Shown one piece after another: positions 1 through 64,000 of a stretch of DNA of 64,000 nt. Made by a program: the position numbers and the translations under genes. The first letter of the stretch is position 1, and each line of letters starts with the position of its first letter. The notes beneath the pieces are model-generated. The model was not told where the DNA came from and did not search any database. It saw only the letters and a list, made by a program, of their open reading frames with translations. The stretch covers positions 1 through 64,000 of the forward strand of contig JAEUVZ010000007.1 in assembly GCA_016786665.1 (NCBI GenBank). Reading direction: 5' to 3'. Origin of the DNA: Flavipsychrobacter sp. (GTDB taxonomy: Bacteria > Bacteroidota > Bacteroidia > Chitinophagales > Chitinophagaceae).

Positions 1-672
1 CCGGTCCTTCTCTACCTGCAGGCTACCATCAGAGAGCGCTCCAAGCACTTTTACCTCCCATGTCTGCTTGTCATCGCTAAACCGCTGCACCCTGCCCCGC
101 TTGTACAGCAGGTGATTGTATTCTTCCAGTATCTGCCGGGCAGAAAAAGGCTGGTATAAATTGGCCAGTATCCGCTCCCGGAGCTCACTGCGAAGCTCTT
201 CCATATGAAACCTCTTACCCGACTGTATCCGCAGCGAGGTAGCATGTGGCAATGAATCGGGGAAACTACTTTGCAGTACATTCAGGCCCAGCCCTACCAC
301 TCCATATACCCACTGACTGCCCCTAATAACATTCTCCAGCAGTATACCCCCTGCCTTTTTGTCATTAATAATTATATCATTGGGCCATTTAATACGTATA
401 TCCCACCCTTCGTGCAACTCTTCCAGGTAGCCGGCTACTGCGGTGGCAATAGCAGCATTGTAGAGGAACTGCTCCCGTAAAGCCCTGTCGGGATTGGCGA
501 TAATACTCATCAGGAGGCTATCACCGGGCTCGGCGCTCCATTGTCTTCCGCGCTGGCCCTTACCCTGGGTCTGCTCACGGGCTACCACCGTAAGGCCTTC
601 TTGTGCCTTATCGGCATCTATCAGGCGCATGGCATAGTTATTGGTACTGTCTATGGTATCAAGGACTATCAT
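1..672 (-). CDS. birA: Biotin--[acetyl-CoA-carboxylase] ligase, C-terminus cut by window edge
   Basis: Attaches biotin to the carrier domain of biotin-dependent carboxylases in the cytoplasm via biotinyl-AMP. From ATG 672 the frame is open for 224 codons to the window edge. It begins with a DTIDSTNNYA motif and carries the substrate loop VVAREQTQGKGQRGRQW near residues 30-45, the biotin ligase signature. The last visible residues (ALSDGSLQVEKDR) look like the small C-terminal SH3-like domain, so only about 15-30 residues should be missing. No N-terminal winged helix is present, so this is the enzyme-only (non-repressor) form. A TTG about 12 codons upstream is a possible alternative start. Divergent from rsfS. 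Confidence 0.93.
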   Translation of the reverse strand, partial: MIVLDTIDSTNNYAMRLIDADKAQEGLTVVAREQTQGKGQRGRQWSAEPGDSLLMSIIANPDRALREQFLYNAAIATAVAGYLEELHEGWDIRIKWPNDIIINDKKAGGILLENVIRGSQWVYGVVGLGLNVLQSSFPDSLPHATSLRIQSGKRFHMEELRSELRERILANLYQPFSARQILEEYNHLLYKRGRVQRFSDDKQTWEVKVLGALSDGSLQVEKDR

Positions 673-718
673 CGGGGCATTTAATACAGTTATAAGGCTA
701 AGTGCCAAAAGAATGTTT

Positions 719-726
719 TACTTTTG
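719..726 (+). promoter_or_regulatory. Candidate -7 box (TACTTTTG) for rsfS-ftsH
   Basis: Exact match to the Bacteroidota TAnnTTTG element, 42 nt before the rsfS start in the birA/rsfS divergent gap. No clear -33 TTTG partner is visible. Confidence 0.4.
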
Positions 727-768
727 ATAGGAGTAAAGATATTACCAAACACAAATAGTTGAGCAAAT

Positions 769-1167
769 TTGGATAAAATAATCACGGCGCTGCAAGGACG
801 AAAGAAAACCAATACCCGTCTTACCAGGAACAGTAAGCTTTTTAAAAATATCTTAAAGGCAATCAAAGAAAAAAAGGGGGAAGAAATCGTTTCGCTTGAT
901 CTGCGGAAGATAGATGAGGCGGTAGCGGACTTTTTTATCCTTTGCGAAGCCAAGTCGCACATCCAAATAAAAGCTATAGCCGACAACGTGGAGAAGGTAG
1001 TAAGAGAAGAATGTGACGAGCGCCCTTACCATATGGAGTCAGGAGACCAGTGGACCCTGGTAGACTACGTAAACGTGGTGGTACATGTTTTCCAGCACGA
1101 ACAACGGAATTTTTACGACCTGGAAAGCCTTTGGGAAGACGCAGAAAGAATGGAACACAACGATTAG
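769..1167 (+). CDS. rsfS: Ribosome silencing factor RsfS
   Basis: Binds L14 (uL14) of the 50S subunit and blocks subunit joining, shutting down translation in starvation. The 132 residues match the usual RsfS length. The core runs from about residue 24: EKKGEEIVSLDLRKIDEAVADFF, then KAIADNVEKVV, then WTLVDYVNVVVHVF, then FYDLESLWEDAER, all family hallmarks. The start is TTG at 769: an in-frame TGA lies at 760-762 and no in-frame ATG occurs before the conserved core. ftsH follows after 40 nt, so the two are probably cotranscribed. The birA-rsfS-ftsH order is common in Bacteroidota. Confidence 0.95.
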   Translation: MDKIITALQGRKKTNTRLTRNSKLFKNILKAIKEKKGEEIVSLDLRKIDEAVADFFILCEAKSHIQIKAIADNVEKVVREECDERPYHMESGDQWTLVDYVNVVVHVFQHEQRNFYDLESLWEDAERMEHND

Positions 1168-1207
1168 CGCATTAATACACACGGATAACAACGGATTTAA
1201 AGTAACA

Positions 1208-3223
1208 ATGGAAGATAACAAACCAAAAGGCGGACAAGGCCAGGGACCCGATAAGAACGCTCCCCGCAAAGGCCCACGCTTTAATATTTACTGGGTGTAC
1301 GGCATCATAGCCCTTACCCTCCTGGGCTTACAGTTCTTTGTAAGCAACACCGGCACCGGTGCACGCGAAATAAGCTTCAAAGAGTTTAAGGATAAATACC
1401 TGAAGCAAGGCAAGGTGGAGAAAATCTATGTGTATAACAACATAGAAGTAGAAGCACATCTGAAGAAAGAAACAACGCCGGAAACGCCCCCGAAAGGACG
1501 CGCAGTGGACAAAAACCAGGTTGTATCTTTCCAGATAGGTTCGGTAGACCAATTTAATGACGACCTGCAACGCGCCTATACAGAAGACAGCACCCGTGTA
1601 ATGGCGGAGCAGGAAAGGCCGGCGGTGTTCTACGAAAAACGCAGCAACCTGATGCACGAACTGCTGAACTCGTTCCTGCTGCCCATCCTTATTATAGTGG
1701 CCATGTGGTTCCTGCTGCTCCGTAAGATGGGCGGAGGTGCCGGTGGCGCCGGCGGAAGCGGCGGCATATTTAATATCGGCAAATCGAAAGCACAGCTTTT
1801 TGAAAAAGGTACGCGCGTGAACATTACCTTCAATGATGTAGCGGGCCTGGATGAAGCTAAAGTGGAAGTAATGGAAATCGTTGACTTCCTGAAGAACCCT
1901 AAGAAGTACACCGCCCTGGGCGGTAAGATACCTAAGGGGGCGCTACTGGTAGGCCCTCCGGGCACCGGTAAAACCTTGCTGGCGAAAGCCGTGGCGGGTG
2001 AAGCCCAGGTTCCGTTCTTCTCCATGTCGGGCTCCGACTTCGTAGAACTGTTTGTAGGGGTGGGCGCCAGCCGCGTTCGCGACCTGTTTAAACAAGCGCG
2101 TGAAAAAGCACCTTGTATCGTGTTCATAGACGAAATAGACGCTATAGGACGTGCCCGTGGCAAAAATGTAGTGATGAGCAACGACGAACGTGAGAACACG
2201 CTCAACCAACTACTGGTGGAAATGGATGGCTTCAGCGGCGATACCGGCATCATTGTTCTGGCGGCTACCAACCGCCCGGATGTACTGGATACGGCGCTCC
2301 TGCGCCCCGGCCGTTTCGACAGGCAGATATCTATAGACATACCCGATGTAAAGGGACGCGAGAAGATATTTGACGTGCACCTGAAACCTATCAAAAAATC
2401 GAAGGACCTGAATATCAGCAAACTGGCTTCTCAAACACCAGGCTTTGCCGGCGCCGATATAGCTAATATCTGTAACGAAGCCGCCCTCATAGCCGCCCGT
2501 AAAGGCAAGACAGAGGTGGATATGGGCGACTTTAACGATGCTATAGACCGCGTAATAGGCGGCCTGGAGAAGAAGAACAAAATCATATCTCCTGAAGAGA
2601 AAAAAATCATTGCCTTCCACGAGGCCGGACATGCTGTGTGCGGCTGGTTCCTGGAGCATGCTTACCCGCTCATCAAGGTTTCTATTGTTCCGCGGGGTGT
2701 GGCAGCACTTGGCTACGCACAATACCTGCCCAAAGAGCAATACCTCTATACTGTAGAGCAAATGCAAGACCAGATAGTGGCGCTTTTTGGTGGCCGTGCC
2801 GCAGAAGAGCTGATCTTTGGAAAGATATCTACCGGCGCGCAGAACGACCTGGAACGCATTACCAAGATGGCCTACTCTATGGTAACCATTTATGGTATGA
2901 ACAGCAAGGTGGGCAACATATCTTACCACGATGGGCAGCAGGAGTACAATATGGCCAAGCCATACTCTGAAGAAACCGCTAAAATAATTGATGAAGAAGT
3001 TCGCGCACTGATATTGGGACAGTATGAACGTACCAAGCAACTGCTGAGCAAACACATCAACCACCTCAACGCCCTGGCGGAAGAACTGCTGAAAAAAGAA
3101 GTGCTCTTTAAAGACGACCTGGAGCGCCTGATAGGCAAACGCCCCTACGAAGAAATGACACCAAACGAAGGTATACCCCCGGTAGCCGGCGGCGTAATGG
3201 AGTCGGACTCTTACCAAGGATAA
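1208..3223 (+). CDS. ftsH: ATP-dependent zinc metalloprotease FtsH
   Basis: Membrane-anchored AAA+ protease that extracts and degrades misfolded membrane proteins and selected cytoplasmic substrates. It has 671 aa. TM1 is about residues 27-46, followed by a periplasmic segment, TM2 ([16 protein letters not shown]), a Gly-rich linker, Walker A GPPGTGKT at 249-256, Walker [13 protein letters not shown], the second region of homology with RPGRFDRQ, and the zinc site HEAGH at 471-475. The frame is open upstream, but ATG 1208 gives the expected short N-terminus before TM1 and does not overlap rsfS. A strong intrinsic terminator follows at 3246-3274. Confidence 0.98.
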
Positions 3224-3245
3224 TAAAATACAACAAAGCTGTAGG

Positions 3246-3274
3246 AACGCTTCCCCTCCACGGGAAGCGTTTTT
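3246..3274 (+). terminator. Intrinsic terminator after ftsH
   Basis: Perfect 10-bp stem (3246-3255 with 3262-3271), 6-nt loop, then a T run. Ends the rsfS-ftsH unit. Confidence 0.9.
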
Positions 3275-3307
3275 ATTTTACCTTAGCGGTACACATTGTT
3301 TCCAGAG

Positions 3308-3955
3308 ATGAAGACCTCGAAAGCACGAGAAAATATACTGTCTAAAATCCGTAAAGCACTGGGCACCCACAAGGCCCCGCAGCCCTACCCGGCTGCCGCT
3401 GAGGACGTGACACCGGTATATAGCACAACGGAACTTACTGATGAAGAGAACTTTGCCTCGGCATTCATAAAACTGGGCGGTAAGTTTGTATACTGCTACA
3501 ATGAGGCCGACCTGGTGGAAAATATACACGTCCTCTACGAAAACTCCGGTTGGAAACAAGTGATTTGCTCCGACCCTGCATTGCAAAACGTATTGAACAA
3601 AAACCGGCTACACATCTCTACCCTTGCCGACCACACCTTCCCTGAAGCGGAGGTATGCATTACCGGCTGTGAGGCCCTGGTGGGGCGTACGGGCTCGATA
3701 TTATTCAGCAGCCGCCAGTTTATGGGGCGTACAGCTCCCGTTTACTATCCTATTCACATTATAGTAGCCTATGCCCACCAGGTAGTGGCAGATACCAACC
3801 ATGGCTTTCGGCTGCTGCAGGAAAAGTATGGGGAGCAAATGCCCTCTATGGTCAACTTTAACGCTGGGCCAAGCCGCACCGCTGATATAGAAAAGACACT
3901 GGTAGTGGGCGTACACGGCCCGGCTGAAGTGTATTGCTTTTACGTAGACGCATAA
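3308..3955 (+). CDS. LUD-domain protein (LutC/YkgG family), orphan
   Basis: 215 aa, a single LUD domain. In full lactate-utilisation operons the LutC-type subunit works with LutA and LutB, but neither is present here. Visible features are an N-terminal helical segment (KARENILSKIRKALG), the CEALVGRTGSILFSS stretch with conserved Gly and Arg, and a C-terminal NAGPSRTADIEKTLVVGVHGP motif typical of the family. ATG 3308 is preferred over an upstream TTG. A near-consensus TACCTTAG box lies at 3279-3286. A solitary LUD gene downstream of ftsH is, to my knowledge, recurrent in Bacteroidota, and its biochemical role there is not established. Confidence 0.85.
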   Translation: MKTSKARENILSKIRKALGTHKAPQPYPAAAEDVTPVYSTTELTDEENFASAFIKLGGKFVYCYNEADLVENIHVLYENSGWKQVICSDPALQNVLNKNRLHISTLADHTFPEAEVCITGCEALVGRTGSILFSSRQFMGRTAPVYYPIHIIVAYAHQVVADTNHGFRLLQEKYGEQMPSMVNFNAGPSRTADIEKTLVVGVHGPAEVYCFYVDA

Positions 3956-4143
3956 AAAATGCCGTAGGTAGGAACTTACAGCATTAAGCGGGTATCATCG
4001 GTAGAATTCAAAAAAAGGCAAGCGGGTACAGGGGCCGGCCGTTGTAAAACGTAAAAGGATGTAATGCATAGCAATCTACCCCTTGTGCCACAAAACAAGC
4101 ACAATCTTACCGCTGGCTAACCTACCATTTGCCTAAATACAGG

Positions 4144-4180
4144 TTTCGTCCGACGAATGGATAGTTTCGTCCGACGAATG
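4144..4180. repeat. Two tandem palindromes at 21-bp spacing, operator-like
   Basis: The 16-mer TTTCGTCCGACGAATG occurs identically at 4144-4159 and 4165-4180. Its 13-bp core TTCGTC-C-GACGAA is a perfect inverted repeat. The centre-to-centre distance is 21 bp, two helical turns. It starts 4 nt beyond the stop of the LytTR regulator. The geometry suggests a protein-binding site; the one-base spacer makes an RNA hairpin unlikely. Confidence 0.6.
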
Positions 4181-4183
4181 ACA

Positions 4184-4954
4184 TTACTCCGCATTCCTGG
4201 ATTTGAGCCCAGCCGTACGGGTTATTTTGCTGAAAACGGAATTGAACTCATTGCGTATGCCCTTAGAGACTGGTATCTGCATATTGTCATCCATCACCAC
4301 AACACCCGAAGTTTCAAATCGTTTTATAGAATGTAAATTCACTATGTAAGACCGGTGGACCTGGAAAAAGTTAGCATCGTCCACCAGTTTCTTGAATTCG
4401 CCCAAGTTGTAGGAACTGACAATACTGTATGACTTGGTCACCACTTTGGTGTATTTATTAACGCTCTCAAAGTATAATATCTCACTGGCGTTGAGGTAGT
4501 CGATTCCTTTCAGGTTCGGGATACCGATTTTAATAGCGCCGGAACCGGATTCGGGCACAAAAGGCTTCTTGCCCTGGTTCACGCCTTTTATCCGGTCTAT
4601 CGCCTTGTTTACGGCAAAGGACAACTCATAGTCTTCTATGGGCTTTAATACATAGCCTGCGGCTGAAAACTTAATGGCCTCCATTGCATATTCGCTGTGC
4701 GCCGTTACAAAAATGACCTGGAAGGGCATATCCGGGAACAACTTCAGCAGATCAATGCCGCTTTTTTCGGGCATGGAGATGTCCAGGAATACAAGATTAA
4801 CAGTGTCCATACGCAACACCTCCAGGGCTTTTTTCCATTCCGTGAATGTTCCCACCACGTTGATGTTTGGGAACAATATGCCCAGGCGCTCATGAAGCAG
4901 GTCTATTGCTTTCGCTTCATCATCAATAATCACACACTTAATCTCATGCGACAT
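4184..4954 (-). CDS. LytTR-family response regulator
   Basis: 256 aa. The receiver domain (about 5-125) has the acidic pair D11/D12, phosphoacceptor D58 in LVFLDISMP, the switch T in VIFVTAHS and K in GYVLKPIEDYEL. A linker follows, then a LytTR DNA-binding domain (about 145-250) with NASEILYFESVNKYTKVVT, LGEFKKLVDDANFFQVHRSYIVNLHSIKRF and IPVSKG. LytTR proteins typically bind pairs of direct repeats about two helical turns apart. The ATG overlaps the 3' end of the sensor kinase by 11 bp, so the pair is translationally coupled. The target genes are not shown by the sequence. See the tandem palindromes just past its stop. Confidence 0.93.
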   Translation of the reverse strand: MSHEIKCVIIDDEAKAIDLLHERLGILFPNINVVGTFTEWKKALEVLRMDTVNLVFLDISMPEKSGIDLLKLFPDMPFQVIFVTAHSEYAMEAIKFSAAGYVLKPIEDYELSFAVNKAIDRIKGVNQGKKPFVPESGSGAIKIGIPNLKGIDYLNASEILYFESVNKYTKVVTKSYSIVSSYNLGEFKKLVDDANFFQVHRSYIVNLHSIKRFETSGVVVMDDNMQIPVSKGIRNEFNSVFSKITRTAGLKSRNAE

Positions 4955-7900
4955 ACTTAATATTTTTCAGGGTTAATGTTACGGTAGTTCCGGTTTCGGG
5001 GAACACCTTGTCAGTGTATTCAAGTTTTATATCCATCCGCTCATACTGGCGGAAAACATCCAGCAACTGATTGGTGAGCCGTGTACCGTACGACTCTTTG
5101 GTAGCGCTTTCTTCGTTTATACGGCGTGCCGCCACCCTTCCTACTCCATTGTCGTCTATTATACATATCAGTTCGGTACTGTCTTTTCCCTGCATGAATT
5201 TAAGCAAAAGTTGCCCACCACCTGTTTCTCTATGAAACAGTCCATGATTAATGGCGTTCTCTACCAATGGCTGCAGCAGCAGCGATGGTAGCTGTATGTT
5301 GCGTGCGGGAAGTTTGTTGTCCACTTGCACCTCATAGTCAAACTTTTGCTCAAACCGTACCTGCTGCAACTCTATGTAGTTCTTCAGCATCTTTATTTCT
5401 TCCTCCAGCAGCGTGTACCGGTCTTGCGATGACTTTAGGTAGGAACGTAGTAACTGGGAGAATTTATTGACATGTACGTATGCATCATCCACTCGCTTTT
5501 TGCTGATGAAGTATAGGGACGTGCTCAATGTGTTGAAGATAAAGTGTGGATTTATCTGCGAGTGTATAGCGCGCAACTCCAGGTCGGTAAGCATCTGCCG
5601 TCGTTCGTTCTTTTTAGCTACAAAGTACCGTGTTACCAATATCGTTACCGCAATAAGGCCTGCAAACAATAGTATTCCTGATATCCAGAAGATGGTTCTC
5701 CAGCGTGAAGTTTGCCACCAATAAGGGTAACGGTAAACATAGATGGTGTAGACAGGACTCTCATAAAGGTCGTCACGTACCTGTACCGCTACCGGATGGT
5801 ATGCTCCCGGCTCCAGCGCTTCGAGGAATATCTCGCCGGACCCAGACTCTACGCTCTTCCCGGAAATCCGGTAGGTGTACCCGAGCTCGCCACCGCCGTG
5901 ATAGTTGATGGCATCGAAGCGCATATTATGTTCTCCCTGCCTGATGCGGAATGTGTCGCCGGTCCGGATTCTGACCTCTTCGGGTGAACTACCGATGAGG
6001 GTAAACAGATCATCCTCAGCCGGACAGTATCGTGCCTGCTGCACCAGGTCTGCAAGCGTGAATGAGAACACTCCCCTGTTAGTGGATAGCATCGCATACC
6101 CGTCGTCTGTAACGCCAAAATTCATTATCTGGTTATACCTGGGTTTACCCATAGTATAGTTTGGCGCCACATAGAGCTGGCCTAGCTTTCCTTTTCCCTT
6201 TATGCGTGCATAAGCCACGCCAAAGTCGCCAGCCAGTACCAGTAAGTCATTCACTACCCGCATTTCCGCACCCCGCATGTTTACAAAGAATTCCAACCGA
6301 GATAACTTCCGGTGCTCTATATCCAGCAAAAAAATACGCTCATCTCCCAGCAGCAGCATATTGCCAAACCTATCAGGTACTATCTGCCGGAAATTATTCA
6401 CGCCAGGCATTTTTGCATCGGATACCTGGAATACTTTTTCCTTGCCGGTCTTACTATTCCGTGATACAATCTTCTTGGTATTGTAAAAGACCACGTCATC
6501 AGAGCTGGGGTCAGCAAAGACCTTTTCGTAGCGGTCAAAATACAATGGAGCGGAATATACCGTATCGCCAAGTATAGCGTGCCGGAAAATATAGTCGTGC
6601 GCCAGGGTATAGAGTACGTCTCCCTGCAGGTACATATTGTGTATGTGATTGTAAATAGCCTTCTTAATATCGCTTTTGCTAGCTGATTTCAGGACAGGAG
6701 CCAATGTCTCTCCGTCATTAACCAGGTGCCCTGTAAAAACATCATCCATTTCGCGCACCTTGCCCGTCTTCTGATCGTAATGGAAAAGCCCTTCTATGCA
6801 ACCGAAGTAAAGAGCGTCGCTGTTGCCCGATATTGTTTTAAGAATGATGCCGCGGGGGAGTGCAATACGCTTAGTTACCTTATTGGCCGTTACTTCGTAC
6901 ACTACAGAAGTTCTGTTATCCGCCCAATACGCATTGCTCCCTATCGTGCCCAGCAATACGCTACCACCGGGTAACTGTGCGCTGGTATCAATATTGTATA
7001 ATGCCGGCAGTGCAGGATTCAACCAGGTACCATCGCCATTGGTGGTGTACCAGTCATTGCCATTATTGTCGTGCATTTTATACGCTGGTTGTGCCGCCGT
7101 GGGCAAAATATCCTGCAAGGATACCCGTTGCTGGCATACCAGGTTCGTGTCCAGCACATACATAAACCGGTCGGTAAACAGCGAGGTGCGCTTGTCAGTA
7201 TTCCCTTTACTGTAGTGTGGGATTATCGTATAAATTTTTTCATCCGGGTACGCACCCATGCCCTTCAGCGTGATCAATCTCTTGGAGCAATTGTCCAGGT
7301 CCAGCAATTCAATCTCGTTGCCGTTGAACTGAAATATAAATATCTTGTTGTCAGGCGACATGCCCGTACGTGCCCGGTACCTACTCACTGTATCAGGCAG
7401 CACACAAACCTGGCGGGTTATCTTCCGGCCCTTTTCCAGCCGGTGCGAATAAAGAACGCCATTGCTATCTACCGTATTGAAGGTATAATTGCCCTGCGTG
7501 GATAGTACCCTGGCATTCCGGCCCAGCAACGCATAGCTGCCATCTTTCAGCAGGAATTTTTTGGCGACATCTCCCGCCACCACTACCAGGAATAGCGGGT
7601 CGTGGCCCGCTATGAAATAAAACACCCCATCTTGCTCCGCCAGGTACGAGGCTATAAAGAGCCGGTCATTGCTTTGGAACGGTAACGCCTTGTACTTATT
7701 ATCCTTTATGTAGCCGAAACTATATCCGAAACTATACAACCATATGCGGTCGCTTCCATCGGCATAGAGCTGCCATATATCATCGGCGGGCAGGCCGGTA
7801 CCGGCATCGAAGCGCTTGAAAGAGTAGCCATTGTATTTTACTACTCCTTTCTCGGTGCACAACCATGTATAACCCTTGCTATCCCGCAGCAGGCTGTATA

Positions 7901-8024
7901 CATTGTTACTAGGCATGCCATTGCTTATATCGAAATGAACAAAGCGGGATGTATCTACTTTTGCTGAAACAGGCCCCGGAGCGGCTAGTAAAAATATGAT
8001 TATGAACAGCAGCAGGCGCCTCAT
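4944..8024 (-). CDS. Sensor histidine kinase, periplasmic beta-propeller with LytS-type kinase
   Basis: 1026 aa. A signal peptide (MRRLLLFIIIFLLAAPGPVSA) is followed by propeller repeats of the two-component-regulator type (FDISNGMPSNNVYSLLRDSKGYTWLCTE, FKRFDAGTGLPADDIWQLYADG), then a Y_Y_Y-like Ig fold (LGYTYRIS, LEPGAYHPVAVQVRD) and one TM (TIFWISGILLFAGLIAVTILV). The cytoplasmic part has the LytS-type phosphoacceptor motif INPHFIFNTL with H827, the N-box LLLQPLVENAINHGL and G-box IDDNGVGR. ATG 8024 is chosen because it starts the signal peptide; an upstream TTG adds residues that would spoil it. It presumably phosphorylates the adjacent LytTR regulator; the ligand is unknown. Unlike hybrid two-component systems the regulator is a separate protein. 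Confidence 0.92.
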   Translation of the reverse strand: MRRLLLFIIIFLLAAPGPVSAKVDTSRFVHFDISNGMPSNNVYSLLRDSKGYTWLCTEKGVVKYNGYSFKRFDAGTGLPADDIWQLYADGSDRIWLYSFGYSFGYIKDNKYKALPFQSNDRLFIASYLAEQDGVFYFIAGHDPLFLVVVAGDVAKKFLLKDGSYALLGRNARVLSTQGNYTFNTVDSNGVLYSHRLEKGRKITRQVCVLPDTVSRYRARTGMSPDNKIFIFQFNGNEIELLDLDNCSKRLITLKGMGAYPDEKIYTIIPHYSKGNTDKRTSLFTDRFMYVLDTNLVCQQRVSLQDILPTAAQPAYKMHDNNGNDWYTTNGDGTWLNPALPALYNIDTSAQLPGGSVLLGTIGSNAYWADNRTSVVYEVTANKVTKRIALPRGIILKTISGNSDALYFGCIEGLFHYDQKTGKVREMDDVFTGHLVNDGETLAPVLKSASKSDIKKAIYNHIHNMYLQGDVLYTLAHDYIFRHAILGDTVYSAPLYFDRYEKVFADPSSDDVVFYNTKKIVSRNSKTGKEKVFQVSDAKMPGVNNFRQIVPDRFGNMLLLGDERIFLLDIEHRKLSRLEFFVNMRGAEMRVVNDLLVLAGDFGVAYARIKGKGKLGQLYVAPNYTMGKPRYNQIMNFGVTDDGYAMLSTNRGVFSFTLADLVQQARYCPAEDDLFTLIGSSPEEVRIRTGDTFRIRQGEHNMRFDAINYHGGGELGYTYRISGKSVESGSGEIFLEALEPGAYHPVAVQVRDDLYESPVYTIYVYRYPYWWQTSRWRTIFWISGILLFAGLIAVTILVTRYFVAKKNERRQMLTDLELRAIHSQINPHFIFNTLSTSLYFISKKRVDDAYVHVNKFSQLLRSYLKSSQDRYTLLEEEIKMLKNYIELQQVRFEQKFDYEVQVDNKLPARNIQLPSLLLQPLVENAINHGLFHRETGGGQLLLKFMQGKDSTELICIIDDNGVGRVAARRINEESATKESYGTRLTNQLLDVFRQYERMDIKLEYTDKVFPETGTTVTLTLKNIKYVA

Positions 8025-8078
8025 CTCCGGGTAGGTACTTTTTGTAATAATACTCAAAATAAAACTCTAAATCAATAG

Positions 8079-8086
8079 TAACTTTG
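8079..8086 (+). promoter_or_regulatory. Candidate -7 box (TAACTTTG) for the haemoglobin-deaminase pair
   Basis: Exact TAnnTTTG match ending 21 nt before ATG 8108, in the gap divergent from the sensor kinase. Confidence 0.5.
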
Positions 8087-8107
8087 CCCCTACTAACTTC
8101 AACGTTC

Positions 8108-8503
8108 ATGGCCACGGACATAAGCAACGAGAGCGATATACAACTGCTGGTAAATACCTTTTACGACCGGGTGAAGCAGGACGAAACCATCGGTTATATT
8201 TTCCAACAGGCCATAGGCGAAGACTGGAGCCACCACCTGCCCATCATGTACCGCTTCTGGGGCACTATACTGCTGCACGTGGAGGGCTATAAAGGAAACG
8301 TCATCAATAAGCATATAGAACTGGACAAAAAGATACCCCTGGAGAAAGAACACTTTAACCGCTGGCTCCAGCTATGGGAAGGCACCGTAGACGACCTGTT
8401 TGCCGGAGAAGTAGCCAACGAAGCAAAAAACAGGGCCTCGCTGATGCTACACCTCATCAGCATGAAGGTGGAGTGGGCGAGGCTGGGAAAAAGCATACTG
8501 TAA
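8108..8503 (+). CDS. Group III truncated haemoglobin
   Basis: 131 aa, the usual size of 2-on-2 globins. Cytoplasmic haem protein; members bind O2, NO or nitrite, and the physiological role of group III forms is poorly defined. The B-helix pair FY occurs in LLVNTFYDRV, the PIMYRFWGTILL segment follows, and KEHFNRWLQLW carries the likely proximal His and the conserved Trp. ATG 8108 is preferred over an in-frame TTG 24 nt upstream, which lies inside the promoter box. The adenine deaminase gene starts 14 nt after the stop, so the two probably share a transcript. Confidence 0.88.
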   Translation: MATDISNESDIQLLVNTFYDRVKQDETIGYIFQQAIGEDWSHHLPIMYRFWGTILLHVEGYKGNVINKHIELDKKIPLEKEHFNRWLQLWEGTVDDLFAGEVANEAKNRASLMLHLISMKVEWARLGKSIL

Positions 8504-8517
8504 AACAAAAAAACTTA

Positions 8518-10155
8518 ATGAGCACCTTTGTTATATCCGGGCAATTGATCGATGTATTCCGGCGGAAAATATATCCCGCCATGCTGTCTGTGGACAGAGG
8601 AATTATCACTCATATTGTTGAGGTAGACCACGCACCGCCACACCATATATTGCCCGGCTTTGTGGATGCGCACATACATATTGAGAGCTCCATGCTTGTG
8701 CCTACGGAATTTGCGCGGCTGGCTTCCATACACGGTACCGTAGCTACAGTATCGGACCCGCACGAGATAGCCAATGTATGCGGGGAGGACGGCGTGGCCT
8801 ATATGATAGCCAACGCCCGGAACACTGCCTTCAAATTCTTCTTTGGCGCCCCATCCTGCGTTCCCGCTACTGGTTTTGAAACGGCGGGTGCTACGATAGA
8901 TGCGGATGGCATCAGCCGCCTGATGCAAAACCCGGACATATGGTACCTGGCAGAGGTAATGAACTACCCGGGCGTGCTACATGCCGACGAACAGGTAATA
9001 GCCAAACTGGCCGCGGCAAAAAAAAGCGGCAAACCTATTGACGGGCATGCGCCGGGATTGAAAGGGCAGGAAGCCGCCCGCTATGCGGCCGCGGGTATTA
9101 CTACCGACCATGAATGTTTTACGCTGGAAGAGGCACTGGATAAAATTGCCGCAGGTATGAAAATTCTGATACGCGAAGGGAGCGCCGCCAAAAACTTTGA
9201 CGCCCTTCACCCACTTCTTCGCTCGCATCCCGGCTCGGTAATGCTGTGCAGCGACGACAAGCACCCTGATGAACTGGTACTACACCACCTGAACGAAACA
9301 GTAAAACGGGCGCTGAAACTGGGGTATAACTTATATGATGTACTGCGGGCGGCATGTGTACACCCAGTGTGGCATTACAACCTTCCGGTAGGCTTGCTGC
9401 GCGAGCACGAGCCCGCTGACTTTATTGTAATAGACGACCCGGAACACTTTAACATACTGAAGACCTACATAAACGGGGAACTGGTTGCGGAAAACGGGCA
9501 GTCTCTCCTGAAACGTGAAAACCCGGAGCCTATCAACACGTTCAACTGCCGTCCGCGTGAAGCGAAGGATTTTCGCATACCGGTAACGGACAGCACCGCG
9601 CGGATACGCGTGATAGAGGCCATTGAGGGGCAGCTCATCACCAACGAAGTAACGGCCACGGGCAAGCAGGAAGACGGTGCATGGATAGCGGATACGGAAC
9701 AAGACATACTGAAGATAGCCGTGGTAAACCGCTACGAACCCGGCCTGCCTATTGCTACCGCCTTCATCCGGAACTTTGGGTTGAAGAAGGGTGCACTGGC
9801 CTCTACGGTAGCACACGACTGTCATAATATAGTAGCAGTAGGCGCTACCGATGATGAGCTGTGCCGTGCGGTAAACGCACTGATAGATGCCAGGGGCGGC
9901 ATTTCGGTAGTGGATGGAGCAGCAGTGACCTGTATGCCGCTACCCATAGCCGGGCTGATGAGCGGCGAGGACGGCTATGCAGTAGCAGAGCAATACGCCG
10001 CGCTTGATAAGCAGGCCAAGGAATTGGGCACCACCCTGAAATCTCCCTTTATGACACTTTCCTTTATGGCGCTGCTGGTAATACCATCGCTAAAACTGAG
10101 CGACAGAGGCCTGTTTAACGGGAACACCTTTTCGTTTACCACCGTAGAACTATAA
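8518..10155 (+). CDS. ade: Adenine deaminase
   Basis: 545 aa, amidohydrolase-superfamily enzyme converting adenine to hypoxanthine plus ammonia in purine salvage. The metal-site motif GFVDAHIHIESSM is followed by VSDPHEIANV, then DGHAPGL, TTDHECF and CSDDKHPDEL, which carry the remaining metal and substrate ligands, and a C-terminal domain containing VAHDCHNIVAVGATD. The frame is open upstream through the haemoglobin gene, but ATG 8518 starts the conserved MSTFVISGQLIDV and lies 14 nt after the preceding stop. The pair ends at a strong hairpin. Confidence 0.95.
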   Translation: MSTFVISGQLIDVFRRKIYPAMLSVDRGIITHIVEVDHAPPHHILPGFVDAHIHIESSMLVPTEFARLASIHGTVATVSDPHEIANVCGEDGVAYMIANARNTAFKFFFGAPSCVPATGFETAGATIDADGISRLMQNPDIWYLAEVMNYPGVLHADEQVIAKLAAAKKSGKPIDGHAPGLKGQEAARYAAAGITTDHECFTLEEALDKIAAGMKILIREGSAAKNFDALHPLLRSHPGSVMLCSDDKHPDELVLHHLNETVKRALKLGYNLYDVLRAACVHPVWHYNLPVGLLREHEPADFIVIDDPEHFNILKTYINGELVAENGQSLLKRENPEPINTFNCRPREAKDFRIPVTDSTARIRVIEAIEGQLITNEVTATGKQEDGAWIADTEQDILKIAVVNRYEPGLPIATAFIRNFGLKKGALASTVAHDCHNIVAVGATDDELCRAVNALIDARGGISVVDGAAVTCMPLPIAGLMSGEDGYAVAEQYAALDKQAKELGTTLKSPFMTLSFMALLVIPSLKLSDRGLFNGNTFSFTTVEL

Positions 10156-10157
10156 AT

Positions 10158-10189
10158 AGTGAATGCCCTCATTGCTGAGGGCATTCACT
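10158..10189. terminator. Hairpin between convergent genes, likely bidirectional terminator
   Basis: Perfect 14-bp stem (10158-10171 with 10176-10189) with a TTGC loop. The stretch beyond it on the minus side is A/T-rich; the plus side lacks a T run. Confidence 0.7.
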
Positions 10190-10224
10190 TACAGGAAACC
10201 GTTCTTTAGATACGGGAACGGTAA

Positions 10225-11415
10225 TTACTTATTGTATTCTTTCAGGGCTGCTTCCAGGCAATCCATGGCGTGGTTGATGTCTTCCTTATTCAACACGTAG
10301 GCGAGGCGTACCTCATTCTTACCCTGCCCCCTGGTTGCGTAGAACCCTGCTGCGGGTGCCATCATTACCGTAGCTCCATTGTGAGAGAAGCTTTCCAGCA
10401 GCCATTGGCAGAATTTTTCGCTATCGTCTACCGGCAGGCGCGCAATAGCATAGAAAGCGCCACCTGGCATGGGGCAAAGCACACCATCCATGGCATTCAG
10501 GCGGTTCACCAGCGTGTTGCGGCGCAGGTCGTACTCCGCATGTATGCCATCAAAGTAGTCGGCAGGCAAGTCTACAGCGGCTTCGCCCAGTATCTGCGCA
10601 AAAGAAGGTGGGCTGAGTCGCGCCTGTGCGAACTTCATGGCAGTATCCAGCACCTGCTGGTTATGTGTTACAAACGCACCTATACGGCCGCCGCAGGCGC
10701 TGTATCTTTTGGAGATGGTATCCATCAGTATTGCGTGCTGTTCCAGCCCTTCCAGAGATAGCGCAGAAATGTGCTCTTTGCCATCGTAGCAAAACTCCCG
10801 GTAAGCCTCATCGCTGAACAGGAACAGGTCATGTTTCAGGCATATTTCTTTCAGCACCTCCAGTTCCTGCCGGCTGTAAAGGTAGCCGGTAGGATTATTG
10901 GGGTTGCAAATCATGATAGCCTTGGTGCGGGGTGTTACGGCCTTTTCAAAAGCATCTATTGACGGGAGCGCAAAACCATCCTCTATACCCGATGGAATAG
11001 GCACCACGGTTACCCCGGCGCTGGTGGCGAATCCGTTGTAGTTGGCATAGAAAGGCTCCGGTATGATTATTTCATCGCCCGGGTCCATACACGACATGAT
11101 AGCAAACAGAATGGCTTCAGAACCACCGGTGGTTACAATAACCTGGTTGTGGTTGATGTTCACACCATTGCGGGCGTAGTACTCCACCAGTTTTTTGCGA
11201 TAGCTTTCAAAGCCGGCGCTGTGGCTGTACTCCAGTACTTTCATATCCACGTGGCGAACGGCGTCCATAATCGCCTTTGGTGTTTCAATATCGGGCTGGC
11301 CTATATTCAGGTGGTACACTTTAGTGCCTCTTTGCTTCGCGGCTTCGGCGAACGGAACTAATTTTCTTATGGGCGATGGCGGCATGTGGCCGCCACGATT
11401 GGAAATGGTTGGCAT
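10225..11415 (-). CDS. Pyridoxal-phosphate aminotransferase, class I fold
   Basis: 396 aa, fold type I. Motifs are YHLNIGQPDIETP, the PLP phosphate loop TTGGSEA, CNPNNPTGYLYS, FSDEAYREF, catalytic lysine K236 in TISKRYSACGGRIG and a C-terminal VRLAYVL containing the carboxylate-binding Arg. These fit an aspartate or branched/aromatic amino acid aminotransferase; the substrate cannot be set from sequence. ATG 11415 is chosen because the more distal start places extra residues in the promoter. A TATTTTTG -7 box lies only 5 nt upstream of it, suggesting a leaderless or nearly leaderless mRNA. Confidence 0.9.
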   Translation of the reverse strand: MPTISNRGGHMPPSPIRKLVPFAEAAKQRGTKVYHLNIGQPDIETPKAIMDAVRHVDMKVLEYSHSAGFESYRKKLVEYYARNGVNINHNQVIVTTGGSEAILFAIMSCMDPGDEIIIPEPFYANYNGFATSAGVTVVPIPSGIEDGFALPSIDAFEKAVTPRTKAIMICNPNNPTGYLYSRQELEVLKEICLKHDLFLFSDEAYREFCYDGKEHISALSLEGLEQHAILMDTISKRYSACGGRIGAFVTHNQQVLDTAMKFAQARLSPPSFAQILGEAAVDLPADYFDGIHAEYDLRRNTLVNRLNAMDGVLCPMPGGAFYAIARLPVDDSEKFCQWLLESFSHNGATVMMAPAAGFYATRGQGKNEVRLAYVLNKEDINHAMDCLEAALKEYNK

Positions 11416-11420
11416 GGGCG

Positions 11421-11428
11421 CAAAAATA
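11421..11428 (-). promoter_or_regulatory. Candidate -7 box (TATTTTTG) next to the aminotransferase start
   Basis: Exact TAnnTTTG on the minus strand, ending 5 nt before ATG 11415. Transcription would begin at or near the start codon. Confidence 0.45.
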
Positions 11429-11460
11429 AGCATCAATAGCTGAATTGCACACTATATATA

Positions 11461-11494
11461 AGAAAAGTGGCCGGCACTATCCGTACCGGCCACT
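11461..11494 (-). terminator. Intrinsic terminator after the DUF1573 pair
   Basis: Stem of 9 perfect pairs (11466-11474 with 11486-11494), extendable with one mismatch. On the minus strand it is followed by a TTTTCTT run. Confidence 0.85.
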
Positions 11495-11522
11495 AGGTAT
11501 ATTCGTTCTGTGGAACTTTCTA

Positions 11523-11939
11523 TTATTTCGGAGCCACCACTTCACCCTTTATAAAGATGGAATATGGCACCTGCGTAGCGTTCGACTTGATGAACACTTC
11601 CTTGTTGAAAGGGGCTACCTTGCCCTTAGAGGCATACTTCACGAGTATGTAACCACTCTTTCCTGGCGGTATGGGCGCCTTAGGGAAGAAATCGCCCGTG
11701 GTGCAGCTGCAGCCGGCGGTTACATTCTGAATGATGAGCGGAGCATTACCTGTATTAGTGAACTCAAACTTGTGTTCGTACTGGGCATCTCGTTCCTCTA
11801 TCGTTCCAAAATCGAACTTCTCCGTTCCGCTGAATTTCATATGCGGGCCGTTTATCTGTGCCGCAGCGGCCGGCTGCTGTGCATATGCAGCACCCACGCC
11901 CGAACATGCCAGGATAAAGGCAAACACTATCTTTTTCAT
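11523..11939 (-). CDS. DUF1573 secreted protein (copy A)
   Basis: 138 aa. Signal peptide MKKIVFAFILACSGVGAAYAQ, then one DUF1573 domain, an immunoglobulin-like fold common in Bacteroidota envelopes. Visible motifs are FDFGTIEERDAQYEHKFEFTNTG, APLIIQNVTAGCSCTTG with its Cys-x-Cys pair, PPGKSGYI and a terminal FIKGEV strand. The family has no established biochemical function. It lies 50 nt downstream of a paralogue in the same orientation, and a terminator follows, so the two probably form an operon. Confidence 0.85.
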   Translation of the reverse strand: MKKIVFAFILACSGVGAAYAQQPAAAAQINGPHMKFSGTEKFDFGTIEERDAQYEHKFEFTNTGNAPLIIQNVTAGCSCTTGDFFPKAPIPPGKSGYILVKYASKGKVAPFNKEVFIKSNATQVPYSIFIKGEVVAPK

Positions 11940-11989
11940 AAGGTCTTTCTTTTCTTCTTACCAGTAAATCCTTCCTCTCGGCCAGGCAA

Positions 11990-12478
11990 TTAGTTGGTCT
12001 TAATCATAGAGTTGTTCTCTGGCACAGAGCTGGCCGGAGCTTTCTCCACGTTACCTTTAATGGTCAGCACCTTGGTACCGGCATTGGAAGTAACAGTGAT
12101 CGTCTTAGTGAACGCACCAGGACGGCCAATGGTATTGTAGGAAGCTTTGATAGAACCGGATTTACCAGGAGCTATGGCCTCTTTAGAATAAGACGGTGTA
12201 GTGCAACCGCAAGAAGCGTGAACTGACTCAATGATCAGCGGCTCTTTACCCGTGTTTTTAAACTGGAATTCGTAATCAGCGGCAGGGCCTTCTGCTACCG
12301 TTCCGAAATCATGGGCATCGTTAGTGAATACCATGTTCTCCGGTTTCAGATTAGAAGGTTTGGCCTGAGCTGGCGTAGCAGCAGGTGTAGGCGCTGCATG
12401 GTTATGTCCGTCGTGGCTTTGAGCATAAGCACCTGTGCTCAACAGAGCAACTCCCAGGGAAAGCAGAATTTTCTTCAT
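11990..12478 (-). CDS. DUF1573 secreted protein (copy B)
   Basis: 162 aa. Signal peptide MKKILLSLGVALLSTGAYAQ, then a His/Ala/Pro-rich linker (SHDGHNHAAPTPAATPAQ) that could bind metal or act as a spacer, and one DUF1573 domain (HDFGTVAEGPAADYEFQFKNTG, ESVHASCGCTTP, PGKSGSI). The Cys-Gly-Cys pair aligns with the Cys-Ser-Cys of the downstream paralogue, so the two look like a tandem duplication that has diverged. A TAAATTTG box lies 36 nt upstream. Function unknown. Confidence 0.85.
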   Translation of the reverse strand: MKKILLSLGVALLSTGAYAQSHDGHNHAAPTPAATPAQAKPSNLKPENMVFTNDAHDFGTVAEGPAADYEFQFKNTGKEPLIIESVHASCGCTTPSYSKEAIAPGKSGSIKASYNTIGRPGAFTKTITVTSNAGTKVLTIKGNVEKAPASSVPENNSMIKTN

Positions 12479-12514
12479 TTTTATGATGTTTTTTTACAGA
12501 TAGTAACTTAATAA

Positions 12515-12522
12515 CAAATTTA
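12515..12522 (-). promoter_or_regulatory. Candidate -7 box (TAAATTTG) for the DUF1573 pair
   Basis: Exact TAnnTTTG on the minus strand, 36 nt before ATG 12478, in the AT-rich gap divergent from tsaC. Confidence 0.45.
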
Positions 12523-12669
12523 GTACCGTTTTGAATAGCAATTGCATTTATTTACTGTTAAAAACGTTCTAAAACCTTTAGGGGTCGTATTTTTACAAAA
12601 ATATTGCATATAATATTAAATCCCGCCGCATATATTGACGGCTATTCAGGGTAAAACGTTGGTAGCTAC

Positions 12670-13239
12670 ATGGATTTTGAAGAAGATATAAAGAATAGCG
12701 TGGCCACGCTGGCACAGGGTGGCACCCTGCTGTACCCTACTGACACCATCTGGGGGCTGGGATGCGATGCTACCAGTGCAGCGGCAGTAGAACGAATATT
12801 CCACATCAAACAGCGGCCGCAGGAGAAAAGCATGATAGTGCTGCTGGCTGAGCCAAAAGATATACTGCAATATGTAGCCACCCCGCACCCGGATATAATT
12901 GATATCGTGTCGCAGTTTGACCGGCCGACCACAGTTATCTTCCAAAATGCGATAGACCTGGCCGAGAATCTTGTGAATGCCGACGGCAGCATTGCCATCC
13001 GCATACCCGCTGACCCCTTCTGCAAAGCACTGCTAAAGCGCTTTCGCAAACCAATCGTTTCCACCTCCGCCAACATTAGCGGGCAACCCAGCCCGCAGAC
13101 GTTTGCCGGAGTAAGCAACGAAATAATACAAGCGGCAGACTATACGGTGCGCTACCGCCAGGACGACACGGAAACAAGGCAACCCTCCCGGTTGGTTCGG
13201 CTGAACGATAACGGAGAGCTGGAAATAATAAGAGCATAA
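12670..13239 (+). CDS. tsaC: L-threonylcarbamoyladenylate synthase (YrdC/Sua5 family)
   Basis: 189 aa. Makes threonylcarbamoyl-AMP from Thr, bicarbonate and ATP, the first step of t6A37 modification of ANN-decoding tRNAs. A single YrdC domain shows [33 protein letters not shown] (the K-x-R site), [10 protein letters not shown] and [13 protein letters not shown] (the S-x-N site). The length corresponds to the short TsaC form without a Sua5 C-terminal domain. The cca gene begins 16 nt downstream, a tRNA-maturation pair that is probably cotranscribed. Confidence 0.93.
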
Positions 13240-13255
13240 ACGAAGACAAAAAGGA

Positions 13256-14674
13256 ATGGATATCTCTTGTGACAAGGACGAATTAGCATTGCTGGAACGG
13301 ATTTCCGTTGCCGCACAGGCGCTGGATGTAGAGTGTTACCTGATAGGAGGCTTCGTGCGGGATAAAATACTGGGAAGGCCCACTAAAGACGCCGATATAG
13401 TCTGCACCGGCGATGGGATTCAACTGGCACACGAAGTAGCCAATGCCCTAAAACCAAGCCCCAAAGTAAGCTTCTTCAAAAATTTCGGCACGGCCCACTT
13501 CCGTTACCACCATTTTGATGTGGAGTTCGTTGGCGCACGAAAGGAATCTTATCGCGAGCATTCCCGGAAACCTGACGTGGCACCGGGCACGCTGGAAGAC
13601 GACCAAAAACGGCGTGACTTTACCATTAACGCTTTGGCCATCAGCCTGAACCGGGCTGACTATGGCAAACTGGTAGACCCTTTCGGTGGCATGGCCGACC
13701 TGGAAGCTAAAATTATCCGGACACCGCTGGACCCGGACATCACCTTCTCCGACGACCCCCTGCGTATGATGCGCTGTATCCGGTTTGCCAACCAGCTGGG
13801 GTTCACCATAGTGCCGGAATCGTTTGACGCTATCATACGTAACCGGGAGCGCATCCGCATTATATCGCAGGAGCGAATTACGGATGAGCTGAATAAAATA
13901 ATGCTTACCCCCAAACCTTCTACCGGCCTGGACCTGCTTTATAAGTCGGGGCTGCTGAAAGAATTCTTCCCGCAACTGGTGGAACTGGCGGGAGTGGAAA
14001 TGGTAGAAGGCAAAGGCCATAAAGATAACTTCTACCATACTCTGCAGGTGCTGGACAATGTGGCGGCACGCAGCTCCGACCTTTGGCTGCGCTGGGCGGC
14101 CTTGCTGCACGACATAGCGAAACCCGCCACCAAACGCTTTGAACCCGGACATGGATGGACGTTTCACGGGCACGAGGTAGTGGGCGAACGCATGGTACCC
14201 AAAATATTCAAGCAACTGAAACTACCGCTGAACGAGCGAATGAAATACGTGGCCAAATTGGTGGCGCTTCACTTACGCCCCATAGGCCTGGCCAAAGAAG
14301 ACATTACAGACTCTGCCATGCGGCGGCTGCTGTTTGATGCCGGTGACGAACTAGACGACCTGATGGTGCTTTGCGAAAGCGACATCACCTCTAAGAACAA
14401 ACAAAAAGTAAAGCGCTACCTGGAAAACTTTGAACTGGTAAAGGAACGCCTGAAAGAAGTAGAGGAAACCGACCGTATCCGCAACTGGCAACCACCTATA
14501 GACGGCGCCGACATCATGAAAATATTTAACCTGCCCCCTTCCCGTAATGTAGGCATTATAAAGACAGCCGTACGGGAAGCTATACTGGATGGTATAATAC
14601 CCAATGAGTATGAAGCCGCCTACACCTATATGCTGCAGAAAGCAGCGGAACTAGGTTTGCAACCTGTTAGCTAA
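13256..14674 (+). CDS. cca: CCA tRNA nucleotidyltransferase with HD domain
   Basis: 472 aa. Adds or repairs the 3' CCA of tRNAs. The class II nucleotidyltransferase head has [21 protein letters not shown] (GG motif plus the D-x-D metal pair), then FEVEFVGAR-like and [10 protein letters not shown], a [17 protein letters not shown] helix, and the neck/body. A C-terminal HD domain is visible as [16 protein letters not shown] and [16 protein letters not shown] 13256 has an AAGGA element directly upstream. HD-containing CCA enzymes often have extra phosphatase or phosphodiesterase activity; whether this one does is unknown. Confidence 0.95.
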
Positions 14675-14747
14675 GGGTTTGCTTTGGGTTAACAACAATT
14701 AGGGTAAGCCTTGCCTACCTTAGCATTCCAAACGAAATCCTGAAAAC

Positions 14748-15257
14748 ATGACCAAAATATCACTTTTAAAAGGCGACATTACACGGCTGTCTGTAGATGC
14801 CATTGTAAACGCCGCCAACACATCGCTGCTGGGCGGTGGCGGTGTAGATGGCGCCATACATAAAGCAGCGGGCCCTGAACTGCTGGAGGAATGCCGGAAA
14901 CTGAATGGTTGCCCTACCGGTGAGGCAAAAATCACCAAGGGGTACCAGTTAGCCGCCCGCCACGTCATTCACACTCCCGGCCCCGTTTGGAATGGCGGAA
15001 ACAGGAACGAAATCAACCTGCTGCACAACTGTTACCACAACAGCCTGGAACTGGCCCGTGAGAACGGGTTAAAAACCATCGCCTTCCCCAATATCAGCAC
15101 GGGAGTATATGGATTCCCTAAAGACAAAGCAGTAATGATCGCGCTATTCTCCGTCAATCAGTTCTGCCGAGAGTTCCCGGATGCGCTGGAAGAGGTGGTG
15201 TTTGTCTGCTTTGATGATGAGAATTACGACTTGTACAAATCCATACTTATCAAATAG
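14748..15257 (+). CDS. Macrodomain protein (O-acetyl-ADP-ribose deacetylase type)
   Basis: 169 aa, one macrodomain of the MacroD/YmdB class. It begins [40 protein letters not shown], which contains the conserved Asn and Asp of the ADP-ribose site, and later has [13 protein letters not shown], the phosphate-binding loop. Members hydrolyse O-acetyl-ADP-ribose or remove mono-ADP-ribose from proteins or nucleic acid. No ADP-ribosyltransferase gene is nearby to suggest a toxin-antitoxin pair. A near-consensus TACCTTAG box lies at 14716-14723, and it has its own terminator. Confidence 0.92.
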
Positions 15258-15258
15258 C

Positions 15259-15286
15259 AAAAGCGCCCCGCAAAAGGGGCGCTTTT
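15259..15286 (+). terminator. Intrinsic terminator after the macrodomain gene
   Basis: 11-bp perfect stem (15259-15269 with 15276-15286) ending in TTTT. A-rich on the other side, so it may also serve the convergent lipoprotein gene. Confidence 0.85.
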
Positions 15287-15314
15287 CATGTCTATGATAT
15301 GTATATGCTAACTA

Positions 15315-16667
15315 TTAGTAGTCGGTGTTGTTAGGATCAAAGTTAGTCCAACCTGTTGTCCAGTCAGTAGTACCGAAAGCACCCCTGAAAGCACCCGTTT
15401 GCTCAAACCATGCATCCATACCGCTGAACGACGCGCCGCTCAGTGCAGGTGAAGAACCCTGTGGCAGGAAAGCAGGAGCTGTAAGCGACCATGGATTGGA
15501 CAGCATAGCAGCATTGGCGCTATCCAGCTTAATGCAACCATGTGTATTGATGCAGATAGCTTGTACGGCAGAGTCGGTAACAGTACCGCTTACACCGATA
15601 AATGGTTTGGTAATAGCGTGTACCAGGTTGTTCTTGAATTCGTTGCTGCCATTCAGGAAGCCATTAGCTGTAGCTGAAGACTCCATAGAGAAACCACCTT
15701 TCTGATGTCCTATCAGGATAGAGTTGCGGATAGTGAACTCAGTAGCACGGCGCCAGCGGTTAGCGAAGTTGTGGTTAGCCTGTGTATTAGCGCGGCCATT
15801 AGGGCCTACGAACGTGAAGTTTGAAATGTACGGGTGCGTGTAAGGAGTAGCGGTAGTACCGGTACCATCGTTATCGCACTCAATACCGTTAGACGCATCG
15901 CCTATATCAGCATATTGCGGGTGCTTTACAGACAGGCCGTATTGCAGCTTACCGCGGTAGCCAAAATCGAAATCAAAATCGTCATCCAGTGTAGCGAAAG
16001 CAACAACGTGTTTTGCGTTAACCGTACCACCAAAGAATTCGTAGGCATCATCGTTACCGTAAGATACCATTACATAGTCTATTGTAGTACCAGCACCTAC
16101 ACCACCCAGGGTAAGACCATTGATCTCAGAACCGGGAGACGCTGCGATACCAGCAAATTCAATACGTACATACTTCAGTACACCAGAGTTATCGTTAGGG
16201 TCAGTACCGCCATACTTCCTGTCTACGCCACCTTCAATAATAGGCTCTGTAGAACGGTTGGTTGGCGCTTTACCCAGCAGGATGATACCACCCCAGTCAC
16301 CGGGACGGCGCTGACCTTTAGGCTGTCCTGATGTAAACACGATAGGCGATGATGCAGTACCTTCTGCCATCAGCTTACCACCACGCTCTACTATCAGCGC
16401 TCCTTTGTCGGTAAGGTCGCTCTTAATAACTGTTCCCGCCGGGATAGTCAGTGTAGCGCCTTCTTTCACATACACATATCCTTTCAGTGTCCAGGGGCCA
16501 CCTTCCAGGGTCTTGTCCGATGTGATGTCGCCAGTCAGCACCTTAGCTTCTGGTTGCGGATCAACAGGAGGATCAACCGGATCTTTTCCACATGAAGTCA
16601 TCATGGTAGTAGAACCTAACGAAAGTGCAGCAACAACTGCGAAGGATAAAAGTCTCTGTAACTTCAT
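15315..16667 (-). CDS. Surface lipoprotein, parallel-beta-helix-like, paired with a TonB receptor
   Basis: 450 aa. Lipoprotein signal peptide with lipobox MTSC (C26), then a Pro/Asp-rich tether (DPVDPPVDPQPE). The body is rich in short Gly/Val turns such as GALIVERGGKLMAEGTASSPIVFTS, DWGGIILLGKAP and YGNDDAYEFFGGTVNAKHVVA, suggestive of a right-handed beta-helix. The acidic patch LDDDFDFDFGYRG could bind cations. The C-terminus FGTTDWTTGWTNFDPNNTDY is a recurrent ending in this Bacteroidota family. It lies downstream of the TonB receptor on the same strand, so a receptor/lipoprotein uptake pair is likely, although it has its own -7 box. The substrate is not deducible. Confidence 0.75.
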   Translation of the reverse strand: MKLQRLLSFAVVAALSLGSTTMMTSCGKDPVDPPVDPQPEAKVLTGDITSDKTLEGGPWTLKGYVYVKEGATLTIPAGTVIKSDLTDKGALIVERGGKLMAEGTASSPIVFTSGQPKGQRRPGDWGGIILLGKAPTNRSTEPIIEGGVDRKYGGTDPNDNSGVLKYVRIEFAGIAASPGSEINGLTLGGVGAGTTIDYVMVSYGNDDAYEFFGGTVNAKHVVAFATLDDDFDFDFGYRGKLQYGLSVKHPQYADIGDASNGIECDNDGTGTTATPYTHPYISNFTFVGPNGRANTQANHNFANRWRRATEFTIRNSILIGHQKGGFSMESSATANGFLNGSNEFKNNLVHAITKPFIGVSGTVTDSAVQAICINTHGCIKLDSANAAMLSNPWSLTAPAFLPQGSSPALSGASFSGMDAWFEQTGAFRGAFGTTDWTTGWTNFDPNNTDY

Positions 16668-16688
16668 ATAGTTTAGTTATTTATGGTG

Positions 16689-16696
16689 CAAAAGTA
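16689..16696 (-). promoter_or_regulatory. Candidate -7 box (TACTTTTG) for the surface lipoprotein
   Basis: Exact TAnnTTTG on the minus strand, 21 nt before ATG 16667. Together with the terminator upstream it means the lipoprotein can be transcribed separately from the TonB receptor. Confidence 0.5.
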
Positions 16697-16771
16697 TTCC
16701 CACCCTATTACTGCTATGTTAAGGCACCATTAAGCCTATGTTAACTCGGACGAAGTGTGGTACGCAGTAAA

Positions 16772-16800
16772 AACAAAAACCGCCGGAGACTATCCGGCGG
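16772..16800 (-). terminator. Intrinsic terminator after the TonB receptor
   Basis: 8-bp GC-rich stem (16780-16787 with 16793-16800); minus-strand downstream run TTTTTGTTTTT. Confidence 0.85.
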
Positions 16801-16822
16801 CCTAAAGTACTTTGTTGTAGTT

Positions 16823-19636
16823 CTATTTACCGAACCGGTACGTGAATCCCAGATTAAAGTTAGTTCCGTACTTGTAGCTTTGGAATACGCGGTCGTTGTT
16901 CTTGTTGTATCCAAACTGGTTATCGTAGTCCCAGTAGAAGATAGTGGCCTGGTTCAGAAGGTCAGACACCGTGAGCTTCACTTCCCCGCGGCCTTTTAAT
17001 ACCTTCTTGCTAACCTGTACATCTATTACGTCCCTGCCACGCTCCCATGTGGCCTTGAACTGGTTGGTACCTACTATAAAGATGCGGTCTCCTATGCGGT
17101 TGTACAGTGCGCTGATACTGAGTCCAGACTTAGGCGCAGTGTAGAGTATAGAGAAGTTGAACAGGTAAGGCGATTGTCCCTGCAGTGGGCGGGCGGCGAT
17201 GGTATCGGCCGTAGTACCCGTGTACTGATTGCTGATATCCACTACTGATTTTATGTAGGTAACGTTAGCACCCACCACCAGGTTCTCCAGCCACTGCGCG
17301 TCATCGGATATGAACCCTAGATTCTTCCGCACATCCAGTTCCACACCATAAGCCTGTGCGGATACGGCATTGCCGTAAGTGAATTTGAACAAGTCGTTGT
17401 TGGTCTGGCTGTTCATGATGCTCTCAATCGGGTTGTTGAAGTATTTATAAAAGGCTCCTAAAGTTACTACTTCACCCGGTGCGGGATAATACTCATAACG
17501 GAGGTCTACATTCGTAATATTGGCGCGGCCCAGGTTGCGGTTACCATTTACCGTCCACATGTTTTCGAAATCAACGAACTCGAATGGCGCTACTTCCCTG
17601 AATTCCGGGCGGTTTACGGTACGTGAGCCACTCAGGCGCACTTTCGTTTTCTCAGAGAAATCGTACGACAGGTTGATTGAAGGCAGGATGTCTATTACCG
17701 TGCTCGTAGTATCTATGGAAGTCTTGGAGAGGTTGACCGCCTGTAATGTCTGGCTGTACGACTCTACCCTGGCGCCCCACGACATACGGAACTTCTCTGT
17801 AAAGTGATTGTCCAGCATCACGTAGCCAGCATTCAGCAATGCATTGGCTGTGTATTGGTCGGTGGGGTTGGTAATCTCATTCAATTCATAACCTGTCTGG
17901 CTGATGTTGTCTGCTCCCAGTATCTGGTCGTAAGGTAAAGTAGTGGAAGCAGGATTCAGCTGTGCCTGGTCGTACGGCTGATACTGGAATATCCGTGCAC
18001 CAAAGCTGCGGTCCTTGTACAGGCCCAGGTAACCCACCTTTACCGATTGCTTCTGGCTGAACAACTCAAAAGGTACATTCACATAGAAATTGCCTCCGTA
18101 GCTATTATCGGTCAGGTTACTGAAAAAACGGCGGCTGTTACGGTCCGTAAGTACATAAGGCGCATTGTCATCAGGCACATAGGTACCATCCGACTGCAAT
18201 ACCAGCGGGCGATTGTAAAAGGCTGTTCTCAGGTCGTATTGTTTAGCGGTAAGATTAGAATAGTTCAGGTTCCAGTACACTTTGATATTCTTCTTGCCTA
18301 TGGCGTGGTCTCCTTCCAACTGGCTGCTGTACATGGTGCGGTCGAGTGGAACATTAGAGTTCATGCGCACTTCCTGGGATGAACTGTAGTTGGTACCGGT
18401 ACGGTAAATGGTGTTCATATCGTGTAATGCGTTGAAGATATTGCGGAACGTCACCCTGCTTTTGCCCGACATGTAAGAGAAGTTGGCCAGTCCTGACAGT
18501 GAGGAATTGAACTTCTGTATCTGGTCGGTAGCATAAGAGTTATTGGAAGCATCATCATTCCAGGTAGCACGCACAAATTCGGGTGCATACTTATAGCCGT
18601 TGCGGTAAGACAGGCCTACAACCGTACCGAACTTACCACCATTCTTAAAACGCTGTACATTACCGGCTGAAAGCTGCAGGGATGTATTGGGCAGTGCCGT
18701 GCCGGTAGTGTACTGAAAATTGTTGGGCAACTGGCGCGCGGCGGAAAGCTGCTCTGCGCGCGACATAGACTTATACGCTGTTACATCTGCACCAAAAGCG
18801 GCGGGCAGCGCATTGTCTTTGTTGGCAAAACCCAGGTATTCGCCCGTGGTGGTTTTGGTAGTAGTATAATCTTTAAAAGTAGACTGGTTGTTGTAGCCAA
18901 GTGTCAATCCCAGGTTGTAGAAGTTTTCATCGGGTACATCTTTGGTCATTACCTGTACCACGCCGCCGGCGAAGTCGCCCGGCAAATCAGCGGAAGCCGT
19001 CTTGCTGATGATAATATTATCTATCAGGTTAGAGGGGATAATGTCGAAGGAAAACGCCTTACGGTCCGGCTCCGTGCTGGGCATTTGCGCGCTGTTCAGC
19101 ATAGCGGTATTGTAGCGGTCGCTCAAACCCCGTATTACCACGAACTTATCATTCTGAACGCTGGCACCGCTTACGCGCTTCAGCACCTCGCCCGTATTGC
19201 GGTCGGGGGAGCGCTGTATGATATCTGCCGATATACCGCTGGAAACGGAAACGTTGTTTTTCTGAATGGTGTACAGCGCAGCCACATTTTCCTTCTTCAT
19301 GGTTGTGGTCACAACTACTTCTTCCAGGTCGGTAGCAGAAGATAGCGCTATATTCAGGCTCACCTTCGCTTTGGCATCTACCTTTACATCGGCCACCTCT
19401 TTAGGCTTGTAACCCAGGTAACGCACCAATACCGTGTGCGTGCCCGCCGCTACTTTCAGCGTATAGTTGCCGTCCACGTCAGTAACAGTACCCGTGGTGG
19501 CGCCCTTTATGGAAACGCTGGCGCCGATAATCTCCTCGCCTGTTTTCTCATCTTTTACCGTTCCTGCTATCGTGCCCTGACCCATCGCCTGGAGGCTGAT
19601 GAATAACAATCCGAAGAGCATAGAAATAATTCGCAT
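16823..19636 (-). CDS. TonB-dependent outer-membrane receptor with carboxypeptidase-regulatory-like domain
   Basis: 937 aa. Signal peptide MRIISMLFGLLFISLQAMGQ; a CarboxypepD_reg-like domain (about 22-108) with GTIAGTVKDEKTGEEIIGASVSIKG and TVLVRYLGYKPKEV; a plug region (ISADIIQRSPDRNTGEVLKRVSGASVQNDKFVVIRGLSDRYNTAMLN and SFDIIPSNLIDNIIISKTASADLPGDFAGG); and a long 22-strand-type barrel ending YKYGTNFNLGFTYRFGK, with an aromatic penultimate pattern. ATG 19636 is taken because it starts the signal peptide; the upstream TTG is not credible. This is not a SusC of a classic SusCD locus, as no SusD follows. Its partner is probably the downstream lipoprotein. Ligand unknown. Confidence 0.92.
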   Translation of the reverse strand: MRIISMLFGLLFISLQAMGQGTIAGTVKDEKTGEEIIGASVSIKGATTGTVTDVDGNYTLKVAAGTHTVLVRYLGYKPKEVADVKVDAKAKVSLNIALSSATDLEEVVVTTTMKKENVAALYTIQKNNVSVSSGISADIIQRSPDRNTGEVLKRVSGASVQNDKFVVIRGLSDRYNTAMLNSAQMPSTEPDRKAFSFDIIPSNLIDNIIISKTASADLPGDFAGGVVQVMTKDVPDENFYNLGLTLGYNNQSTFKDYTTTKTTTGEYLGFANKDNALPAAFGADVTAYKSMSRAEQLSAARQLPNNFQYTTGTALPNTSLQLSAGNVQRFKNGGKFGTVVGLSYRNGYKYAPEFVRATWNDDASNNSYATDQIQKFNSSLSGLANFSYMSGKSRVTFRNIFNALHDMNTIYRTGTNYSSSQEVRMNSNVPLDRTMYSSQLEGDHAIGKKNIKVYWNLNYSNLTAKQYDLRTAFYNRPLVLQSDGTYVPDDNAPYVLTDRNSRRFFSNLTDNSYGGNFYVNVPFELFSQKQSVKVGYLGLYKDRSFGARIFQYQPYDQAQLNPASTTLPYDQILGADNISQTGYELNEITNPTDQYTANALLNAGYVMLDNHFTEKFRMSWGARVESYSQTLQAVNLSKTSIDTTSTVIDILPSINLSYDFSEKTKVRLSGSRTVNRPEFREVAPFEFVDFENMWTVNGNRNLGRANITNVDLRYEYYPAPGEVVTLGAFYKYFNNPIESIMNSQTNNDLFKFTYGNAVSAQAYGVELDVRKNLGFISDDAQWLENLVVGANVTYIKSVVDISNQYTGTTADTIAARPLQGQSPYLFNFSILYTAPKSGLSISALYNRIGDRIFIVGTNQFKATWERGRDVIDVQVSKKVLKGRGEVKLTVSDLLNQATIFYWDYDNQFGYNKNNDRVFQSYKYGTNFNLGFTYRFGK

Positions 19637-19820
19637 ACAAAGTGTTTTTTCGTAATGCAAAAGTCCGCCGCGTATGTTACCGCCACTTTACCCCAATGTT
19701 ACGCCTGCGTGAACTCCATGTTACCGGAATATTAATTGTTACCTGTACGTGTCCTTTGGGTTGTTTTTCAATTATTTTATCATTAACTGCACACCCGGAA
19801 AATTTGCGGCCACGGTGGCT

Positions 19821-19828
19821 TATTTTTG
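19821..19828 (+). promoter_or_regulatory. Candidate -7 box (TATTTTTG) abutting the class III aminotransferase start
   Basis: Exact TAnnTTTG ending 4 nt before ATG 19833, implying a leaderless or nearly leaderless transcript. Confidence 0.5.
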
Positions 19829-19832
19829 CGGT

Positions 19833-21005
19833 ATGAACACCCGCGAGTTATTCCTGAGGCACGTAGGCCAAACCTCTCCCAGCCCTGTTGCACTCAGCAT
19901 TACCGGAGCCAAAGGCAACTACCTCCACGATGAGCGTGGCGACCGCTACCTGGACCTCATAGGCGGCATCAGCGTGTGCAACGTAGGACATGGACATCCA
20001 GAAGTGATAGCTGCGGTGCAGCAGCAGGCAGAAAAATACCTACACGTAATGGTGTATGGAGAACTGGTGCAAAGCCCACAGGTAACTTACGCCCACGAAC
20101 TGGTGCAGCACCTGCCGCCCTCGCTCGATTGCGTATACTTTACCAACTCCGGGGCTGAAGCCGTAGAGGGAGCGCTGAAACTGGCCCGCAGGGTAACAGG
20201 AAAAACCGAGGTAATTGCCTGCAACCGTTCGTATCACGGCAGCACTACGGGGGCTCTGGCCCTTATAGGCGATGAATACTGGCGTAATGCCTTCCGGCCA
20301 CTGATGCCCGGCGTTGGCCACTACGAGTACAACTCGCAGGAACTGATAGACGCCGTGACCCACGACACCGCCTGCGTGGTGATAGAAACCGTACAGGCCG
20401 AGGCGGGCGTGATAGAACCCCGGTTCGAATGGCTACAGGCACTCCACCATAAATGCACCGCCACCGGCACCCTGCTCATCTTCGACGAAATACAATGTGG
20501 CTTCGGACGAACGGGTGCCATGTGGGGCTTTCAGCATTATGGAATAGTTCCAGACATATTACTACTAGGCAAAGCGCTGGGGGGAGGGCTTCCATTGGGC
20601 GCCTTCGTAGCCGCACACGAGTTGATGTACCAACTGACTAATAATCCCGTGCTGGGGCATATCACCACCTTCGGCGGTCACCCACTTTCTTGCGCCGCAG
20701 GGCTGGCCGCTTTCCGGGTATTGGCAAGCGAGCAACTGGTGGAGCAGGTGAAGGACAAGGAGCAGCTCTTTCATTCCCTGCTGAAGCACCCGGCAATAAA
20801 AGCTGTTCGCAGCAAAGGCCTGCTGATGGCCATAGAGCTGGAAAGCAGCGAGATGGTTCTTGCTACCTTACAAAAATGCCTGGAGAAAAAACTATTCTCT
20901 GACTGGTTCCTGTTCGCGGCTCACTGCATACGCATAGCCCCACCATTAACTATTAGTGAAGAAGAGATTGCTGAAGCCTGTAAGATAATTACGTCCAGCC
21001 TTTAA
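19833..21005 (+). CDS. Class III aminotransferase (acetylornithine/4-aminobutyrate type)
   Basis: 390 aa PLP enzyme. Family motifs are YLDLIGGISVCNVGHGHPEV, FTNSGAEAVEGALKLAR, RSYHGSTTGALALIGD, VIETVQAEAGV, LLIFDEIQCGFGRTG and DILLLGKALGGGLPLGAFV with Schiff-base lysine K247. Substrates in this class carry a distal amino group (acetylornithine, ornithine, GABA). No arginine-biosynthesis neighbours are present, so the substrate is open. The frame extends 28 codons upstream, but ATG 19833 gives the family N-terminus. It ends 3 bp from the convergent lipoprotein gene. Confidence 0.9.
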   Translation: MNTRELFLRHVGQTSPSPVALSITGAKGNYLHDERGDRYLDLIGGISVCNVGHGHPEVIAAVQQQAEKYLHVMVYGELVQSPQVTYAHELVQHLPPSLDCVYFTNSGAEAVEGALKLARRVTGKTEVIACNRSYHGSTTGALALIGDEYWRNAFRPLMPGVGHYEYNSQELIDAVTHDTACVVIETVQAEAGVIEPRFEWLQALHHKCTATGTLLIFDEIQCGFGRTGAMWGFQHYGIVPDILLLGKALGGGLPLGAFVAAHELMYQLTNNPVLGHITTFGGHPLSCAAGLAAFRVLASEQLVEQVKDKEQLFHSLLKHPAIKAVRSKGLLMAIELESSEMVLATLQKCLEKKLFSDWFLFAAHCIRIAPPLTISEEEIAEACKIITSSL

Positions 21006-21008
21006 AGG

Positions 21009-21830
21009 TTACAGCTTCGTCTCGTACTTTACCCCATTTATTTCAATGGTTGCGTCGTCGTCGCACTCGCCGTTGCCGTAATCAAATATCCGGGCGAATC
21101 CATCGCGGGGAACGATACGAATAATACCCTCTTTGATAAACCGGCAATCGGTAGATACCAGTAATGTAGACATGATATTGAAATCGCAGTAGTGGTCGTT
21201 CGCCCTCTTCAGGGAGCCTGACCCGTTCACGTGGTAGTCGTCGTCCAGGAAGTTGGTGGGTGTATTAAAGCCATTCAGCCAGATGCGCTCGCGCTCGCTG
21301 TACCAGTATATTTTTCCGCCGGCGCCGGCCAGGTGCAGGGTATCGGCCATTGTGATGCTGAACCAGGTATAGCCACTCGAGTTTTTCCCGCGGTTCTCTA
21401 TCATCTTATAGCCCACCATTCGGTTGCCATTATAATAATAGTCGTCAAACTTTATTGTTCTTACACTTCCGCTATCCCAGTACTGGCGTGTGTAGTTGAT
21501 AATAATTTTGCCCTTGCGCACCAGGTTGGCGGCATCCTTGCACTCCGCACCAAAGTCAATAGTCAGCTTTTTATTAGTGGTATCGTGTGTAATCAGTGGC
21601 TGGCATCCATTAATGGAAGCATTGCTGCTGTTCATAGCCATATCAGCTATGGTCTCTACGTCCTCATTCAGAAACTCCATCAGGGCGTGATCTGAGCCGA
21701 ACCCTTTGTCATCATCTGACAGTATGTACTCTTTTGCCTTCATACCATCGCGCTGGCACGAAGTGAAGAATAATGGCGCTGCCGCCAGCATTATAAAAAA
21801 AACACTTTTGAATGATCTGCTTATTTGCAT
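21009..21830 (-). CDS. Hypothetical lipoprotein
   Basis: 273 aa, family not recognised. Signal peptide with lipobox FTSC (C25), then QRDGMKAKEYILSDDDKGFGSDHALMEFLNEDVETIADMA. The rest is beta-rich with many Tyr/Asp/Asn residues, and four Cys in the mature part (NGCQP, AECKDA, HYCDFN, TDCRF) plus GECDDD could form disulphides. The upstream ATG at 21884 is rejected because ATG 21830 directly begins the signal peptide. Single gene, convergent with the aminotransferase and divergent from ugd. Probably anchored in the inner or outer membrane facing the periplasm or outside. Confidence 0.75.
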   Translation of the reverse strand: MQISRSFKSVFFIMLAAAPLFFTSCQRDGMKAKEYILSDDDKGFGSDHALMEFLNEDVETIADMAMNSSNASINGCQPLITHDTTNKKLTIDFGAECKDAANLVRKGKIIINYTRQYWDSGSVRTIKFDDYYYNGNRMVGYKMIENRGKNSSGYTWFSITMADTLHLAGAGGKIYWYSERERIWLNGFNTPTNFLDDDYHVNGSGSLKRANDHYCDFNIMSTLLVSTDCRFIKEGIIRIVPRDGFARIFDYGNGECDDDATIEINGVKYETKL

Positions 21831-21939
21831 TACCGCTAAATTATAAAGATGATATGGTACTGAATGAGGGTATAAAGATAGCAAAACATCCTATTTGTAG
21901 CGCATGTGCCGTTTAATGATGTTTAATCAATATTTAAGC

Positions 21940-21947
21940 TACTTTTG
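21940..21947 (+). promoter_or_regulatory. Candidate -7 box (TACTTTTG) for ugd-uxs
   Basis: Exact TAnnTTTG, 27 nt before ATG 21975. No convincing -33 element at standard spacing. Confidence 0.5.
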
Positions 21948-21974
21948 CAGCCATATTTATTAAGAGTTAAGAAC

Positions 21975-23354
21975 ATGCAATTAGCAATAATAGGCACCGG
22001 CTATGTAGGACTGGTTACAGGCACTTGCTTTGCCGAGACAGGCAACGACGTGATGTGCATAGACATTAACGAAGAAAAAATCAACCTGCTGAAAGCGGGT
22101 AAATCGCCTATCTATGAACCCGGACTGGACGTACTGCTGGAACGCAACATAAAAGAAAACCGCATTCGCTTTACTACCTCTCTTAAAGAGGGTATTGAAA
22201 AAGCAGACATTATCTTCCTGGCCCTCCCTACCCCTCCCGGCAAGGACGGTTCCGCCGACCTGCAATATGTGCTAAATGTAGCCGGAGAACTAAGCCAGAT
22301 CATTACCTCGTACAAAGTAATTGTAAATAAAAGCACCGTACCCGTAGGCACGGCCGAAAAGGTGGCTCATGTACTGGCACAGAAGCTGGATGCGTCGCTG
22401 TTTGACGTGGTATCCAATCCTGAATTCCTGCGGGAAGGCGTGGCGGTGGAAGACTTTCTGAAGCCCGACCGCGTAGTGGTAGGTACCACTTCGGAAAAAG
22501 CCCGGAAGCTGATGGATGAGCTTTATCAGCCTTTTGTGCGCCAGGGAAACCCGGTATACTTTATGGACGAGCGCTCGGCCGAAATGACCAAGTACGCGGC
22601 TAACGCCTACCTGGCCATGCGTATCTCGTTTATGAACGAAATGGCTAACCTCTGTGAAAAGGCGGGAGCCAATGTGGACTGGGTGCGCATAGGCATTGGC
22701 AGCGACAACCGAATAGGCAAACGCTTCCTGTTTCCCGGGGTGGGTTATGGCGGCAGCTGTTTCCCCAAAGACGTGCAGGCGCTCTCCCAGATAGCCGTTC
22801 AGCACGACTACGAATTTCAGCTCGTTAATACGGTGGTGAACGTAAATAACCGCCAGAAGACCATGCTGGGAAAGAAAATAAAAGAGTTCTTTGGCAATGA
22901 CCTGTCCGGGCGCACATTCGCCATTTGGGGGCTGGCCTTCAAGCCGGAAACAGACGATATACGCGAGGCACCGGCCCTGGAACTAATCAATGAACTGCTC
23001 CAGGCCGGCGCGAAGGTGAAAGCCTACGACCCGGAAGCTATGCCTAATGTGAAAGGTATGCTGGGCGACAAGATAACCTATGCCGCCAACCAGTATGACG
23101 CGCTGGAAGGCGCCGACGCACTGGTAATAGTAACCGAATGGAGCGAGTTCCGCAACCCGGACTTTACCCGTATAGAAGCCTCACTCAACCTGCCGGTAAT
23201 ATTTGATGGCCGCAATGTATATACCGTGGAGAAGATGGAGGAACGCGCCTTCTACTACGAGAGCATAGGCCGGAAAATAGTACACGAGCAAATACGCAGC
23301 CGGCTGGAAATACCCGCGGCAGCGCCACTAAGGGAGCGCAATATTCACGACTAA
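21975..23354 (+). CDS. ugd: UDP-glucose 6-dehydrogenase
   Basis: 459 aa. Oxidises UDP-glucose to UDP-glucuronate with two NAD+. N-terminal Rossmann motif IGTGYVGLVTGTCFAETGNDV, LPTPPGKDGSADL, NKSTVPVGTAEKV, NPEFLREGVAVEDFLKPDRVVVG, the central helix KYAANAYLAMRISFMNEMANLCE and catalytic Cys262 in GGSCFPKDVQAL, then the C-terminal domain FAIWGLAFKPETDDIREAPA. The UDP-glucuronate decarboxylase gene follows after 27 nt, so the pair converts UDP-glucose to UDP-xylose. ATG 21975 is chosen over an upstream in-frame start because it opens the dinucleotide fold. Confidence 0.96.
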   Translation: MQLAIIGTGYVGLVTGTCFAETGNDVMCIDINEEKINLLKAGKSPIYEPGLDVLLERNIKENRIRFTTSLKEGIEKADIIFLALPTPPGKDGSADLQYVLNVAGELSQIITSYKVIVNKSTVPVGTAEKVAHVLAQKLDASLFDVVSNPEFLREGVAVEDFLKPDRVVVGTTSEKARKLMDELYQPFVRQGNPVYFMDERSAEMTKYAANAYLAMRISFMNEMANLCEKAGANVDWVRIGIGSDNRIGKRFLFPGVGYGGSCFPKDVQALSQIAVQHDYEFQLVNTVVNVNNRQKTMLGKKIKEFFGNDLSGRTFAIWGLAFKPETDDIREAPALELINELLQAGAKVKAYDPEAMPNVKGMLGDKITYAANQYDALEGADALVIVTEWSEFRNPDFTRIEASLNLPVIFDGRNVYTVEKMEERAFYYESIGRKIVHEQIRSRLEIPAAAPLRERNIHD

Positions 23355-23381
23355 TAACACACCATTACAATACCATACGTT

Positions 23382-24317
23382 ATGTCTAAACGCATACTTA
23401 TCACCGGTGCCGCCGGCTTTTTAGGCTCTCATCTCTGCGACCGCTTTATTAAAGAAGGCTACGAGGTTATAGGGATGGACAACCTGCTCACCGGCAACAT
23501 CAAGAACATAGAACACCTGTTTCCGCTGGAGGCGTTTCAGTTTTACCACCACGATGTAAGCAAATTTGTGCACGTACCGGGAAAGGTAGACTACATACTG
23601 CACTTCGCTTCACCCGCCAGCCCTATCGATTACCTGAAGATGCCTATACAGACGCTGAAAGTAAGCTCCCTGGGCACGCACAACCTGCTGGGCCTGGCCA
23701 AAGCCAAAGGCGCCCGCATACTGGTAGCCTCCACCAGCGAAGTGTATGGCGACCCGCTGGTACATCCGCAAAACGAAGAATACTGGGGCAATGTGAATCC
23801 CATAGGACCCCGCGGCGTATATGACGAGGCCAAACGCTTTATGGAAAGCATGACCATGGCCTACCACAACTATCACCAGGTAGAAACCCGTATTATACGC
23901 ATTTTCAACACTTACGGCCCGCGCATGCGGCTGGATGATGGCCGTGCGCTGCCTACCTTTATGAGCCAGGCCCTGCGGGGCGAGGACGTTACCGTATATG
24001 GAGACGGCTCTCAAACCCGTTCCTTCTGCTATGTAGACGACCTGGTAGAAGGTATCTACCGCCTGCTCTTGTCCGGCTATCACCTGCCGGTGAATATTGG
24101 CAACCCATCCGAAATAACCCTATTGCAGTTTGCCGAGGAAATTCTCAAGCTTACCGGTTCCAAATCGAAGATCGTTTTTGAACCGTTGCCACAGGACGAC
24201 CCCAAACAGCGCCAGCCGGATATCACTAAGGCCAAAGAGATCCTCGGTTGGGAACCCAAAGTAGACCGCAGTGAAGGACTCAAAAGAACACTGGAATATT
24301 TTAAAGAGCACATTTAG
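23382..24317 (+). CDS. uxs: UDP-glucuronate decarboxylase (UDP-xylose synthase)
   Basis: 311 aa short-chain-dehydrogenase-fold enzyme that decarboxylates UDP-glucuronate to UDP-xylose. NAD motif [15 protein letters not shown], the decarboxylase hallmark [34 protein letters not shown], catalytic Tyr147 and Lys151 in [40 protein letters not shown]. The length fits soluble bacterial forms. The stop codon lies in the loop of the downstream terminator hairpin. UDP-xylose presumably feeds a surface polysaccharide, but no xylosyltransferase is adjacent. Confidence 0.95.
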
Positions 24318-24327
24318 TGCTCTTTTT
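24303..24327 (+). terminator. Intrinsic terminator overlapping the end of uxs
   Basis: 9-bp stem (24303-24311 with 24317-24325) and T run. The uxs stop codon lies in the loop and 3' arm. Confidence 0.85.
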
Positions 24328-24451
24328 GTATATACCAATACCTGGAAACCGGCAGTTGAATAACCAACGGTTAATTTATTTTTTTTAAGTGAAGCTCTCA
24401 CAAAATGACACTTACACACGTCTATCTGGTACACTCAATCAACACCTTTTT

Positions 24452-26782
24452 ATGAAAAAATTAATACCAATTCTATTGGCGCTACTGGGTAGCGGAGCGA
24501 TGCAAGCCGATGCGCAATGTACCTCTACCCTCAACTCCTCGTTTACCAATGTATGTTCGGGCGACTCGGTGTACCTGACGGCCGCACCAACCGGGCAACA
24601 GAACTATGAGTGGTTCCTGAACGGGACATCCATCGGTAGCGGGTCCTCGGCCTACTACCTGACCAATAACCTTACAGCGGGTACTTATGTCTTTGAGGTG
24701 GAAATAACAGACAACAACAATTGTGTGTCTACCTCCGCACCTCTTACCATAACCGTAAACACCGCACCTTCCATATCGCTGACCAACAACGGCCCCCTCT
24801 GTGTAGGCGGCACGCTGCAGTTATCGGCCACGGTGACGAATGCTACTGCCTACCAATGGAACGGCCCGCAGAGCTTCACCAGCTCACAGCTGAACCCAAG
24901 CATCAGCAACATACAGCAAAACCAGGGCGGCTGGTACTCGCTGGCAGCCACCAATGGTAACTGCACCGTTTCAGCCGGAACACAGGTGGTGGTAAATGGC
25001 AATACGCCTACCGTAACCGCCAGCGTAGACTCGGGCAGCAACACCTGTGTGGGTAGCTGGGTAATGTTTGACGGCGCAACCACCAACCTGACTGGTGTTA
25101 CTTACTCCTGGTCAGGACCGAACAATTTTACGTCTACCTCCGCCAATCCCTGGATATCCAGCGTTACTACAGCCGCATCCGGCGTATATACACTTACCGT
25201 AACCGGCACCGGCTGTTCGGGCACTGTAACGATAACCGATACAGCCCTGCTGAATGTAAACACGGTGCCTACCGTTACTGCCTCCAGCAATGGTGCGGTA
25301 TGTGTAGGTGGCACTATACAACTTAATGGGTCTGTAAGCGCCGGCACCTACTGGTGGTCTGGCCCTATGGGTTTCACTTCTACTTCGCTGAATCCAACGA
25401 TTTCCAATGCACAACTCACGCACTCCGGTACCTATACCTTAATGGCTAACAACGGTTGTTATGCCTCTGATGCAGTAAATATTTCTGTAATGAGCAACAA
25501 CCCTACGGTAAATGCAACTACCAGCGGCACTCTGTGCGTTTACGACAGCACCTTCGGCAATGGCGCATCTATCAATGCGATGGCCAGCGGCCTCAGCGGC
25601 GTTACCTACAGCTGGACGGGGCCGAACAGCTTCAGCTCTTCCTCCGCATACAACATGCTTAATAACACCTCTTCCGATGCGGGCACCTACACCGTTACCG
25701 TAACCGGTACTGGTTGCGCAGGCTCTGTAACGCTTACCGACAACGTATTTGTTTCCGGTGCGGCCTGCGATTCAGTATGGCCTGGTGATACGGATAACAG
25801 CTTTGAAGTAACCAACTGGGACCTGCTGAACATAGGTGTAGCTTACGGTGCCACCGGCACCGCCCGCACAGGCGCAAGCAATAACTGGATAGCTCAGTAT
25901 GCCACCGACTGGAACACAACATTTACCAATACCAACCAGAACCACAAGTATGCCGACTGTAACGGCGACGGCGTAGTGAACGGTAATGATACCGTGGCCG
26001 TAATGCTGAACTACGGACAGTGGCATAACAAAGGTGTGCACGTACCACTGGCTAAGTCTGCCTCTGACCCTGACCTGTATTTTGATATGGCTGGCGTTAC
26101 ACTCACTCCAGGCGCTACCGTTACCGTTCCCATCAAACTGGGTACGAGCAACCTGAACATGAACAACATCTATGGTATCGCGGCGTCTGTGAAGATACAA
26201 GGCATTACTCCTTCCTCTTCTATGAGCATCGTTTCCAATGGATGGATGGGCGACAACACGAACTCTATGGCGATAACAAAAGCGGTAAACAATAACCAAA
26301 CCGACTGGACACTGGTGCGCACCAACCACGCCAATGTAAGCGGCGATGGCACTATTGCCACACTTACCTTTACCGTACCAGCCGGCAGCGAAAACCAGAA
26401 CGTGCTGCTGTACTTTGAGAACGTAAAAATGATAGAAAACGACGGCTCCGAAATCACCAATTATAACCTGGTGGAAGACAACAGTGTAGTATATCCGCTG
26501 AGCGTGAATGCCGCTATCGCTAATGCCAGCAACGCCATTATAGTTCCTAACCCGAGCGATGCGCAAGCTAACGTACAATTTTCCCTGATGAGTGAAGCCA
26601 AACTGCACATTGCCGTTACCGATATTACCGGACGCGTGGTATGGAGCCAGGAACAAATGCACGCCGCAGGCGCACAATCCATTGCACTGCCTAATGCTAC
26701 CCTGGCACCGGGCATGTATCATGTTCAGCTCCGCGACAGCAAAGGTTCTGTAACTCAAAATATAAAGTGGGTGAAAAAGTAA
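24452..26782 (+). CDS. T9SS cargo: Ig-like repeats, dockerin-like loops, cohesin-like domain, sorting domain
   Basis: 776 aa secreted protein. Signal peptide MKKLIPILLALLGSGAMQADAQ. Residues about 25-440 hold four to five Ig/PKD-like repeats, each with a Cys pair and a Y-x-W-x-GP-x-x-F-x-S pattern (YQWNGPQSF, YSWSGPNNF, YWWSGPMGF, YSWTGPNSF). Residues about 445-525 hold two EF-hand-type calcium loops of dockerin form: D446-x-D-x-S ending D457, and DCNGDGVVNGND. Residues about 537-690 (LYFDMAGVTLTPGATVTVPIKLG, IYGIAASVKI, GTIATLTFTV) resemble a cohesin. The C-terminus (about 693-776: IVPNPSDAQANVQFS, DITGRVVWS, LAPGMYHVQL) is a type A T9SS sorting domain. It sits beside T9SS machinery. An adhesive or matrix role is an inference. 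No catalytic domain seen. Confidence 0.85.
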   Translation: MKKLIPILLALLGSGAMQADAQCTSTLNSSFTNVCSGDSVYLTAAPTGQQNYEWFLNGTSIGSGSSAYYLTNNLTAGTYVFEVEITDNNNCVSTSAPLTITVNTAPSISLTNNGPLCVGGTLQLSATVTNATAYQWNGPQSFTSSQLNPSISNIQQNQGGWYSLAATNGNCTVSAGTQVVVNGNTPTVTASVDSGSNTCVGSWVMFDGATTNLTGVTYSWSGPNNFTSTSANPWISSVTTAASGVYTLTVTGTGCSGTVTITDTALLNVNTVPTVTASSNGAVCVGGTIQLNGSVSAGTYWWSGPMGFTSTSLNPTISNAQLTHSGTYTLMANNGCYASDAVNISVMSNNPTVNATTSGTLCVYDSTFGNGASINAMASGLSGVTYSWTGPNSFSSSSAYNMLNNTSSDAGTYTVTVTGTGCAGSVTLTDNVFVSGAACDSVWPGDTDNSFEVTNWDLLNIGVAYGATGTARTGASNNWIAQYATDWNTTFTNTNQNHKYADCNGDGVVNGNDTVAVMLNYGQWHNKGVHVPLAKSASDPDLYFDMAGVTLTPGATVTVPIKLGTSNLNMNNIYGIAASVKIQGITPSSSMSIVSNGWMGDNTNSMAITKAVNNNQTDWTLVRTNHANVSGDGTIATLTFTVPAGSENQNVLLYFENVKMIENDGSEITNYNLVEDNSVVYPLSVNAAIANASNAIIVPNPSDAQANVQFSLMSEAKLHIAVTDITGRVVWSQEQMHAAGAQSIALPNATLAPGMYHVQLRDSKGSVTQNIKWVKK

Positions 26783-26804
26783 TCACCTGCTGCAACACAC
26801 TAAG

Positions 26805-26831
26805 AAGGTCGCCGGTGGCGGCCTTTTTTTT
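26805..26831 (+). terminator. Intrinsic terminator after the T9SS cargo gene
   Basis: 9-bp stem (26805-26813 with 26817-26825, one G-T pair) followed by an eight-T run. Confidence 0.88.
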
Positions 26832-27053
26832 GCCCTTTATCCCCCTTCCATAGCATCGCGAAAAAACCGCTACGGAAAGCCGCCGGCACTTTTCCCGGTA
26901 GCGGCAATCTGCTTCTGTAAGCAAGCCCGTATCTCTTTGAATTACTGGCATCCGCATTCTACTGTCAATGCCGGAACTGCGGGATATGTCCTGGCCATTG
27001 GCCTTGGGAAAGAGTATCTGTCAACCTTCGACGGGCCTCGCGGAACTGGTCAT

Positions 27054-27087
27054 AAAAAAGCGGCTGCCTGTAAATAAGGCAGCCGCT
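27054..27087 (-). terminator. Intrinsic terminator after the PorG-like gene
   Basis: Perfect 11-bp stem (27059-27069 with 27077-27087); minus-strand downstream T run. Confidence 0.88.
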
Positions 27088-27110
27088 ATATCATTTCGTA
27101 TAAGTACAGC

Positions 27111-27980
27111 TTAGTTGCGGGAGAACGGCTGCATACATTTTGTTTTTATGTACTTAGGCAGGTTGCCGAATGCTTCCAGGTAGATACCTACGGATACGGT
27201 ACCGAACCAGTACCAATCGTTTGCACGGCTGTCACCACGCTGGTATTGGTAGTTAGGATTATAATTCACATCAGCACCGGGAACTGTATTTCCGCGGTAA
27301 GCCATCTGTACTGCCAGTTTGCTGCGGTATTCCATCAGTGTATCCAGGTTTACGTACGATTTGCTCACGTCATCAATATAGTCCGTGTTGGTATAGCGGA
27401 ATCCGAGCTCCGTGGTCAGCACCAATGTGCGGCCCATGAAGAACTTCATACCACCACCTATAGGGAAAGCGGAATTGATCACGTTATACTCCTTACGGTC
27501 AGGATATACGGGTATGCCCTGGCCTTCCGTGCTCAGCGGACGAAGGTACACGCGCTCGCCACGTGGGCCATCAGTGTACGGGTTGGAGTAGAATACCGAT
27601 ACGCCGGCGAACACATAAGGCGTAACGCGGCTGCGACGATTGAGGTCAATCGGCCAGAAGTTCACTTCCAGCCCGGCGTGCATTTCGAACAGGCGGGTTG
27701 CGAACCTCAGGTTGCGCTGGCGTTTCACCGGCACTTCCGAAAGGCTGTCTGCCGCCGTAAGATTTGCATAGTTAGCTCCTATACGCAGGCCCACGCGCGG
27801 GCTCATAAAATACTTATAGAAAACACCGGCCACCGGCTTGTACCCATAACCTGGGAACAGTTTATCCTGCAGGTCGCCATAATAATTGGCTACACCGGCA
27901 GAAAGCCCCGTTTCATGGTGTGCCTGCCCCGTAGCCAGTAAGGGGAGCAAAAAAGCAAGAGAAAATATAAAACGTTTCAA
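27111..27980 (-). CDS. porG: DUF6089/PorG-like outer-membrane beta-barrel protein
   Basis: 289 aa from a TTG start at 27980. The first 18 residues (LKRFIFSLAFLLPLLATG) form a clean signal peptide; ATG alternatives at 28049 and further up lie inside the terminator of the preceding gene and are rejected. The mature part begins HHETGLSAGVANYYGDLQDK and continues with alternating strands (GVFYKYFMSPRVGLRIGANYANL, YVFAGVSVFYSNPY, NSAFPIGGGMKFFMGRTLVLTTELGFRYTNTDYIDDV), typical of the family containing T9SS PorG, which links the PorK/N ring to the outer membrane. It follows the sortase gene on the same strand. True PorG versus a paralogue cannot be settled from sequence alone. Confidence 0.75.
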   Translation of the reverse strand: MKRFIFSLAFLLPLLATGQAHHETGLSAGVANYYGDLQDKLFPGYGYKPVAGVFYKYFMSPRVGLRIGANYANLTAADSLSEVPVKRQRNLRFATRLFEMHAGLEVNFWPIDLNRRSRVTPYVFAGVSVFYSNPYTDGPRGERVYLRPLSTEGQGIPVYPDRKEYNVINSAFPIGGGMKFFMGRTLVLTTELGFRYTNTDYIDDVSKSYVNLDTLMEYRSKLAVQMAYRGNTVPGADVNYNPNYQYQRGDSRANDWYWFGTVSVGIYLEAFGNLPKYIKTKCMQPFSRN

Positions 27981-28037
27981 TGGCTTACGTTTAGTTAAAA
28001 GATGAATACCGAAAGATAATACGTTTTTCTGGAAAAT

Positions 28038-28068
28038 AAAAAGCCGCATCAGCAGATGCGGCTTTTTT
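28038..28068. terminator. Hairpin between the sortase and PorG-like genes
   Basis: 8-bp GC-rich core stem (28043-28050 with 28055-28062) flanked by A5 and T6, so it can act on either strand. For the minus strand it ends the sortase transcript and supports the downstream TTG start of the PorG-like gene. Confidence 0.85.
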
Positions 28069-28082
28069 ACCATTACATTATA

Positions 28083-31000
28083 TTAACGCATAATATACAT
28101 CTTGCTGTATCCTTTCTGGTTGAATTTATCGGCGGCGCTTTCGCGGCGTTCAATATCTTCTCCATTTATTGTTGTTACCACCCGGTACAGGTACACGCCG
28201 TTACCCAGCAACTGGCCATATTGGTCTTTACCATCCCACTTGTATTCGGTTATGTTACGACCTACATGCAGCGGGCCAAGTTCCGCTTTGGTAATCTCCC
28301 TAACTACCTTACCCGATACCGTGAGTATTTGTATCTTGAATTGGTTCGGTATCTGCGAACCCGTCAGGGTAAACAGGAAGGCTGTAGACGTAGAGAAAGG
28401 ATTGGGGTAATTGAGCACATTAGTAATGGTTGACTTATTGATAACCTCGAAGGTCACTTTGTAGTCGGTGCTACCGCTCTGGTTACCCGCCTTATCCTTA
28501 CCATTCACCGACAACTCATAGAAGCCATCCTTCAGGAACGTAGGACGGTACTCTACTATAGCTTCGTTCTTCTCCGTGCTGGCGGCCGGGATGAATTTAG
28601 CCGTCACCCCGTCGAATACCAGGTCTTCATCTATGGAATTGTCCTTAATGTAGCGTATGTGCACTCTTATATCGCTGGAGTCATCCATCATCAGGAACTT
28701 ATTCTCATCCTTCAGCAATATTTTTATGAATGGCTTAGCCGACACGATATCCCTATCCAATATGTGGATGCCGTCAAACGTCACATCTATCAGCGGATTC
28801 AGCTTATCCACAAAAACACGAAATGGAATATAGCCGAGATTATTGGGATGATACTGTTCGGCCTGGTCATTATCCGGGTTCGCTTCTATAAACAGGAAAT
28901 TGGCACCAGGGTAGCTTGTTGGGTCAAATGATATACGGGCATGAAGGGTGTCATTACCGTTTAGCTTCTTGTAGCGCTGGCTGCTCAGCGTATGGGCTAT
29001 ACCATTACCATCTATTATCCGATACTTTACCAGCATGCTATCCATAGGCAGTCCTGAAAGTTCTTCAATAGCCACTTCCAGTTCACCATTCTGCCCTACG
29101 CTCAGGCTGTCGTTGAACGACAGGTGGGCGGCAGGGTTTAGTGCAGCTTCCGGTACCGGCTGATAATGCACCCGCCAGTAGTTGAGCTGGGCACTGGTGT
29201 TATTAATGGTATCCTTGCTAAACCACTCCATCTTCAGGCGTGGGTAGGCGCTGGTACTGATACCGGCAATGCTGGTATCCGTATTAAGCGTGCTGAACAG
29301 CTCCACTTCATTATAATTATTATCCAGGCCAGACACCTTTACATACACGCTGTCGTTTGTGCCGTTGTTGTCGTAGGCACTTGTTTTCCATTTCAGCGTT
29401 TCCCAGGCTTTCGCTGGGCCAATTACCTTGCTCACCATCAGGCCTTTATTCCTGCGAGATGGTATGGTCAGGTCCACTATAATCTTATCATTGGTACTGT
29501 CAGAGAATTCCTGTGTAATAGGCCAGTTAGCATCACCCTTCTTACACATCATAATGAACACACGCTTCTTGTTGAACGAGTCGATCTTATTGAAGCCCAG
29601 GTTTTTGAAAGCGTCGTAAAGGGTATTGTTACCCCCGTTATCCTGCTCCCAATCATTAGCGAATGCTGGTATGTAAAAAGGATCGTACACAAAATTGCGT
29701 ATGAGCACATAGTGGCCATTCGGTATGGCGTTGATAAAGTCGGTAGCCCATTGGCGGCTCTGCGGATTGCTCACGTCAAACTCGAAACACTCGCTATTGC
29801 GGGTATTGAAACAACGGGGATATGAGCCACCTGTTCCACCCACAGGGTTTATCCAGCGCTGACCAGTGAGGGTGTCAAACACAAACACTTGTACCGTTCC
29901 ATTAAAAGGTGAACAACCTGCTCTTTGTATATCCACATCGTTGAACATAACCTTCACGTCGTTGGTAGTAAAGGTGCTGTTAGCTGTCGTGAGCACTACG
30001 TTGGAGATACTAAGGTTATTGTTTACCTGTGTAAAATTGAACTGACGGCTGTTATCTACCGCCAATGTCTGGAAGCCATCTTTCAGGTATTGGAAATAGT
30101 GCGATTGGTTCCAACCATTCTGCTGGTTCAGATAGATGAAAGAACTGGTCGTCCAGACAGGCTGGCTGCCGTTGCCACTATCTACCGCAGCACGCCAGTA
30201 ATACACTACGCTGTCCTGGTAGCTCATTGCAGGCTTCCACTGTACCACACCACCTATGCTGGTAGTAGCAAATTGCTGGCGCATTGGGCTGTTAAACAGT
30301 TCCGTAGTATCTATCTCCATTTTGTAGTTAGCGCTCGGCTTAAATGGATTGAGTGTAGAGGCTTTCAGCGTAATGTCTTGCTTGCCTACTATCGCAAACT
30401 CGTGGGGCCATACCGGCACCAGCCTGTCTGAATAGATGAACACGCTGAAAGTTCCGCCGTTGTTCATCTCGCTGTTCTCGTCAAATTTTCCGTCGTAGTC
30501 AATTGTAGCGCGGTATTTATTAAGTCCTACATCAAATCCTTTATCTATCGGTACATTAACGATGTAGTCCTCTTTATTATACAAGTTCACGATAGGGTAA
30601 GTACCTACCAACGAAGTAACCCCCTGAGGATTGATATGCTCCACCTTTACATGCACCGTATCACTAATGGCTTTACCCAAGTTGAACGATGTGATCTTCA
30701 ACTGGAAAGAATCCAGCGCGGTAGTCACCGCACTGGGAATGCTCGACATGCTGGCATCTGATATGTGATAATCAGGCTTCGCAATGGAGTACACCGGTGT
30801 GGCAGGGTCGCCCAGCAATATCATACTTTCCACCTCGGTAAAGTTGAAGTTGTTGGCATTGTTTACCAGGTTGTAGGCTATCAGGGTAGTATCGTAGGCG
30901 TGGGTGTAGTGTGTACCCAGGGTATTCTGGTAGTTCAGCGTTCCCAGGGTCATGCCACGGTACCAGCGCTGAAGGTATGGTTCATGGAAACTGGTATAGC

Positions 31001-33140
31001 CCAGGTTATCCTGCGCCGTTACCGATATAGAACCTCCGGGAGCATTGATGTAGCGCTCACTGATAGTGCGCAGGATGTTGAGTTCAAATATCTGCGACAC
31101 GTCACAACCCAGCGCCATCAGGTGCGGTTGCCTTGGAGAGTTGGTATATTTCTCAGGGTCGTTCAGATTAAAGTCAAAACTACCTGCCGATGCGTGGCCA
31201 TGGAACGTAATCCAGTTTACACCACTGTCAATCATGGCGTCTACCAGCTCGCTACCCGCCTGGTCTATAGGCGTTATCGTGTTTTTGGCTATGGTAGTTA
31301 CCAGGGCACCCAACAACGGGTTCTTAATAATATTGGCTCCCTTGTTCAGTGTATTCAGTAGTGTGGTCTGGAGTGCTATATCACTACCGCCGGCTATATG
31401 GATGAATTTCTTCTTCCACAGTTCCGTTTCAAACGTAGGCATAGCGGCCGGAATTTGCGCAGCTTCGTATGCCTTTATTTTGGCCAGGAAGTTCCCGATC
31501 TCCATTCCGTTCCAGGCAGAGATACGACCAATCTTCACTTTCGACTTAAAATCGGAACCAAAGTTGGTGAAATCCACGTCAGAACCCGGATTACCGAATG
31601 TCGGTACTATGGGGAAAGGATAATTGTTCTGGTTTGCAAGATAGGTGCGGTACTTATCGTACAGTAGGCCACGGCCCAGCAATAGTGTGTACTCGGGCTT
31701 CTTCGTCCAGTTAGTATGGGCGTAGTACAGGAAGTTCTTAATCGACAGCGGATGAATATCCGTACCGTAGGCAAACTGATCATACAATTCTTCTACGTCG
31801 GCTACAATGGCGGTATAACCACCGCCCGCAGCAGAGGCGCGGTATTCACGGTATTTATTTACATAGTCCTGCCCGTCAGCGGCCAGGCGCAGCCTCTTGT
31901 GAGAAATGATCACAAAATCACCTTGATTAGCGACGCTTGTATAGTTGGTGAACTGTATATTCTTGGTAGGAGCTATAGTAGATGTAAAGTTGGTGTTCTG
32001 AGCCGCCAGTAACAGGTTACGGTCAGACAAAGACGCGTCTATGTAAAACCGGGTAACACCGGCAGTAGTAGTGATATCGCCTGTGTAAACTTTATTGTTG
32101 GTCAGATCATACAACAGCGGACTTACGCCACCATGTGCAAAGTTGGTAAACTCCAGGTATTGCGGATTGGCGTTCGCCTTCAGCGAAAAATTATAGTGAT
32201 TCAGGCCTGCGAGGTCACAATCGCGCGCATAGACCACTTCCGCCTGCGCGGTACCTATCAGGTGGAAGCCGTTGATGTTAAAGATGGTAGTGTACGAGAA
32301 CGTATTGTTGGCCTGAAACGCCGCAGGCGGAATTGAAATATTGAACTTCTTCGCGGTAGAGGGTTGCGGGTTCAGTTGCAATGTATCTACCTTTATCTGC
32401 TGCGCATTCAGGAATACGCGTATGGGCACCTGCGTTGCATACGGGTCTTGCGCTACCAGGTTGATGCGTATCGTAGCATTGGGGCCCAGTGGGTGAACGT
32501 TTGGCGTTTCCAACGTATAAGATGCCGGGTTATTGATGGGAACCGCGGCGTCTACCATTGCTTCAGCGCAGTCAAACTGTGCGGAGAACAGTTGGTCGGT
32601 AGAAGAATAGCTCGTTCCCGGAGTGTGTGCCGCGTGGAAGTATTTACCCGCAGTGTACCATGTATACAGTTCTGCCGGCGGTGGCGTACCGGGTATCGGT
32701 GTTGATACCGGGGTATAACGCAGGTAGTTTTGCAACCCGTAGCTCAGGAAGTAGGACGCGGTATCGGAAAACAGGCTGAGGCTGTCATTTACGTGCCAGT
32801 TCTGGTTATTGTATAGTTTTTTATCCAGTTGGCCATTGTTCGGGCGACCGTAAAATTCAATGTAGTCGCCAGAGCCCATCGCACCCGGTGTGGTTACATA
32901 CAGGGGTATCTGCTGGCCATCGCGGTACATAAAGAACTGGTTACCGGTTGTAGTACCGGGTATTCCCGCGGCATCCAGTACCGATTTGGGAATGCGGTAT
33001 ATACCTTCTTTCCCTACGCGAAACTTGTAGTAAGTCTTGCTGTAGTCTATCCATTCGTTCCCGAAGGTCTGCGCCTTTGCGGCTAGTCCGGCAATGAAGA
33101 AACAGCCGAGTAAAATGCTAAAGCGATATATGTTTCTCAT
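28083..33140 (-). CDS. porU: C25-family cysteine peptidase, putative T9SS sortase (PorU/PorU2-like)
   Basis: 1685 aa. Signal peptide MRNIYRFSILLGCFFIAGLAAKAQ; N-terminal beta domain (IDYSKTYYKFRVGKEGIYRI, GDYIEFYGRPNNGQLD); gingipain-like C25 catalytic domain about 405-790 with DFVIISHKRL, LLLGRGLLYD, likely catalytic H649 in TFHGHASAG and C679 in MALGCDVSQ, closing ILLGDPATPVY. Then CARDB-like and Ig-like modules, and a C-terminal FlgD/sorting-like fold (LNYPNPFS, TEYKWDGKDQYGQLLGNGVYLYRV). PorU cleaves cargo sorting domains and attaches A-LPS at the cell surface. Classical PorU is about 1100-1300 aa; this length and the CARDB modules fit the larger PorU2-type variant. Located 20 nt after the PorV-like gene on the same strand, as in known porV-porU pairs. 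Confidence 0.85.
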   Translation of the reverse strand: MRNIYRFSILLGCFFIAGLAAKAQTFGNEWIDYSKTYYKFRVGKEGIYRIPKSVLDAAGIPGTTTGNQFFMYRDGQQIPLYVTTPGAMGSGDYIEFYGRPNNGQLDKKLYNNQNWHVNDSLSLFSDTASYFLSYGLQNYLRYTPVSTPIPGTPPPAELYTWYTAGKYFHAAHTPGTSYSSTDQLFSAQFDCAEAMVDAAVPINNPASYTLETPNVHPLGPNATIRINLVAQDPYATQVPIRVFLNAQQIKVDTLQLNPQPSTAKKFNISIPPAAFQANNTFSYTTIFNINGFHLIGTAQAEVVYARDCDLAGLNHYNFSLKANANPQYLEFTNFAHGGVSPLLYDLTNNKVYTGDITTTAGVTRFYIDASLSDRNLLLAAQNTNFTSTIAPTKNIQFTNYTSVANQGDFVIISHKRLRLAADGQDYVNKYREYRASAAGGGYTAIVADVEELYDQFAYGTDIHPLSIKNFLYYAHTNWTKKPEYTLLLGRGLLYDKYRTYLANQNNYPFPIVPTFGNPGSDVDFTNFGSDFKSKVKIGRISAWNGMEIGNFLAKIKAYEAAQIPAAMPTFETELWKKKFIHIAGGSDIALQTTLLNTLNKGANIIKNPLLGALVTTIAKNTITPIDQAGSELVDAMIDSGVNWITFHGHASAGSFDFNLNDPEKYTNSPRQPHLMALGCDVSQIFELNILRTISERYINAPGGSISVTAQDNLGYTSFHEPYLQRWYRGMTLGTLNYQNTLGTHYTHAYDTTLIAYNLVNNANNFNFTEVESMILLGDPATPVYSIAKPDYHISDASMSSIPSAVTTALDSFQLKITSFNLGKAISDTVHVKVEHINPQGVTSLVGTYPIVNLYNKEDYIVNVPIDKGFDVGLNKYRATIDYDGKFDENSEMNNGGTFSVFIYSDRLVPVWPHEFAIVGKQDITLKASTLNPFKPSANYKMEIDTTELFNSPMRQQFATTSIGGVVQWKPAMSYQDSVVYYWRAAVDSGNGSQPVWTTSSFIYLNQQNGWNQSHYFQYLKDGFQTLAVDNSRQFNFTQVNNNLSISNVVLTTANSTFTTNDVKVMFNDVDIQRAGCSPFNGTVQVFVFDTLTGQRWINPVGGTGGSYPRCFNTRNSECFEFDVSNPQSRQWATDFINAIPNGHYVLIRNFVYDPFYIPAFANDWEQDNGGNNTLYDAFKNLGFNKIDSFNKKRVFIMMCKKGDANWPITQEFSDSTNDKIIVDLTIPSRRNKGLMVSKVIGPAKAWETLKWKTSAYDNNGTNDSVYVKVSGLDNNYNEVELFSTLNTDTSIAGISTSAYPRLKMEWFSKDTINNTSAQLNYWRVHYQPVPEAALNPAAHLSFNDSLSVGQNGELEVAIEELSGLPMDSMLVKYRIIDGNGIAHTLSSQRYKKLNGNDTLHARISFDPTSYPGANFLFIEANPDNDQAEQYHPNNLGYIPFRVFVDKLNPLIDVTFDGIHILDRDIVSAKPFIKILLKDENKFLMMDDSSDIRVHIRYIKDNSIDEDLVFDGVTAKFIPAASTEKNEAIVEYRPTFLKDGFYELSVNGKDKAGNQSGSTDYKVTFEVINKSTITNVLNYPNPFSTSTAFLFTLTGSQIPNQFKIQILTVSGKVVREITKAELGPLHVGRNITEYKWDGKDQYGQLLGNGVYLYRVVTTINGEDIERRESAADKFNQKGYSKMYIMR

Positions 33141-33160
33141 AAAATATTTTCAACTGGTTA

Positions 33161-34321
33161 TTAAGGGTTACGATTGTCGTATTCTTGTTCAGAACCATCC
33201 ATTTCCCTGCGGGTGGCCCCTTTAAAGAGGTCAACTCGGAGTGATATGATGTGTGTATACAGGGGATTGGACTGCGTGAGCAGGCTGGTGAAGGCGTAGT
33301 CTACTACAAAACCTTTCAACTTTAGCCCCAACCCTACAGAGGGCGAGAACAGTAATACTTTCTTCTGGTTCGTAGTATCGGCATCGTCTAGCACGCTTTG
33401 GAAGTTGCCCACACCTCCCCGCAGGAAGATCATGTTCTTATAGCTTCCTTCCAGCCCCAGGCGCGGGTCTACGCTTACGGCCTTGCTGCTGATGAGCGTG
33501 TTTCGCTTACCATCGGTGGTCATGTCAAAGCCCAGCTCGGCGAGGAATTGAAATTTATTATCCGAGGGAAGGAAATACCGGGACAGGCCGAAATTCAGCC
33601 GGGGCAGCATCACTTCATACGACTTTATGGGTATTTCATTGCCCGTCTTCTGAAACACTTCCTTGTCTTTCTCCGACAGGTTGAAGCTCCACGAGGTGTA
33701 GGTAGTAGTGATGTCCTTCGCCGTTATGCCAAAGCGCCACTCTTTATACTTACCCTGTATTCCCAGGTCTATTCCCAGGCCCCACGCGGTGGCCATCTTG
33801 CCCAGGTGGCGGTATATTACCTTAGCGTTACCACCTATAGAAGTTTGTATCTCTGTATTATTCTTAAACAGGTTAATACCTTGGGCATAAGAGAGCAGGA
33901 ATGCATAGTCGCCCGCGGTCATTGATTTCAGCTTGCTTTCATCAAAAGACCCATCAGGCTGCACATAGTCTATCGTATTGGGTATATCGTCTATAGCAAA
34001 CCGCATTACCGTAAAGCCAAGCGTACGCTTTTTATCCTTCAGGGGCATGGCCACGCTGGCATAGTCGTACTTAGCATTTCCGGAGAAGTACTCCGCATGC
34101 ATCAGGCCTACCTGGTAGTCCTGCTTTATGTTCATCAATCCTGCGGGGTTCCAATAGGCCGAAGTGACATCCGATGACGATGCAGATACTGCATTCGACA
34201 TAGCAAGTCCGCGTGCACCAACTCCTATATTCAGGTACTCATTCACATAGATCCTCTTTTGTGCATAGGCGCTTTGCAGCGATAAGGCGCAGAGGATTCC
34301 CAACGTAGCTTTTAGCTTCAT
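33161..34321 (-). CDS. porV: PorV/PorQ-family outer-membrane protein
   Basis: 386 aa. Signal peptide MKLKATLGILCALSLQSAYAQ, then the family motif VNEYLNIGVGARGLAMSNAVSASSSDVTSAYWNPAGL, which resembles FadL-like barrels. Strand-rich body with a conserved YFSGNAKYDYASVAMPL and RLGLEGSYKNMIFLRGGVG; ends LYTHIISLRVDLF and a short polar tail. PorV shuttles folded cargo from the SprA translocon to the PorU sortase at the outer membrane. Transcribed just ahead of the C25 sortase gene, which supports a matched pair. It may be the PorV2 type rather than canonical PorV; the sequence alone does not decide. Confidence 0.85.
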   Translation of the reverse strand: MKLKATLGILCALSLQSAYAQKRIYVNEYLNIGVGARGLAMSNAVSASSSDVTSAYWNPAGLMNIKQDYQVGLMHAEYFSGNAKYDYASVAMPLKDKKRTLGFTVMRFAIDDIPNTIDYVQPDGSFDESKLKSMTAGDYAFLLSYAQGINLFKNNTEIQTSIGGNAKVIYRHLGKMATAWGLGIDLGIQGKYKEWRFGITAKDITTTYTSWSFNLSEKDKEVFQKTGNEIPIKSYEVMLPRLNFGLSRYFLPSDNKFQFLAELGFDMTTDGKRNTLISSKAVSVDPRLGLEGSYKNMIFLRGGVGNFQSVLDDADTTNQKKVLLFSPSVGLGLKLKGFVVDYAFTSLLTQSNPLYTHIISLRVDLFKGATRREMDGSEQEYDNRNP

Positions 34322-34502
34322 TAAATACAGTTATTGAAAAATTATCAAATGATGTGTTAAAGTTAATATATAATTGCCTATGAAAATAACTGTAATTCAA
34401 CATTTTTAGTGCCTTTTTTATTGCACAGTTAGTATTATAACAATCAGATTAATTTTTATTGTATTTGTATGCCTTTTTTAATCAGTTTAATGCCTTTTCT
34501 AC

Positions 34503-34510
34503 TAAATTTG
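34503..34510 (+). promoter_or_regulatory. Candidate -7 box (TAAATTTG) for tyrS
   Basis: Exact TAnnTTTG, 22 nt before ATG 34533, in an AT-rich 211-bp divergent gap. Confidence 0.5.
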
Positions 34511-34532
34511 CCCGTTTTTAACCTGCTACTAC

Positions 34533-35810
34533 ATGAATTTGATACAAGACCTGCAAGCCAGGGGACTGATACAGGATATAATGCCGGGTACCGAAGAGCA
34601 ACTGTTGAAAGAGGTAACCTCTGGCTATGTGGGTTTTGACCCCACCTCCGACAGCCTGCATGTAGGCAGCCTATTACCTATCACCCTGCTGATGCGCCTG
34701 CAGCGCGCCGGCCACAAACCCTATGCGCTGGTAGGTGGCGCCACCGGTATGATTGGCGACCCATCCGGAAAGTCGGCCGAACGCAATCTCCTGGATATGG
34801 AAACCATAGAAAAGAACTGCACGGGCATCCGTCAACAACTGGAAAAATTCCTGGTGTTCGACGAATCGGCACCCAATAGTGCGGTGATGGTAAACAACTA
34901 CGACTGGTTTAAAGAGCAGTCTTTCCTGGGATTTATCCGCGATATAGGCAAGCACATTTCGGTTAACTATATGATGGCCAAGGATTCGGTACAGAAGCGC
35001 CTTGAAACAGGCCTTTCGTTCACGGAGTTTACCTACCAGTTAATACAGGGATACGACTTTTACTATCTAAATAAGAATCACAATATTAAACTCCAGTTTG
35101 GCGGTGCCGACCAATGGGGCAACATAGTTACCGGTACCGAACTGATACGCCGCAAAGGCGGTAGTGATGCTTTCGCATTTACCTGCAAGCTCATTACCAA
35201 AAGCGATGGCAGCAAGTTCGGAAAGTCTGAGGGCGGTAATGTTTGGCTGGACCCTGAAAAAACATCGCCGTACCAGTTTTACCAGTTCTGGTTGAAGCTG
35301 CCTGATGATGATGCTGCAAAAATGGCATTGATATTCTCCTTCAAACCGGTAGAAGAAATAAAAGCACTGATAGAAGAACACCAGCAGGCGCCGCACCAGC
35401 GCAAACTTCAAAAGGCACTGGCTGAAGAACTCACCATACTGGTACACAGCGCCGAAGACCTGGAATTTGCCCAAAAAGCATCTGAAATACTATTCAGTAA
35501 CAGTGCCGTGGATGCACTTCGCTCCCTGAACGAAAAGCAGTTGCTGGAGGTAATGGACGGCGTACCACAGGTAACTGGTTCCCGGGCAGCGCTGGCTGAG
35601 GGGTTGGATTTGCTTTCGTTCCTTGCTGACAGCGGAGTATTCCCGTCTAAAGGGGAGGCACGTAAAATGCTTCAGAACGGCGGCGTAAGCGTGAACAAAG
35701 AAAAAGTAACAGACCTGGCCTACCAGGTAACCGAAGACCAACTCCTCAACGGCAGCTACCTGCTGATACAAAAGGGCAAGGCTAACTATACTTTGGCTAT
35801 CTTTAACTAA
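34533..35810 (+). CDS. tyrS: Tyrosyl-tRNA synthetase
   Basis: 425 aa, class Ic. Charges tRNA-Tyr. The HIGH-equivalent is LHVG (H43-G45) in PTSDSLHVGSLLPI; then ATGMIGDPSGKSAER, SVNYMMAKDSV, QGYDFYYLNK (Tyr pocket), FGGADQWGNIVTG, the KMSKS-equivalent KFGKS at 228-232, and a C-terminal S4 RNA-binding domain (EARKMLQNGGVSVNKEKV). All catalytic motifs are intact. It has its own promoter box and is followed at once by a GC-rich hairpin that precedes the cytochrome gene. Confidence 0.97.
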   Translation: MNLIQDLQARGLIQDIMPGTEEQLLKEVTSGYVGFDPTSDSLHVGSLLPITLLMRLQRAGHKPYALVGGATGMIGDPSGKSAERNLLDMETIEKNCTGIRQQLEKFLVFDESAPNSAVMVNNYDWFKEQSFLGFIRDIGKHISVNYMMAKDSVQKRLETGLSFTEFTYQLIQGYDFYYLNKNHNIKLQFGGADQWGNIVTGTELIRRKGGSDAFAFTCKLITKSDGSKFGKSEGGNVWLDPEKTSPYQFYQFWLKLPDDDAAKMALIFSFKPVEEIKALIEEHQQAPHQRKLQKALAEELTILVHSAEDLEFAQKASEILFSNSAVDALRSLNEKQLLEVMDGVPQVTGSRAALAEGLDLLSFLADSGVFPSKGEARKMLQNGGVSVNKEKVTDLAYQVTEDQLLNGSYLLIQKGKANYTLAIFN

Positions 35811-35818
35811 ACAAATCT

Positions 35819-35849
35819 CCTCCCCGCAAGCGGGGAGGCCGGGAGGGGT
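35819..35849 (+). promoter_or_regulatory. GC-rich hairpin and purine tract between tyrS and the multihaem cytochrome
   Basis: A 9-bp stem (35819-35827 with 35830-35838) 8 nt past the tyrS stop, then GGGAGGGGT (35841-35849) directly before ATG 35850. The CCTCCCC arm could alternatively pair with the GGGAGGGG tract that would serve as ribosome-binding site. It lacks a T run, so it may be a translational control element or a dispersed repeat rather than a terminator. Confidence 0.4.
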
Positions 35850-37790
35850 ATGACTGCGCGCTCTGTAAAGAATATATTATTACTACTGGCGGTAACGGCT
35901 ATTACGTTACCGTCTTTTTTCTGCAATAGCCCTGAAGAAAAAAAAGAAGGCACGCAAACCTCCGAGTGGCTGAATGTATATGATACATCTGCAAAGTATG
36001 TAGGCATGGAAACCTGCCGCGGCTGTCACCAAAGCATCTATGACACCTATATACAAACAGGCATGGGGCAATCGTTCGACTATGCTACGCGGCAGAAGTC
36101 GGCCGCCGATTTTTCTCCGGCTCACGCCCTGGTGTATGATAAAGAGCTTGACTACTATTACAAACCCTATTGGGAAAATGATTCGCTGTATGTACTGGAA
36201 TTCCGGCTGGATGGAAAGGATACGATTCACAAGCTCCGGCAGAAAATAGACTATATCATTGGCTCGGGCCAGCATACCAATTCGCATATCTTCAGCAGCA
36301 ACGGCTACTTTCACCAGGCCCCCATTACTTTCTACACGCAAAAGAAACAATGGGACCTTGCACCAGGATTTGAGAAAGGAAACAGCAGCCGCTTCAGCCG
36401 CATGATAGAGCTGGAATGCATGAGCTGCCACAATGGCTACCCAAGATTTGAAGCGGAGAGCCAGAACAAATTTACCCAGGTGCAGACAGGAATTGATTGC
36501 GAGCGCTGTCATGGGCCGGGTTCCCTGCACGTAGCGGCCAAACAGGCGGGCGACATAGTTGATACCTCTAAAGGACCTGACTATACTATTGTCAACCCCC
36601 GCCGCCTTTCTACCGACCTGCAAAACAACATTTGCCAGCGTTGCCACCTGCAGGGTATCGCGGTTCTAAACGACGGAAAAACTTTTTTCGATTTCCGACC
36701 GGGCATGCACCTCAGCGAAGTAATGAACGTGTTTATGCCACAGTACGAAGGCGCCCGCGACAAGATGATCATGGCGTCGCATGTGGAACGGATGAAGAAA
36801 AGCACGTGCTTCGTCAGTTCCGGAAAAATGAGCTGCATTACGTGCCATAAGCCACACGTTAGCGTTAAGTTCACACCCCGCACCCAGTACACCGATGCAT
36901 GTAAGTCTTGCCACGGCGGCAACAGTCAAACTGCTTGTACCGAACAATTACCGCTCCGGGCGAAAGTAAATGACGATTGTGTTACCTGCCACATGCCCCG
37001 TAATGGCAGTATTGATATACCGCACGTTGCCGTTACCGACCACTACATCCGCAAACGGCCATCCAGCGATACACTGGAAAAAGAGATCAGCGCATTCCTG
37101 GGTCTTAAGTGCTTCAACAATGATAATGTAGATGCCATCACTACGGCCCGCGGCTATATGGAGTTTTACGAGAAGTTCAATCAAAATAAGGGATTGCTCG
37201 ACTCTACCCTCGCCTACCTTAACAAAGAAAAAGCCCGGGAAGAAAAAGAAAAACAGAACCGTGACTACATCCGCTTGTACTATTTGCTCAACAACTACAG
37301 CAAGGTAACCACCTACGCAGCGCCGCTGAAACCTGCCGAAATGAACGATGCATGGACTGCTTACCGGATAGGCGAATCGTACATGCAACTGCAACGGGCG
37401 GCAGAGGCATTGCCCTGGTACCAGCGGGCTACATCTATATTAAAGTATGCGCTCGACTTCCAAAACAAATATGGCACCTGCCTGCTGGCCCTGAATAAAA
37501 TGGGTGATGCGCAGAAAGTGTTCGAGTTCGTACTGAAGGAAGACCCCGCTTATGTGAGCGCGCACACCAATATTGGTTACATTCACATGCAGCAGGGCAA
37601 TACCACTATGGCCTACTACCACCTCCTGAGAGCCAACCAGCTGGACCCCGACCATCAGCAAACTATCTTCAACCTGGCCATTCTATATCACAGCGAGGGT
37701 AAAGACGATCGCGCAAGAACACTGTTAACACACCTCCTCAAGCGAGACCCCAACAATGAAAGGGCAAAGATGATGATGAGTGAATTGTAA
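35850..37790 (+). CDS. Seven-haem c-type cytochrome with C-terminal TPR domain
   Basis: 646 aa. N-terminal hydrophobic segment KNILLLLAVTAITLPSFF with Cys25, possibly a non-canonical lipoprotein signal. Seven C-x-x-C-H haem sites start at C56, C190, C217, C262, C329, C351 and C377; the spacing resembles cytochrome c554/multihaem families. Conserved context includes IECMSCHNGYPRF-like and ERCHGPG. Residues about 460-646 form tetratricopeptide repeats (AWTAYRIGESYMQLQRAAEALPWYQRA, AHTNIGYIHMQQGNTTMAYYHLLRANQLDPDHQ). Presumably periplasmic or outer-membrane electron transfer or nitrogen/sulphur redox chemistry; the substrate is unknown. No cytochrome c maturation or reductase partner gene is adjacent. 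Confidence 0.88.
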   Translation: MTARSVKNILLLLAVTAITLPSFFCNSPEEKKEGTQTSEWLNVYDTSAKYVGMETCRGCHQSIYDTYIQTGMGQSFDYATRQKSAADFSPAHALVYDKELDYYYKPYWENDSLYVLEFRLDGKDTIHKLRQKIDYIIGSGQHTNSHIFSSNGYFHQAPITFYTQKKQWDLAPGFEKGNSSRFSRMIELECMSCHNGYPRFEAESQNKFTQVQTGIDCERCHGPGSLHVAAKQAGDIVDTSKGPDYTIVNPRRLSTDLQNNICQRCHLQGIAVLNDGKTFFDFRPGMHLSEVMNVFMPQYEGARDKMIMASHVERMKKSTCFVSSGKMSCITCHKPHVSVKFTPRTQYTDACKSCHGGNSQTACTEQLPLRAKVNDDCVTCHMPRNGSIDIPHVAVTDHYIRKRPSSDTLEKEISAFLGLKCFNNDNVDAITTARGYMEFYEKFNQNKGLLDSTLAYLNKEKAREEKEKQNRDYIRLYYLLNNYSKVTTYAAPLKPAEMNDAWTAYRIGESYMQLQRAAEALPWYQRATSILKYALDFQNKYGTCLLALNKMGDAQKVFEFVLKEDPAYVSAHTNIGYIHMQQGNTTMAYYHLLRANQLDPDHQQTIFNLAILYHSEGKDDRARTLLTHLLKRDPNNERAKMMMSEL

Positions 37791-37839
37791 TTACTACAAG
37801 TATCCGTTTCGTCGTCAGACGTGTCAACGAAATTACAAT
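37784..37839. repeat. Inverted repeat after the cytochrome gene
   Basis: ATTGTAATT (37784-37792) and AATTACAAT (37831-37839) are exact complements enclosing smaller inverted elements (TTTCGT/ACGAAA, CGTC-A-GACG). It overlaps the cytochrome stop. No T run, so a weak terminator or a cruciform-type site. Confidence 0.35.
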
Positions 37840-37969
37840 AGTGCCGGCGAAGCTTTCCCTTCAGTACAGACACAATCAGAGTTGTTTAAAAGAAAATGCA
37901 ATTTTTTTTGTGTATAAATGATGGTCTTAGAACAACCATCAGAAGTCGCCTGGCTAACAACTTATAGCC

Positions 37970-39274
37970 CTACTGCACCAACCTATTCTCCAACTCCAGC
38001 ACCACCGTTTCATTCACCTTTACATTATACGCTGCGGTATAAAGGCTCACCAGGGCTTGCACATAGCTGCTTTCGGCTTCACGTGTCTCCAGGGTAGTTG
38101 CTATTCCCGCACGGAAGCGCGCGCGTTGTATGTCCACGTTCTCTTTGGCGTACCGGATGTTCTCGCTTTGCAGGTTGTACGCTGCAACCGACAACTCGTA
38201 ATTACGCCAACCTGTCCGGTACTGCCTGCTCAGTTCGGTATTCTGCTTGTCGTAAGCCAGCTCATAACGCATCGCTTCCAGCGATGCCACTTTCACCTGC
38301 CGGCGAATATTGCCGCCCCGGTAAAGCGGGATATTAATATTAACACCCGCTGAAGGCCCGAAGCTGCGGCTGAACAGCGCGAAACCTGCCGCGCTGGTAT
38401 TCCGCGTAAAGGCATAAGACCCATCTATGGTAACAATTGGCAGGTGCTGCGCCCTGGCTATTTTAGCGTCCAGCTTAAAGATATCTGCTGTGCGGCGCGC
38501 TACATTCAGCGACAGGTTTACATCCTGCAAGCGCTCTTTATCCAGTGGTTGCATGGCAATATTGAACTGCAGGCTGTCGTCTACCACATACACGCGGTCC
38601 GACTCTTCCCCCAGCAATACATTCAGCGATGTCAGCGACTGGTAAATAAGCGACTGCTGGTTCAGGGAGTCCGTGCGGCGCAGGTTGTGGTCTACCGTTG
38701 CCTGCAGGAAATCTACCTTGGCGCTGGAGCCCGACTCGTACTGCACCCTGGATATATTCATACGGGTAGCTGCCAGCCCTATACCGGTATCTATAGCCAC
38801 CTGCTGCTGATGCCGCCACACCACTTCGGCATAGGCCTGTATCACCTGCGATACCGTCGTTTGCACTTGCAGGCGGTATTGTACGCTAGCCAGTTCCTCT
38901 CTCTGTCCCAGTTGCTTCTTCACTACAAACATTCTTCCCCCGTCGAATACCGTCCAGAGCGCGTCCACCGAGGCGGACAGTCCGGATGTTGCCGCATTGG
39001 GTCGTATTTGCTCGGTACCATTCGATAGCTGGTTGAACACGTTGTTGGTTCCCTGCCGGTAGCCGGCGTTGGCAGCCACGTCTGGCAGCATTCCTGCATT
39101 ACCCATGGTGTTGTTCGCATCCGCCTGTTTCACCACCACATCGGCCATACGTATATCGTAGTTGTATTGCAGCGCCCGGGCAATAGCATCCTGCAGCGTC
39201 AGCCGTTGCTGCGCAGCGCATAGATTGCCGGTCAGGCACAATACAAGGATATAAATCTTCCGCATTTTATTCAT
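37970..39274 (-). CDS. TolC-family outer-membrane efflux protein
   Basis: 434 aa. Signal peptide (RKIYILVLCLTGNLCAAQ), then the two-fold helical repeat of the TolC family: LTLQDAIARALQYNYDIRMA near the N-terminus and ARFRAGIATTLETREAESSYVQALVSLYTAAYNVKVNETVVLELENRLVQ at the end. Forms the trimeric outer-membrane duct for the RND transporter encoded immediately upstream. The ATG at 39274 overlaps the RND stop by 8 bp; a second in-frame ATG at 39265 is an equally good start. Confidence 0.9.
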   Translation of the reverse strand: MNKMRKIYILVLCLTGNLCAAQQRLTLQDAIARALQYNYDIRMADVVVKQADANNTMGNAGMLPDVAANAGYRQGTNNVFNQLSNGTEQIRPNAATSGLSASVDALWTVFDGGRMFVVKKQLGQREELASVQYRLQVQTTVSQVIQAYAEVVWRHQQQVAIDTGIGLAATRMNISRVQYESGSSAKVDFLQATVDHNLRRTDSLNQQSLIYQSLTSLNVLLGEESDRVYVVDDSLQFNIAMQPLDKERLQDVNLSLNVARRTADIFKLDAKIARAQHLPIVTIDGSYAFTRNTSAAGFALFSRSFGPSAGVNINIPLYRGGNIRRQVKVASLEAMRYELAYDKQNTELSRQYRTGWRNYELSVAAYNLQSENIRYAKENVDIQRARFRAGIATTLETREAESSYVQALVSLYTAAYNVKVNETVVLELENRLVQ

Positions 39275-42200
39275 TTAACTTTTCCAGTGCCGTTGCTTCA
39301 CTCGCCTTCCTGCGCGACAGGAACGTATAGAACACCGGCACGATAAATAACGACAGCACCAGCGAGAACAATATCCCGCCCACCATCACTATACCCAATG
39401 GTATACGGCTGGTAGCCGCCGCACCCAATGACAATGCCAGGGGCAGCGCACCGAATATCATCGCCAGGCTGGTCATCAATATAGGGCGCAGGCGCATGGT
39501 GGCGGAGCCTATCGCTGCGTCCAGCTTGCTAGCACCGCGCTCGCGTATATGGTTCGCATATTCCACTATCAGTATACCGTTCTTTGTCACCAGCCCTATC
39601 AGCATAATCATACCTATCTGCGAGAAGATATTCAGCGTCTGTCCAAACATCCACAGCGAGAGCAACGCCCCCGCTATCGCCAGCGGCACCGTGAGCATGA
39701 TAATGAAAGGGTCTATAAAGCTCTCAAACTGCGCTGCCAGGATGAGGTATATCAGTACCAGCGCCAGTATCAGGGCAAAGGAGGTATTGGAGGAACTCTC
39801 CACGTAGTCCTGAGAAGAACCGGAAAGAGCCGTAGAGAATGTTTCATCTATCAGTTTTTCCTGCTTCAGCTTCTCATATATTTCTTCCATAGCCCGCACA
39901 CCATCACCTATGGTTTTGCCGGGTGCCAGGTTAGAGGATATGGTGGCCGACTTGTAACGGTTAAAGTGGTATATCTGCGAGGGGCTCGTGGTTTCTTCCA
40001 GGTTCACCACGTTATCCAGCGATACCAGTTGCCCGCTGCGCGTGCGGACGAAAAACGACTGCAGGTCCAGCGGCGCCTCCCTGCTCTGGCGGGCCACCTG
40101 CCCTATTACCTGGTACTGCTTGCCATTCATGGTAAAGTAGCCCAGGCGCCCGTTACTCAGTGCCAGTTGCAGCGTTTGCGATATATCCTGCACTGACAAG
40201 CCGAGTTGCGATGCCTTAGCACGGTCTATCGTGATAGACAGCTCCGGGCGATTGAATTTCAGGTCTGCATCCACACCTTGCAGGCTGGGGTGCTGGTTGG
40301 CCACTTCCAGGAAGCGGGGCAGCACCGCCGCCAGCTTATCGAAATTGATATTCTGCAACACGAACACCACGGGGAAGTTACTACCACCACGCTGCACCGC
40401 TATCGTCTGCTCCTGGGTCGCGAAGGCGCGGCCAAAGTTCAGCTTCTGGAAATCTTTATTTATCGAGTCTACTATCTGCTGTTGTGTACGGCCCCGCTCT
40501 TTAGCCTCTTTCAGGCGGATATTGCCGCGGCCGGAGTTTACCGCACCCACACCGGTAAAGCCCGGTGCGGTTACCGATAGATAGGTTTCTCCTTCGGGTA
40601 TACTATCCATCATCATGCCCACCACTTCGTCCATGTACTTATCCATAGCATCAAAGGAAGTACCCTCCGGTGCGGTAACGATGTACTGGAAACGGTTACG
40701 GTCTTCCAGCGGTGCCAGCTCCGATTGCAGGCTGGTGCCTATCAGGTAAATAATGGCGAAACAAGCCAGTATACCCGTGAGCGCCAGCCAGCGGCGGCGC
40801 ATCATCCAGATAAGCCCCTTCTTATACACGCGCTCCATACCTATGAAGAACGGCTCCGTCTTTACATAAAACCAGGAAGGTTTGTGCTCTTTCTTGGTAA
40901 GATATACGTTCAGTACCGGTGTCAGCGTCAGCGACACAAAGGCAGAGATCAATACCGCACCCGCCACCACAATACCAAACTCCCGGAACAGCCGGCCCGT
41001 GAAACCCTGCAGGAAGACAATAGGGAGAAACACCACCGCCAGCGTAATGGAAGTAGAGATAACCGCGAAGTATATCTCCTCACTCCCTTCCCTGGCCGCC
41101 CGGTGTTTATCCATCCCCTGCTCCAGCTTTTTATAGATATTCTCCGTTACTACAATACCATCATCCACTACCAGGCCGGTAGCCAATACTATCGCCAGCA
41201 GGGTGAGTATGTTGATGGTAAAGCCCATCAGGTACATAATAAAGAAAGCCGCTACCAGGCTCACCGGTATATCTATCAGCGGACGGATGGCTATCAGCCA
41301 GTCGCGGAAGAACAGGTAGATAATAAGTACCACCAGGCCAAACGCTATAAAGAGAGTTTCCTCTACTTCCGCAATCGACGATTTTATGGTTTGCGTATTA
41401 TCCAGCGCCACATTCAGTTTTATATCCTGCGGCACGTCCTTCTTTATATCTTCCAGCCTCTTGTAGAATTCATCGGCTATCGACACATAATTGGAGCCCG
41501 GCTGGGGAATGATGGCCAGTGCTATCATAGGTACGCCACTCTCCTTCAGCATGGTTTCTTCGTTCTCCGGGCCCAGCACTACTTCGCCTATATCGCCCAT
41601 GTGTATGTCCGTACTGTCGCGGTTCGCTACTATCAGGTTGCGAAAGTCTTCTTCGGTTTGAAGGCGTCCATAGGTGCGCACGGTCAGTTCCGTTGCCGCC
41701 CCGCTCAGTTTACCCGATGGCAGTTCCACATTCTGACGGGTTAACGCCGCCTGCACATCACCAAAAGTAATATTGTAACCCGCCATCTTTACCGGGTCAA
41801 ACCACAAACGCATGGAGTAGCGGCGCTGCCCCCATATCTGTATGCTGCTGACACCGGCTATGGTTTGCAGCCGCTCTACCAGCACATTCTCCCCATAGTC
41901 CGATAACTCCAGTGTATTGCGCGTATCGCTCTGCACCGTCATAGAGAGTATCGGCCTTGAGTTGGCATCCGCTTTAGACACCACCGGTGGCGCATCTATA
42001 TCCTGGGGCAGGTTCCGCAGCGCCTGAGACACCTTGTCCCGCACGTCGTTGGTCGCCGCTTCCAGATCTACCCCCAGGTCAAACTCCACACTTATATTAC
42101 TGCTTCCCACTGAGCTGGTGGAAGAAATGGTCTTAATACCCGCTATACCGTTTATTGATTTCTCCAGCGGTTCCGTTATCTGCGTCTCCATTACCGATGG

Positions 42201-42365
42201 GTTGGCACCCGAGTAGGAGGTCCGCACGTTCACAATGGGCGGGTCTATCGAAGGATAGTCGCGGATACCCAGGAAGTTAAACCCGATAACGCCAAACACG
42301 ATAATAATGATATTCAGCACTATGGCCAGTACCGGGCGGCGTAACGATAAAGAAGGTAAGCTCAT
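39267..42365 (-). CDS. RND efflux pump inner-membrane transporter, HAE1 type
   Basis: 1032 aa, complete. TM1 (PVLAIVLNIIIIVFGVIGFNFLGI), periplasmic docking domain with NPSVMETQITEPLEKSINGIAGI, then a TM bundle including VLATGLVVDDGIVVTENIYKKLEQG, the proton-relay DD in TM4, with the FFRDWLIAIRPL loop and a second-half repeat LILALVLIYLILAAQFESFIDPFIIM. The N-terminal and C-terminal halves are the usual internal duplication. Exports hydrophobic or amphiphilic compounds by proton antiport. TolC follows directly, but no membrane-fusion (adaptor) gene is in the operon. Confidence 0.95.
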   Translation of the reverse strand: MSLPSLSLRRPVLAIVLNIIIIVFGVIGFNFLGIRDYPSIDPPIVNVRTSYSGANPSVMETQITEPLEKSINGIAGIKTISSTSSVGSSNISVEFDLGVDLEAATNDVRDKVSQALRNLPQDIDAPPVVSKADANSRPILSMTVQSDTRNTLELSDYGENVLVERLQTIAGVSSIQIWGQRRYSMRLWFDPVKMAGYNITFGDVQAALTRQNVELPSGKLSGAATELTVRTYGRLQTEEDFRNLIVANRDSTDIHMGDIGEVVLGPENEETMLKESGVPMIALAIIPQPGSNYVSIADEFYKRLEDIKKDVPQDIKLNVALDNTQTIKSSIAEVEETLFIAFGLVVLIIYLFFRDWLIAIRPLIDIPVSLVAAFFIMYLMGFTINILTLLAIVLATGLVVDDGIVVTENIYKKLEQGMDKHRAAREGSEEIYFAVISTSITLAVVFLPIVFLQGFTGRLFREFGIVVAGAVLISAFVSLTLTPVLNVYLTKKEHKPSWFYVKTEPFFIGMERVYKKGLIWMMRRRWLALTGILACFAIIYLIGTSLQSELAPLEDRNRFQYIVTAPEGTSFDAMDKYMDEVVGMMMDSIPEGETYLSVTAPGFTGVGAVNSGRGNIRLKEAKERGRTQQQIVDSINKDFQKLNFGRAFATQEQTIAVQRGGSNFPVVFVLQNINFDKLAAVLPRFLEVANQHPSLQGVDADLKFNRPELSITIDRAKASQLGLSVQDISQTLQLALSNGRLGYFTMNGKQYQVIGQVARQSREAPLDLQSFFVRTRSGQLVSLDNVVNLEETTSPSQIYHFNRYKSATISSNLAPGKTIGDGVRAMEEIYEKLKQEKLIDETFSTALSGSSQDYVESSSNTSFALILALVLIYLILAAQFESFIDPFIIMLTVPLAIAGALLSLWMFGQTLNIFSQIGMIMLIGLVTKNGILIVEYANHIRERGASKLDAAIGSATMRLRPILMTSLAMIFGALPLALSLGAAATSRIPLGIVMVGGILFSLVLSLFIVPVFYTFLSRRKASEATALEKLNE

Positions 42366-42397
42366 TTATTGTGGTGTCCTTTCTGTAAAAAGTGCTC

Positions 42398-42405
42398 CAA
42401 ATATA
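42398..42405 (-). promoter_or_regulatory. Candidate -7 box (TATATTTG) for the RND-TolC operon
   Basis: Exact TAnnTTTG on the minus strand, 32 nt before ATG 42365. Confidence 0.45.
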
Positions 42406-42596
42406 CCGCTTTCACAGCCGATACTCACATTATGCCCGTTTCTCTATATCCACCCCACACCGCATTCCATTATGCGCCAACACCCTGTGTAGGTACACCC
42501 ATCTAGTTATCAGCGCTTTAAGCATAAGCGCAAATCGCTTTGGGCCCGCCCCTGCTTATAGGCCTATTTTAATTTGTGATGAAATAGTGGCCTGAA

Positions 42597-42627
42597 TTTG
42601 GTGCTTCATCGCATAGGCTTAAATTTG
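42597..42627 (+). promoter_or_regulatory. Complete -33/-7 promoter for superoxide dismutase
   Basis: TTTG at 42597-42600 and TAAATTTG at 42620-42627 with a 19-nt spacer, matching the Bacteroidota sigma-ABfr consensus. The -7 box lies 36 nt before ATG 42664. The best promoter in the window. Confidence 0.75.
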
Positions 42628-42663
42628 CTACTCATTCAGTTAACCAATAAAATCTCCATACTT

Positions 42664-43266
42664 ATGGCACACTCACTTCCCGAATTACCGTATGCGCACG
42701 ACGCGCTGGAACCTCATATAGATGCACAGACCATGCAGATACACCATGGCAAGCACCACCAGGCGTATGTAGACAACCTGAACAAGGCGCTGGCCGGCAC
42801 CGATGGTGAAGGCAAAACCCTGGAAGAACTGATGGCGAACATCTCCGCTTACCCTGCAGCGGTACGCAACAATGGTGGCGGACACTACAACCACACTCTT
42901 TTCTGGAGCATACTGGGCCCCAACGGCGGCGCTCCTGCCGGCGACCTGGCTACCGCCATCAACGAAGCTTTCGGCTCGCTGGACGGACTGAAAGAAAAAA
43001 TGAACGCAGCAGGCGCCACCCGCTTCGGCTCGGGCTGGGCATGGCTGATAGTGAACGGCGGCAAGCTGGAAGTTACTTCCACTCCTAACCAGGACAACCC
43101 GCTGATGGACATTGCCGAAGTAAAAGGGACTCCCATCCTGGGCATCGACGTATGGGAACATGCCTACTACCTCAAATACCAAAACCGCCGCCCGGATTAC
43201 CTCGGCGCAATTTGGAACGTCATCAACTGGGATGCTGTTGAAGCGAGGTATAAAGCCGCGCTGTAA
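42664..43266 (+). CDS. sod: Superoxide dismutase, Fe/Mn family
   Basis: 200 aa. Converts superoxide to O2 and H2O2. Metal ligands are visible in [20 protein letters not shown] (first His), [20 protein letters not shown] (second His) and [28 protein letters not shown] (Asp and His). The metal (Fe or Mn) cannot be set with confidence from this sequence; some Bacteroidota enzymes are cambialistic. No signal peptide, so cytoplasmic. ATG 42664 begins the conserved [16 protein letters not shown]; 22 extra codons upstream are in frame but lie inside the promoter. Single gene with its own promoter and terminator. Confidence 0.96.
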
Positions 43267-43280
43267 TCAGCATTGCTTAT

Positions 43281-43324
43281 AATAAACTATAAAGGCCACC
43301 CCAGGGTGGCCTTTATAGTTTATT
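43281..43324 (+). terminator. Long intrinsic terminator hairpin after sod
   Basis: Perfect 20-bp stem (43281-43300 with 43305-43324) with a CCAG loop; the lower stem is A/T rich and gives T-rich 3' arms on both strands. Confidence 0.9.
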
Positions 43325-43326
43325 AA

Positions 43327-43410
43327 ATGTCGTCATTGCGAACCGCAAACGAATCGAGCGCTGAATTTGCGTCTGCAGTTGACCCGGCGAAGTAATCTCA
43401 CGTACTACAC
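43327..43410. repeat. Possible degenerate dispersed repeat (GTCATTGCGA ... GCGAAGTAATCTCA)
   Basis: GTCGTCATTGCGAACCGCAAACGA near 43328 and GCGAAGTAATCTCA near 43387 resemble the two ends of a dispersed intergenic repeat (CGTCATTGCGAG ... GCGAAGCAATCTC) that I have seen in several bacterial groups. Only one copy is visible here and it is diverged. Confidence 0.4.
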
Positions 43411-43491
43411 ATCAGAGATAGCCCAACTCCCTTCTCTCCCAACAATAACGCTCCGGAACAACGTTTGTAACGACCTCAAAAGCTCACACTC

Positions 43492-43521
43492 AAAAAAACG
43501 GGCTGCGCATCCACGCAGCCC
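43492..43521 (-). terminator. Intrinsic terminator after hisS
   Basis: 8-bp stem (43500-43507 with 43514-43521); minus-strand downstream T7 run. Confidence 0.88.
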
Positions 43522-43554
43522 ATTCCAAATAGGCTATCACACATCTACTGCTAC

Positions 43555-44952
43555 CTACCCTTGACTGCTGATGTGTGCCATGCATTCTTCCAGCGAAAGC
43601 AATTGCTGCTCGCCGGTAGTAAAATTTTTGAGGCTGTACTTATTGGCGGCGCGTTCGTCATCGCCGGCTATCAGTACATAAGATATGTTGCGCTTGTTGG
43701 CGTACTTCATTTGCTTGTCAAACTTCGCAGCATCTGGGTATATCTCTGCGGTGACACCTGCCTGGCGCAGGGGCTGTAATGCCCGCAACGCGTACGCTTC
43801 GTTCTCTCCGCCAAAGTTCACGATCATAACCTGCGTGGCTACCGAAAGGGCAGCGGGGAACAGTTGCAGTTCTTCCAGCACATCGTAAATGCGGTCTATG
43901 CCAAAAGAAACACCCACTCCTGATAATCCCTTCAGGCCGAAGAGTCCGGTAAGGTCATCGTAGCGGCCACCGCCACCTATGCTACCCATGCTTACGGCCG
44001 AAGTAGTTACTTCTACTATCACACCGGTATAGTAATTTAATCCCCGTGCCAGGGAAATATCCACTTCTATTGTTGAATCCCATGCCGTATTCACTAACGA
44101 CTGATGATATGCCAGGGTCTTTCTCAGTTCCTCAATTCCCTGCAGGCCTATGGCGCTGCCGGACATAATAGCTTCCAGTGCGGCGAGCTGCTCTTCGTTG
44201 GTACCGGTAACACTTATTATCTCCCGGATGCTGCTGATGCCATCGGCGCTTATACCACGCTGTTCCAGTTCTTTGGCTACACCGTCCCAGCCTATTTTAT
44301 CCAGCTTATCGAGCGCGATAGTGATATCCATCATTAGCGCCGCGTTGCCGCTTACTTCCGCCAGCCCGGCCAGCAGTTTCCGGCTATTTATCTTTATGGT
44401 TACCTGCGGTAGCTTCATGGCATGAAACGCAGCCTGGTATATGCACAGCAGTTCCGCCTCGTTTATTAGCGAAGTGCTGCCTACCACATCGGCATCGCAC
44501 TGCCAAAACTCGCGGTAGCGGCCCCGCTGCGGGCGGTCGGCGCGCCACACCGGCTGCATCTGGTATCGCCGGAACGGGAATGCCAGCTCGTTCTGGTTCA
44601 TTACCACAAAGCGCGCGAAAGGGATTGTAAGGTCGTAGCGCAAGGCACGCTCCGTGATGGCGGGGGAAGAGAACGGTTTCTCCAGCATCTTGTTCCAGTC
44701 TTCCGCTACTTTCTCGCGTTTCGCGTCTTTCAGTTCATGCAGCCCGTTGTTCAGTATTTTAAATATCAGCTTATCGCCTTCCTCGCCATACTTGCCGGTG
44801 AGAGTTACCAGGTTTTCCATTGCCGGGGTTTCCAGCGGCTGAAAGCCATACTGCTCAAAGATGCCTTTCAGCAGGTTCAGCATATACTGGCGCTTGCGCA
44901 CTACTTCAGGAGAGAAGTCGCGGGTGCCTTGTGGTATTGATGGTTTTGACAT
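43555..44952 (-). CDS. hisS: Histidyl-tRNA synthetase
   Basis: 465 aa class II synthetase. Motif 1 region IPQGTRDFSPEVVRKRQYM, ETPAMENLVTLTGKYGEEGDKLIFKI, motif 2 ALRYDLTIPFARFVVMNQNELAFPFRRYQMQPVWRADRPQRGRYREFWQCDADVVG, the histidine-specific LARGLNYYTGVIVEV and motif 3 GGGRYDDLTGLFG with GVGVSFGIDRIYDVLE; then the C-terminal anticodon-binding domain. Complete. It starts 5 nt after the low-molecular-weight phosphatase, so the two genes form a pair. Confidence 0.97.
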   Translation of the reverse strand: MSKPSIPQGTRDFSPEVVRKRQYMLNLLKGIFEQYGFQPLETPAMENLVTLTGKYGEEGDKLIFKILNNGLHELKDAKREKVAEDWNKMLEKPFSSPAITERALRYDLTIPFARFVVMNQNELAFPFRRYQMQPVWRADRPQRGRYREFWQCDADVVGSTSLINEAELLCIYQAAFHAMKLPQVTIKINSRKLLAGLAEVSGNAALMMDITIALDKLDKIGWDGVAKELEQRGISADGISSIREIISVTGTNEEQLAALEAIMSGSAIGLQGIEELRKTLAYHQSLVNTAWDSTIEVDISLARGLNYYTGVIVEVTTSAVSMGSIGGGGRYDDLTGLFGLKGLSGVGVSFGIDRIYDVLEELQLFPAALSVATQVMIVNFGGENEAYALRALQPLRQAGVTAEIYPDAAKFDKQMKYANKRNISYVLIAGDDERAANKYSLKNFTTGEQQLLSLEECMAHISSQG

Positions 44953-44957
44953 TGTTG

Positions 44958-45413
44958 TTACTTGTACTTATTAATTATTGCTTCACAGGTTCGCTCTATC
45001 AGTTCATACACCGGTGTGTACCCGTCTTCGTTTCCATACCAGGGGTCGGGCACGGAACCATTGCTGCCCTCCTCCAGTTCATTCAGGAAGTAGTCGAGCT
45101 TTTCCCTTTTCACTTTGTTCCCCGCCATGGCTATTACGTCAGCATATACATCATCGGCCATCACGTAGATTTTATCGTAGTATTCAAAATCATCCGCGCG
45201 AAACCTTCTCGCCCGCTGCGCCGATATATCCACGCCATTGGCCCGGCACACTTTCTGGGAATGGCGGTGGGGCGGTTCGCCCGTGTGATACGAATTGGTA
45301 CCCGCGGAGTCTACCGTCCAGTTCAGCCCGTGTTGTTGTATTTTATGCCACAGCACGCCTTCCGCTATCGGGGAGCGGCAGATGTTGCCCAGGCAAACCA
45401 TGAGAATGCGCAT
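44958..45413 (-). CDS. Low-molecular-weight protein tyrosine phosphatase
   Basis: 151 aa. P-loop CLGNICRSP (C7 nucleophile, R13) at the N-terminus and the general-acid loop VPDPWYG with D123, both intact, so likely active. Family members dephosphorylate protein tyrosines, often in exopolysaccharide control in bacteria; the substrate here is unknown and no tyrosine kinase is nearby. ATG 45413 starts the P-loop strand directly; the upstream in-frame start adds residues not in the family. Confidence 0.93.
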   Translation of the reverse strand: MRILMVCLGNICRSPIAEGVLWHKIQQHGLNWTVDSAGTNSYHTGEPPHRHSQKVCRANGVDISAQRARRFRADDFEYYDKIYVMADDVYADVIAMAGNKVKREKLDYFLNELEEGSNGSVPDPWYGNEDGYTPVYELIERTCEAIINKYK

Positions 45414-45431
45414 ACACTGATAAATCCGGCA

Positions 45432-45439
45432 CAAAACTA
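45432..45439 (-). promoter_or_regulatory. Candidate -7 box (TAGTTTTG) for the phosphatase-hisS pair
   Basis: Exact TAnnTTTG on the minus strand, 18 nt before ATG 45413. Confidence 0.45.
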
Positions 45440-45504
45440 TCTGATTTGGGGGCTTTTTTCAAATCCGCCTCTTTGCCTGAAAAAACTATTATTTTTACCC
45501 TTGC

Positions 45505-46629
45505 ATGCAGCCACACACACCTTGCAATATACTTACCATTGCACCATACCGCATCCTTCCGGCTATGGGGGGCGGACATGTGGCTATTACGCAGCTGCAC
45601 CATCACCTGGGCAAGCTCTGCCCCGACCATGTGGTGAGCACCCGTGACAACGACCCCGCTGATTCCCAGGCATTCGATTTGCTCCCTTTGTTCAGCACAG
45701 GCCCCTCCCGGTATATACCCTACGCTTACCAGCAAAAGCTGAAAGGCCTTGCCCGCCGCTACGATGTGCAGAATATCATTTGCGAGCATCCCTACATGGC
45801 GCTCTCGGCACACCGGCTGGCCCGTAGCCTGCACATACCCTGGTACCTGCGCGCGCACAATATAGAAAGCGAGCGCTTCCGCAGCCTGGGCAAGCCCTGG
45901 TGGCGGATACTGGCCCGGTACGAGCAATGGGCAATGGAGCGCGCCAGCGGCACGCTCTTCCTGACACAGGAAGACGCGGAATGGGCGCAGCAGCATTTTG
46001 CCATACCCGGGGAGCAATGCCACTTCCTGCCCTTTGGTACGGTTATGAACGCACATCCCGGCTCGCAGACCGCTGCCAGGAAATCGCTGGCTGAACTTTG
46101 GAACATTGATCCTTCCCGCACCTGGATATACTTCCTGGGAGCGCTGGCATACCGGCCCAACGAAGAAGCCGTGGAGTACATTATCAACGAAATTGCGCCC
46201 CGGCTCAGGCAGCAGGGTGGTAACTATCAATTGCTTATAGGCGGCAAGGGCCTCAGCGCCTCGCTGCAACAACAGGTAGCGCAAACGAGTGACATCCGCT
46301 ATGTGGGCTTTATCCCGGTCCTCGATGATTTCCTGAACGCCTGCGATGTGATGGTAAACCCGGTAATGAAAGGTGGGGGCGTAAAGACCAAAGCCGTGGA
46401 AGCGCTGGGCTACAACAAAATGGTGGTGAGCACCCGCAGCGGCGCAGCCGGACTGCTGCCTGCTCTCTGCGGCGATAACCTGCTGCTCTCCCACGACGAA
46501 GACTGGGATGGCTTCTGCGCGCACATCCGCAAGGCGGCAGCGCAGCGCAGCAATGTTCCGCAGGCCTTTTACGAAACCTACTACTGGGGTAATATCGCCC
46601 GGAAAGCAGTGTCGATTCTCAGCCGCTAG
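45505..46629 (+). CDS. Glycosyltransferase, GT-B fold (family 4-like)
   Basis: 374 aa. Typical GT-B layout: N-terminal Rossmann half (PYRILPAMGGGHVAITQLHHHLGKL, HNIESERFRSLGKPWWRILARYEQW) and C-terminal half with IYFLGALAYRPNEEAVEYII, LLIGGKG, IRYVGFIPVLDDFLNACDVMVNPVMKGGGVKTKAVEALGYNKMVVST, the nucleotide-sugar-binding segment with the acidic KAVEALGYNK helix. Donor and acceptor sugars are unknown. No signal peptide. The final CTAG is shared with the stop of the convergent DUF4159 gene. It could feed polysaccharide or LPS synthesis with the UDP-sugar enzymes elsewhere in the window, but this is unproven. Confidence 0.85.
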   Translation: MQPHTPCNILTIAPYRILPAMGGGHVAITQLHHHLGKLCPDHVVSTRDNDPADSQAFDLLPLFSTGPSRYIPYAYQQKLKGLARRYDVQNIICEHPYMALSAHRLARSLHIPWYLRAHNIESERFRSLGKPWWRILARYEQWAMERASGTLFLTQEDAEWAQQHFAIPGEQCHFLPFGTVMNAHPGSQTAARKSLAELWNIDPSRTWIYFLGALAYRPNEEAVEYIINEIAPRLRQQGGNYQLLIGGKGLSASLQQQVAQTSDIRYVGFIPVLDDFLNACDVMVNPVMKGGGVKTKAVEALGYNKMVVSTRSGAAGLLPALCGDNLLLSHDEDWDGFCAHIRKAAAQRSNVPQAFYETYYWGNIARKAVSILSR

Positions 46630-47294
46630 AGCGAGCTTCCCGTAAATACATACTGTATCATATTGGCACCCATCTGCAACGCCTTCAGGTGCTTCTCCGG
46701 GTCTTCCCGGTGTACTTCGGGGTCTTCCCAGCCATCACCCAGGTCGGTCTCCATGGTATAGAAGCATACCAGGCGGCCTTTGTATATCAGGCCATAGCCT
46801 TTCGGTGGCTTCTCATCGTGCTGGTGTATTTTGGGTACCCCGTTGGGGAACTTAAATTTCTGGTGATAAATGGGATGCGAGAAGGGGAGCTCTGTAAGGG
46901 TTAGCTCCGGGAATATTTTTTTGAGCGCGGGACGCACAAATTCGTCCAGGCCATAGTTGTCATCTATATGCAGAAATCCGCCCGACTCCAGGTACTTACG
47001 CAGGTTCTGCGCTTCCGCATCGGTAGGGGCCCAGCGTCCGTGTCCCGTCATGTGTACAAAAGGATAGTTGAACAGCTCGGGGCTGGCCGCGTCTACCTGC
47101 GCCTCCCGGGTGTCGAAGCTGGTGCGCAATTGCTGGTTGCAGAAGGCCGCCAGGTTCTTCAGCGCGGTAGGGTTGGCATACCAGTCGCCCCCACCGCTGT
47201 ATATCAGCAGCCCCAGGCGCATACTCTGCGCCTGCACATTGCCGGCCAGCAACACCAGGGCCAGCAGCATCATTGTTATCTTTCTATTCAGCAT
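46626..47294 (-). CDS. DUF4159 secreted protein
   Basis: 222 aa. Signal peptide (MLNRKITMMLLALVLLAGNVQAQ), then a single DUF4159 domain: GLLIYSGGGDWYANPTALKNLAAFCNQQL, FVHMTGHGRW, LRKYLESGGFLHIDDNYGLDEFVRPALKKIFPE, HPIYHQKF and YSLIYKGRLVCFYTMETDLGDGWED-like. The family resembles class-I glutamine-amidotransferase-like folds but its function is not established. The ATG overlaps the 3' end of rsmE by 11 bp. The stop codon is the reverse of the convergent glycosyltransferase stop (shared CTAG). Confidence 0.85.
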   Translation of the reverse strand: MLNRKITMMLLALVLLAGNVQAQSMRLGLLIYSGGGDWYANPTALKNLAAFCNQQLRTSFDTREAQVDAASPELFNYPFVHMTGHGRWAPTDAEAQNLRKYLESGGFLHIDDNYGLDEFVRPALKKIFPELTLTELPFSHPIYHQKFKFPNGVPKIHQHDEKPPKGYGLIYKGRLVCFYTMETDLGDGWEDPEVHREDPEKHLKALQMGANMIQYVFTGSSL

Positions 47295-48009
47295 GGTTTA
47301 TCATGTTAAAGTAGGCGCAGGCCGCCATAGCCGCCGTCTCGGTACGCAACCGTTGCCCGCCCAGCGATACCCCGGCAAATCCGTGGCCCTCGCACAGCAA
47401 TACTTCCTCTTCGGTAAAGTCCCCCTCGGGGCCTATCAGCAACAGGGCGCTTTTTCCTGGTTGCAGGGCCACCGGCAGCGGCGCCTTTTTCTTACCGGCT
47501 ATGCAGTGGGCCAGCAGCTTCTGTTCCACACCTGCGTATGTAGCGGCCAGCGTTGCCAGGGGCAGCGGCTGCGTAAGCTCCGGCAGATAATATTGCTGCG
47601 ATTGAAGCATAGCTGATACCAGTATATTTTTCCAGCGGTCGTAGCGCAGGTGTTCCTTCTCGGTGCGGGCGGTGCTGAGCGGTATAATGCTGCGCACTCC
47701 CAGTTCCGTCGCCTTTTCCAGCAGCCACTCGTTGCGGCTGGCGTTCTTGGTAAAGGCCACCCCCATATGCAGCAATAGTGCAGGCTCTTTGTGGAGCGCT
47801 ACACTATGTATCTGTACCGTACATTTCTTTTTGCCGGCTTCTGTTATTACCGCTTCCGCCGCACGGCCGCGGCCATCGCAGAGCAGCACCCGGTCGCCGG
47901 GCTGGCGGCGCAGCACCTGCACTATGTGGCGGGCGGCCTGCTCATCCAGCGGGGTAACAACTCCTTCGGCCAATTCACCCTCAAAATAAAATTGCGCTAA
48001 CGACGCCAT
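47284..48009 (-). CDS. rsmE: 16S rRNA (uracil1498-N3)-methyltransferase
   Basis: 241 aa. SPOUT-fold methyltransferase for m3U1498 in 16S rRNA, using SAM. N-terminal PUA-like segment, then NEWLLEKATELGVRSIIPLSTART, RWKNILVSAMLQSQQYYLPEL and the C-terminal knot LLIGPEGDFTEEEVLLCEGHGFAGVSLGGQRLRTETAAMAACAYF, the family signature for SAM binding. Cytoplasmic. Downstream DUF4159 overlaps it by 11 bp; the sigma factor lies 30 nt upstream on the same strand. Confidence 0.96.
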   Translation of the reverse strand: MASLAQFYFEGELAEGVVTPLDEQAARHIVQVLRRQPGDRVLLCDGRGRAAEAVITEAGKKKCTVQIHSVALHKEPALLLHMGVAFTKNASRNEWLLEKATELGVRSIIPLSTARTEKEHLRYDRWKNILVSAMLQSQQYYLPELTQPLPLATLAATYAGVEQKLLAHCIAGKKKAPLPVALQPGKSALLLIGPEGDFTEEEVLLCEGHGFAGVSLGGQRLRTETAAMAACAYFNMINHAE

Positions 48010-48039
48010 AAGGCGGCAAGTTAATTAAAAACGCGGCCA

Positions 48040-48624
48040 CTATCGCAATACCATCTGGTGGTCGGCTATCATCTTGCGCAGGTTTATCAGGCCGTAGCGC
48101 ATACGGCCCAGCGCCGTATTGATGCTTACCGAGGTGATATCGGCTATTTCCTTAAAGCTCATGTCGGCATACATGCGCAGCACTATTACCTCGCGCTGGT
48201 CTTCGGGCAGGCGCTCTATCAGCTGGCGCACGCCTGCGTTTACCTGGCGGCGTTCCATATTATCGGCGGGGCTGCCTACCGCCAGCGGAAGAATATCGGA
48301 AATGTCCCGGCCGTCGGCCAGGGTAACGGGTATGTCTTTCCGCGTTCGGCGAAAGTGGTCCATGCACAGGTTGTGCGCCACGCGTATCGCCCAGGGCAGA
48401 AACTTTCCCTGTTCGGCATACTTACCATCACGCATGGTTTTTATGATCTTCAGGAAGGCCTCCTGGAAGATGTCTTCAGCCGTGTACTTATCCTTTACCA
48501 GCATGTAGACGGCAGTGTAAATCTTGTCTTTGTGCCGGTAAATCAGCGGCTCCAGCGCGTCTTCGTTGCCGCCCGTAAAGGCTTGTATCAACTCCGCGTC
48601 CGATAGTTGGTGGGTGATTTGCAT
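48040..48624 (-). CDS. ECF-family RNA polymerase sigma factor
   Basis: 194 aa. Sigma-2 region about 10-80 (ALEPLIYRHKDKIYTAVYMLVKDKYTAEDIFQEAFLKIIKTM, FLPWAIRVAHNLCMDHFRR) and sigma-4 region about 135-190 with the helix-turn-helix LPEDQREVIVLRMYADMSFKEIADITSVSINTALGRMRYGL. No anti-sigma factor gene is adjacent. Binds core RNA polymerase to direct a regulon that the window does not reveal. Upstream is a 354-bp non-coding stretch. Confidence 0.93.
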   Translation of the reverse strand: MQITHQLSDAELIQAFTGGNEDALEPLIYRHKDKIYTAVYMLVKDKYTAEDIFQEAFLKIIKTMRDGKYAEQGKFLPWAIRVAHNLCMDHFRRTRKDIPVTLADGRDISDILPLAVGSPADNMERRQVNAGVRQLIERLPEDQREVIVLRMYADMSFKEIADITSVSINTALGRMRYGLINLRKMIADHQMVLR

Positions 48625-48978
48625 ATACTTCTACCTTTTTTAGATAACGTACAGTTACGCCATGCTATAAGTGTGTTTTAAAGTAGAAGTGTTCTGCTAT
48701 AAGCGGGTGCTTTATAAAATTTAGAAATCTAAAGTTAGGCTTTTCAGCACAGCACATGGCTGTTGCCGAAATGTTAAAACAATCTTTTTACCGTTTTATT
48801 GTGCAATATGCCAGTTATTTTCAAAAACCGGTATATGTTGCGTTCCAAAACCTGTAATTAAATTGTTTAGGTAAGGGTAAGACGTTGGGCATAGACCAAA
48901 CGTTAGGGTAGCCGGATAAATTTTTTTAGTTTCTATTTAACCGGAGTCCTTCTATGTTTACAAATTATAAAATGCGTA
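48625..48978. other. Long AT-rich intergenic region upstream of the sigma factor
   Basis: 354 bp between divergent genes. I see no strong hairpin or exact TAnnTTTG box. A TATGTTTA box (one mismatch) lies 20 nt before the plus-strand gene. A small 28-codon open frame at 48771-48857 is unsupported. Confidence 0.5.
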
Positions 48979-49362
48979 ATGAGCAAATTACCATCTATTC
49001 AGACACTTCTCTGGCTCGACTGTAGCGCAGCCTTCCTGGCGGCCGCTACGGTACTGGCGCTGCGCCCGGCCTTATCGCAGCTCTGTGGCCTTCCCGCATC
49101 GCTGCTGCTGGCGCAGGCGGTTATTACGCTGGGCTACGGGTGCTATTCCTTCACGCTGGCGGCCAGGCGGGTGTACCAGTGGCGATGGATACGTTTGCTG
49201 GCGGTAGCCAACCTGGCCTATGCCTCGCTTAGCCTGGCGCTGCTGCTTGGCACCTGGGGACAGACAAGCCCGGTGGGCAAGGCCTACTTTGCTGCGGAGG
49301 TGCTGTTCATTGCCACACTGGGTATGCTGGAGTATAGGCAGCGCACCTACCTGCCACGATAA
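48979..49362 (+). CDS. Small integral membrane protein, unknown
   Basis: 127 aa. Four predicted membrane segments: TLLWLDCSAAFLAAATVLAL, SLLLAQAVITLGYGCYSFTLA, WIRLLAVANLAYASLSLALLLG and AYFAAEVLFIATLGMLEYR. No family recognised with certainty. ATG 48979 is the first start without disrupting TM1. It has its own terminator and no operon partner. Short basic loops between helices (AARRVYQWRW) suggest cytoplasmic faces. Confidence 0.7.
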   Translation: MSKLPSIQTLLWLDCSAAFLAAATVLALRPALSQLCGLPASLLLAQAVITLGYGCYSFTLAARRVYQWRWIRLLAVANLAYASLSLALLLGTWGQTSPVGKAYFAAEVLFIATLGMLEYRQRTYLPR

Positions 49363-49391
49363 AGCCCTCCCGGACGAACCGGGAGGGCTTT
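49361..49391 (+). terminator. Intrinsic terminator after the small membrane protein
   Basis: Perfect 13-bp stem (49361-49373 with 49379-49391) ending in TTT. Confidence 0.88.
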
Positions 49392-49445
49392 CAAAAAAAC
49401 CAAATCAACTTAACCTATGAACCCTAAAATCTGCCTGTATGTATC

Positions 49446-49748
49446 TTAAAACCTACGCCTGTCTCTATCGTTCTTCTGCAGAAAGATCATCCTGTCCAGT
49501 TGCTTCTGCTTGCGCTCCAGCATTGCCCGCTCACGGTAGGTAACTACGCCGTCGGCTCGGGCACGCATCCAGTCGCGCTGCAGGTCTCTTTTCATCATAT
49601 TTATCTGCCGTATCTCCTGGTGCGTTAGTTGTCCGCTGCGGGCTCCGGCCACCATCCTGCGGTCACCACGGTGTACCGTTTGCGCACCTGCGTCCAGGCC
49701 AGTCAATAAGCATCCTGCTATTGCCACCATCATCATTATCTTCTTCAT
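49446..49748 (-). CDS. Small secreted Arg-rich helical protein, unknown
   Basis: 100 aa from ATG 49748. Signal peptide MKKIMMMVAIAGCLLTGLDAGAQ, then a mature part rich in Arg, Lys and Met: TVHRGDRRMVAGARSGQLTHQEIRQINMMKRDLQRDWMRARADGVVTYRERAMLERKQKQLDRMIFLQ, likely all helical. The two segments GQLTHQEIRQI and DGVVTYRERAML read as repeats of one helical unit. No known function recognised. Upstream ATGs in frame would move the signal peptide inside the protein and are rejected. Confidence 0.7.
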   Translation of the reverse strand: MKKIMMMVAIAGCLLTGLDAGAQTVHRGDRRMVAGARSGQLTHQEIRQINMMKRDLQRDWMRARADGVVTYRERAMLERKQKQLDRMIFLQKNDRDRRRF

Positions 49749-49846
49749 AATCTTCCGTTTTAGTTCGTGAATCATTCTTTGATAAGCATAATGCCAACGG
49801 CGTGCCAAACTCTTTGCAAAGGAATGTTAAACCAAGCGACGGCAAA

Positions 49847-49880
49847 AAATAAAGCCCCTTCGGGGGAAGGAGCTTTATTT
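49847..49880 (-). terminator. Hairpin downstream of the 50 kb barrel-like gene
   Basis: Outer stem 49847-49855 with 49872-49880, inner CCTT/AAGG, loop CGGGGG. Minus-strand run TTTATTTTTTG. It stands about 145 nt beyond the gene it would end. Confidence 0.65.
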
Positions 49881-50023
49881 GAATGTGACAACCCACTGCA
49901 TATTTGCTACTGTAAACCAAGACCGATTGCACCAGCCTCGGCGATGAACAAAAAAGATAAGGCAATCGTAAGTGCTTTTCGTACCAGCATAATAATCGTG
50001 TTGCTAAATAACATTTCGGTACA

Positions 50024-50662
50024 TTAAAAGTTAATCCCTAAGTGAATAACAAAATCGTATTGAATGTACGCTGCTCCGAAATATTTTCGTGCCCTAATGT
50101 TGCACCCGGTATTCAATCTGTTCTTAAAGAAATTATAATCGTAACTTAATTGAGGTACAATCCCCCAATAATTTGCAGCTTCAGTATAGTTGGGACCGGT
50201 CCAACCATGTTCTTCGGTATAGTAACGACTTTCTATACAACGATTCCAACCCCAACAATAGGAAAGACCCAGCCCTGCACTGAATACGTGTTGTTTCGAC
50301 CAATAGTGATTGTACGCGCTAAAAGCATCCACCATTTTGTAACCTATCCGCTCTATTACAGTTCCTCTTGTGGTATCATACCCGATACCATTATCTACAG
50401 GCTCCATCTTCTCAGCAAACCACGGTTTTCCCCAAACGGAAGCAACCCTCCATTGGCTATAGCCAATACTTACACTAATTTGCTTCAAAACTTTCCTTTC
50501 ATAATAAGCTCCAACGAAACTTGTCCGAAGATTGTGATTAAGTGCATAAACATTGTAACTACCACTATGCAGCTTCACAGAATTATTAAAGGTCTTCTGC
50601 GCATTAGCCTCGGCACTATATACCAACATCATCAATAGCCAACAGATCCGCAACAATTGCAT
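50024..50662 (-). CDS. Hypothetical outer-membrane barrel-like protein
   Basis: 212 aa. Signal peptide (MQLLRICWLLMMLVYSAEANAQ), then Tyr/Trp-rich alternating strands (VYALNHNLRTSFVGAYYERKVLKQISVSIGYSQWRVASVWG, AFSAYNHYWSKQHVFSAGLGLSYCWGW, YWGIVPQLSYDYNFFKNRLNTGCNIRARKYFGAAYIQYDFVIHLGINF) ending in F, the pattern of small outer-membrane barrels. No family recognised. The region appears noticeably more AT-rich than the neighbouring genes, hinting at acquisition or relaxed selection. A TAAGTTTG -7 box lies 16 nt upstream. Confidence 0.65.
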   Translation of the reverse strand: MQLLRICWLLMMLVYSAEANAQKTFNNSVKLHSGSYNVYALNHNLRTSFVGAYYERKVLKQISVSIGYSQWRVASVWGKPWFAEKMEPVDNGIGYDTTRGTVIERIGYKMVDAFSAYNHYWSKQHVFSAGLGLSYCWGWNRCIESRYYTEEHGWTGPNYTEAANYWGIVPQLSYDYNFFKNRLNTGCNIRARKYFGAAYIQYDFVIHLGINF

Positions 50663-50678
50663 AAGTATTTTGTTTTAA

Positions 50679-50686
50679 CAAACTTA
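50679..50686 (-). promoter_or_regulatory. Candidate -7 box (TAAGTTTG) for the barrel-like gene
   Basis: Exact TAnnTTTG on the minus strand, 16 nt before ATG 50662. Confidence 0.45.
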
Positions 50687-50861
50687 AACATATATGCAAC
50701 AAAGAACAACCGTCAAATGACGGAAGGAGACTCAAACTTCAATATTCTATATATTATAGTCTATTAAACCGTAGCCATTTGAGGGCGCGAGATACGATTA
50801 CAGAACGAATAAACAATTAAAAACAGCGCGGAAATATGGATAGAACCTCCCTAAAATCAGA

Positions 50862-50883
50862 GCTCCCCTTAGAAAAGGGGAGC
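50862..50883 (-). terminator. Hairpin after ftsZ
   Basis: 9-bp stem (50862-50870 with 50875-50883), AGAA loop. Only a weak T stretch follows on the minus strand; it may be a terminator or a dispersed CTCCCC/GGGGAG repeat. Confidence 0.5.
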
Positions 50884-50921
50884 CGTACGCAATATGAAAT
50901 TATAAACAAAAGAGACCGTAA

Positions 50922-52628
50922 TTAATCAGGCTTCTTACCATCCAGGAAGGTGTTGATGGTTTGTATTGAAGCCTGTACTTGTTGTTGCTCCGGGTTGGTT
51001 CCTACGCTGTAGCCGCTGTAGAAGTTATTGGTGGAAGCAACTGAGTTATCCAGGTTAATATTCTGGCGCATATAGGCCGGTATGTTCTCCAGCTCATCGC
51101 CCGATTCTGTTCCTTTAATGTTGAAGCTCATGCGGCGGAGGCGTTCAGCGCGGTCTTCCAGCGCCTTTTTTTGTTCTTCAAAGCGGCGCTTTTCTTCCAG
51201 CTCGTGCTCCGTGAGTACGTGGCCGCCAAAGGTTGCCTGGGGCTGCGGTTGCTCTTCTTTTATGAACATCTGCAGCGGCGCTACCTCTATGTTATCTTCT
51301 TCTTCAGCCAGTTCGCTCACTTCTGCCACGGGTTCCGGTTTTACCTCCGCTACCGCCTCGGGCTGCGCGGGGCTTGGCTCATCGGTTATCATGTTCAGCA
51401 CGAACACTTCCTTTTCTTCACGGGCGGGAGCGGGCTCCACGCTTACCGGGAATGCGGGCTTGGGGTCAAACGAAGGGTTGGGCGTTACTACCGGCGCTTC
51501 CACCAGCGTAGGCGCCATAGAGGCGCTTACCTCCGGGGCGGCTGACGGGGCGGGCACGGCAGGTGCCGCGTTCATCACCGTGTTTACCTGCGATTGCTCG
51601 CCACCGAGCGTTACGATGATTTTTTCCGGTTCGTTCGATTTCATGGGCTCCGGCGTAAACTCTTTGTGGTTAAAGCCGGTAGCTATGATGGTCACCGATA
51701 TTTTATCACCCAGGTTCGGGTCGTGGCCCATACCCAGTATTACATCGCAATTGTCGCCAGCCTGCTGTTGCACATAGGCCTGTATCGCTTCCGCTTCGTC
51801 CATGGTGTGCTCAAACTCACCCGCGGCCGAGTTGATGTTCAGCAGTATCCACTTGGCGCCGCGTATATCGCTGTCGTTCAGCAGGGGTGAGTTCAGGGCC
51901 TGTTCTACTGCGTGCAGCGCGCGGTTGTCACCACCTACTACAGCGTTGCCCAGTATGGCTACGCCGCCATTACGCATCACCGTGCATACGTCGGCAAAGT
52001 CAACGTTTATTTGCCCGGTTGTAGTAATTACATCGGTAATACACTTCGCGGCGGTGGCCAGTATATCATCAGCTTTCGCAAACGCCTGCGTGAATGGCAG
52101 GTTACCGAATTGCTGACGAAGTTTATCGTTGGAGATAATGAGTACCGTATCTACATGCTCGCGCATACGGTCTATGCCTTCCTGCGCTTGCTTCATGCGC
52201 TTACGGCCCTCGTAGGTGAATGGCATGGTAACAATACCCACGGTGAGTATACCCAGGTCGCGGCATATTTTAGCTACTACGGGTGCGCCACCGGTACCGG
52301 TACCACCGCCCATGCCTGCTGTTACAAAAGCCATACGGGTATTCACCTTCAGTATTTTAGAGATATCCTCGTTGCTTTCTTCGCTGGCCTGCTTGCCTAT
52401 TTCCGGGTTGGCACCGGCGCCCAGCCCCTGTGTCAGGTGCGGACCCAGTTGTATCTTATTAGGTACAGGGCTCAGTGCCAGCGCCTGCGAGTCTGTGTTG
52501 CATATTACAAAGTCAACGCCGTCAATGCCGAGGTTGTACATGTAGTTTACGGCATTACTTCCGCCGCCACCTACGCCTATCACCTTTATGATAGATGATT
52601 GATTCTTGGGAATTTCAAAATGTATCAT
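50922..52628 (-). CDS. ftsZ: Cell division protein FtsZ
   Basis: 568 aa tubulin homologue that forms the Z ring. GTP-binding signature GGGTGTGGAPVVA, NVDFADV, T7 loop region RGAKWILLNINSAAGEFEH and globular core to about residue 330. The long C-terminal linker (about 335-540) is acidic and Pro-rich with a charged coiled-coil-like stretch (EHELEEKRRFEEQKKALEDRAERLRR), then a conserved C-terminal tip NTFLDGKKPD that would contact FtsA. The length exceeds that of proteobacterial FtsZ (about 380) but is usual in Bacteroidota. Last gene of the dcw operon, 83 nt after ftsA. Confidence 0.98.
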   Translation of the reverse strand: MIHFEIPKNQSSIIKVIGVGGGGSNAVNYMYNLGIDGVDFVICNTDSQALALSPVPNKIQLGPHLTQGLGAGANPEIGKQASEESNEDISKILKVNTRMAFVTAGMGGGTGTGGAPVVAKICRDLGILTVGIVTMPFTYEGRKRMKQAQEGIDRMREHVDTVLIISNDKLRQQFGNLPFTQAFAKADDILATAAKCITDVITTTGQINVDFADVCTVMRNGGVAILGNAVVGGDNRALHAVEQALNSPLLNDSDIRGAKWILLNINSAAGEFEHTMDEAEAIQAYVQQQAGDNCDVILGMGHDPNLGDKISVTIIATGFNHKEFTPEPMKSNEPEKIIVTLGGEQSQVNTVMNAAPAVPAPSAAPEVSASMAPTLVEAPVVTPNPSFDPKPAFPVSVEPAPAREEKEVFVLNMITDEPSPAQPEAVAEVKPEPVAEVSELAEEEDNIEVAPLQMFIKEEQPQPQATFGGHVLTEHELEEKRRFEEQKKALEDRAERLRRMSFNIKGTESGDELENIPAYMRQNINLDNSVASTNNFYSGYSVGTNPEQQQVQASIQTINTFLDGKKPD

Positions 52629-52711
52629 ACTGCTTAATAATTGTGGGGGTTAGTAAATCAGATTTTTAAAAGTAGTTGTGAACTGGTTGTTTATTTTGTC
52701 TCTCTTGTTGC

Positions 52712-54139
52712 TTAATCAATAATTCTGTCTTCTTCCTCTTCTTCAAACAGGCGCATGAATTTTCCTTTCAGGCCATCGAACAGGTTGGTAAATTTTTTAG
52801 CGCGCAGGCCTTCTTTGCGCTTGCGCTCTTCTTCCGTCACCGGTTCTTCTTCTATTACGGGAGCGGCGTGCGCTGCAGGTGTTTCCGGCGTGCTGATCTT
52901 AGCCAGCGTCAGTGGCTCGTCAAAGCTGGTATGCACTATGTTACCACCTTCGCCCACAAAGCGCATACGGCCGTTCTCATAGTCGTAGTAACCACGTAGA
53001 ATGAGGCCGATACAGGTAGAGTACATCGGGTTCATCAGTTGGTCGGCGTGGCCGCCCGCCAGGTGCTCGTTGGGATAGCCGATACGCGCACCCAGCCCGG
53101 TAATGTATTCAGTGAGCTGTATAATATGCTTCAGCTGTGCGCCGCCACCGGTGAGGATGATGCCGCCATACAGCTTTTTATCCAGGTCTACCTGTTTCAG
53201 GTGATACACCACATAATCCATTATCTCCTGCATACGAGCCTGGATGATGTGCGCTAGGTTCTTCACCGATATTTCTTTGGGAGGCAGTCCGCGCAGCCCC
53301 GGTATGGTGATGTAAGCGTTCGCGTTCGCTTCATCGGCCAGTGCGGTACCAAACTGCACTTTCATCTGCTCTGCCTGGGCGCGCAATACACCCAGCCCGT
53401 TGCGGATATCGTTGGTGATGTTCACACCGGCGTAGGGTATTACCGCGGTATGCTTCAGTATCCCGTCAAAGAATACGGCCATATCGGTAGTACCGCCACC
53501 TATATCTACTATCGCCACGCCGGCTTCCAGGTCTTCATCGTTCATCACGGCCGCGGCTGAGGCCAGCGGCTGCAATACTAGGTCGCGGGTATTGAGCTGC
53601 GACTTATCTACACATCGCTTAATGTTGCGGATAGCATTACGGTCGCCGGTAATGATGTGGAAGTTGGCTCCTATCTTCACCCCACTCATACCTATCGGGT
53701 CCAGCACAGCGGGTGTGCTGTCTACGGTATAGTCCTGCGGTATTATGTCTATTATCTGGTCTCCGGCAGGTATATAAGTACGGTACTGGTCGCGCACCAG
53801 CAGGTCTATATCAGCCTTGTTTATTTCTTCTTCTATGTTGGTGCGCACACGGTCTCCTCGTGTTTGCAGGCTCTTGATGTGCTGGCCCGCTATCCCCACA
53901 TACACCTCTTTTATCTCCAGGTTAGGGTTCGATACCAGGCAGTTCTCTATGGCCTTTTCAATAGAGCGGATACACTGCTCTATATTCATGACCACCCCGT
54001 GGCTTACCCCGGCGGACTCCGCACGGCCAAACCCCAGGATCTCCAGCTTACCATATTCATTCTTACGGCCGGCGATAGCTACTACCTTGGTAGTACCAAT
54101 GTCCAGCCCTACAATGATTGGTTGTTCTTTCTTGTTCAT
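52712..54139 (-). CDS. ftsA: Cell division protein FtsA
   Basis: 475 aa actin-fold membrane tether for FtsZ. N-terminal phosphate loop VGLDIGTTKVVAIAG, the 1C domain, VDIGGGTTDMAVFFDG (second phosphate loop), LTGGGAQL (adenosine loop) and a C-terminal extension LRAKKFTNLFDGLKGKFMRLFEEEEED that contains an amphipathic membrane-targeting helix. The most upstream frame start is GTG 54151; ATG 54139 is preferred because it begins MNKKEQPIIVGLDIG and leaves a normal gap after ftsQ. In the dcw operon between ftsQ and ftsZ. Confidence 0.96.
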   Translation of the reverse strand: MNKKEQPIIVGLDIGTTKVVAIAGRKNEYGKLEILGFGRAESAGVSHGVVMNIEQCIRSIEKAIENCLVSNPNLEIKEVYVGIAGQHIKSLQTRGDRVRTNIEEEINKADIDLLVRDQYRTYIPAGDQIIDIIPQDYTVDSTPAVLDPIGMSGVKIGANFHIITGDRNAIRNIKRCVDKSQLNTRDLVLQPLASAAAVMNDEDLEAGVAIVDIGGGTTDMAVFFDGILKHTAVIPYAGVNITNDIRNGLGVLRAQAEQMKVQFGTALADEANANAYITIPGLRGLPPKEISVKNLAHIIQARMQEIMDYVVYHLKQVDLDKKLYGGIILTGGGAQLKHIIQLTEYITGLGARIGYPNEHLAGGHADQLMNPMYSTCIGLILRGYYDYENGRMRFVGEGGNIVHTSFDEPLTLAKISTPETPAAHAAPVIEEEPVTEEERKRKEGLRAKKFTNLFDGLKGKFMRLFEEEEEDRIID

Positions 54140-54160
54140 ATTTGCGTTCACTTTTGCAGG

Positions 54161-55501
54161 TTAGTGATTATTGTTGTAGATGTACTTTGCGTTTTTTTGT
54201 TTGTTCTCTTGTTTATCGGGCTTATGCTCTTTTGTTTTCTTTTTGTCTTCTGCTTTTTTATCGTTCTTTTTCTTTACTTCCTTTTTCGTTTCCTTCTTTA
54301 CCGCTTTGGCCGGGGCTTTAGCGGCTGTCGCAGACTTCTTATTGGCCGGCGGTGGGGTCGCTTTGCGGGCAGGCGCCTTATCGGGCATCGGCCCTATCTT
54401 CACCGCGGGTTTATCCGCCTTCCGGGGTGCAGCGCCCGACTGTACTGCTGGCTTAGGTGTCGCTTTCTGCGGTGCGGCGCCTGCTGCGGGGGGCAACGGT
54501 TCCTTCTTCTCTGCGGGTTTCGGTTGTTCCACGGCAGCCCTTCCGTTGTTAGCCGCGCTGGCAGTTATGGCCTGGGTGCTCACCTGGGGCGGTGGCACAC
54601 TCCGGCTTATCACACCTACATTGTTGCTATCCAGCGTAAAAGTGTTCTTATTGTAGGCCGCTTTCGATTTTATGGTCTCCACCCACTTCGGGTCGGTGAG
54701 GGCCACCCCTGCCGGTTTCTTCCACTCCAGTGCCGGCGACGCTACTATCTGTCCTTTGTAGCGTAGGTCTATCACATCATACCTGTCCCAGCCTACCCGG
54801 CTCAGCACGTTCTTGTAGAACACAAACAGGTTAGCCAGTTTGGTATCCAGCAGGGAGGTATCACCCAGCAATATCCGCTGGTCGCCCAGTACCGGAACTA
54901 TTTCAAACGAGCGGTCGGCGCCCACCACTATCTGCGATACCTGCGCGCTCCAGAAGGTATCCCGCTCCACTCTTCTCACCACGTGGGCTATCTGCGCCAT
55001 CAGCGCCTTGCTGGTGGTATCATTGCCCAGGTGCGGCACACCCGTCACCACTGTTGTATAGTACACATAGCGTTCAGACACCGGCATAATGCTCATGGTC
55101 TTATCTATGTAATAGCTGCTTCCGTTTTCTTCAAAGATCCTGGCCACCGGCACCCGCTGTGTCACCCGTACATGTACCACACGCTTGTTATCTATATAGG
55201 CTTCCGCGTTGGCTACCCATTTATTCTTCTTTATACTGTCTTCTATAGCCCGCAGCTTCAGGTGATTTACAGGGGTGCCTGCTATCGGCGCGCCATTGGC
55301 CCGCAGCATTATAGCCTTCACCTCCTGCTCGTCTACAAACTTGTGGCGGTTGTTCTTTATGTCTACCTCCATACCTGCCACCGGCTTGCCTATTTCTTTG
55401 TGCGACGCGCTGGAAATAGCCACTACGCAGCCTATCGTTACCACCAGTGTTACCAGCACCTGCAGTATCTTACGAACCGATATTTTGCGTTTTTGCTCCA
55501 T
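54161..55501 (-). CDS. ftsQ: Cell division protein FtsQ with long basic C-terminal tail
   Basis: 446 aa. Short cytoplasmic start, one TM (ILQVLVTLVVTIGCVVAISSA), a POTRA-like and beta region with NKWVANAEAYIDNKRVVHVRVTQRVPVARIFE and VDLRYKGQIVAS-like segments, which organise the divisome. FtsQ usually ends near 280-300 residues. Here residues 302-446 (145 residues) are a low-complexity Pro/Ala/Lys-rich tail, strongly basic toward the end (KKETKKEVKKKNDKKAEDKK). FtsQ topology places this tail in the periplasm. The stop is followed after 9 nt by ftsA (GTG form) or after 21 nt (ATG form). Confidence 0.93.
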   Translation of the reverse strand: MEQKRKISVRKILQVLVTLVVTIGCVVAISSASHKEIGKPVAGMEVDIKNNRHKFVDEQEVKAIMLRANGAPIAGTPVNHLKLRAIEDSIKKNKWVANAEAYIDNKRVVHVRVTQRVPVARIFEENGSSYYIDKTMSIMPVSERYVYYTTVVTGVPHLGNDTTSKALMAQIAHVVRRVERDTFWSAQVSQIVVGADRSFEIVPVLGDQRILLGDTSLLDTKLANLFVFYKNVLSRVGWDRYDVIDLRYKGQIVASPALEWKKPAGVALTDPKWVETIKSKAAYNKNTFTLDSNNVGVISRSVPPPQVSTQAITASAANNGRAAVEQPKPAEKKEPLPPAAGAAPQKATPKPAVQSGAAPRKADKPAVKIGPMPDKAPARKATPPPANKKSATAAKAPAKAVKKETKKEVKKKNDKKAEDKKKTKEHKPDKQENKQKNAKYIYNNNH

Positions 55502-56857
55502 TTATTTCTTTTCCAGCAATTCTTTTATAAGTAGCACCATTTTATCTATATCTCCGGCTCCCGCTGTAATGAACAGGTCCAGCGGCGCCGCTTTTACATA
55601 CTCCAGCAATCCTTCTTTAGAGAGTATGGTCGCCTTCTGCTGCATACGCTCCACTATCATCTGCGAGGTTACACCTTCTATAGGCAGTTCACGCGCAGGG
55701 TAGATATCCAGCAGTATGGCTTCATCGGCCATATCCAGGCTTTGCGCGAACCCTTCCGCCAGGTCTCTTGTCCTGGTGAACAGGTGCGGCTGAAACACCA
55801 CCACGCATCTCCTGTCGGCAAACAGTTGCTTTGCACTCTTCAGCAAGGCAGCCAGCTCTTCCGGGTGGTGGGCGTAGTCGTCAATGAAAACGATACGGTC
55901 GCTCTTCAACACATACTCAAAGCGGCGGCGGATGCCTTTAAATCCAGAGAGCGCCTCTTTCACTTTCTCCCCATCTATATTCAGCAGCCGGGTAACGCCA
56001 ATGGCCGCTACTGCATTTTCTACATTGTGCATACCACCTATGGGCAGGTGCACTTCTTCCAGCTCCCATCCCTCGCCAGATACATTAAAGATGTACCCGC
56101 CTTTGCGCTGCACTATATTGCTGGCATACACATCTGCGGCATCGTTCTGCAGGCTGTAGGTCAGCCTATTGGCTCCCTCCAGATCGGCGGCGCGGTGCAA
56201 TCCGTGACGGGCGAGTAAGGTACCACCGGGCTTAATGTTCCGGGTATATTGTATAAACGCCTCTTCCATGTCGGCCACGGTACCGTATATGTCCAGGTGG
56301 TCGGCATCCATAGCGGTCAGTACAGCCACATCCGGATGCAGTTTCAGGAAGCTGCGGTCATACTCATCCGCCTCTACCACAGCGGTCTCGTTATCGCTGC
56401 TCCAGTAATTCTTGTTATAGTTTACCGACACCCCACCCAGGAAGGCGTTGCAGCCATAGCCCGTTTCACGCAGCAGGTAAGCTATCATGGTAGAGATGGT
56501 TGTCTTGCCGTGCGTGCCCGCCACCGTTACCGCATGCATCGCCTGCGTGATCCACTGCAGCACATCGCTGCGCTTATACACGGGGTATCCATTATCACGG
56601 TACCAATTCAGTTCCGCATGTGCGGCGGGTATCGCCGGGGTGTACACTACCAGCTCGGCTTCCTGGTCCAGCAGGGCCACATCGTCCGTGTAGTGTATGT
56701 CCATTTCTTCCTGTTCCAGTTGCAGGGTCAGCTCTGTCTGTGTACGGTCATAGCCTTTCACCACGGCACCACGCTCCCGGAAGAAGCGCGCCAGCGCGCT
56801 CATCCCGATACCGCCGATACCCACGAAGTACACTCTATTTATTTCCCGTACATTCAT
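55502..56857 (-). CDS. murC: UDP-N-acetylmuramate--L-alanine ligase
   Basis: 451 aa ATP-dependent amide ligase adding the first amino acid of the peptidoglycan stem. Rossmann-like YFVGIGGIGMSALA, ATP loop VTVAGTHGKTTISTMIA, EADEYDRSF, DADHLDIYG and the C-terminal DDYAHHPEELAALL with VFQPHLFTRT. Cytoplasmic. The stop abuts the ftsQ ATG at 55501, so translation is coupled. One base separates it from murG. Confidence 0.97.
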   Translation of the reverse strand: MNVREINRVYFVGIGGIGMSALARFFRERGAVVKGYDRTQTELTLQLEQEEMDIHYTDDVALLDQEAELVVYTPAIPAAHAELNWYRDNGYPVYKRSDVLQWITQAMHAVTVAGTHGKTTISTMIAYLLRETGYGCNAFLGGVSVNYNKNYWSSDNETAVVEADEYDRSFLKLHPDVAVLTAMDADHLDIYGTVADMEEAFIQYTRNIKPGGTLLARHGLHRAADLEGANRLTYSLQNDAADVYASNIVQRKGGYIFNVSGEGWELEEVHLPIGGMHNVENAVAAIGVTRLLNIDGEKVKEALSGFKGIRRRFEYVLKSDRIVFIDDYAHHPEELAALLKSAKQLFADRRCVVVFQPHLFTRTRDLAEGFAQSLDMADEAILLDIYPARELPIEGVTSQMIVERMQQKATILSKEGLLEYVKAAPLDLFITAGAGDIDKMVLLIKELLEKK

Positions 56858-56858
56858 T

Positions 56859-57962
56859 TTACTTACCTGCTATTTCAATCACTTTTCTCGCTATTCTTTC
56901 GTCTGCGTCCGTTATTGCTAACTTCTTCAGGTTTTCCTTCATTAGTTCCTGCATCGCTTCATCGTGCAGTAGACTTTTCAGTTTGTTCACCAGTTCCGCC
57001 GGTGCATCGCTATTCCTTAACATCATTGCCGCATTGTGTGCCACCAGGGCCATCGCATTGCTGGTCTGGTGGTCTTCGGCCGCAAAGGGGAACGGAACAA
57101 ATATCACGGGCTTAGCCACTATGCAGAGTTCCGCTATGGCTAGTGCTCCCGCGCGCGATATCACTATATCGGCGGCCGCATATGCCCGCTCCATCTCACT
57201 GATAAAATCAAAGACCTTTACTCTGTCACTATACTTTTCCGCCCGGATCTTCGCCTGCTCGTAATAAGGCTTTCCTGTCTGCCATATTATCTGCACATCT
57301 TCCTGCAGCAACTCTTCCAGCCGGGCATCTATCGTTTCGTTTATCGATTTTGCTCCCAGGCTGCCTCCCACCACCAGCAGCGTCTTCTTCGTCTCATCCA
57401 TACCCAGCCATTCCTGCCCTACCTGTCGCCCGAAGTTCATATGGGCTATCACTTTCCGTACCGGGTTACCCGTCAGTATCAGCTTTTCCGCCGGGAAGAA
57501 CTTTTCCATATGTTCGTAACCCACGCAAACCGCTTTCGCTTTCTTACCCAGTATCTTGTTACTCTTTCCGGCATAGGAGTTCTGCTCCTGCACCAGGGTA
57601 GGAATGCCCGCACCCTGCGCTGCATTCAGCACCGGGAAGCTGGCGTACCCGCCTACACCAATCACCACGTCGGGCCTGAAGTCCCTGAGCACGCCCCGGG
57701 CCTGCACCGCACTTTTTAAGAGCTTAAATGGCAGTAAGAGGTTCTTTAGCAAGTTTCCCCGGTCAAAGCCCACAATATCCAGCCCCACTATTTTATATCC
57801 TTCTCTCGGCACCTTTTCCATCTCCATCTTTCCTTTAGCCCCTACAAAGAGTAATTCCACTCCTGGCGAAAGCCGTTGCAATGCCTGTGCTATGGCCACC
57901 GCGGGAAAAATATGCCCGCCCGTTCCTCCTCCTGCAATTATGACGCGTAGATTCTCTCTCAT
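56859..57962 (-). CDS. murG: Lipid II synthase MurG
   Basis: 367 aa GT-B glycosyltransferase adding GlcNAc to lipid I at the cytoplasmic membrane face. N-terminal GGGTGGHIFPAVAIAQAL, GVGGYASFPVLNAAQ, VQEQNSYAGKSNKILGKKAKAVCVGYE, GNPVR, GGSLGAKSIN and ISRAGALAIAELCIVAKPVIFVPFPFAAEDHQTSNA, the UDP-GlcNAc-binding signature. Complete. Part of the dcw run: ftsW ends 5 nt before it and murC starts 1 nt after it. Confidence 0.97.
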   Translation of the reverse strand: MRENLRVIIAGGGTGGHIFPAVAIAQALQRLSPGVELLFVGAKGKMEMEKVPREGYKIVGLDIVGFDRGNLLKNLLLPFKLLKSAVQARGVLRDFRPDVVIGVGGYASFPVLNAAQGAGIPTLVQEQNSYAGKSNKILGKKAKAVCVGYEHMEKFFPAEKLILTGNPVRKVIAHMNFGRQVGQEWLGMDETKKTLLVVGGSLGAKSINETIDARLEELLQEDVQIIWQTGKPYYEQAKIRAEKYSDRVKVFDFISEMERAYAAADIVISRAGALAIAELCIVAKPVIFVPFPFAAEDHQTSNAMALVAHNAAMMLRNSDAPAELVNKLKSLLHDEAMQELMKENLKKLAITDADERIARKVIEIAGK

Positions 57963-57967
57963 ATCCT

Positions 57968-59263
57968 CTACGCAGCCGGAACTGCTTTTTTATTTTTAAG
58001 CGCCCTTACGGCGATTTCTTCCTGTTCTTCGTCCACTTCATCTTCCGCTTCCTCCTCACTTTCACCATACAGCGCCTGCGCTTCGCGCTTCTCCCTGGCC
58101 GCTTTCTCTTTACCTTCCATTTCGTCCACGTAGCGGCTCACGCTTAGCACCACTCCTATCGCTATACTGGTGAACCATATAGAAGAGCCTCCCATACTCA
58201 CCATCGGCAACGTCAAACCCGTAACCGGAACAAGATGTACATTCACCGCCATGTTCAGCATCGCCTGGAACACGAGGGTAATGCTGAGCCCCACTGCCAG
58301 GAACGCACCAAATGCATAGGGGCACCTCCTGAATATCAATATGCTTCGCCATAGGAAGAGCAGGTACAGGAACACTATTACCGCACCACCTATCAGCCCA
58401 TACTCTTCAATAATAATAGAGTAAATAAAATCAGAGTATGGGTGCGGCAGAAAATTGCGCTGCTGGCTGTTGCCCGGTCCGCGGCCCGTGATGCCGCCAT
58501 TGGCTATGGCTATCTTGGCCTGCTGCACCTGGAATACTTCTTCTTTTTTTATCTCGTTGCCATTGGCATCTACTTTAACGCCACCGGTAAAATCTTCAAT
58601 ACGCTGCTCCCAGGTAGAGGCGCGGCCCATGCCCGTCATCTTTGATATGCCAAACAGCAGCACCACTCCTACAATACCTGCCAGCGCCAGCATGGCTATG
58701 TGTTTCACCTGTGTTCTGCCGATAAAGAACAGGATGCAGCAGGTAAAACCAAGCATCAACGCGGTAGAAAGATTCGCAGGCGCAATAAGCGCACAAGTAA
58801 TGGCTACCGGGGTAAGCACGGGTATAAAGCCATTTCTGAAATCTTTTATCACTTCCTGCTTCTTGCTCAGTACACGTGCCAGGAACATGAAAAGCGCCAG
58901 CTTCGCCAGGTCAGAGGTCTGGAAGGTCAGGTTTATCACCGGCAGCTTTATCCAGCGGGAACCTTCATTTATCTTGGCACCAAACACCAGTGTGTATAAG
59001 AGCAGCGGTATGCTTATCATGAACAGCACCTGCGCCCACTTCTTAAACTTCAGGTAGTTCACTTTATGCACCAGGTATATGATAACGAGGCCCAGCCCCA
59101 GTACCATTACCTGCTTCACCAGGAAGTAGCTGGCATTCTTATCCATACGGTAAGCCAGTGACCCCGTAGAGCTATACACGGCCAGTAAGCTCACGAACGA
59201 TAGTATCAGCACTACCGCCCATATCACTTTGTCGCCTTTGGTCCTATTTAGTATAGCTTTCAT
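57968..59263 (-). CDS. ftsW: Peptidoglycan glycosyltransferase FtsW with acidic C-terminal extension
   Basis: 431 aa SEDS protein with about ten TM helices (KVIWAVVLILSFVSLLAVYSSTG, ... MVSMGGSSIWFTSIAIGVVLSVSRYVDE). Polymerises lipid II glycan during division with FtsI. SEDS features include ANLSTALMLGF and the GRGPGNSQQRNFLPHPYSDFIYSIIIEEYGLIGG loop. The cytoplasmic C-terminus is long and acidic (about 385-431, YGESEEEAEDEVDEEQEE), absent from E. coli FtsW. Preceded by a 113-nt gap with heptamer repeats after murD. Confidence 0.95.
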   Translation of the reverse strand: MKAILNRTKGDKVIWAVVLILSFVSLLAVYSSTGSLAYRMDKNASYFLVKQVMVLGLGLVIIYLVHKVNYLKFKKWAQVLFMISIPLLLYTLVFGAKINEGSRWIKLPVINLTFQTSDLAKLALFMFLARVLSKKQEVIKDFRNGFIPVLTPVAITCALIAPANLSTALMLGFTCCILFFIGRTQVKHIAMLALAGIVGVVLLFGISKMTGMGRASTWEQRIEDFTGGVKVDANGNEIKKEEVFQVQQAKIAIANGGITGRGPGNSQQRNFLPHPYSDFIYSIIIEEYGLIGGAVIVFLYLLFLWRSILIFRRCPYAFGAFLAVGLSITLVFQAMLNMAVNVHLVPVTGLTLPMVSMGGSSIWFTSIAIGVVLSVSRYVDEMEGKEKAAREKREAQALYGESEEEAEDEVDEEQEEIAVRALKNKKAVPAA

Positions 59264-59323
59264 TCTTACTCGTTACTTATTCAGCACTCTTTACTATTTA
59301 CTCTCTACTATTAACTCTCCACT

Positions 59324-59372
59324 CCCTACTATCTACTATCTACTCCCTACTATCTACTATCTACTATCTACT
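59324..59372. repeat. Seven-copy heptanucleotide tandem repeat (ATCTACT) between murD and ftsW
   Basis: Seven 7-bp units in a row: CCCTACT, ATCTACT, ATCTACT, CCCTACT, ATCTACT, ATCTACT, ATCTACT, followed by a decayed ATTACTA ending on the murD stop. Degenerate TACTAT/TACTCT stretches continue to about 59290. On the coding strand it reads AGTAGAT, purine-rich with many stop triplets. Confidence 0.9.
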
Positions 59373-59376
59373 ATTA

Positions 59377-60738
59377 CTAAAGCTCCCGCACCGCTTCCTT
59401 AAACTGGCGCCCCCTGTCCTCGTAATTTTTAAACAGGTCGAAGCTGGCGCATGCCGGGGAGAGCAACACTACATCTCCTTTATCCGCCAGGGCGTAGGCG
59501 GCTTTCACTGCATCCTTCACGCTGTGGGTATCGGCTATATCAGCAATTACATCGCCAAACGCGCTCAGTATCGGGGCGTTATCTACACCCATGCACACAA
59601 TCGCCTTTACTTTCTCACGCACCAGTTCCATTATCTCGTTATAGTCGTTGCCTTTGTCCTGTCCGCCCAGTATCAGCACGGTCGGCTTATTCATGCTTTC
59701 CAGTGCAAACCATACAGAGTTCACATTGGTGGCTTTACTGTCGTTAATATAGTCTACACCCCGCACGGTAGTTACAAATTCCAGGCGGTGCTCCAGCCCT
59801 TCAAAAGAAGAGAAGCTTTCCCTTATCTTTTCCTTCCGTATACCCGCTATCCGTGCTGAAATTCCCGCTGCCATGCTGTTGTACTGGTTGTGCTTTCCTT
59901 TGATAGAAAGGTCATGAATGGACATCCCGGCATCCTCACCGTCTACGCGAAAGTGTATCTCATCATTACTGATAAATCCACCTTCGTCGCTTCTCATATT
60001 TTGTTCATTCATCGTGAAATAAATTTTTTTGGCTTGTGTTGAGTGTTTGGCTAAGTATTGTTCTATTAAGTCGTCGTCCGCGTTAATGATAAAGTAGTCT
60101 GCCTGTGCCTGGTTCTCCGTTATCCTGAATTTTGACTGTATGTAATTCTCCAATTTATAATCATAACGGTCCAGGTGGTCGGGAGTTATATTCAGTAATA
60201 CGGCCACATCAGGTTTAAACCGGTGTATGTCGTCCAGCTGAAAGCTGCTCACCTCCACTATGTACCATTGGGCCGGCTGCAATGCTATCTGCCTGGCAAA
60301 GCTGTAACCAATGTTACCCACCATCGCCGCATCGTAGCCCGCTTCTTTAAAAATGTGGTAGGTCAGCTTGGTAGTGGTACTCTTACCATTACTGCCCGTT
60401 ATCGCCACCACTTTGCTATCCCCTTTATACCGGAAGGCAAATTCTACCTCGCTGCACACTTCTATGCCTGCTTCCCGAACAGCTTTCATTACAGGCACCT
60501 TCTCGCTGATCCCCGGGCTCTTCACTACGCAGTCAGCCCGCAATATGAGGTCAATACTATGCCCGCCGTCCTCAAAAGGTATAGCCGCTTCTATCAGCTC
60601 GTTCCGGTAGTTTTCCCTGATACCGCCAAACTCACTCACAAACACTTGCCAGCCCTGCTGTTTACCCAGCAGCGCAGCCCCAATACCGCTTTCTCCGGCA
60701 CCGAGCACTACAAGTCGTTTATTAGTTGATGTTTGCAC
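59377..60738 (-). CDS. murD: UDP-N-acetylmuramoyl-L-alanine--D-glutamate ligase
   Basis: 453 aa ATP-dependent ligase adding D-Glu to the UDP-MurNAc-Ala stem. N-terminal KRLVVLGAGESGIGAALLG, VVAITGSNGKSTTTKLTYHIF (ATP loop), VEVSSFQLDDIHRFKPDVAVLLNITPDHLDRYD and C-terminal FEGLEHRLEFVTTVRGVDYINDSKATN, VLLSPACASFDLFKNYEDRGRQF. The start is GTG at 60738, sharing a base with the mraY stop (TAGTG), so re-initiation is likely. No ATG occurs upstream in frame within the available gap. Confidence 0.96.
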   Translation of the reverse strand: MQTSTNKRLVVLGAGESGIGAALLGKQQGWQVFVSEFGGIRENYRNELIEAAIPFEDGGHSIDLILRADCVVKSPGISEKVPVMKAVREAGIEVCSEVEFAFRYKGDSKVVAITGSNGKSTTTKLTYHIFKEAGYDAAMVGNIGYSFARQIALQPAQWYIVEVSSFQLDDIHRFKPDVAVLLNITPDHLDRYDYKLENYIQSKFRITENQAQADYFIINADDDLIEQYLAKHSTQAKKIYFTMNEQNMRSDEGGFISNDEIHFRVDGEDAGMSIHDLSIKGKHNQYNSMAAGISARIAGIRKEKIRESFSSFEGLEHRLEFVTTVRGVDYINDSKATNVNSVWFALESMNKPTVLILGGQDKGNDYNEIMELVREKVKAIVCMGVDNAPILSAFGDVIADIADTHSVKDAVKAAYALADKGDVVLLSPACASFDLFKNYEDRGRQFKEAVREL

Positions 60739-62009
60739 TATCGCAGTTTTAATGTGATGATACTGGTAATGGCCAATATGATTCCTATAATGAAAAACCT
60801 TGTTACTATTTTGCTTTCGTGATATCCCTTCTTCTGGTAATGGTGGTGCAGTGGCGACATCAGGAAGATTCGGCGGCCTTCGCCATACTTCTTCTTTGTG
60901 TACTTAAAGTAAGCCACCTGTACCATCACCGACAGGTTCTCCACCAGGAAGATGCCACAGATAATAGGTATCAATAGTTCTTTACGCACGATGATTGCCA
61001 GTGATGCGATGATGCCTCCTAACGCCAGGCTACCTGTATCGCCCATGAATACCTGCGCGGGATAAGCATTGTACCACAGGAAGCCCACGCAAGCCCCTAC
61101 AAACGCGCCTATAAATATCGACAGCTCGCCCAGGTTGGGGATGTGCATAATACCCAGGTAGTTAGCAAAAATGTGGTTGCCCGATACATAAGCGAATATG
61201 CCTAAACAAATACCCGCTATGGCCGATACGCCGGTCGCCAGGCCGTCTATGCCATCAGTGATATTAGCGCCGTTAGACACAGCGGTAATGATAAATATCA
61301 CGAACAGCACATAAATAATGGGCGTCACTGCTTTCGCGTTCTTCTCTCCAAATATGGCAGCGATGCCTTCGTAGCTCATCTCGTGCGTCTTCACAAACGG
61401 GATGGTAGTGGTGGCGCTCTTTACCCATACATACTGGTGCGTCTTTCCTTGTTCGTCTTTCCGGGTCTTTACAGGCGACACTACTTCTTCGGTCGGATTA
61501 TATATCTGGGGCGCTCCTTTATAAAGGTCCCGGCTCACTGCTACGTTATCGTTGTAGTACAGGGTCAGTCCCACAATAATACCCAGCCCCACCTGGCCCA
61601 TTATCTTGAAGCGGCCGGCCAGCCCTTCCTTGTCTTTCTTGAAGACTTTTATATAATCATCTATAAATCCTACCAGGCCCAGCCAGATAGTAGAAACGAT
61701 CATCAGGATGATGTACACATTCTCTACCCGGGCAAATATGAGGGTGGGTATCAGTATCGCGGCGATAATGATGAGGCCACCCATAGTAGGGGTACCTTTT
61801 TTCTGGTTCTCTCCCGCCAGGCCCAGGTCGCGCACGGTCTCCCCTATCTGCTTTTTTTGAAGGTAGTTGATCAGGCGCTTACCCAGCACTGTAGTAATGA
61901 TGAGGGACAGAATGATAGCCATGGCTGTACGGAAGGTGATGTAGTAAAACACCCCCGCTCCGAACATCCCGAAGTTCTCACGCAGATATGTGAACAAGTG
62001 GTACAGCAT
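60738..62009 (-). CDS. mraY: Phospho-N-acetylmuramoyl-pentapeptide transferase
   Basis: 423 aa polytopic enzyme forming lipid I from UDP-MurNAc-pentapeptide and undecaprenyl phosphate. Family motifs: [37 protein letters not shown] with the DD pair, [46 protein letters not shown] and [24 protein letters not shown]. Ten or so TMs. Residues about 170-225 form a longer cytoplasmic insertion ([46 protein letters not shown]), as is usual in Bacteroidota MraY. 49 nt downstream of murE. Confidence 0.97.
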
Positions 62010-62058
62010 TCTCTCTCTTTCTTACTTTAAAGTTTTAATCTCTCTTATCCTCTATTAA

Positions 62059-63525
62059 CTATTTCCCGAGCAGTTCAAACGCATTCAGCAATTCTTCTTT
62101 ATCGCTGAAGTGTTGCCTCACTCCATTTATTTCCTGGTATGTTTCATGGCCTTTACCGGCTATCAGCAGTATATCGTCCGCCTGTGCAAGTGCGCAGGCC
62201 GTTTTAATGGCTTCGCGCCTGTCCGTGATGCGCAGGGCTTTTCGCTTCTGTGCCATCGTCAGCCCCGACTCCATATCGTTCAGTATCGCTTCCGCGTCCT
62301 CTGTACGGGGGTTGTCCGAGGTCAGTATCGCTTTATCGCTGTGCTCGCAGGCTACCTGCCCCATCACCGGGCGCTTTGCCTTATCGCGATCTCCGCCACA
62401 GCCCACAACTGTGATCAGCTGCTGGCCGCTCGTGCGGAGTTGGTTAATGGTTGCGAGCACGTTTATCAATGCGTCGGGGGTATGGGCATAGTCTATTATT
62501 CCCAGCACCTTGTCATTTACCGACATATAAGTTTCAAATCGTCCCGGCGCGCCATGCAGGTTGCTCAGCACCGATAACACCTGCATTTTGTCCTCACCCA
62601 GCAGGCTGGCCACGCCATATACTGCCAGTAGGTTGCTGGCATTAAAAATGCCTATCATCCGGAAGTAGGCTTCGTGGCCATCTACCAGCATCACCAGGCC
62701 GGTGAGGTTGTTCTCCAGCACTTTTCCTTTTATGCTGGCGGGCACCTTCAGGCTATACGCTTGCTTGTCAGCCCTGGTATTCTGAAGCATTACCGCACCA
62801 CGCTTATCATCGGCGTTGGTCAGCGCGAACGCTCCCTGCGGAAGCTCATCAAAGAAGCGCTTCTTCACCCGTATATACTCGTCAAAAGTTTTATGATAGT
62901 CCAGGTGGTCATGCGTAATATTGGTAAATACGCCACCTGCAAATTCTATCCCCTCTATACGGCGTTGATGCACTGCGTGTGAGCTCACCTCCATAAACAC
63001 ATGCGCGCATCCCGCTTCAGCCATCCGGGCCAGCAGCGCTTGAACCGATATCGCATCAGGGGTGGTATGCGTAGAGACTTCCACCACATCGTGTATGTGG
63101 TTCTGAACGGTAGATATCAATCCGCATTTGTAACCCAGCTTTTCAAAAAGTTGGTAGAGCAGCGTGGTCACGGTTGTTTTCCCGTTGGTTCCCGTTACAC
63201 CCACCACTTTCATCTTAGCCGAGGGGTTTCCGTAAAACGCGGCTGCCATTTGTCCGGCAGCTATCGTGGTATCTTTTACCACCACGCAGGCTATACCTTC
63301 AGGAAGGTTGTCAGGGCGTTCTTCGCATATTATCGCTACCGCACCTTGTTCTATTGCTTTACCTATAAACTGGTGGCCGTCAGCCAGCGTACCCCGTACC
63401 GCTACAAACGCAGTTCCCGGTGCTACTTTCCTGCTGTCTATGCACAGGGCCGACACGTGCACTGCCGTATCGCCTGATACCTGCTGTACAGTTACTCCAA
63501 TCAATATGTCGCGCAATATTTGCAT
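62059..63525 (-). CDS. murE: UDP-MurNAc-L-Ala-D-Glu--2,6-diaminopimelate ligase
   Basis: 488 aa ATP-dependent ligase for the third stem residue. ATP loop VGVTGTNGKTTVTTLLYQLF, STHTTPDAISVQALLARM, FMEVSSHAVHQRRIEGIEFAGGVFTNITHDHLDYHKTFDEYI, and the C-terminal specificity loop TSDNPRTED with the DNPR signature, which in the family indicates meso-diaminopimelate rather than lysine. Cytoplasmic. The ATG shares one base with the ftsI stop (TAATG), so translation is coupled. Confidence 0.97.
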   Translation of the reverse strand: MQILRDILIGVTVQQVSGDTAVHVSALCIDSRKVAPGTAFVAVRGTLADGHQFIGKAIEQGAVAIICEERPDNLPEGIACVVVKDTTIAAGQMAAAFYGNPSAKMKVVGVTGTNGKTTVTTLLYQLFEKLGYKCGLISTVQNHIHDVVEVSTHTTPDAISVQALLARMAEAGCAHVFMEVSSHAVHQRRIEGIEFAGGVFTNITHDHLDYHKTFDEYIRVKKRFFDELPQGAFALTNADDKRGAVMLQNTRADKQAYSLKVPASIKGKVLENNLTGLVMLVDGHEAYFRMIGIFNASNLLAVYGVASLLGEDKMQVLSVLSNLHGAPGRFETYMSVNDKVLGIIDYAHTPDALINVLATINQLRTSGQQLITVVGCGGDRDKAKRPVMGQVACEHSDKAILTSDNPRTEDAEAILNDMESGLTMAQKRKALRITDRREAIKTACALAQADDILLIAGKGHETYQEINGVRQHFSDKEELLNAFELLGK

Positions 63526-64000
63526 TAGCTCAGCTGTAGAATAATTTGTTGTCCTTTCGTAATTTTTCCTCCCGGCGCTACCGACTGGGAACGCACTCGT
63601 CCTCTTCCACGCACTTGTACGCGGGCACCTTGCTGCTCCAGCAGGTACACAGCGTCTTTCAGTCCCATACCGCTTACATCGGGTACTACACCGGTGTACA
63701 CATGTTGCGGTGTTACCACTACCCGGCTGTTAGAGTCGCTGGATACTTGTGTAATAAGGTTATCACTCACCGACAGCGGGAACTTTATGCCCATAGAGTT
63801 CATGATAGACCGGTAGCTGGCAGCGGGGGCCTTCTGCGCCACTATGTGCACTTTAGTTACCGAGGCAATGCTATCCACGGGCTTCGTCCAGGTAGTTTTT
63901 CCCGTAGCGAATATCCGGTCAGCGATCATCTTGAATACCGGCGCGGCAATAGTTCCACCATAGTAGGCACTGGAATTTCTCCTCGTCCGTACCACTACTG
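63525..64000 (-). CDS. ftsI: Penicillin-binding transpeptidase (FtsI-like), C-terminal end only, with PASTA domain
   Basis: Only the last 158 codons are in the window; the start lies beyond it. In the final part of the transpeptidase domain YYGGTIAAPVFKMIADRIF is typical of division-specific class B PBPs. After about residue 100 of this piece a single PASTA domain is seen: VVPDVSGMGLKDAVYLLEQQGARVQVRGRGRVRSQSVAPGGKITKGQQIILQL. FtsI with a C-terminal PASTA is known in Bacteroidota. It precedes murE, the canonical dcw position, and the stop overlaps the murE start. Confidence 0.9.
   Translation of the reverse strand, partial: VVVRTRRNSSAYYGGTIAAPVFKMIADRIFATGKTTWTKPVDSIASVTKVHIVAQKAPAASYRSIMNSMGIKFPLSVSDNLITQVSSDSNSRVVVTPQHVYTGVVPDVSGMGLKDAVYLLEQQGARVQVRGRGRVRSQSVAPGGKITKGQQIILQLS

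Follow-up and report, generated by a model that had tools for sequence, protein, structure and literature searches.

Does a locus in Flavipsychrobacter sp. that encodes a PorV-like protein, a C25 cysteine peptidase of 1685 residues and a PorG-like protein carry the main sortase of this organism or a second sortase-carrier pair, and what would a second pair do? Many Bacteroidota use the type IX secretion system (T9SS) to bring proteins to the cell surface, and work on its sortase rests on PorU. A preliminary description of the window (the whole stretch of 64,000 nucleotides that was analysed, positions 1 to 64,000 of contig JAEUVZ010000007.1) had placed the three genes in series on one strand, next to a T9SS cargo gene. 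All three open reading frames are indeed present on the minus strand, and the protein encoded beside them has a type A C-terminal domain (CTD). The features of the locus are as follows.

33161-34321, minus strand: porV2, encoding a PorV/PorQ-family outer-membrane protein of 386 aa (NF052325, 458 bits; cut-off 325).
28083-33140, minus strand: porU2, encoding a PorU2-family C25 cysteine peptidase of 1685 aa (NF052324, 654 bits; cut-off 450).
31194-31196, minus strand: codon of the catalytic His649 of porU2 (invariant in 124/124 PorU2 sequences; aligns with the His of PorU and of C25).
31104-31106, minus strand: codon of the catalytic Cys679 of porU2 (invariant in 124/124 PorU2 sequences; aligns with the Cys of PorU and of C25).
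28086-28409, minus strand: C-terminal domain of PorU2, residues 1578-1685 (match to residues 1044-1140 of PorU 6za2; conservation profile).
28038-28067, minus strand: intrinsic-terminator-like hairpin 3' of porU2, with 13 pairs, a 4-nt loop and a T-rich tail (fold z-score -5.6).
28011-28018, minus strand: TATCTTTC, a TAnnTTTG-like element upstream of porG2 (sequences read by eye).
27111-27980, minus strand: porG2, encoding a PorG paralogue of 289 aa from the likely TTG start (NF052316, 141 bits; cut-off 130).
27135-27137, minus strand: codon of the PorG2 C-tail cysteine (Cys313 of the reading frame as first read; kept in 26/26 PorG and PorG2 sequences).
27059-27087, no strand assigned: terminator-like hairpin, bidirectional, in the gap where porG2 and the cargo gene converge.
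24389-26782, plus strand: Ig-domain protein with a T9SS type A CTD, a possible cargo (TIGR04183, 43 bits).

A C25 peptidase encoded beside a PorV-family protein might have been the genome's main PorU sortase, but this identity is refuted by contig C46, which encodes, in this order, a GldJ-like protein, another PorU (1227 bits) and PorV (470 bits), and by a C25 tree of 61 rows in which 41 PorU2 and 20 PorU sequences are split with 100/100 support and the window protein lies in PorU2. The genome also encodes PorQ, and has two TIGR04189 matches to SprA, at least one of them, on C6, being full-length among the matches listed. The window peptidase matches NF052324, which models the N-terminal and C25 regions, from position 5 to position 879 of 879, whereas its score with the classical PorU model NF033707 is 146 bits, below the cut-off of 420; PorV2 likewise scores 31 bits with the classical PorV model (cut-off 250). 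The families, the paralogy and the tree therefore uphold the PorU2-type identity proposed in the preliminary description, which was also right in kind about a second pair of carrier and (putative) sortase. These two families are already named by NCBIfam, as "putative type IX secretion system sortase PorU2" and "PorV2", and the window pair is, judged from its sequence, an ordinary representative of them: it scores over almost the full length of the models, has the typical lengths and gene order, and shows no departure of its own, the adjoining PorG paralogue being a clade-specific extra. Our literature search found no experimental work on PorU2, nothing on this protein under the name PorV2, and nothing on a second pair in the literature on PorU in Chitinophaga. 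The sole other C25 protein in this genome has 748 aa and a type A CTD (L014:8313-10559), and is probably a gingipain-like secreted protease rather than a sortase. A further PorV/PorQ-family protein (L016:7564-8670; 116 bits) falls short of the equivalog cut-offs for PorV, PorQ and PorV2, and its gene adjoins genes for proteins of 1335 and 1285 aa.

The Pfam C25 domain of PorU2 covers residues 409-782 (E 3e-44). In an alignment, His649 and Cys679, which had been put forward as the catalytic dyad, coincide with the His and Cys both of the PorU encoded in this genome and of a gingipain-like C25 peptidase. Both residues are unchanged in 31/31 PorU2 sequences and, in the larger alignment, in all 124. 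Residues 25-800, modelled with AlphaFold (pLDDT 87, pTM 0.89), have a predicted PorU-like fold, whose top PDB match is PorU 6za2 (E 2e-25) and whose second is gingipain K. The CARDB-like modules described earlier rest on one sub-threshold Pfam match (E 0.11), although the model of the C-terminal half (pLDDT 86, pTM 0.59) does consist of beta-sandwich domains strung in a chain. PDB matches of this half to alpha-2-macroglobulin and complement proteins have TM-scores below 0.2, and hence reflect only the presence of beta-sandwich chains. Conservation along the protein is highest in the final ~110 residues, and this domain resembles the C-terminal domain of PorU itself and is FlgD_ig/Por_Secre_tail-like. 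With PorU of the Porphyromonas gingivalis PorU-PorV pair (6za2), PorU2 shares the N-terminal, C25 and Ig-type domains followed by a C-terminal domain of its own, the His/Cys dyad and a PorV-family partner, but it is ~400-550 aa longer, belongs to a separate clade and is encoded in the order porV2-porU2 rather than porU-porV. Gingipains have the catalytic C25 domain and dyad in common with PorU2; they are, however, cleaved T9SS cargo, whereas in PorU2 the flanking domains are PorU-like and the partner resembles a carrier.

PorU2 is present in 212 of the 296 genomes in a class-wide sample of Bacteroidia, the majority of these 212 also having PorU. The protein nearly always has 1660-1750 aa, so the length that made the window peptidase look oversized is the norm for the family. 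Of 79 named loci, which come nearly all from Chitinophagales, almost every one with a readable position has porV2 directly upstream of porU2, mostly at a spacing of -4 to ~35 bp (20 bp in the window), and a gene of ~425 aa, which we take to encode tyrosyl-tRNA synthetase, usually diverges upstream. PorV2 and PorU2 are a conserved pair. Downstream of porU2, no conserved third gene was found among the loci of relatives; unrelated Hsp70-like, carbamoyltransferase-like, RNase R-like and PIG-L-like genes occupy that position elsewhere (sequences read by eye). One locus (L068) has a single porV2 flanked by two PorU2-type genes, and the PorU2 genes of two others, with in-frame stops (L033, in G224) or split over two reading frames (L168, in G399), are possible pseudogenes or sequencing errors. 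There is also a second PorU2-like subfamily of ~1635-1690 aa whose last domain is a canonical type A CTD (TIGR04183, E ~1e-15), with members L140/L224 (G243 C76:211960-216843), L135 (G298), G342 C2:1505989-1510860 and G358 C469; to judge by this ending, these proteins look as if they were themselves exported as cargo, and some of them group together with support in the C25 tree.

The reading frame of the PorG-like gene was first taken as 27111-28073, and the N-termini of PorG in relatives indicate that porG2 probably starts at the TTG at 27980 rather than at 28073. A terminator-type hairpin after porU2, like that in the window, is also seen in G331 and G319. The motif TAnCTTTCG is found again ahead of porG in most relatives whose sequences were read by eye, and the TAnnTTTG-like element upstream of porG2 is presumably a Bacteroidota -7-type promoter. 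Moreover, porG adjoins porU2 only in the window's own clade, which comprises its genus (G331, G403) together with G319, G306, G389, G313, G393 and L051. The hairpin, with its z-score of -5.6, the recurring promoter-like element and the clade-specific adjacency suggest that porG2 is probably a transcription unit of its own, outside the porV2-porU2 operon. The genes do lie in series on one strand, as described, but the hairpin between porU2 and porG2 speaks against a single operon, and PorG is not a fixed member of the set. Three PorG-like genes are present in this genome, namely the window copy, a classical one (C17, L018) and a weak one beside SprA. The last (L015:9210-10181; 88 bits, below the cut-off) does not have the C-tail cysteine, and some relatives have similar SprA-adjacent copies. 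The porU2-adjacent PorGs fall into a second clade of PorG; in sister genera, the genes for members of this clade are located elsewhere in the genome, and all genomes with compared PorGs also carry a classical PorG. PorG2 resembles the PorG of Flavobacterium johnsoniae and P. gingivalis in scoring above the PorG cut-off and in keeping the C-tail cysteine, but differs in falling in this second clade, beside a classical copy in the same genomes. In F. johnsoniae, PorG is disulfide-bonded to GldK through its C-tail cysteine motif, which is important for type A export; that work also offers the speculation that carriers are pushed out of the translocon by PorG (PMC12635249). A role for PorG2 together with PorV2 is something that we infer from proximity.

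Within a sample of 120 Chitinophagaceae genomes that are at least 95% complete, PorU and PorU2 occur together in 50, PorU2 alone in 36, PorU alone in 23, and neither of them in 11; outside this family, the class sample contains a single genome with PorU2 and no PorU, which is 92% complete. SprA, PorV and at least seven type A CTD matches are retained in 34 of the 36 PorU2-only genomes, where full C25 domains occur only in long PorU2-type proteins, a few weak partial matches aside. One of the PorU2-only genomes is that of Thermoflavifilum thermophilum DSM 14807 (G034, identical to L084), which encodes PorV2, SprA and PorV and has 7 type A CTD matches. At 7 of 11 porV loci in PorU2-only genomes (G386, G034, G390, G333, G203, G342 and G360), gldJ and porV are side by side with nothing of porU between them, which rules out an assembly gap as the cause of its absence there; at the remaining four (G388, G311, G350 and G375) porV has neither porU nor a recognised gldJ as a neighbour. 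A genome of the same genus as G386 (G303) retains gldJ-porU-porV, and the flanking proteins are 80-89% identical. In addition, PorU is present in one species and absent from another in each of the genera g174, g176 and g202 (draft assemblies being a caveat), which suggests that porU has been lost repeatedly. Since PorU2 is the sole recognised C25 sortase beside ordinary type A cargo in 34 genomes, its duties arguably overlap with those of PorU and are not strictly separate, provided that PorU2 does process cargo. Mutual replacement of the two proteins was considered and rejected; their presence and absence in Chitinophagaceae are statistically independent (Fisher p 0.41), and so there is no sign that one compensates for the other. 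Among PorU-less genomes, the median number of type A CTD matches is at least 44 with PorU2 and 17 with neither protein (Mann-Whitney p 0.0008, uncorrected for phylogeny), and a regression of CTD counts (at least 44 at the top) that includes genome size gives positive coefficients for both PorU and PorU2, again uncorrected for phylogeny. The window genome itself has at least 44 such TIGR04183 matches, the neighbouring Ig-domain protein being one of them. Ten Chitinophagaceae genomes (G302, G308, G309, G323, G339, G343, G356, G373, G391 and G398) have neither PorU nor PorU2, yet keep SprA and PorV along with 9-37 matches to type A CTDs. A C25 sortase is thus not strictly required, and is dispensable in some lineages. 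One marginal partial C25 match is seen in G308.

The reading that we prefer, at roughly even confidence, is that porV2-porU2 encodes a second T9SS attachment module. PorV2 would be a PorV-like outer-membrane carrier and PorU2 a secreted C25 cysteine peptidase of the cell surface, probably docked on PorV2 through its own uncleaved and strongly conserved C-terminal domain. PorU2 would process the CTDs of all or a subset of the exported proteins in parallel to PorU, and the SprA translocon would be common to the PorU-PorV and PorU2-PorV2 pairs. The C-tail cysteine of PorG2 might tie this protein to the GldK track or ring, and PorG2 could help to drive release of the carrier. This reading is based on family assignments above the cut-offs in a genome with a separate PorU, PorV and PorQ, on the invariant dyad, the PorU-like model and the PorU-like conserved C-terminal domain, and on the conserved adjacency of the pair and the PorG2 tail cysteine. 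It also draws on the retention of SprA, PorV and cargo in 34/36 PorU2-only genomes and on their higher CTD counts. We count against it the genus g186, the ten genomes with neither gene and the independence of PorU and PorU2.

The two single-contig genomes of genus g186 (G315 = L160 and G395 = L161) have no SprA or PorV and almost no CTD proteins, yet they retain PorV2 and PorU2 at full length, in unchanged synteny (including the ~425-aa gene) and with both dyad residues. The two PorU2 proteins are 63.5% identical, with dS between their genes saturated, and this level of identity means that the reading frames have stayed open over a long divergence. PorU2 may therefore have a role beyond the T9SS and be more than a T9SS sortase. 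These genomes, together with the independent losses of PorU and PorU2, would be expected if the two proteins were an outer-membrane protease-porin pair, akin to the sortase only by descent, with another task such as maturing a non-T9SS surface or cell-envelope protein. We consider this somewhat unlikely, because the T9SS and its cargo persist in the other 34 PorU2-only genomes, the C-terminus of PorU2 is PorU- and CTD-like, and its partner belongs to the PorV family. Moreover, the PorU2 of g186 would still need an export route, so that a diverged translocon missed by TIGR04189 is possible; in g186, then, either a diverged export route is present or PorU2-PorV2 has a role outside the T9SS. Another reading, which we hold to be unlikely, is that PorV2-PorU2 is an outer-membrane protease module able to work without the type IX translocon and that, where a T9SS is present, it can stand in as the sole C25 sortase after repeated deletion of porU. 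Equally doubtful to us is the distinct cargo set raised in the preliminary description, under which PorV2 would recognise a different class of CTD and PorU2 would process only this subset. Most PorU2-bearing Bacteroidia do keep PorU as well, and the independent loss of the two proteins in Chitinophagaceae fits separate duties; nevertheless, ordinary type A CTDs recognised by TIGR04183 persist in PorU2-only genomes, type B and other classes being outside this count.

The pair consists of a widespread second C25 sortase-like enzyme and its carrier-like partner, named in databases with a putative function. Genus g186 provides a second, independent test case for the function of PorU2-PorV2. The main interest lies in the porU-less relatives, because the porU2-bearing Chitinophagaceae among them, which include a named type strain (two-contig genome), would allow the function of PorU2 to be tested without a double mutant.
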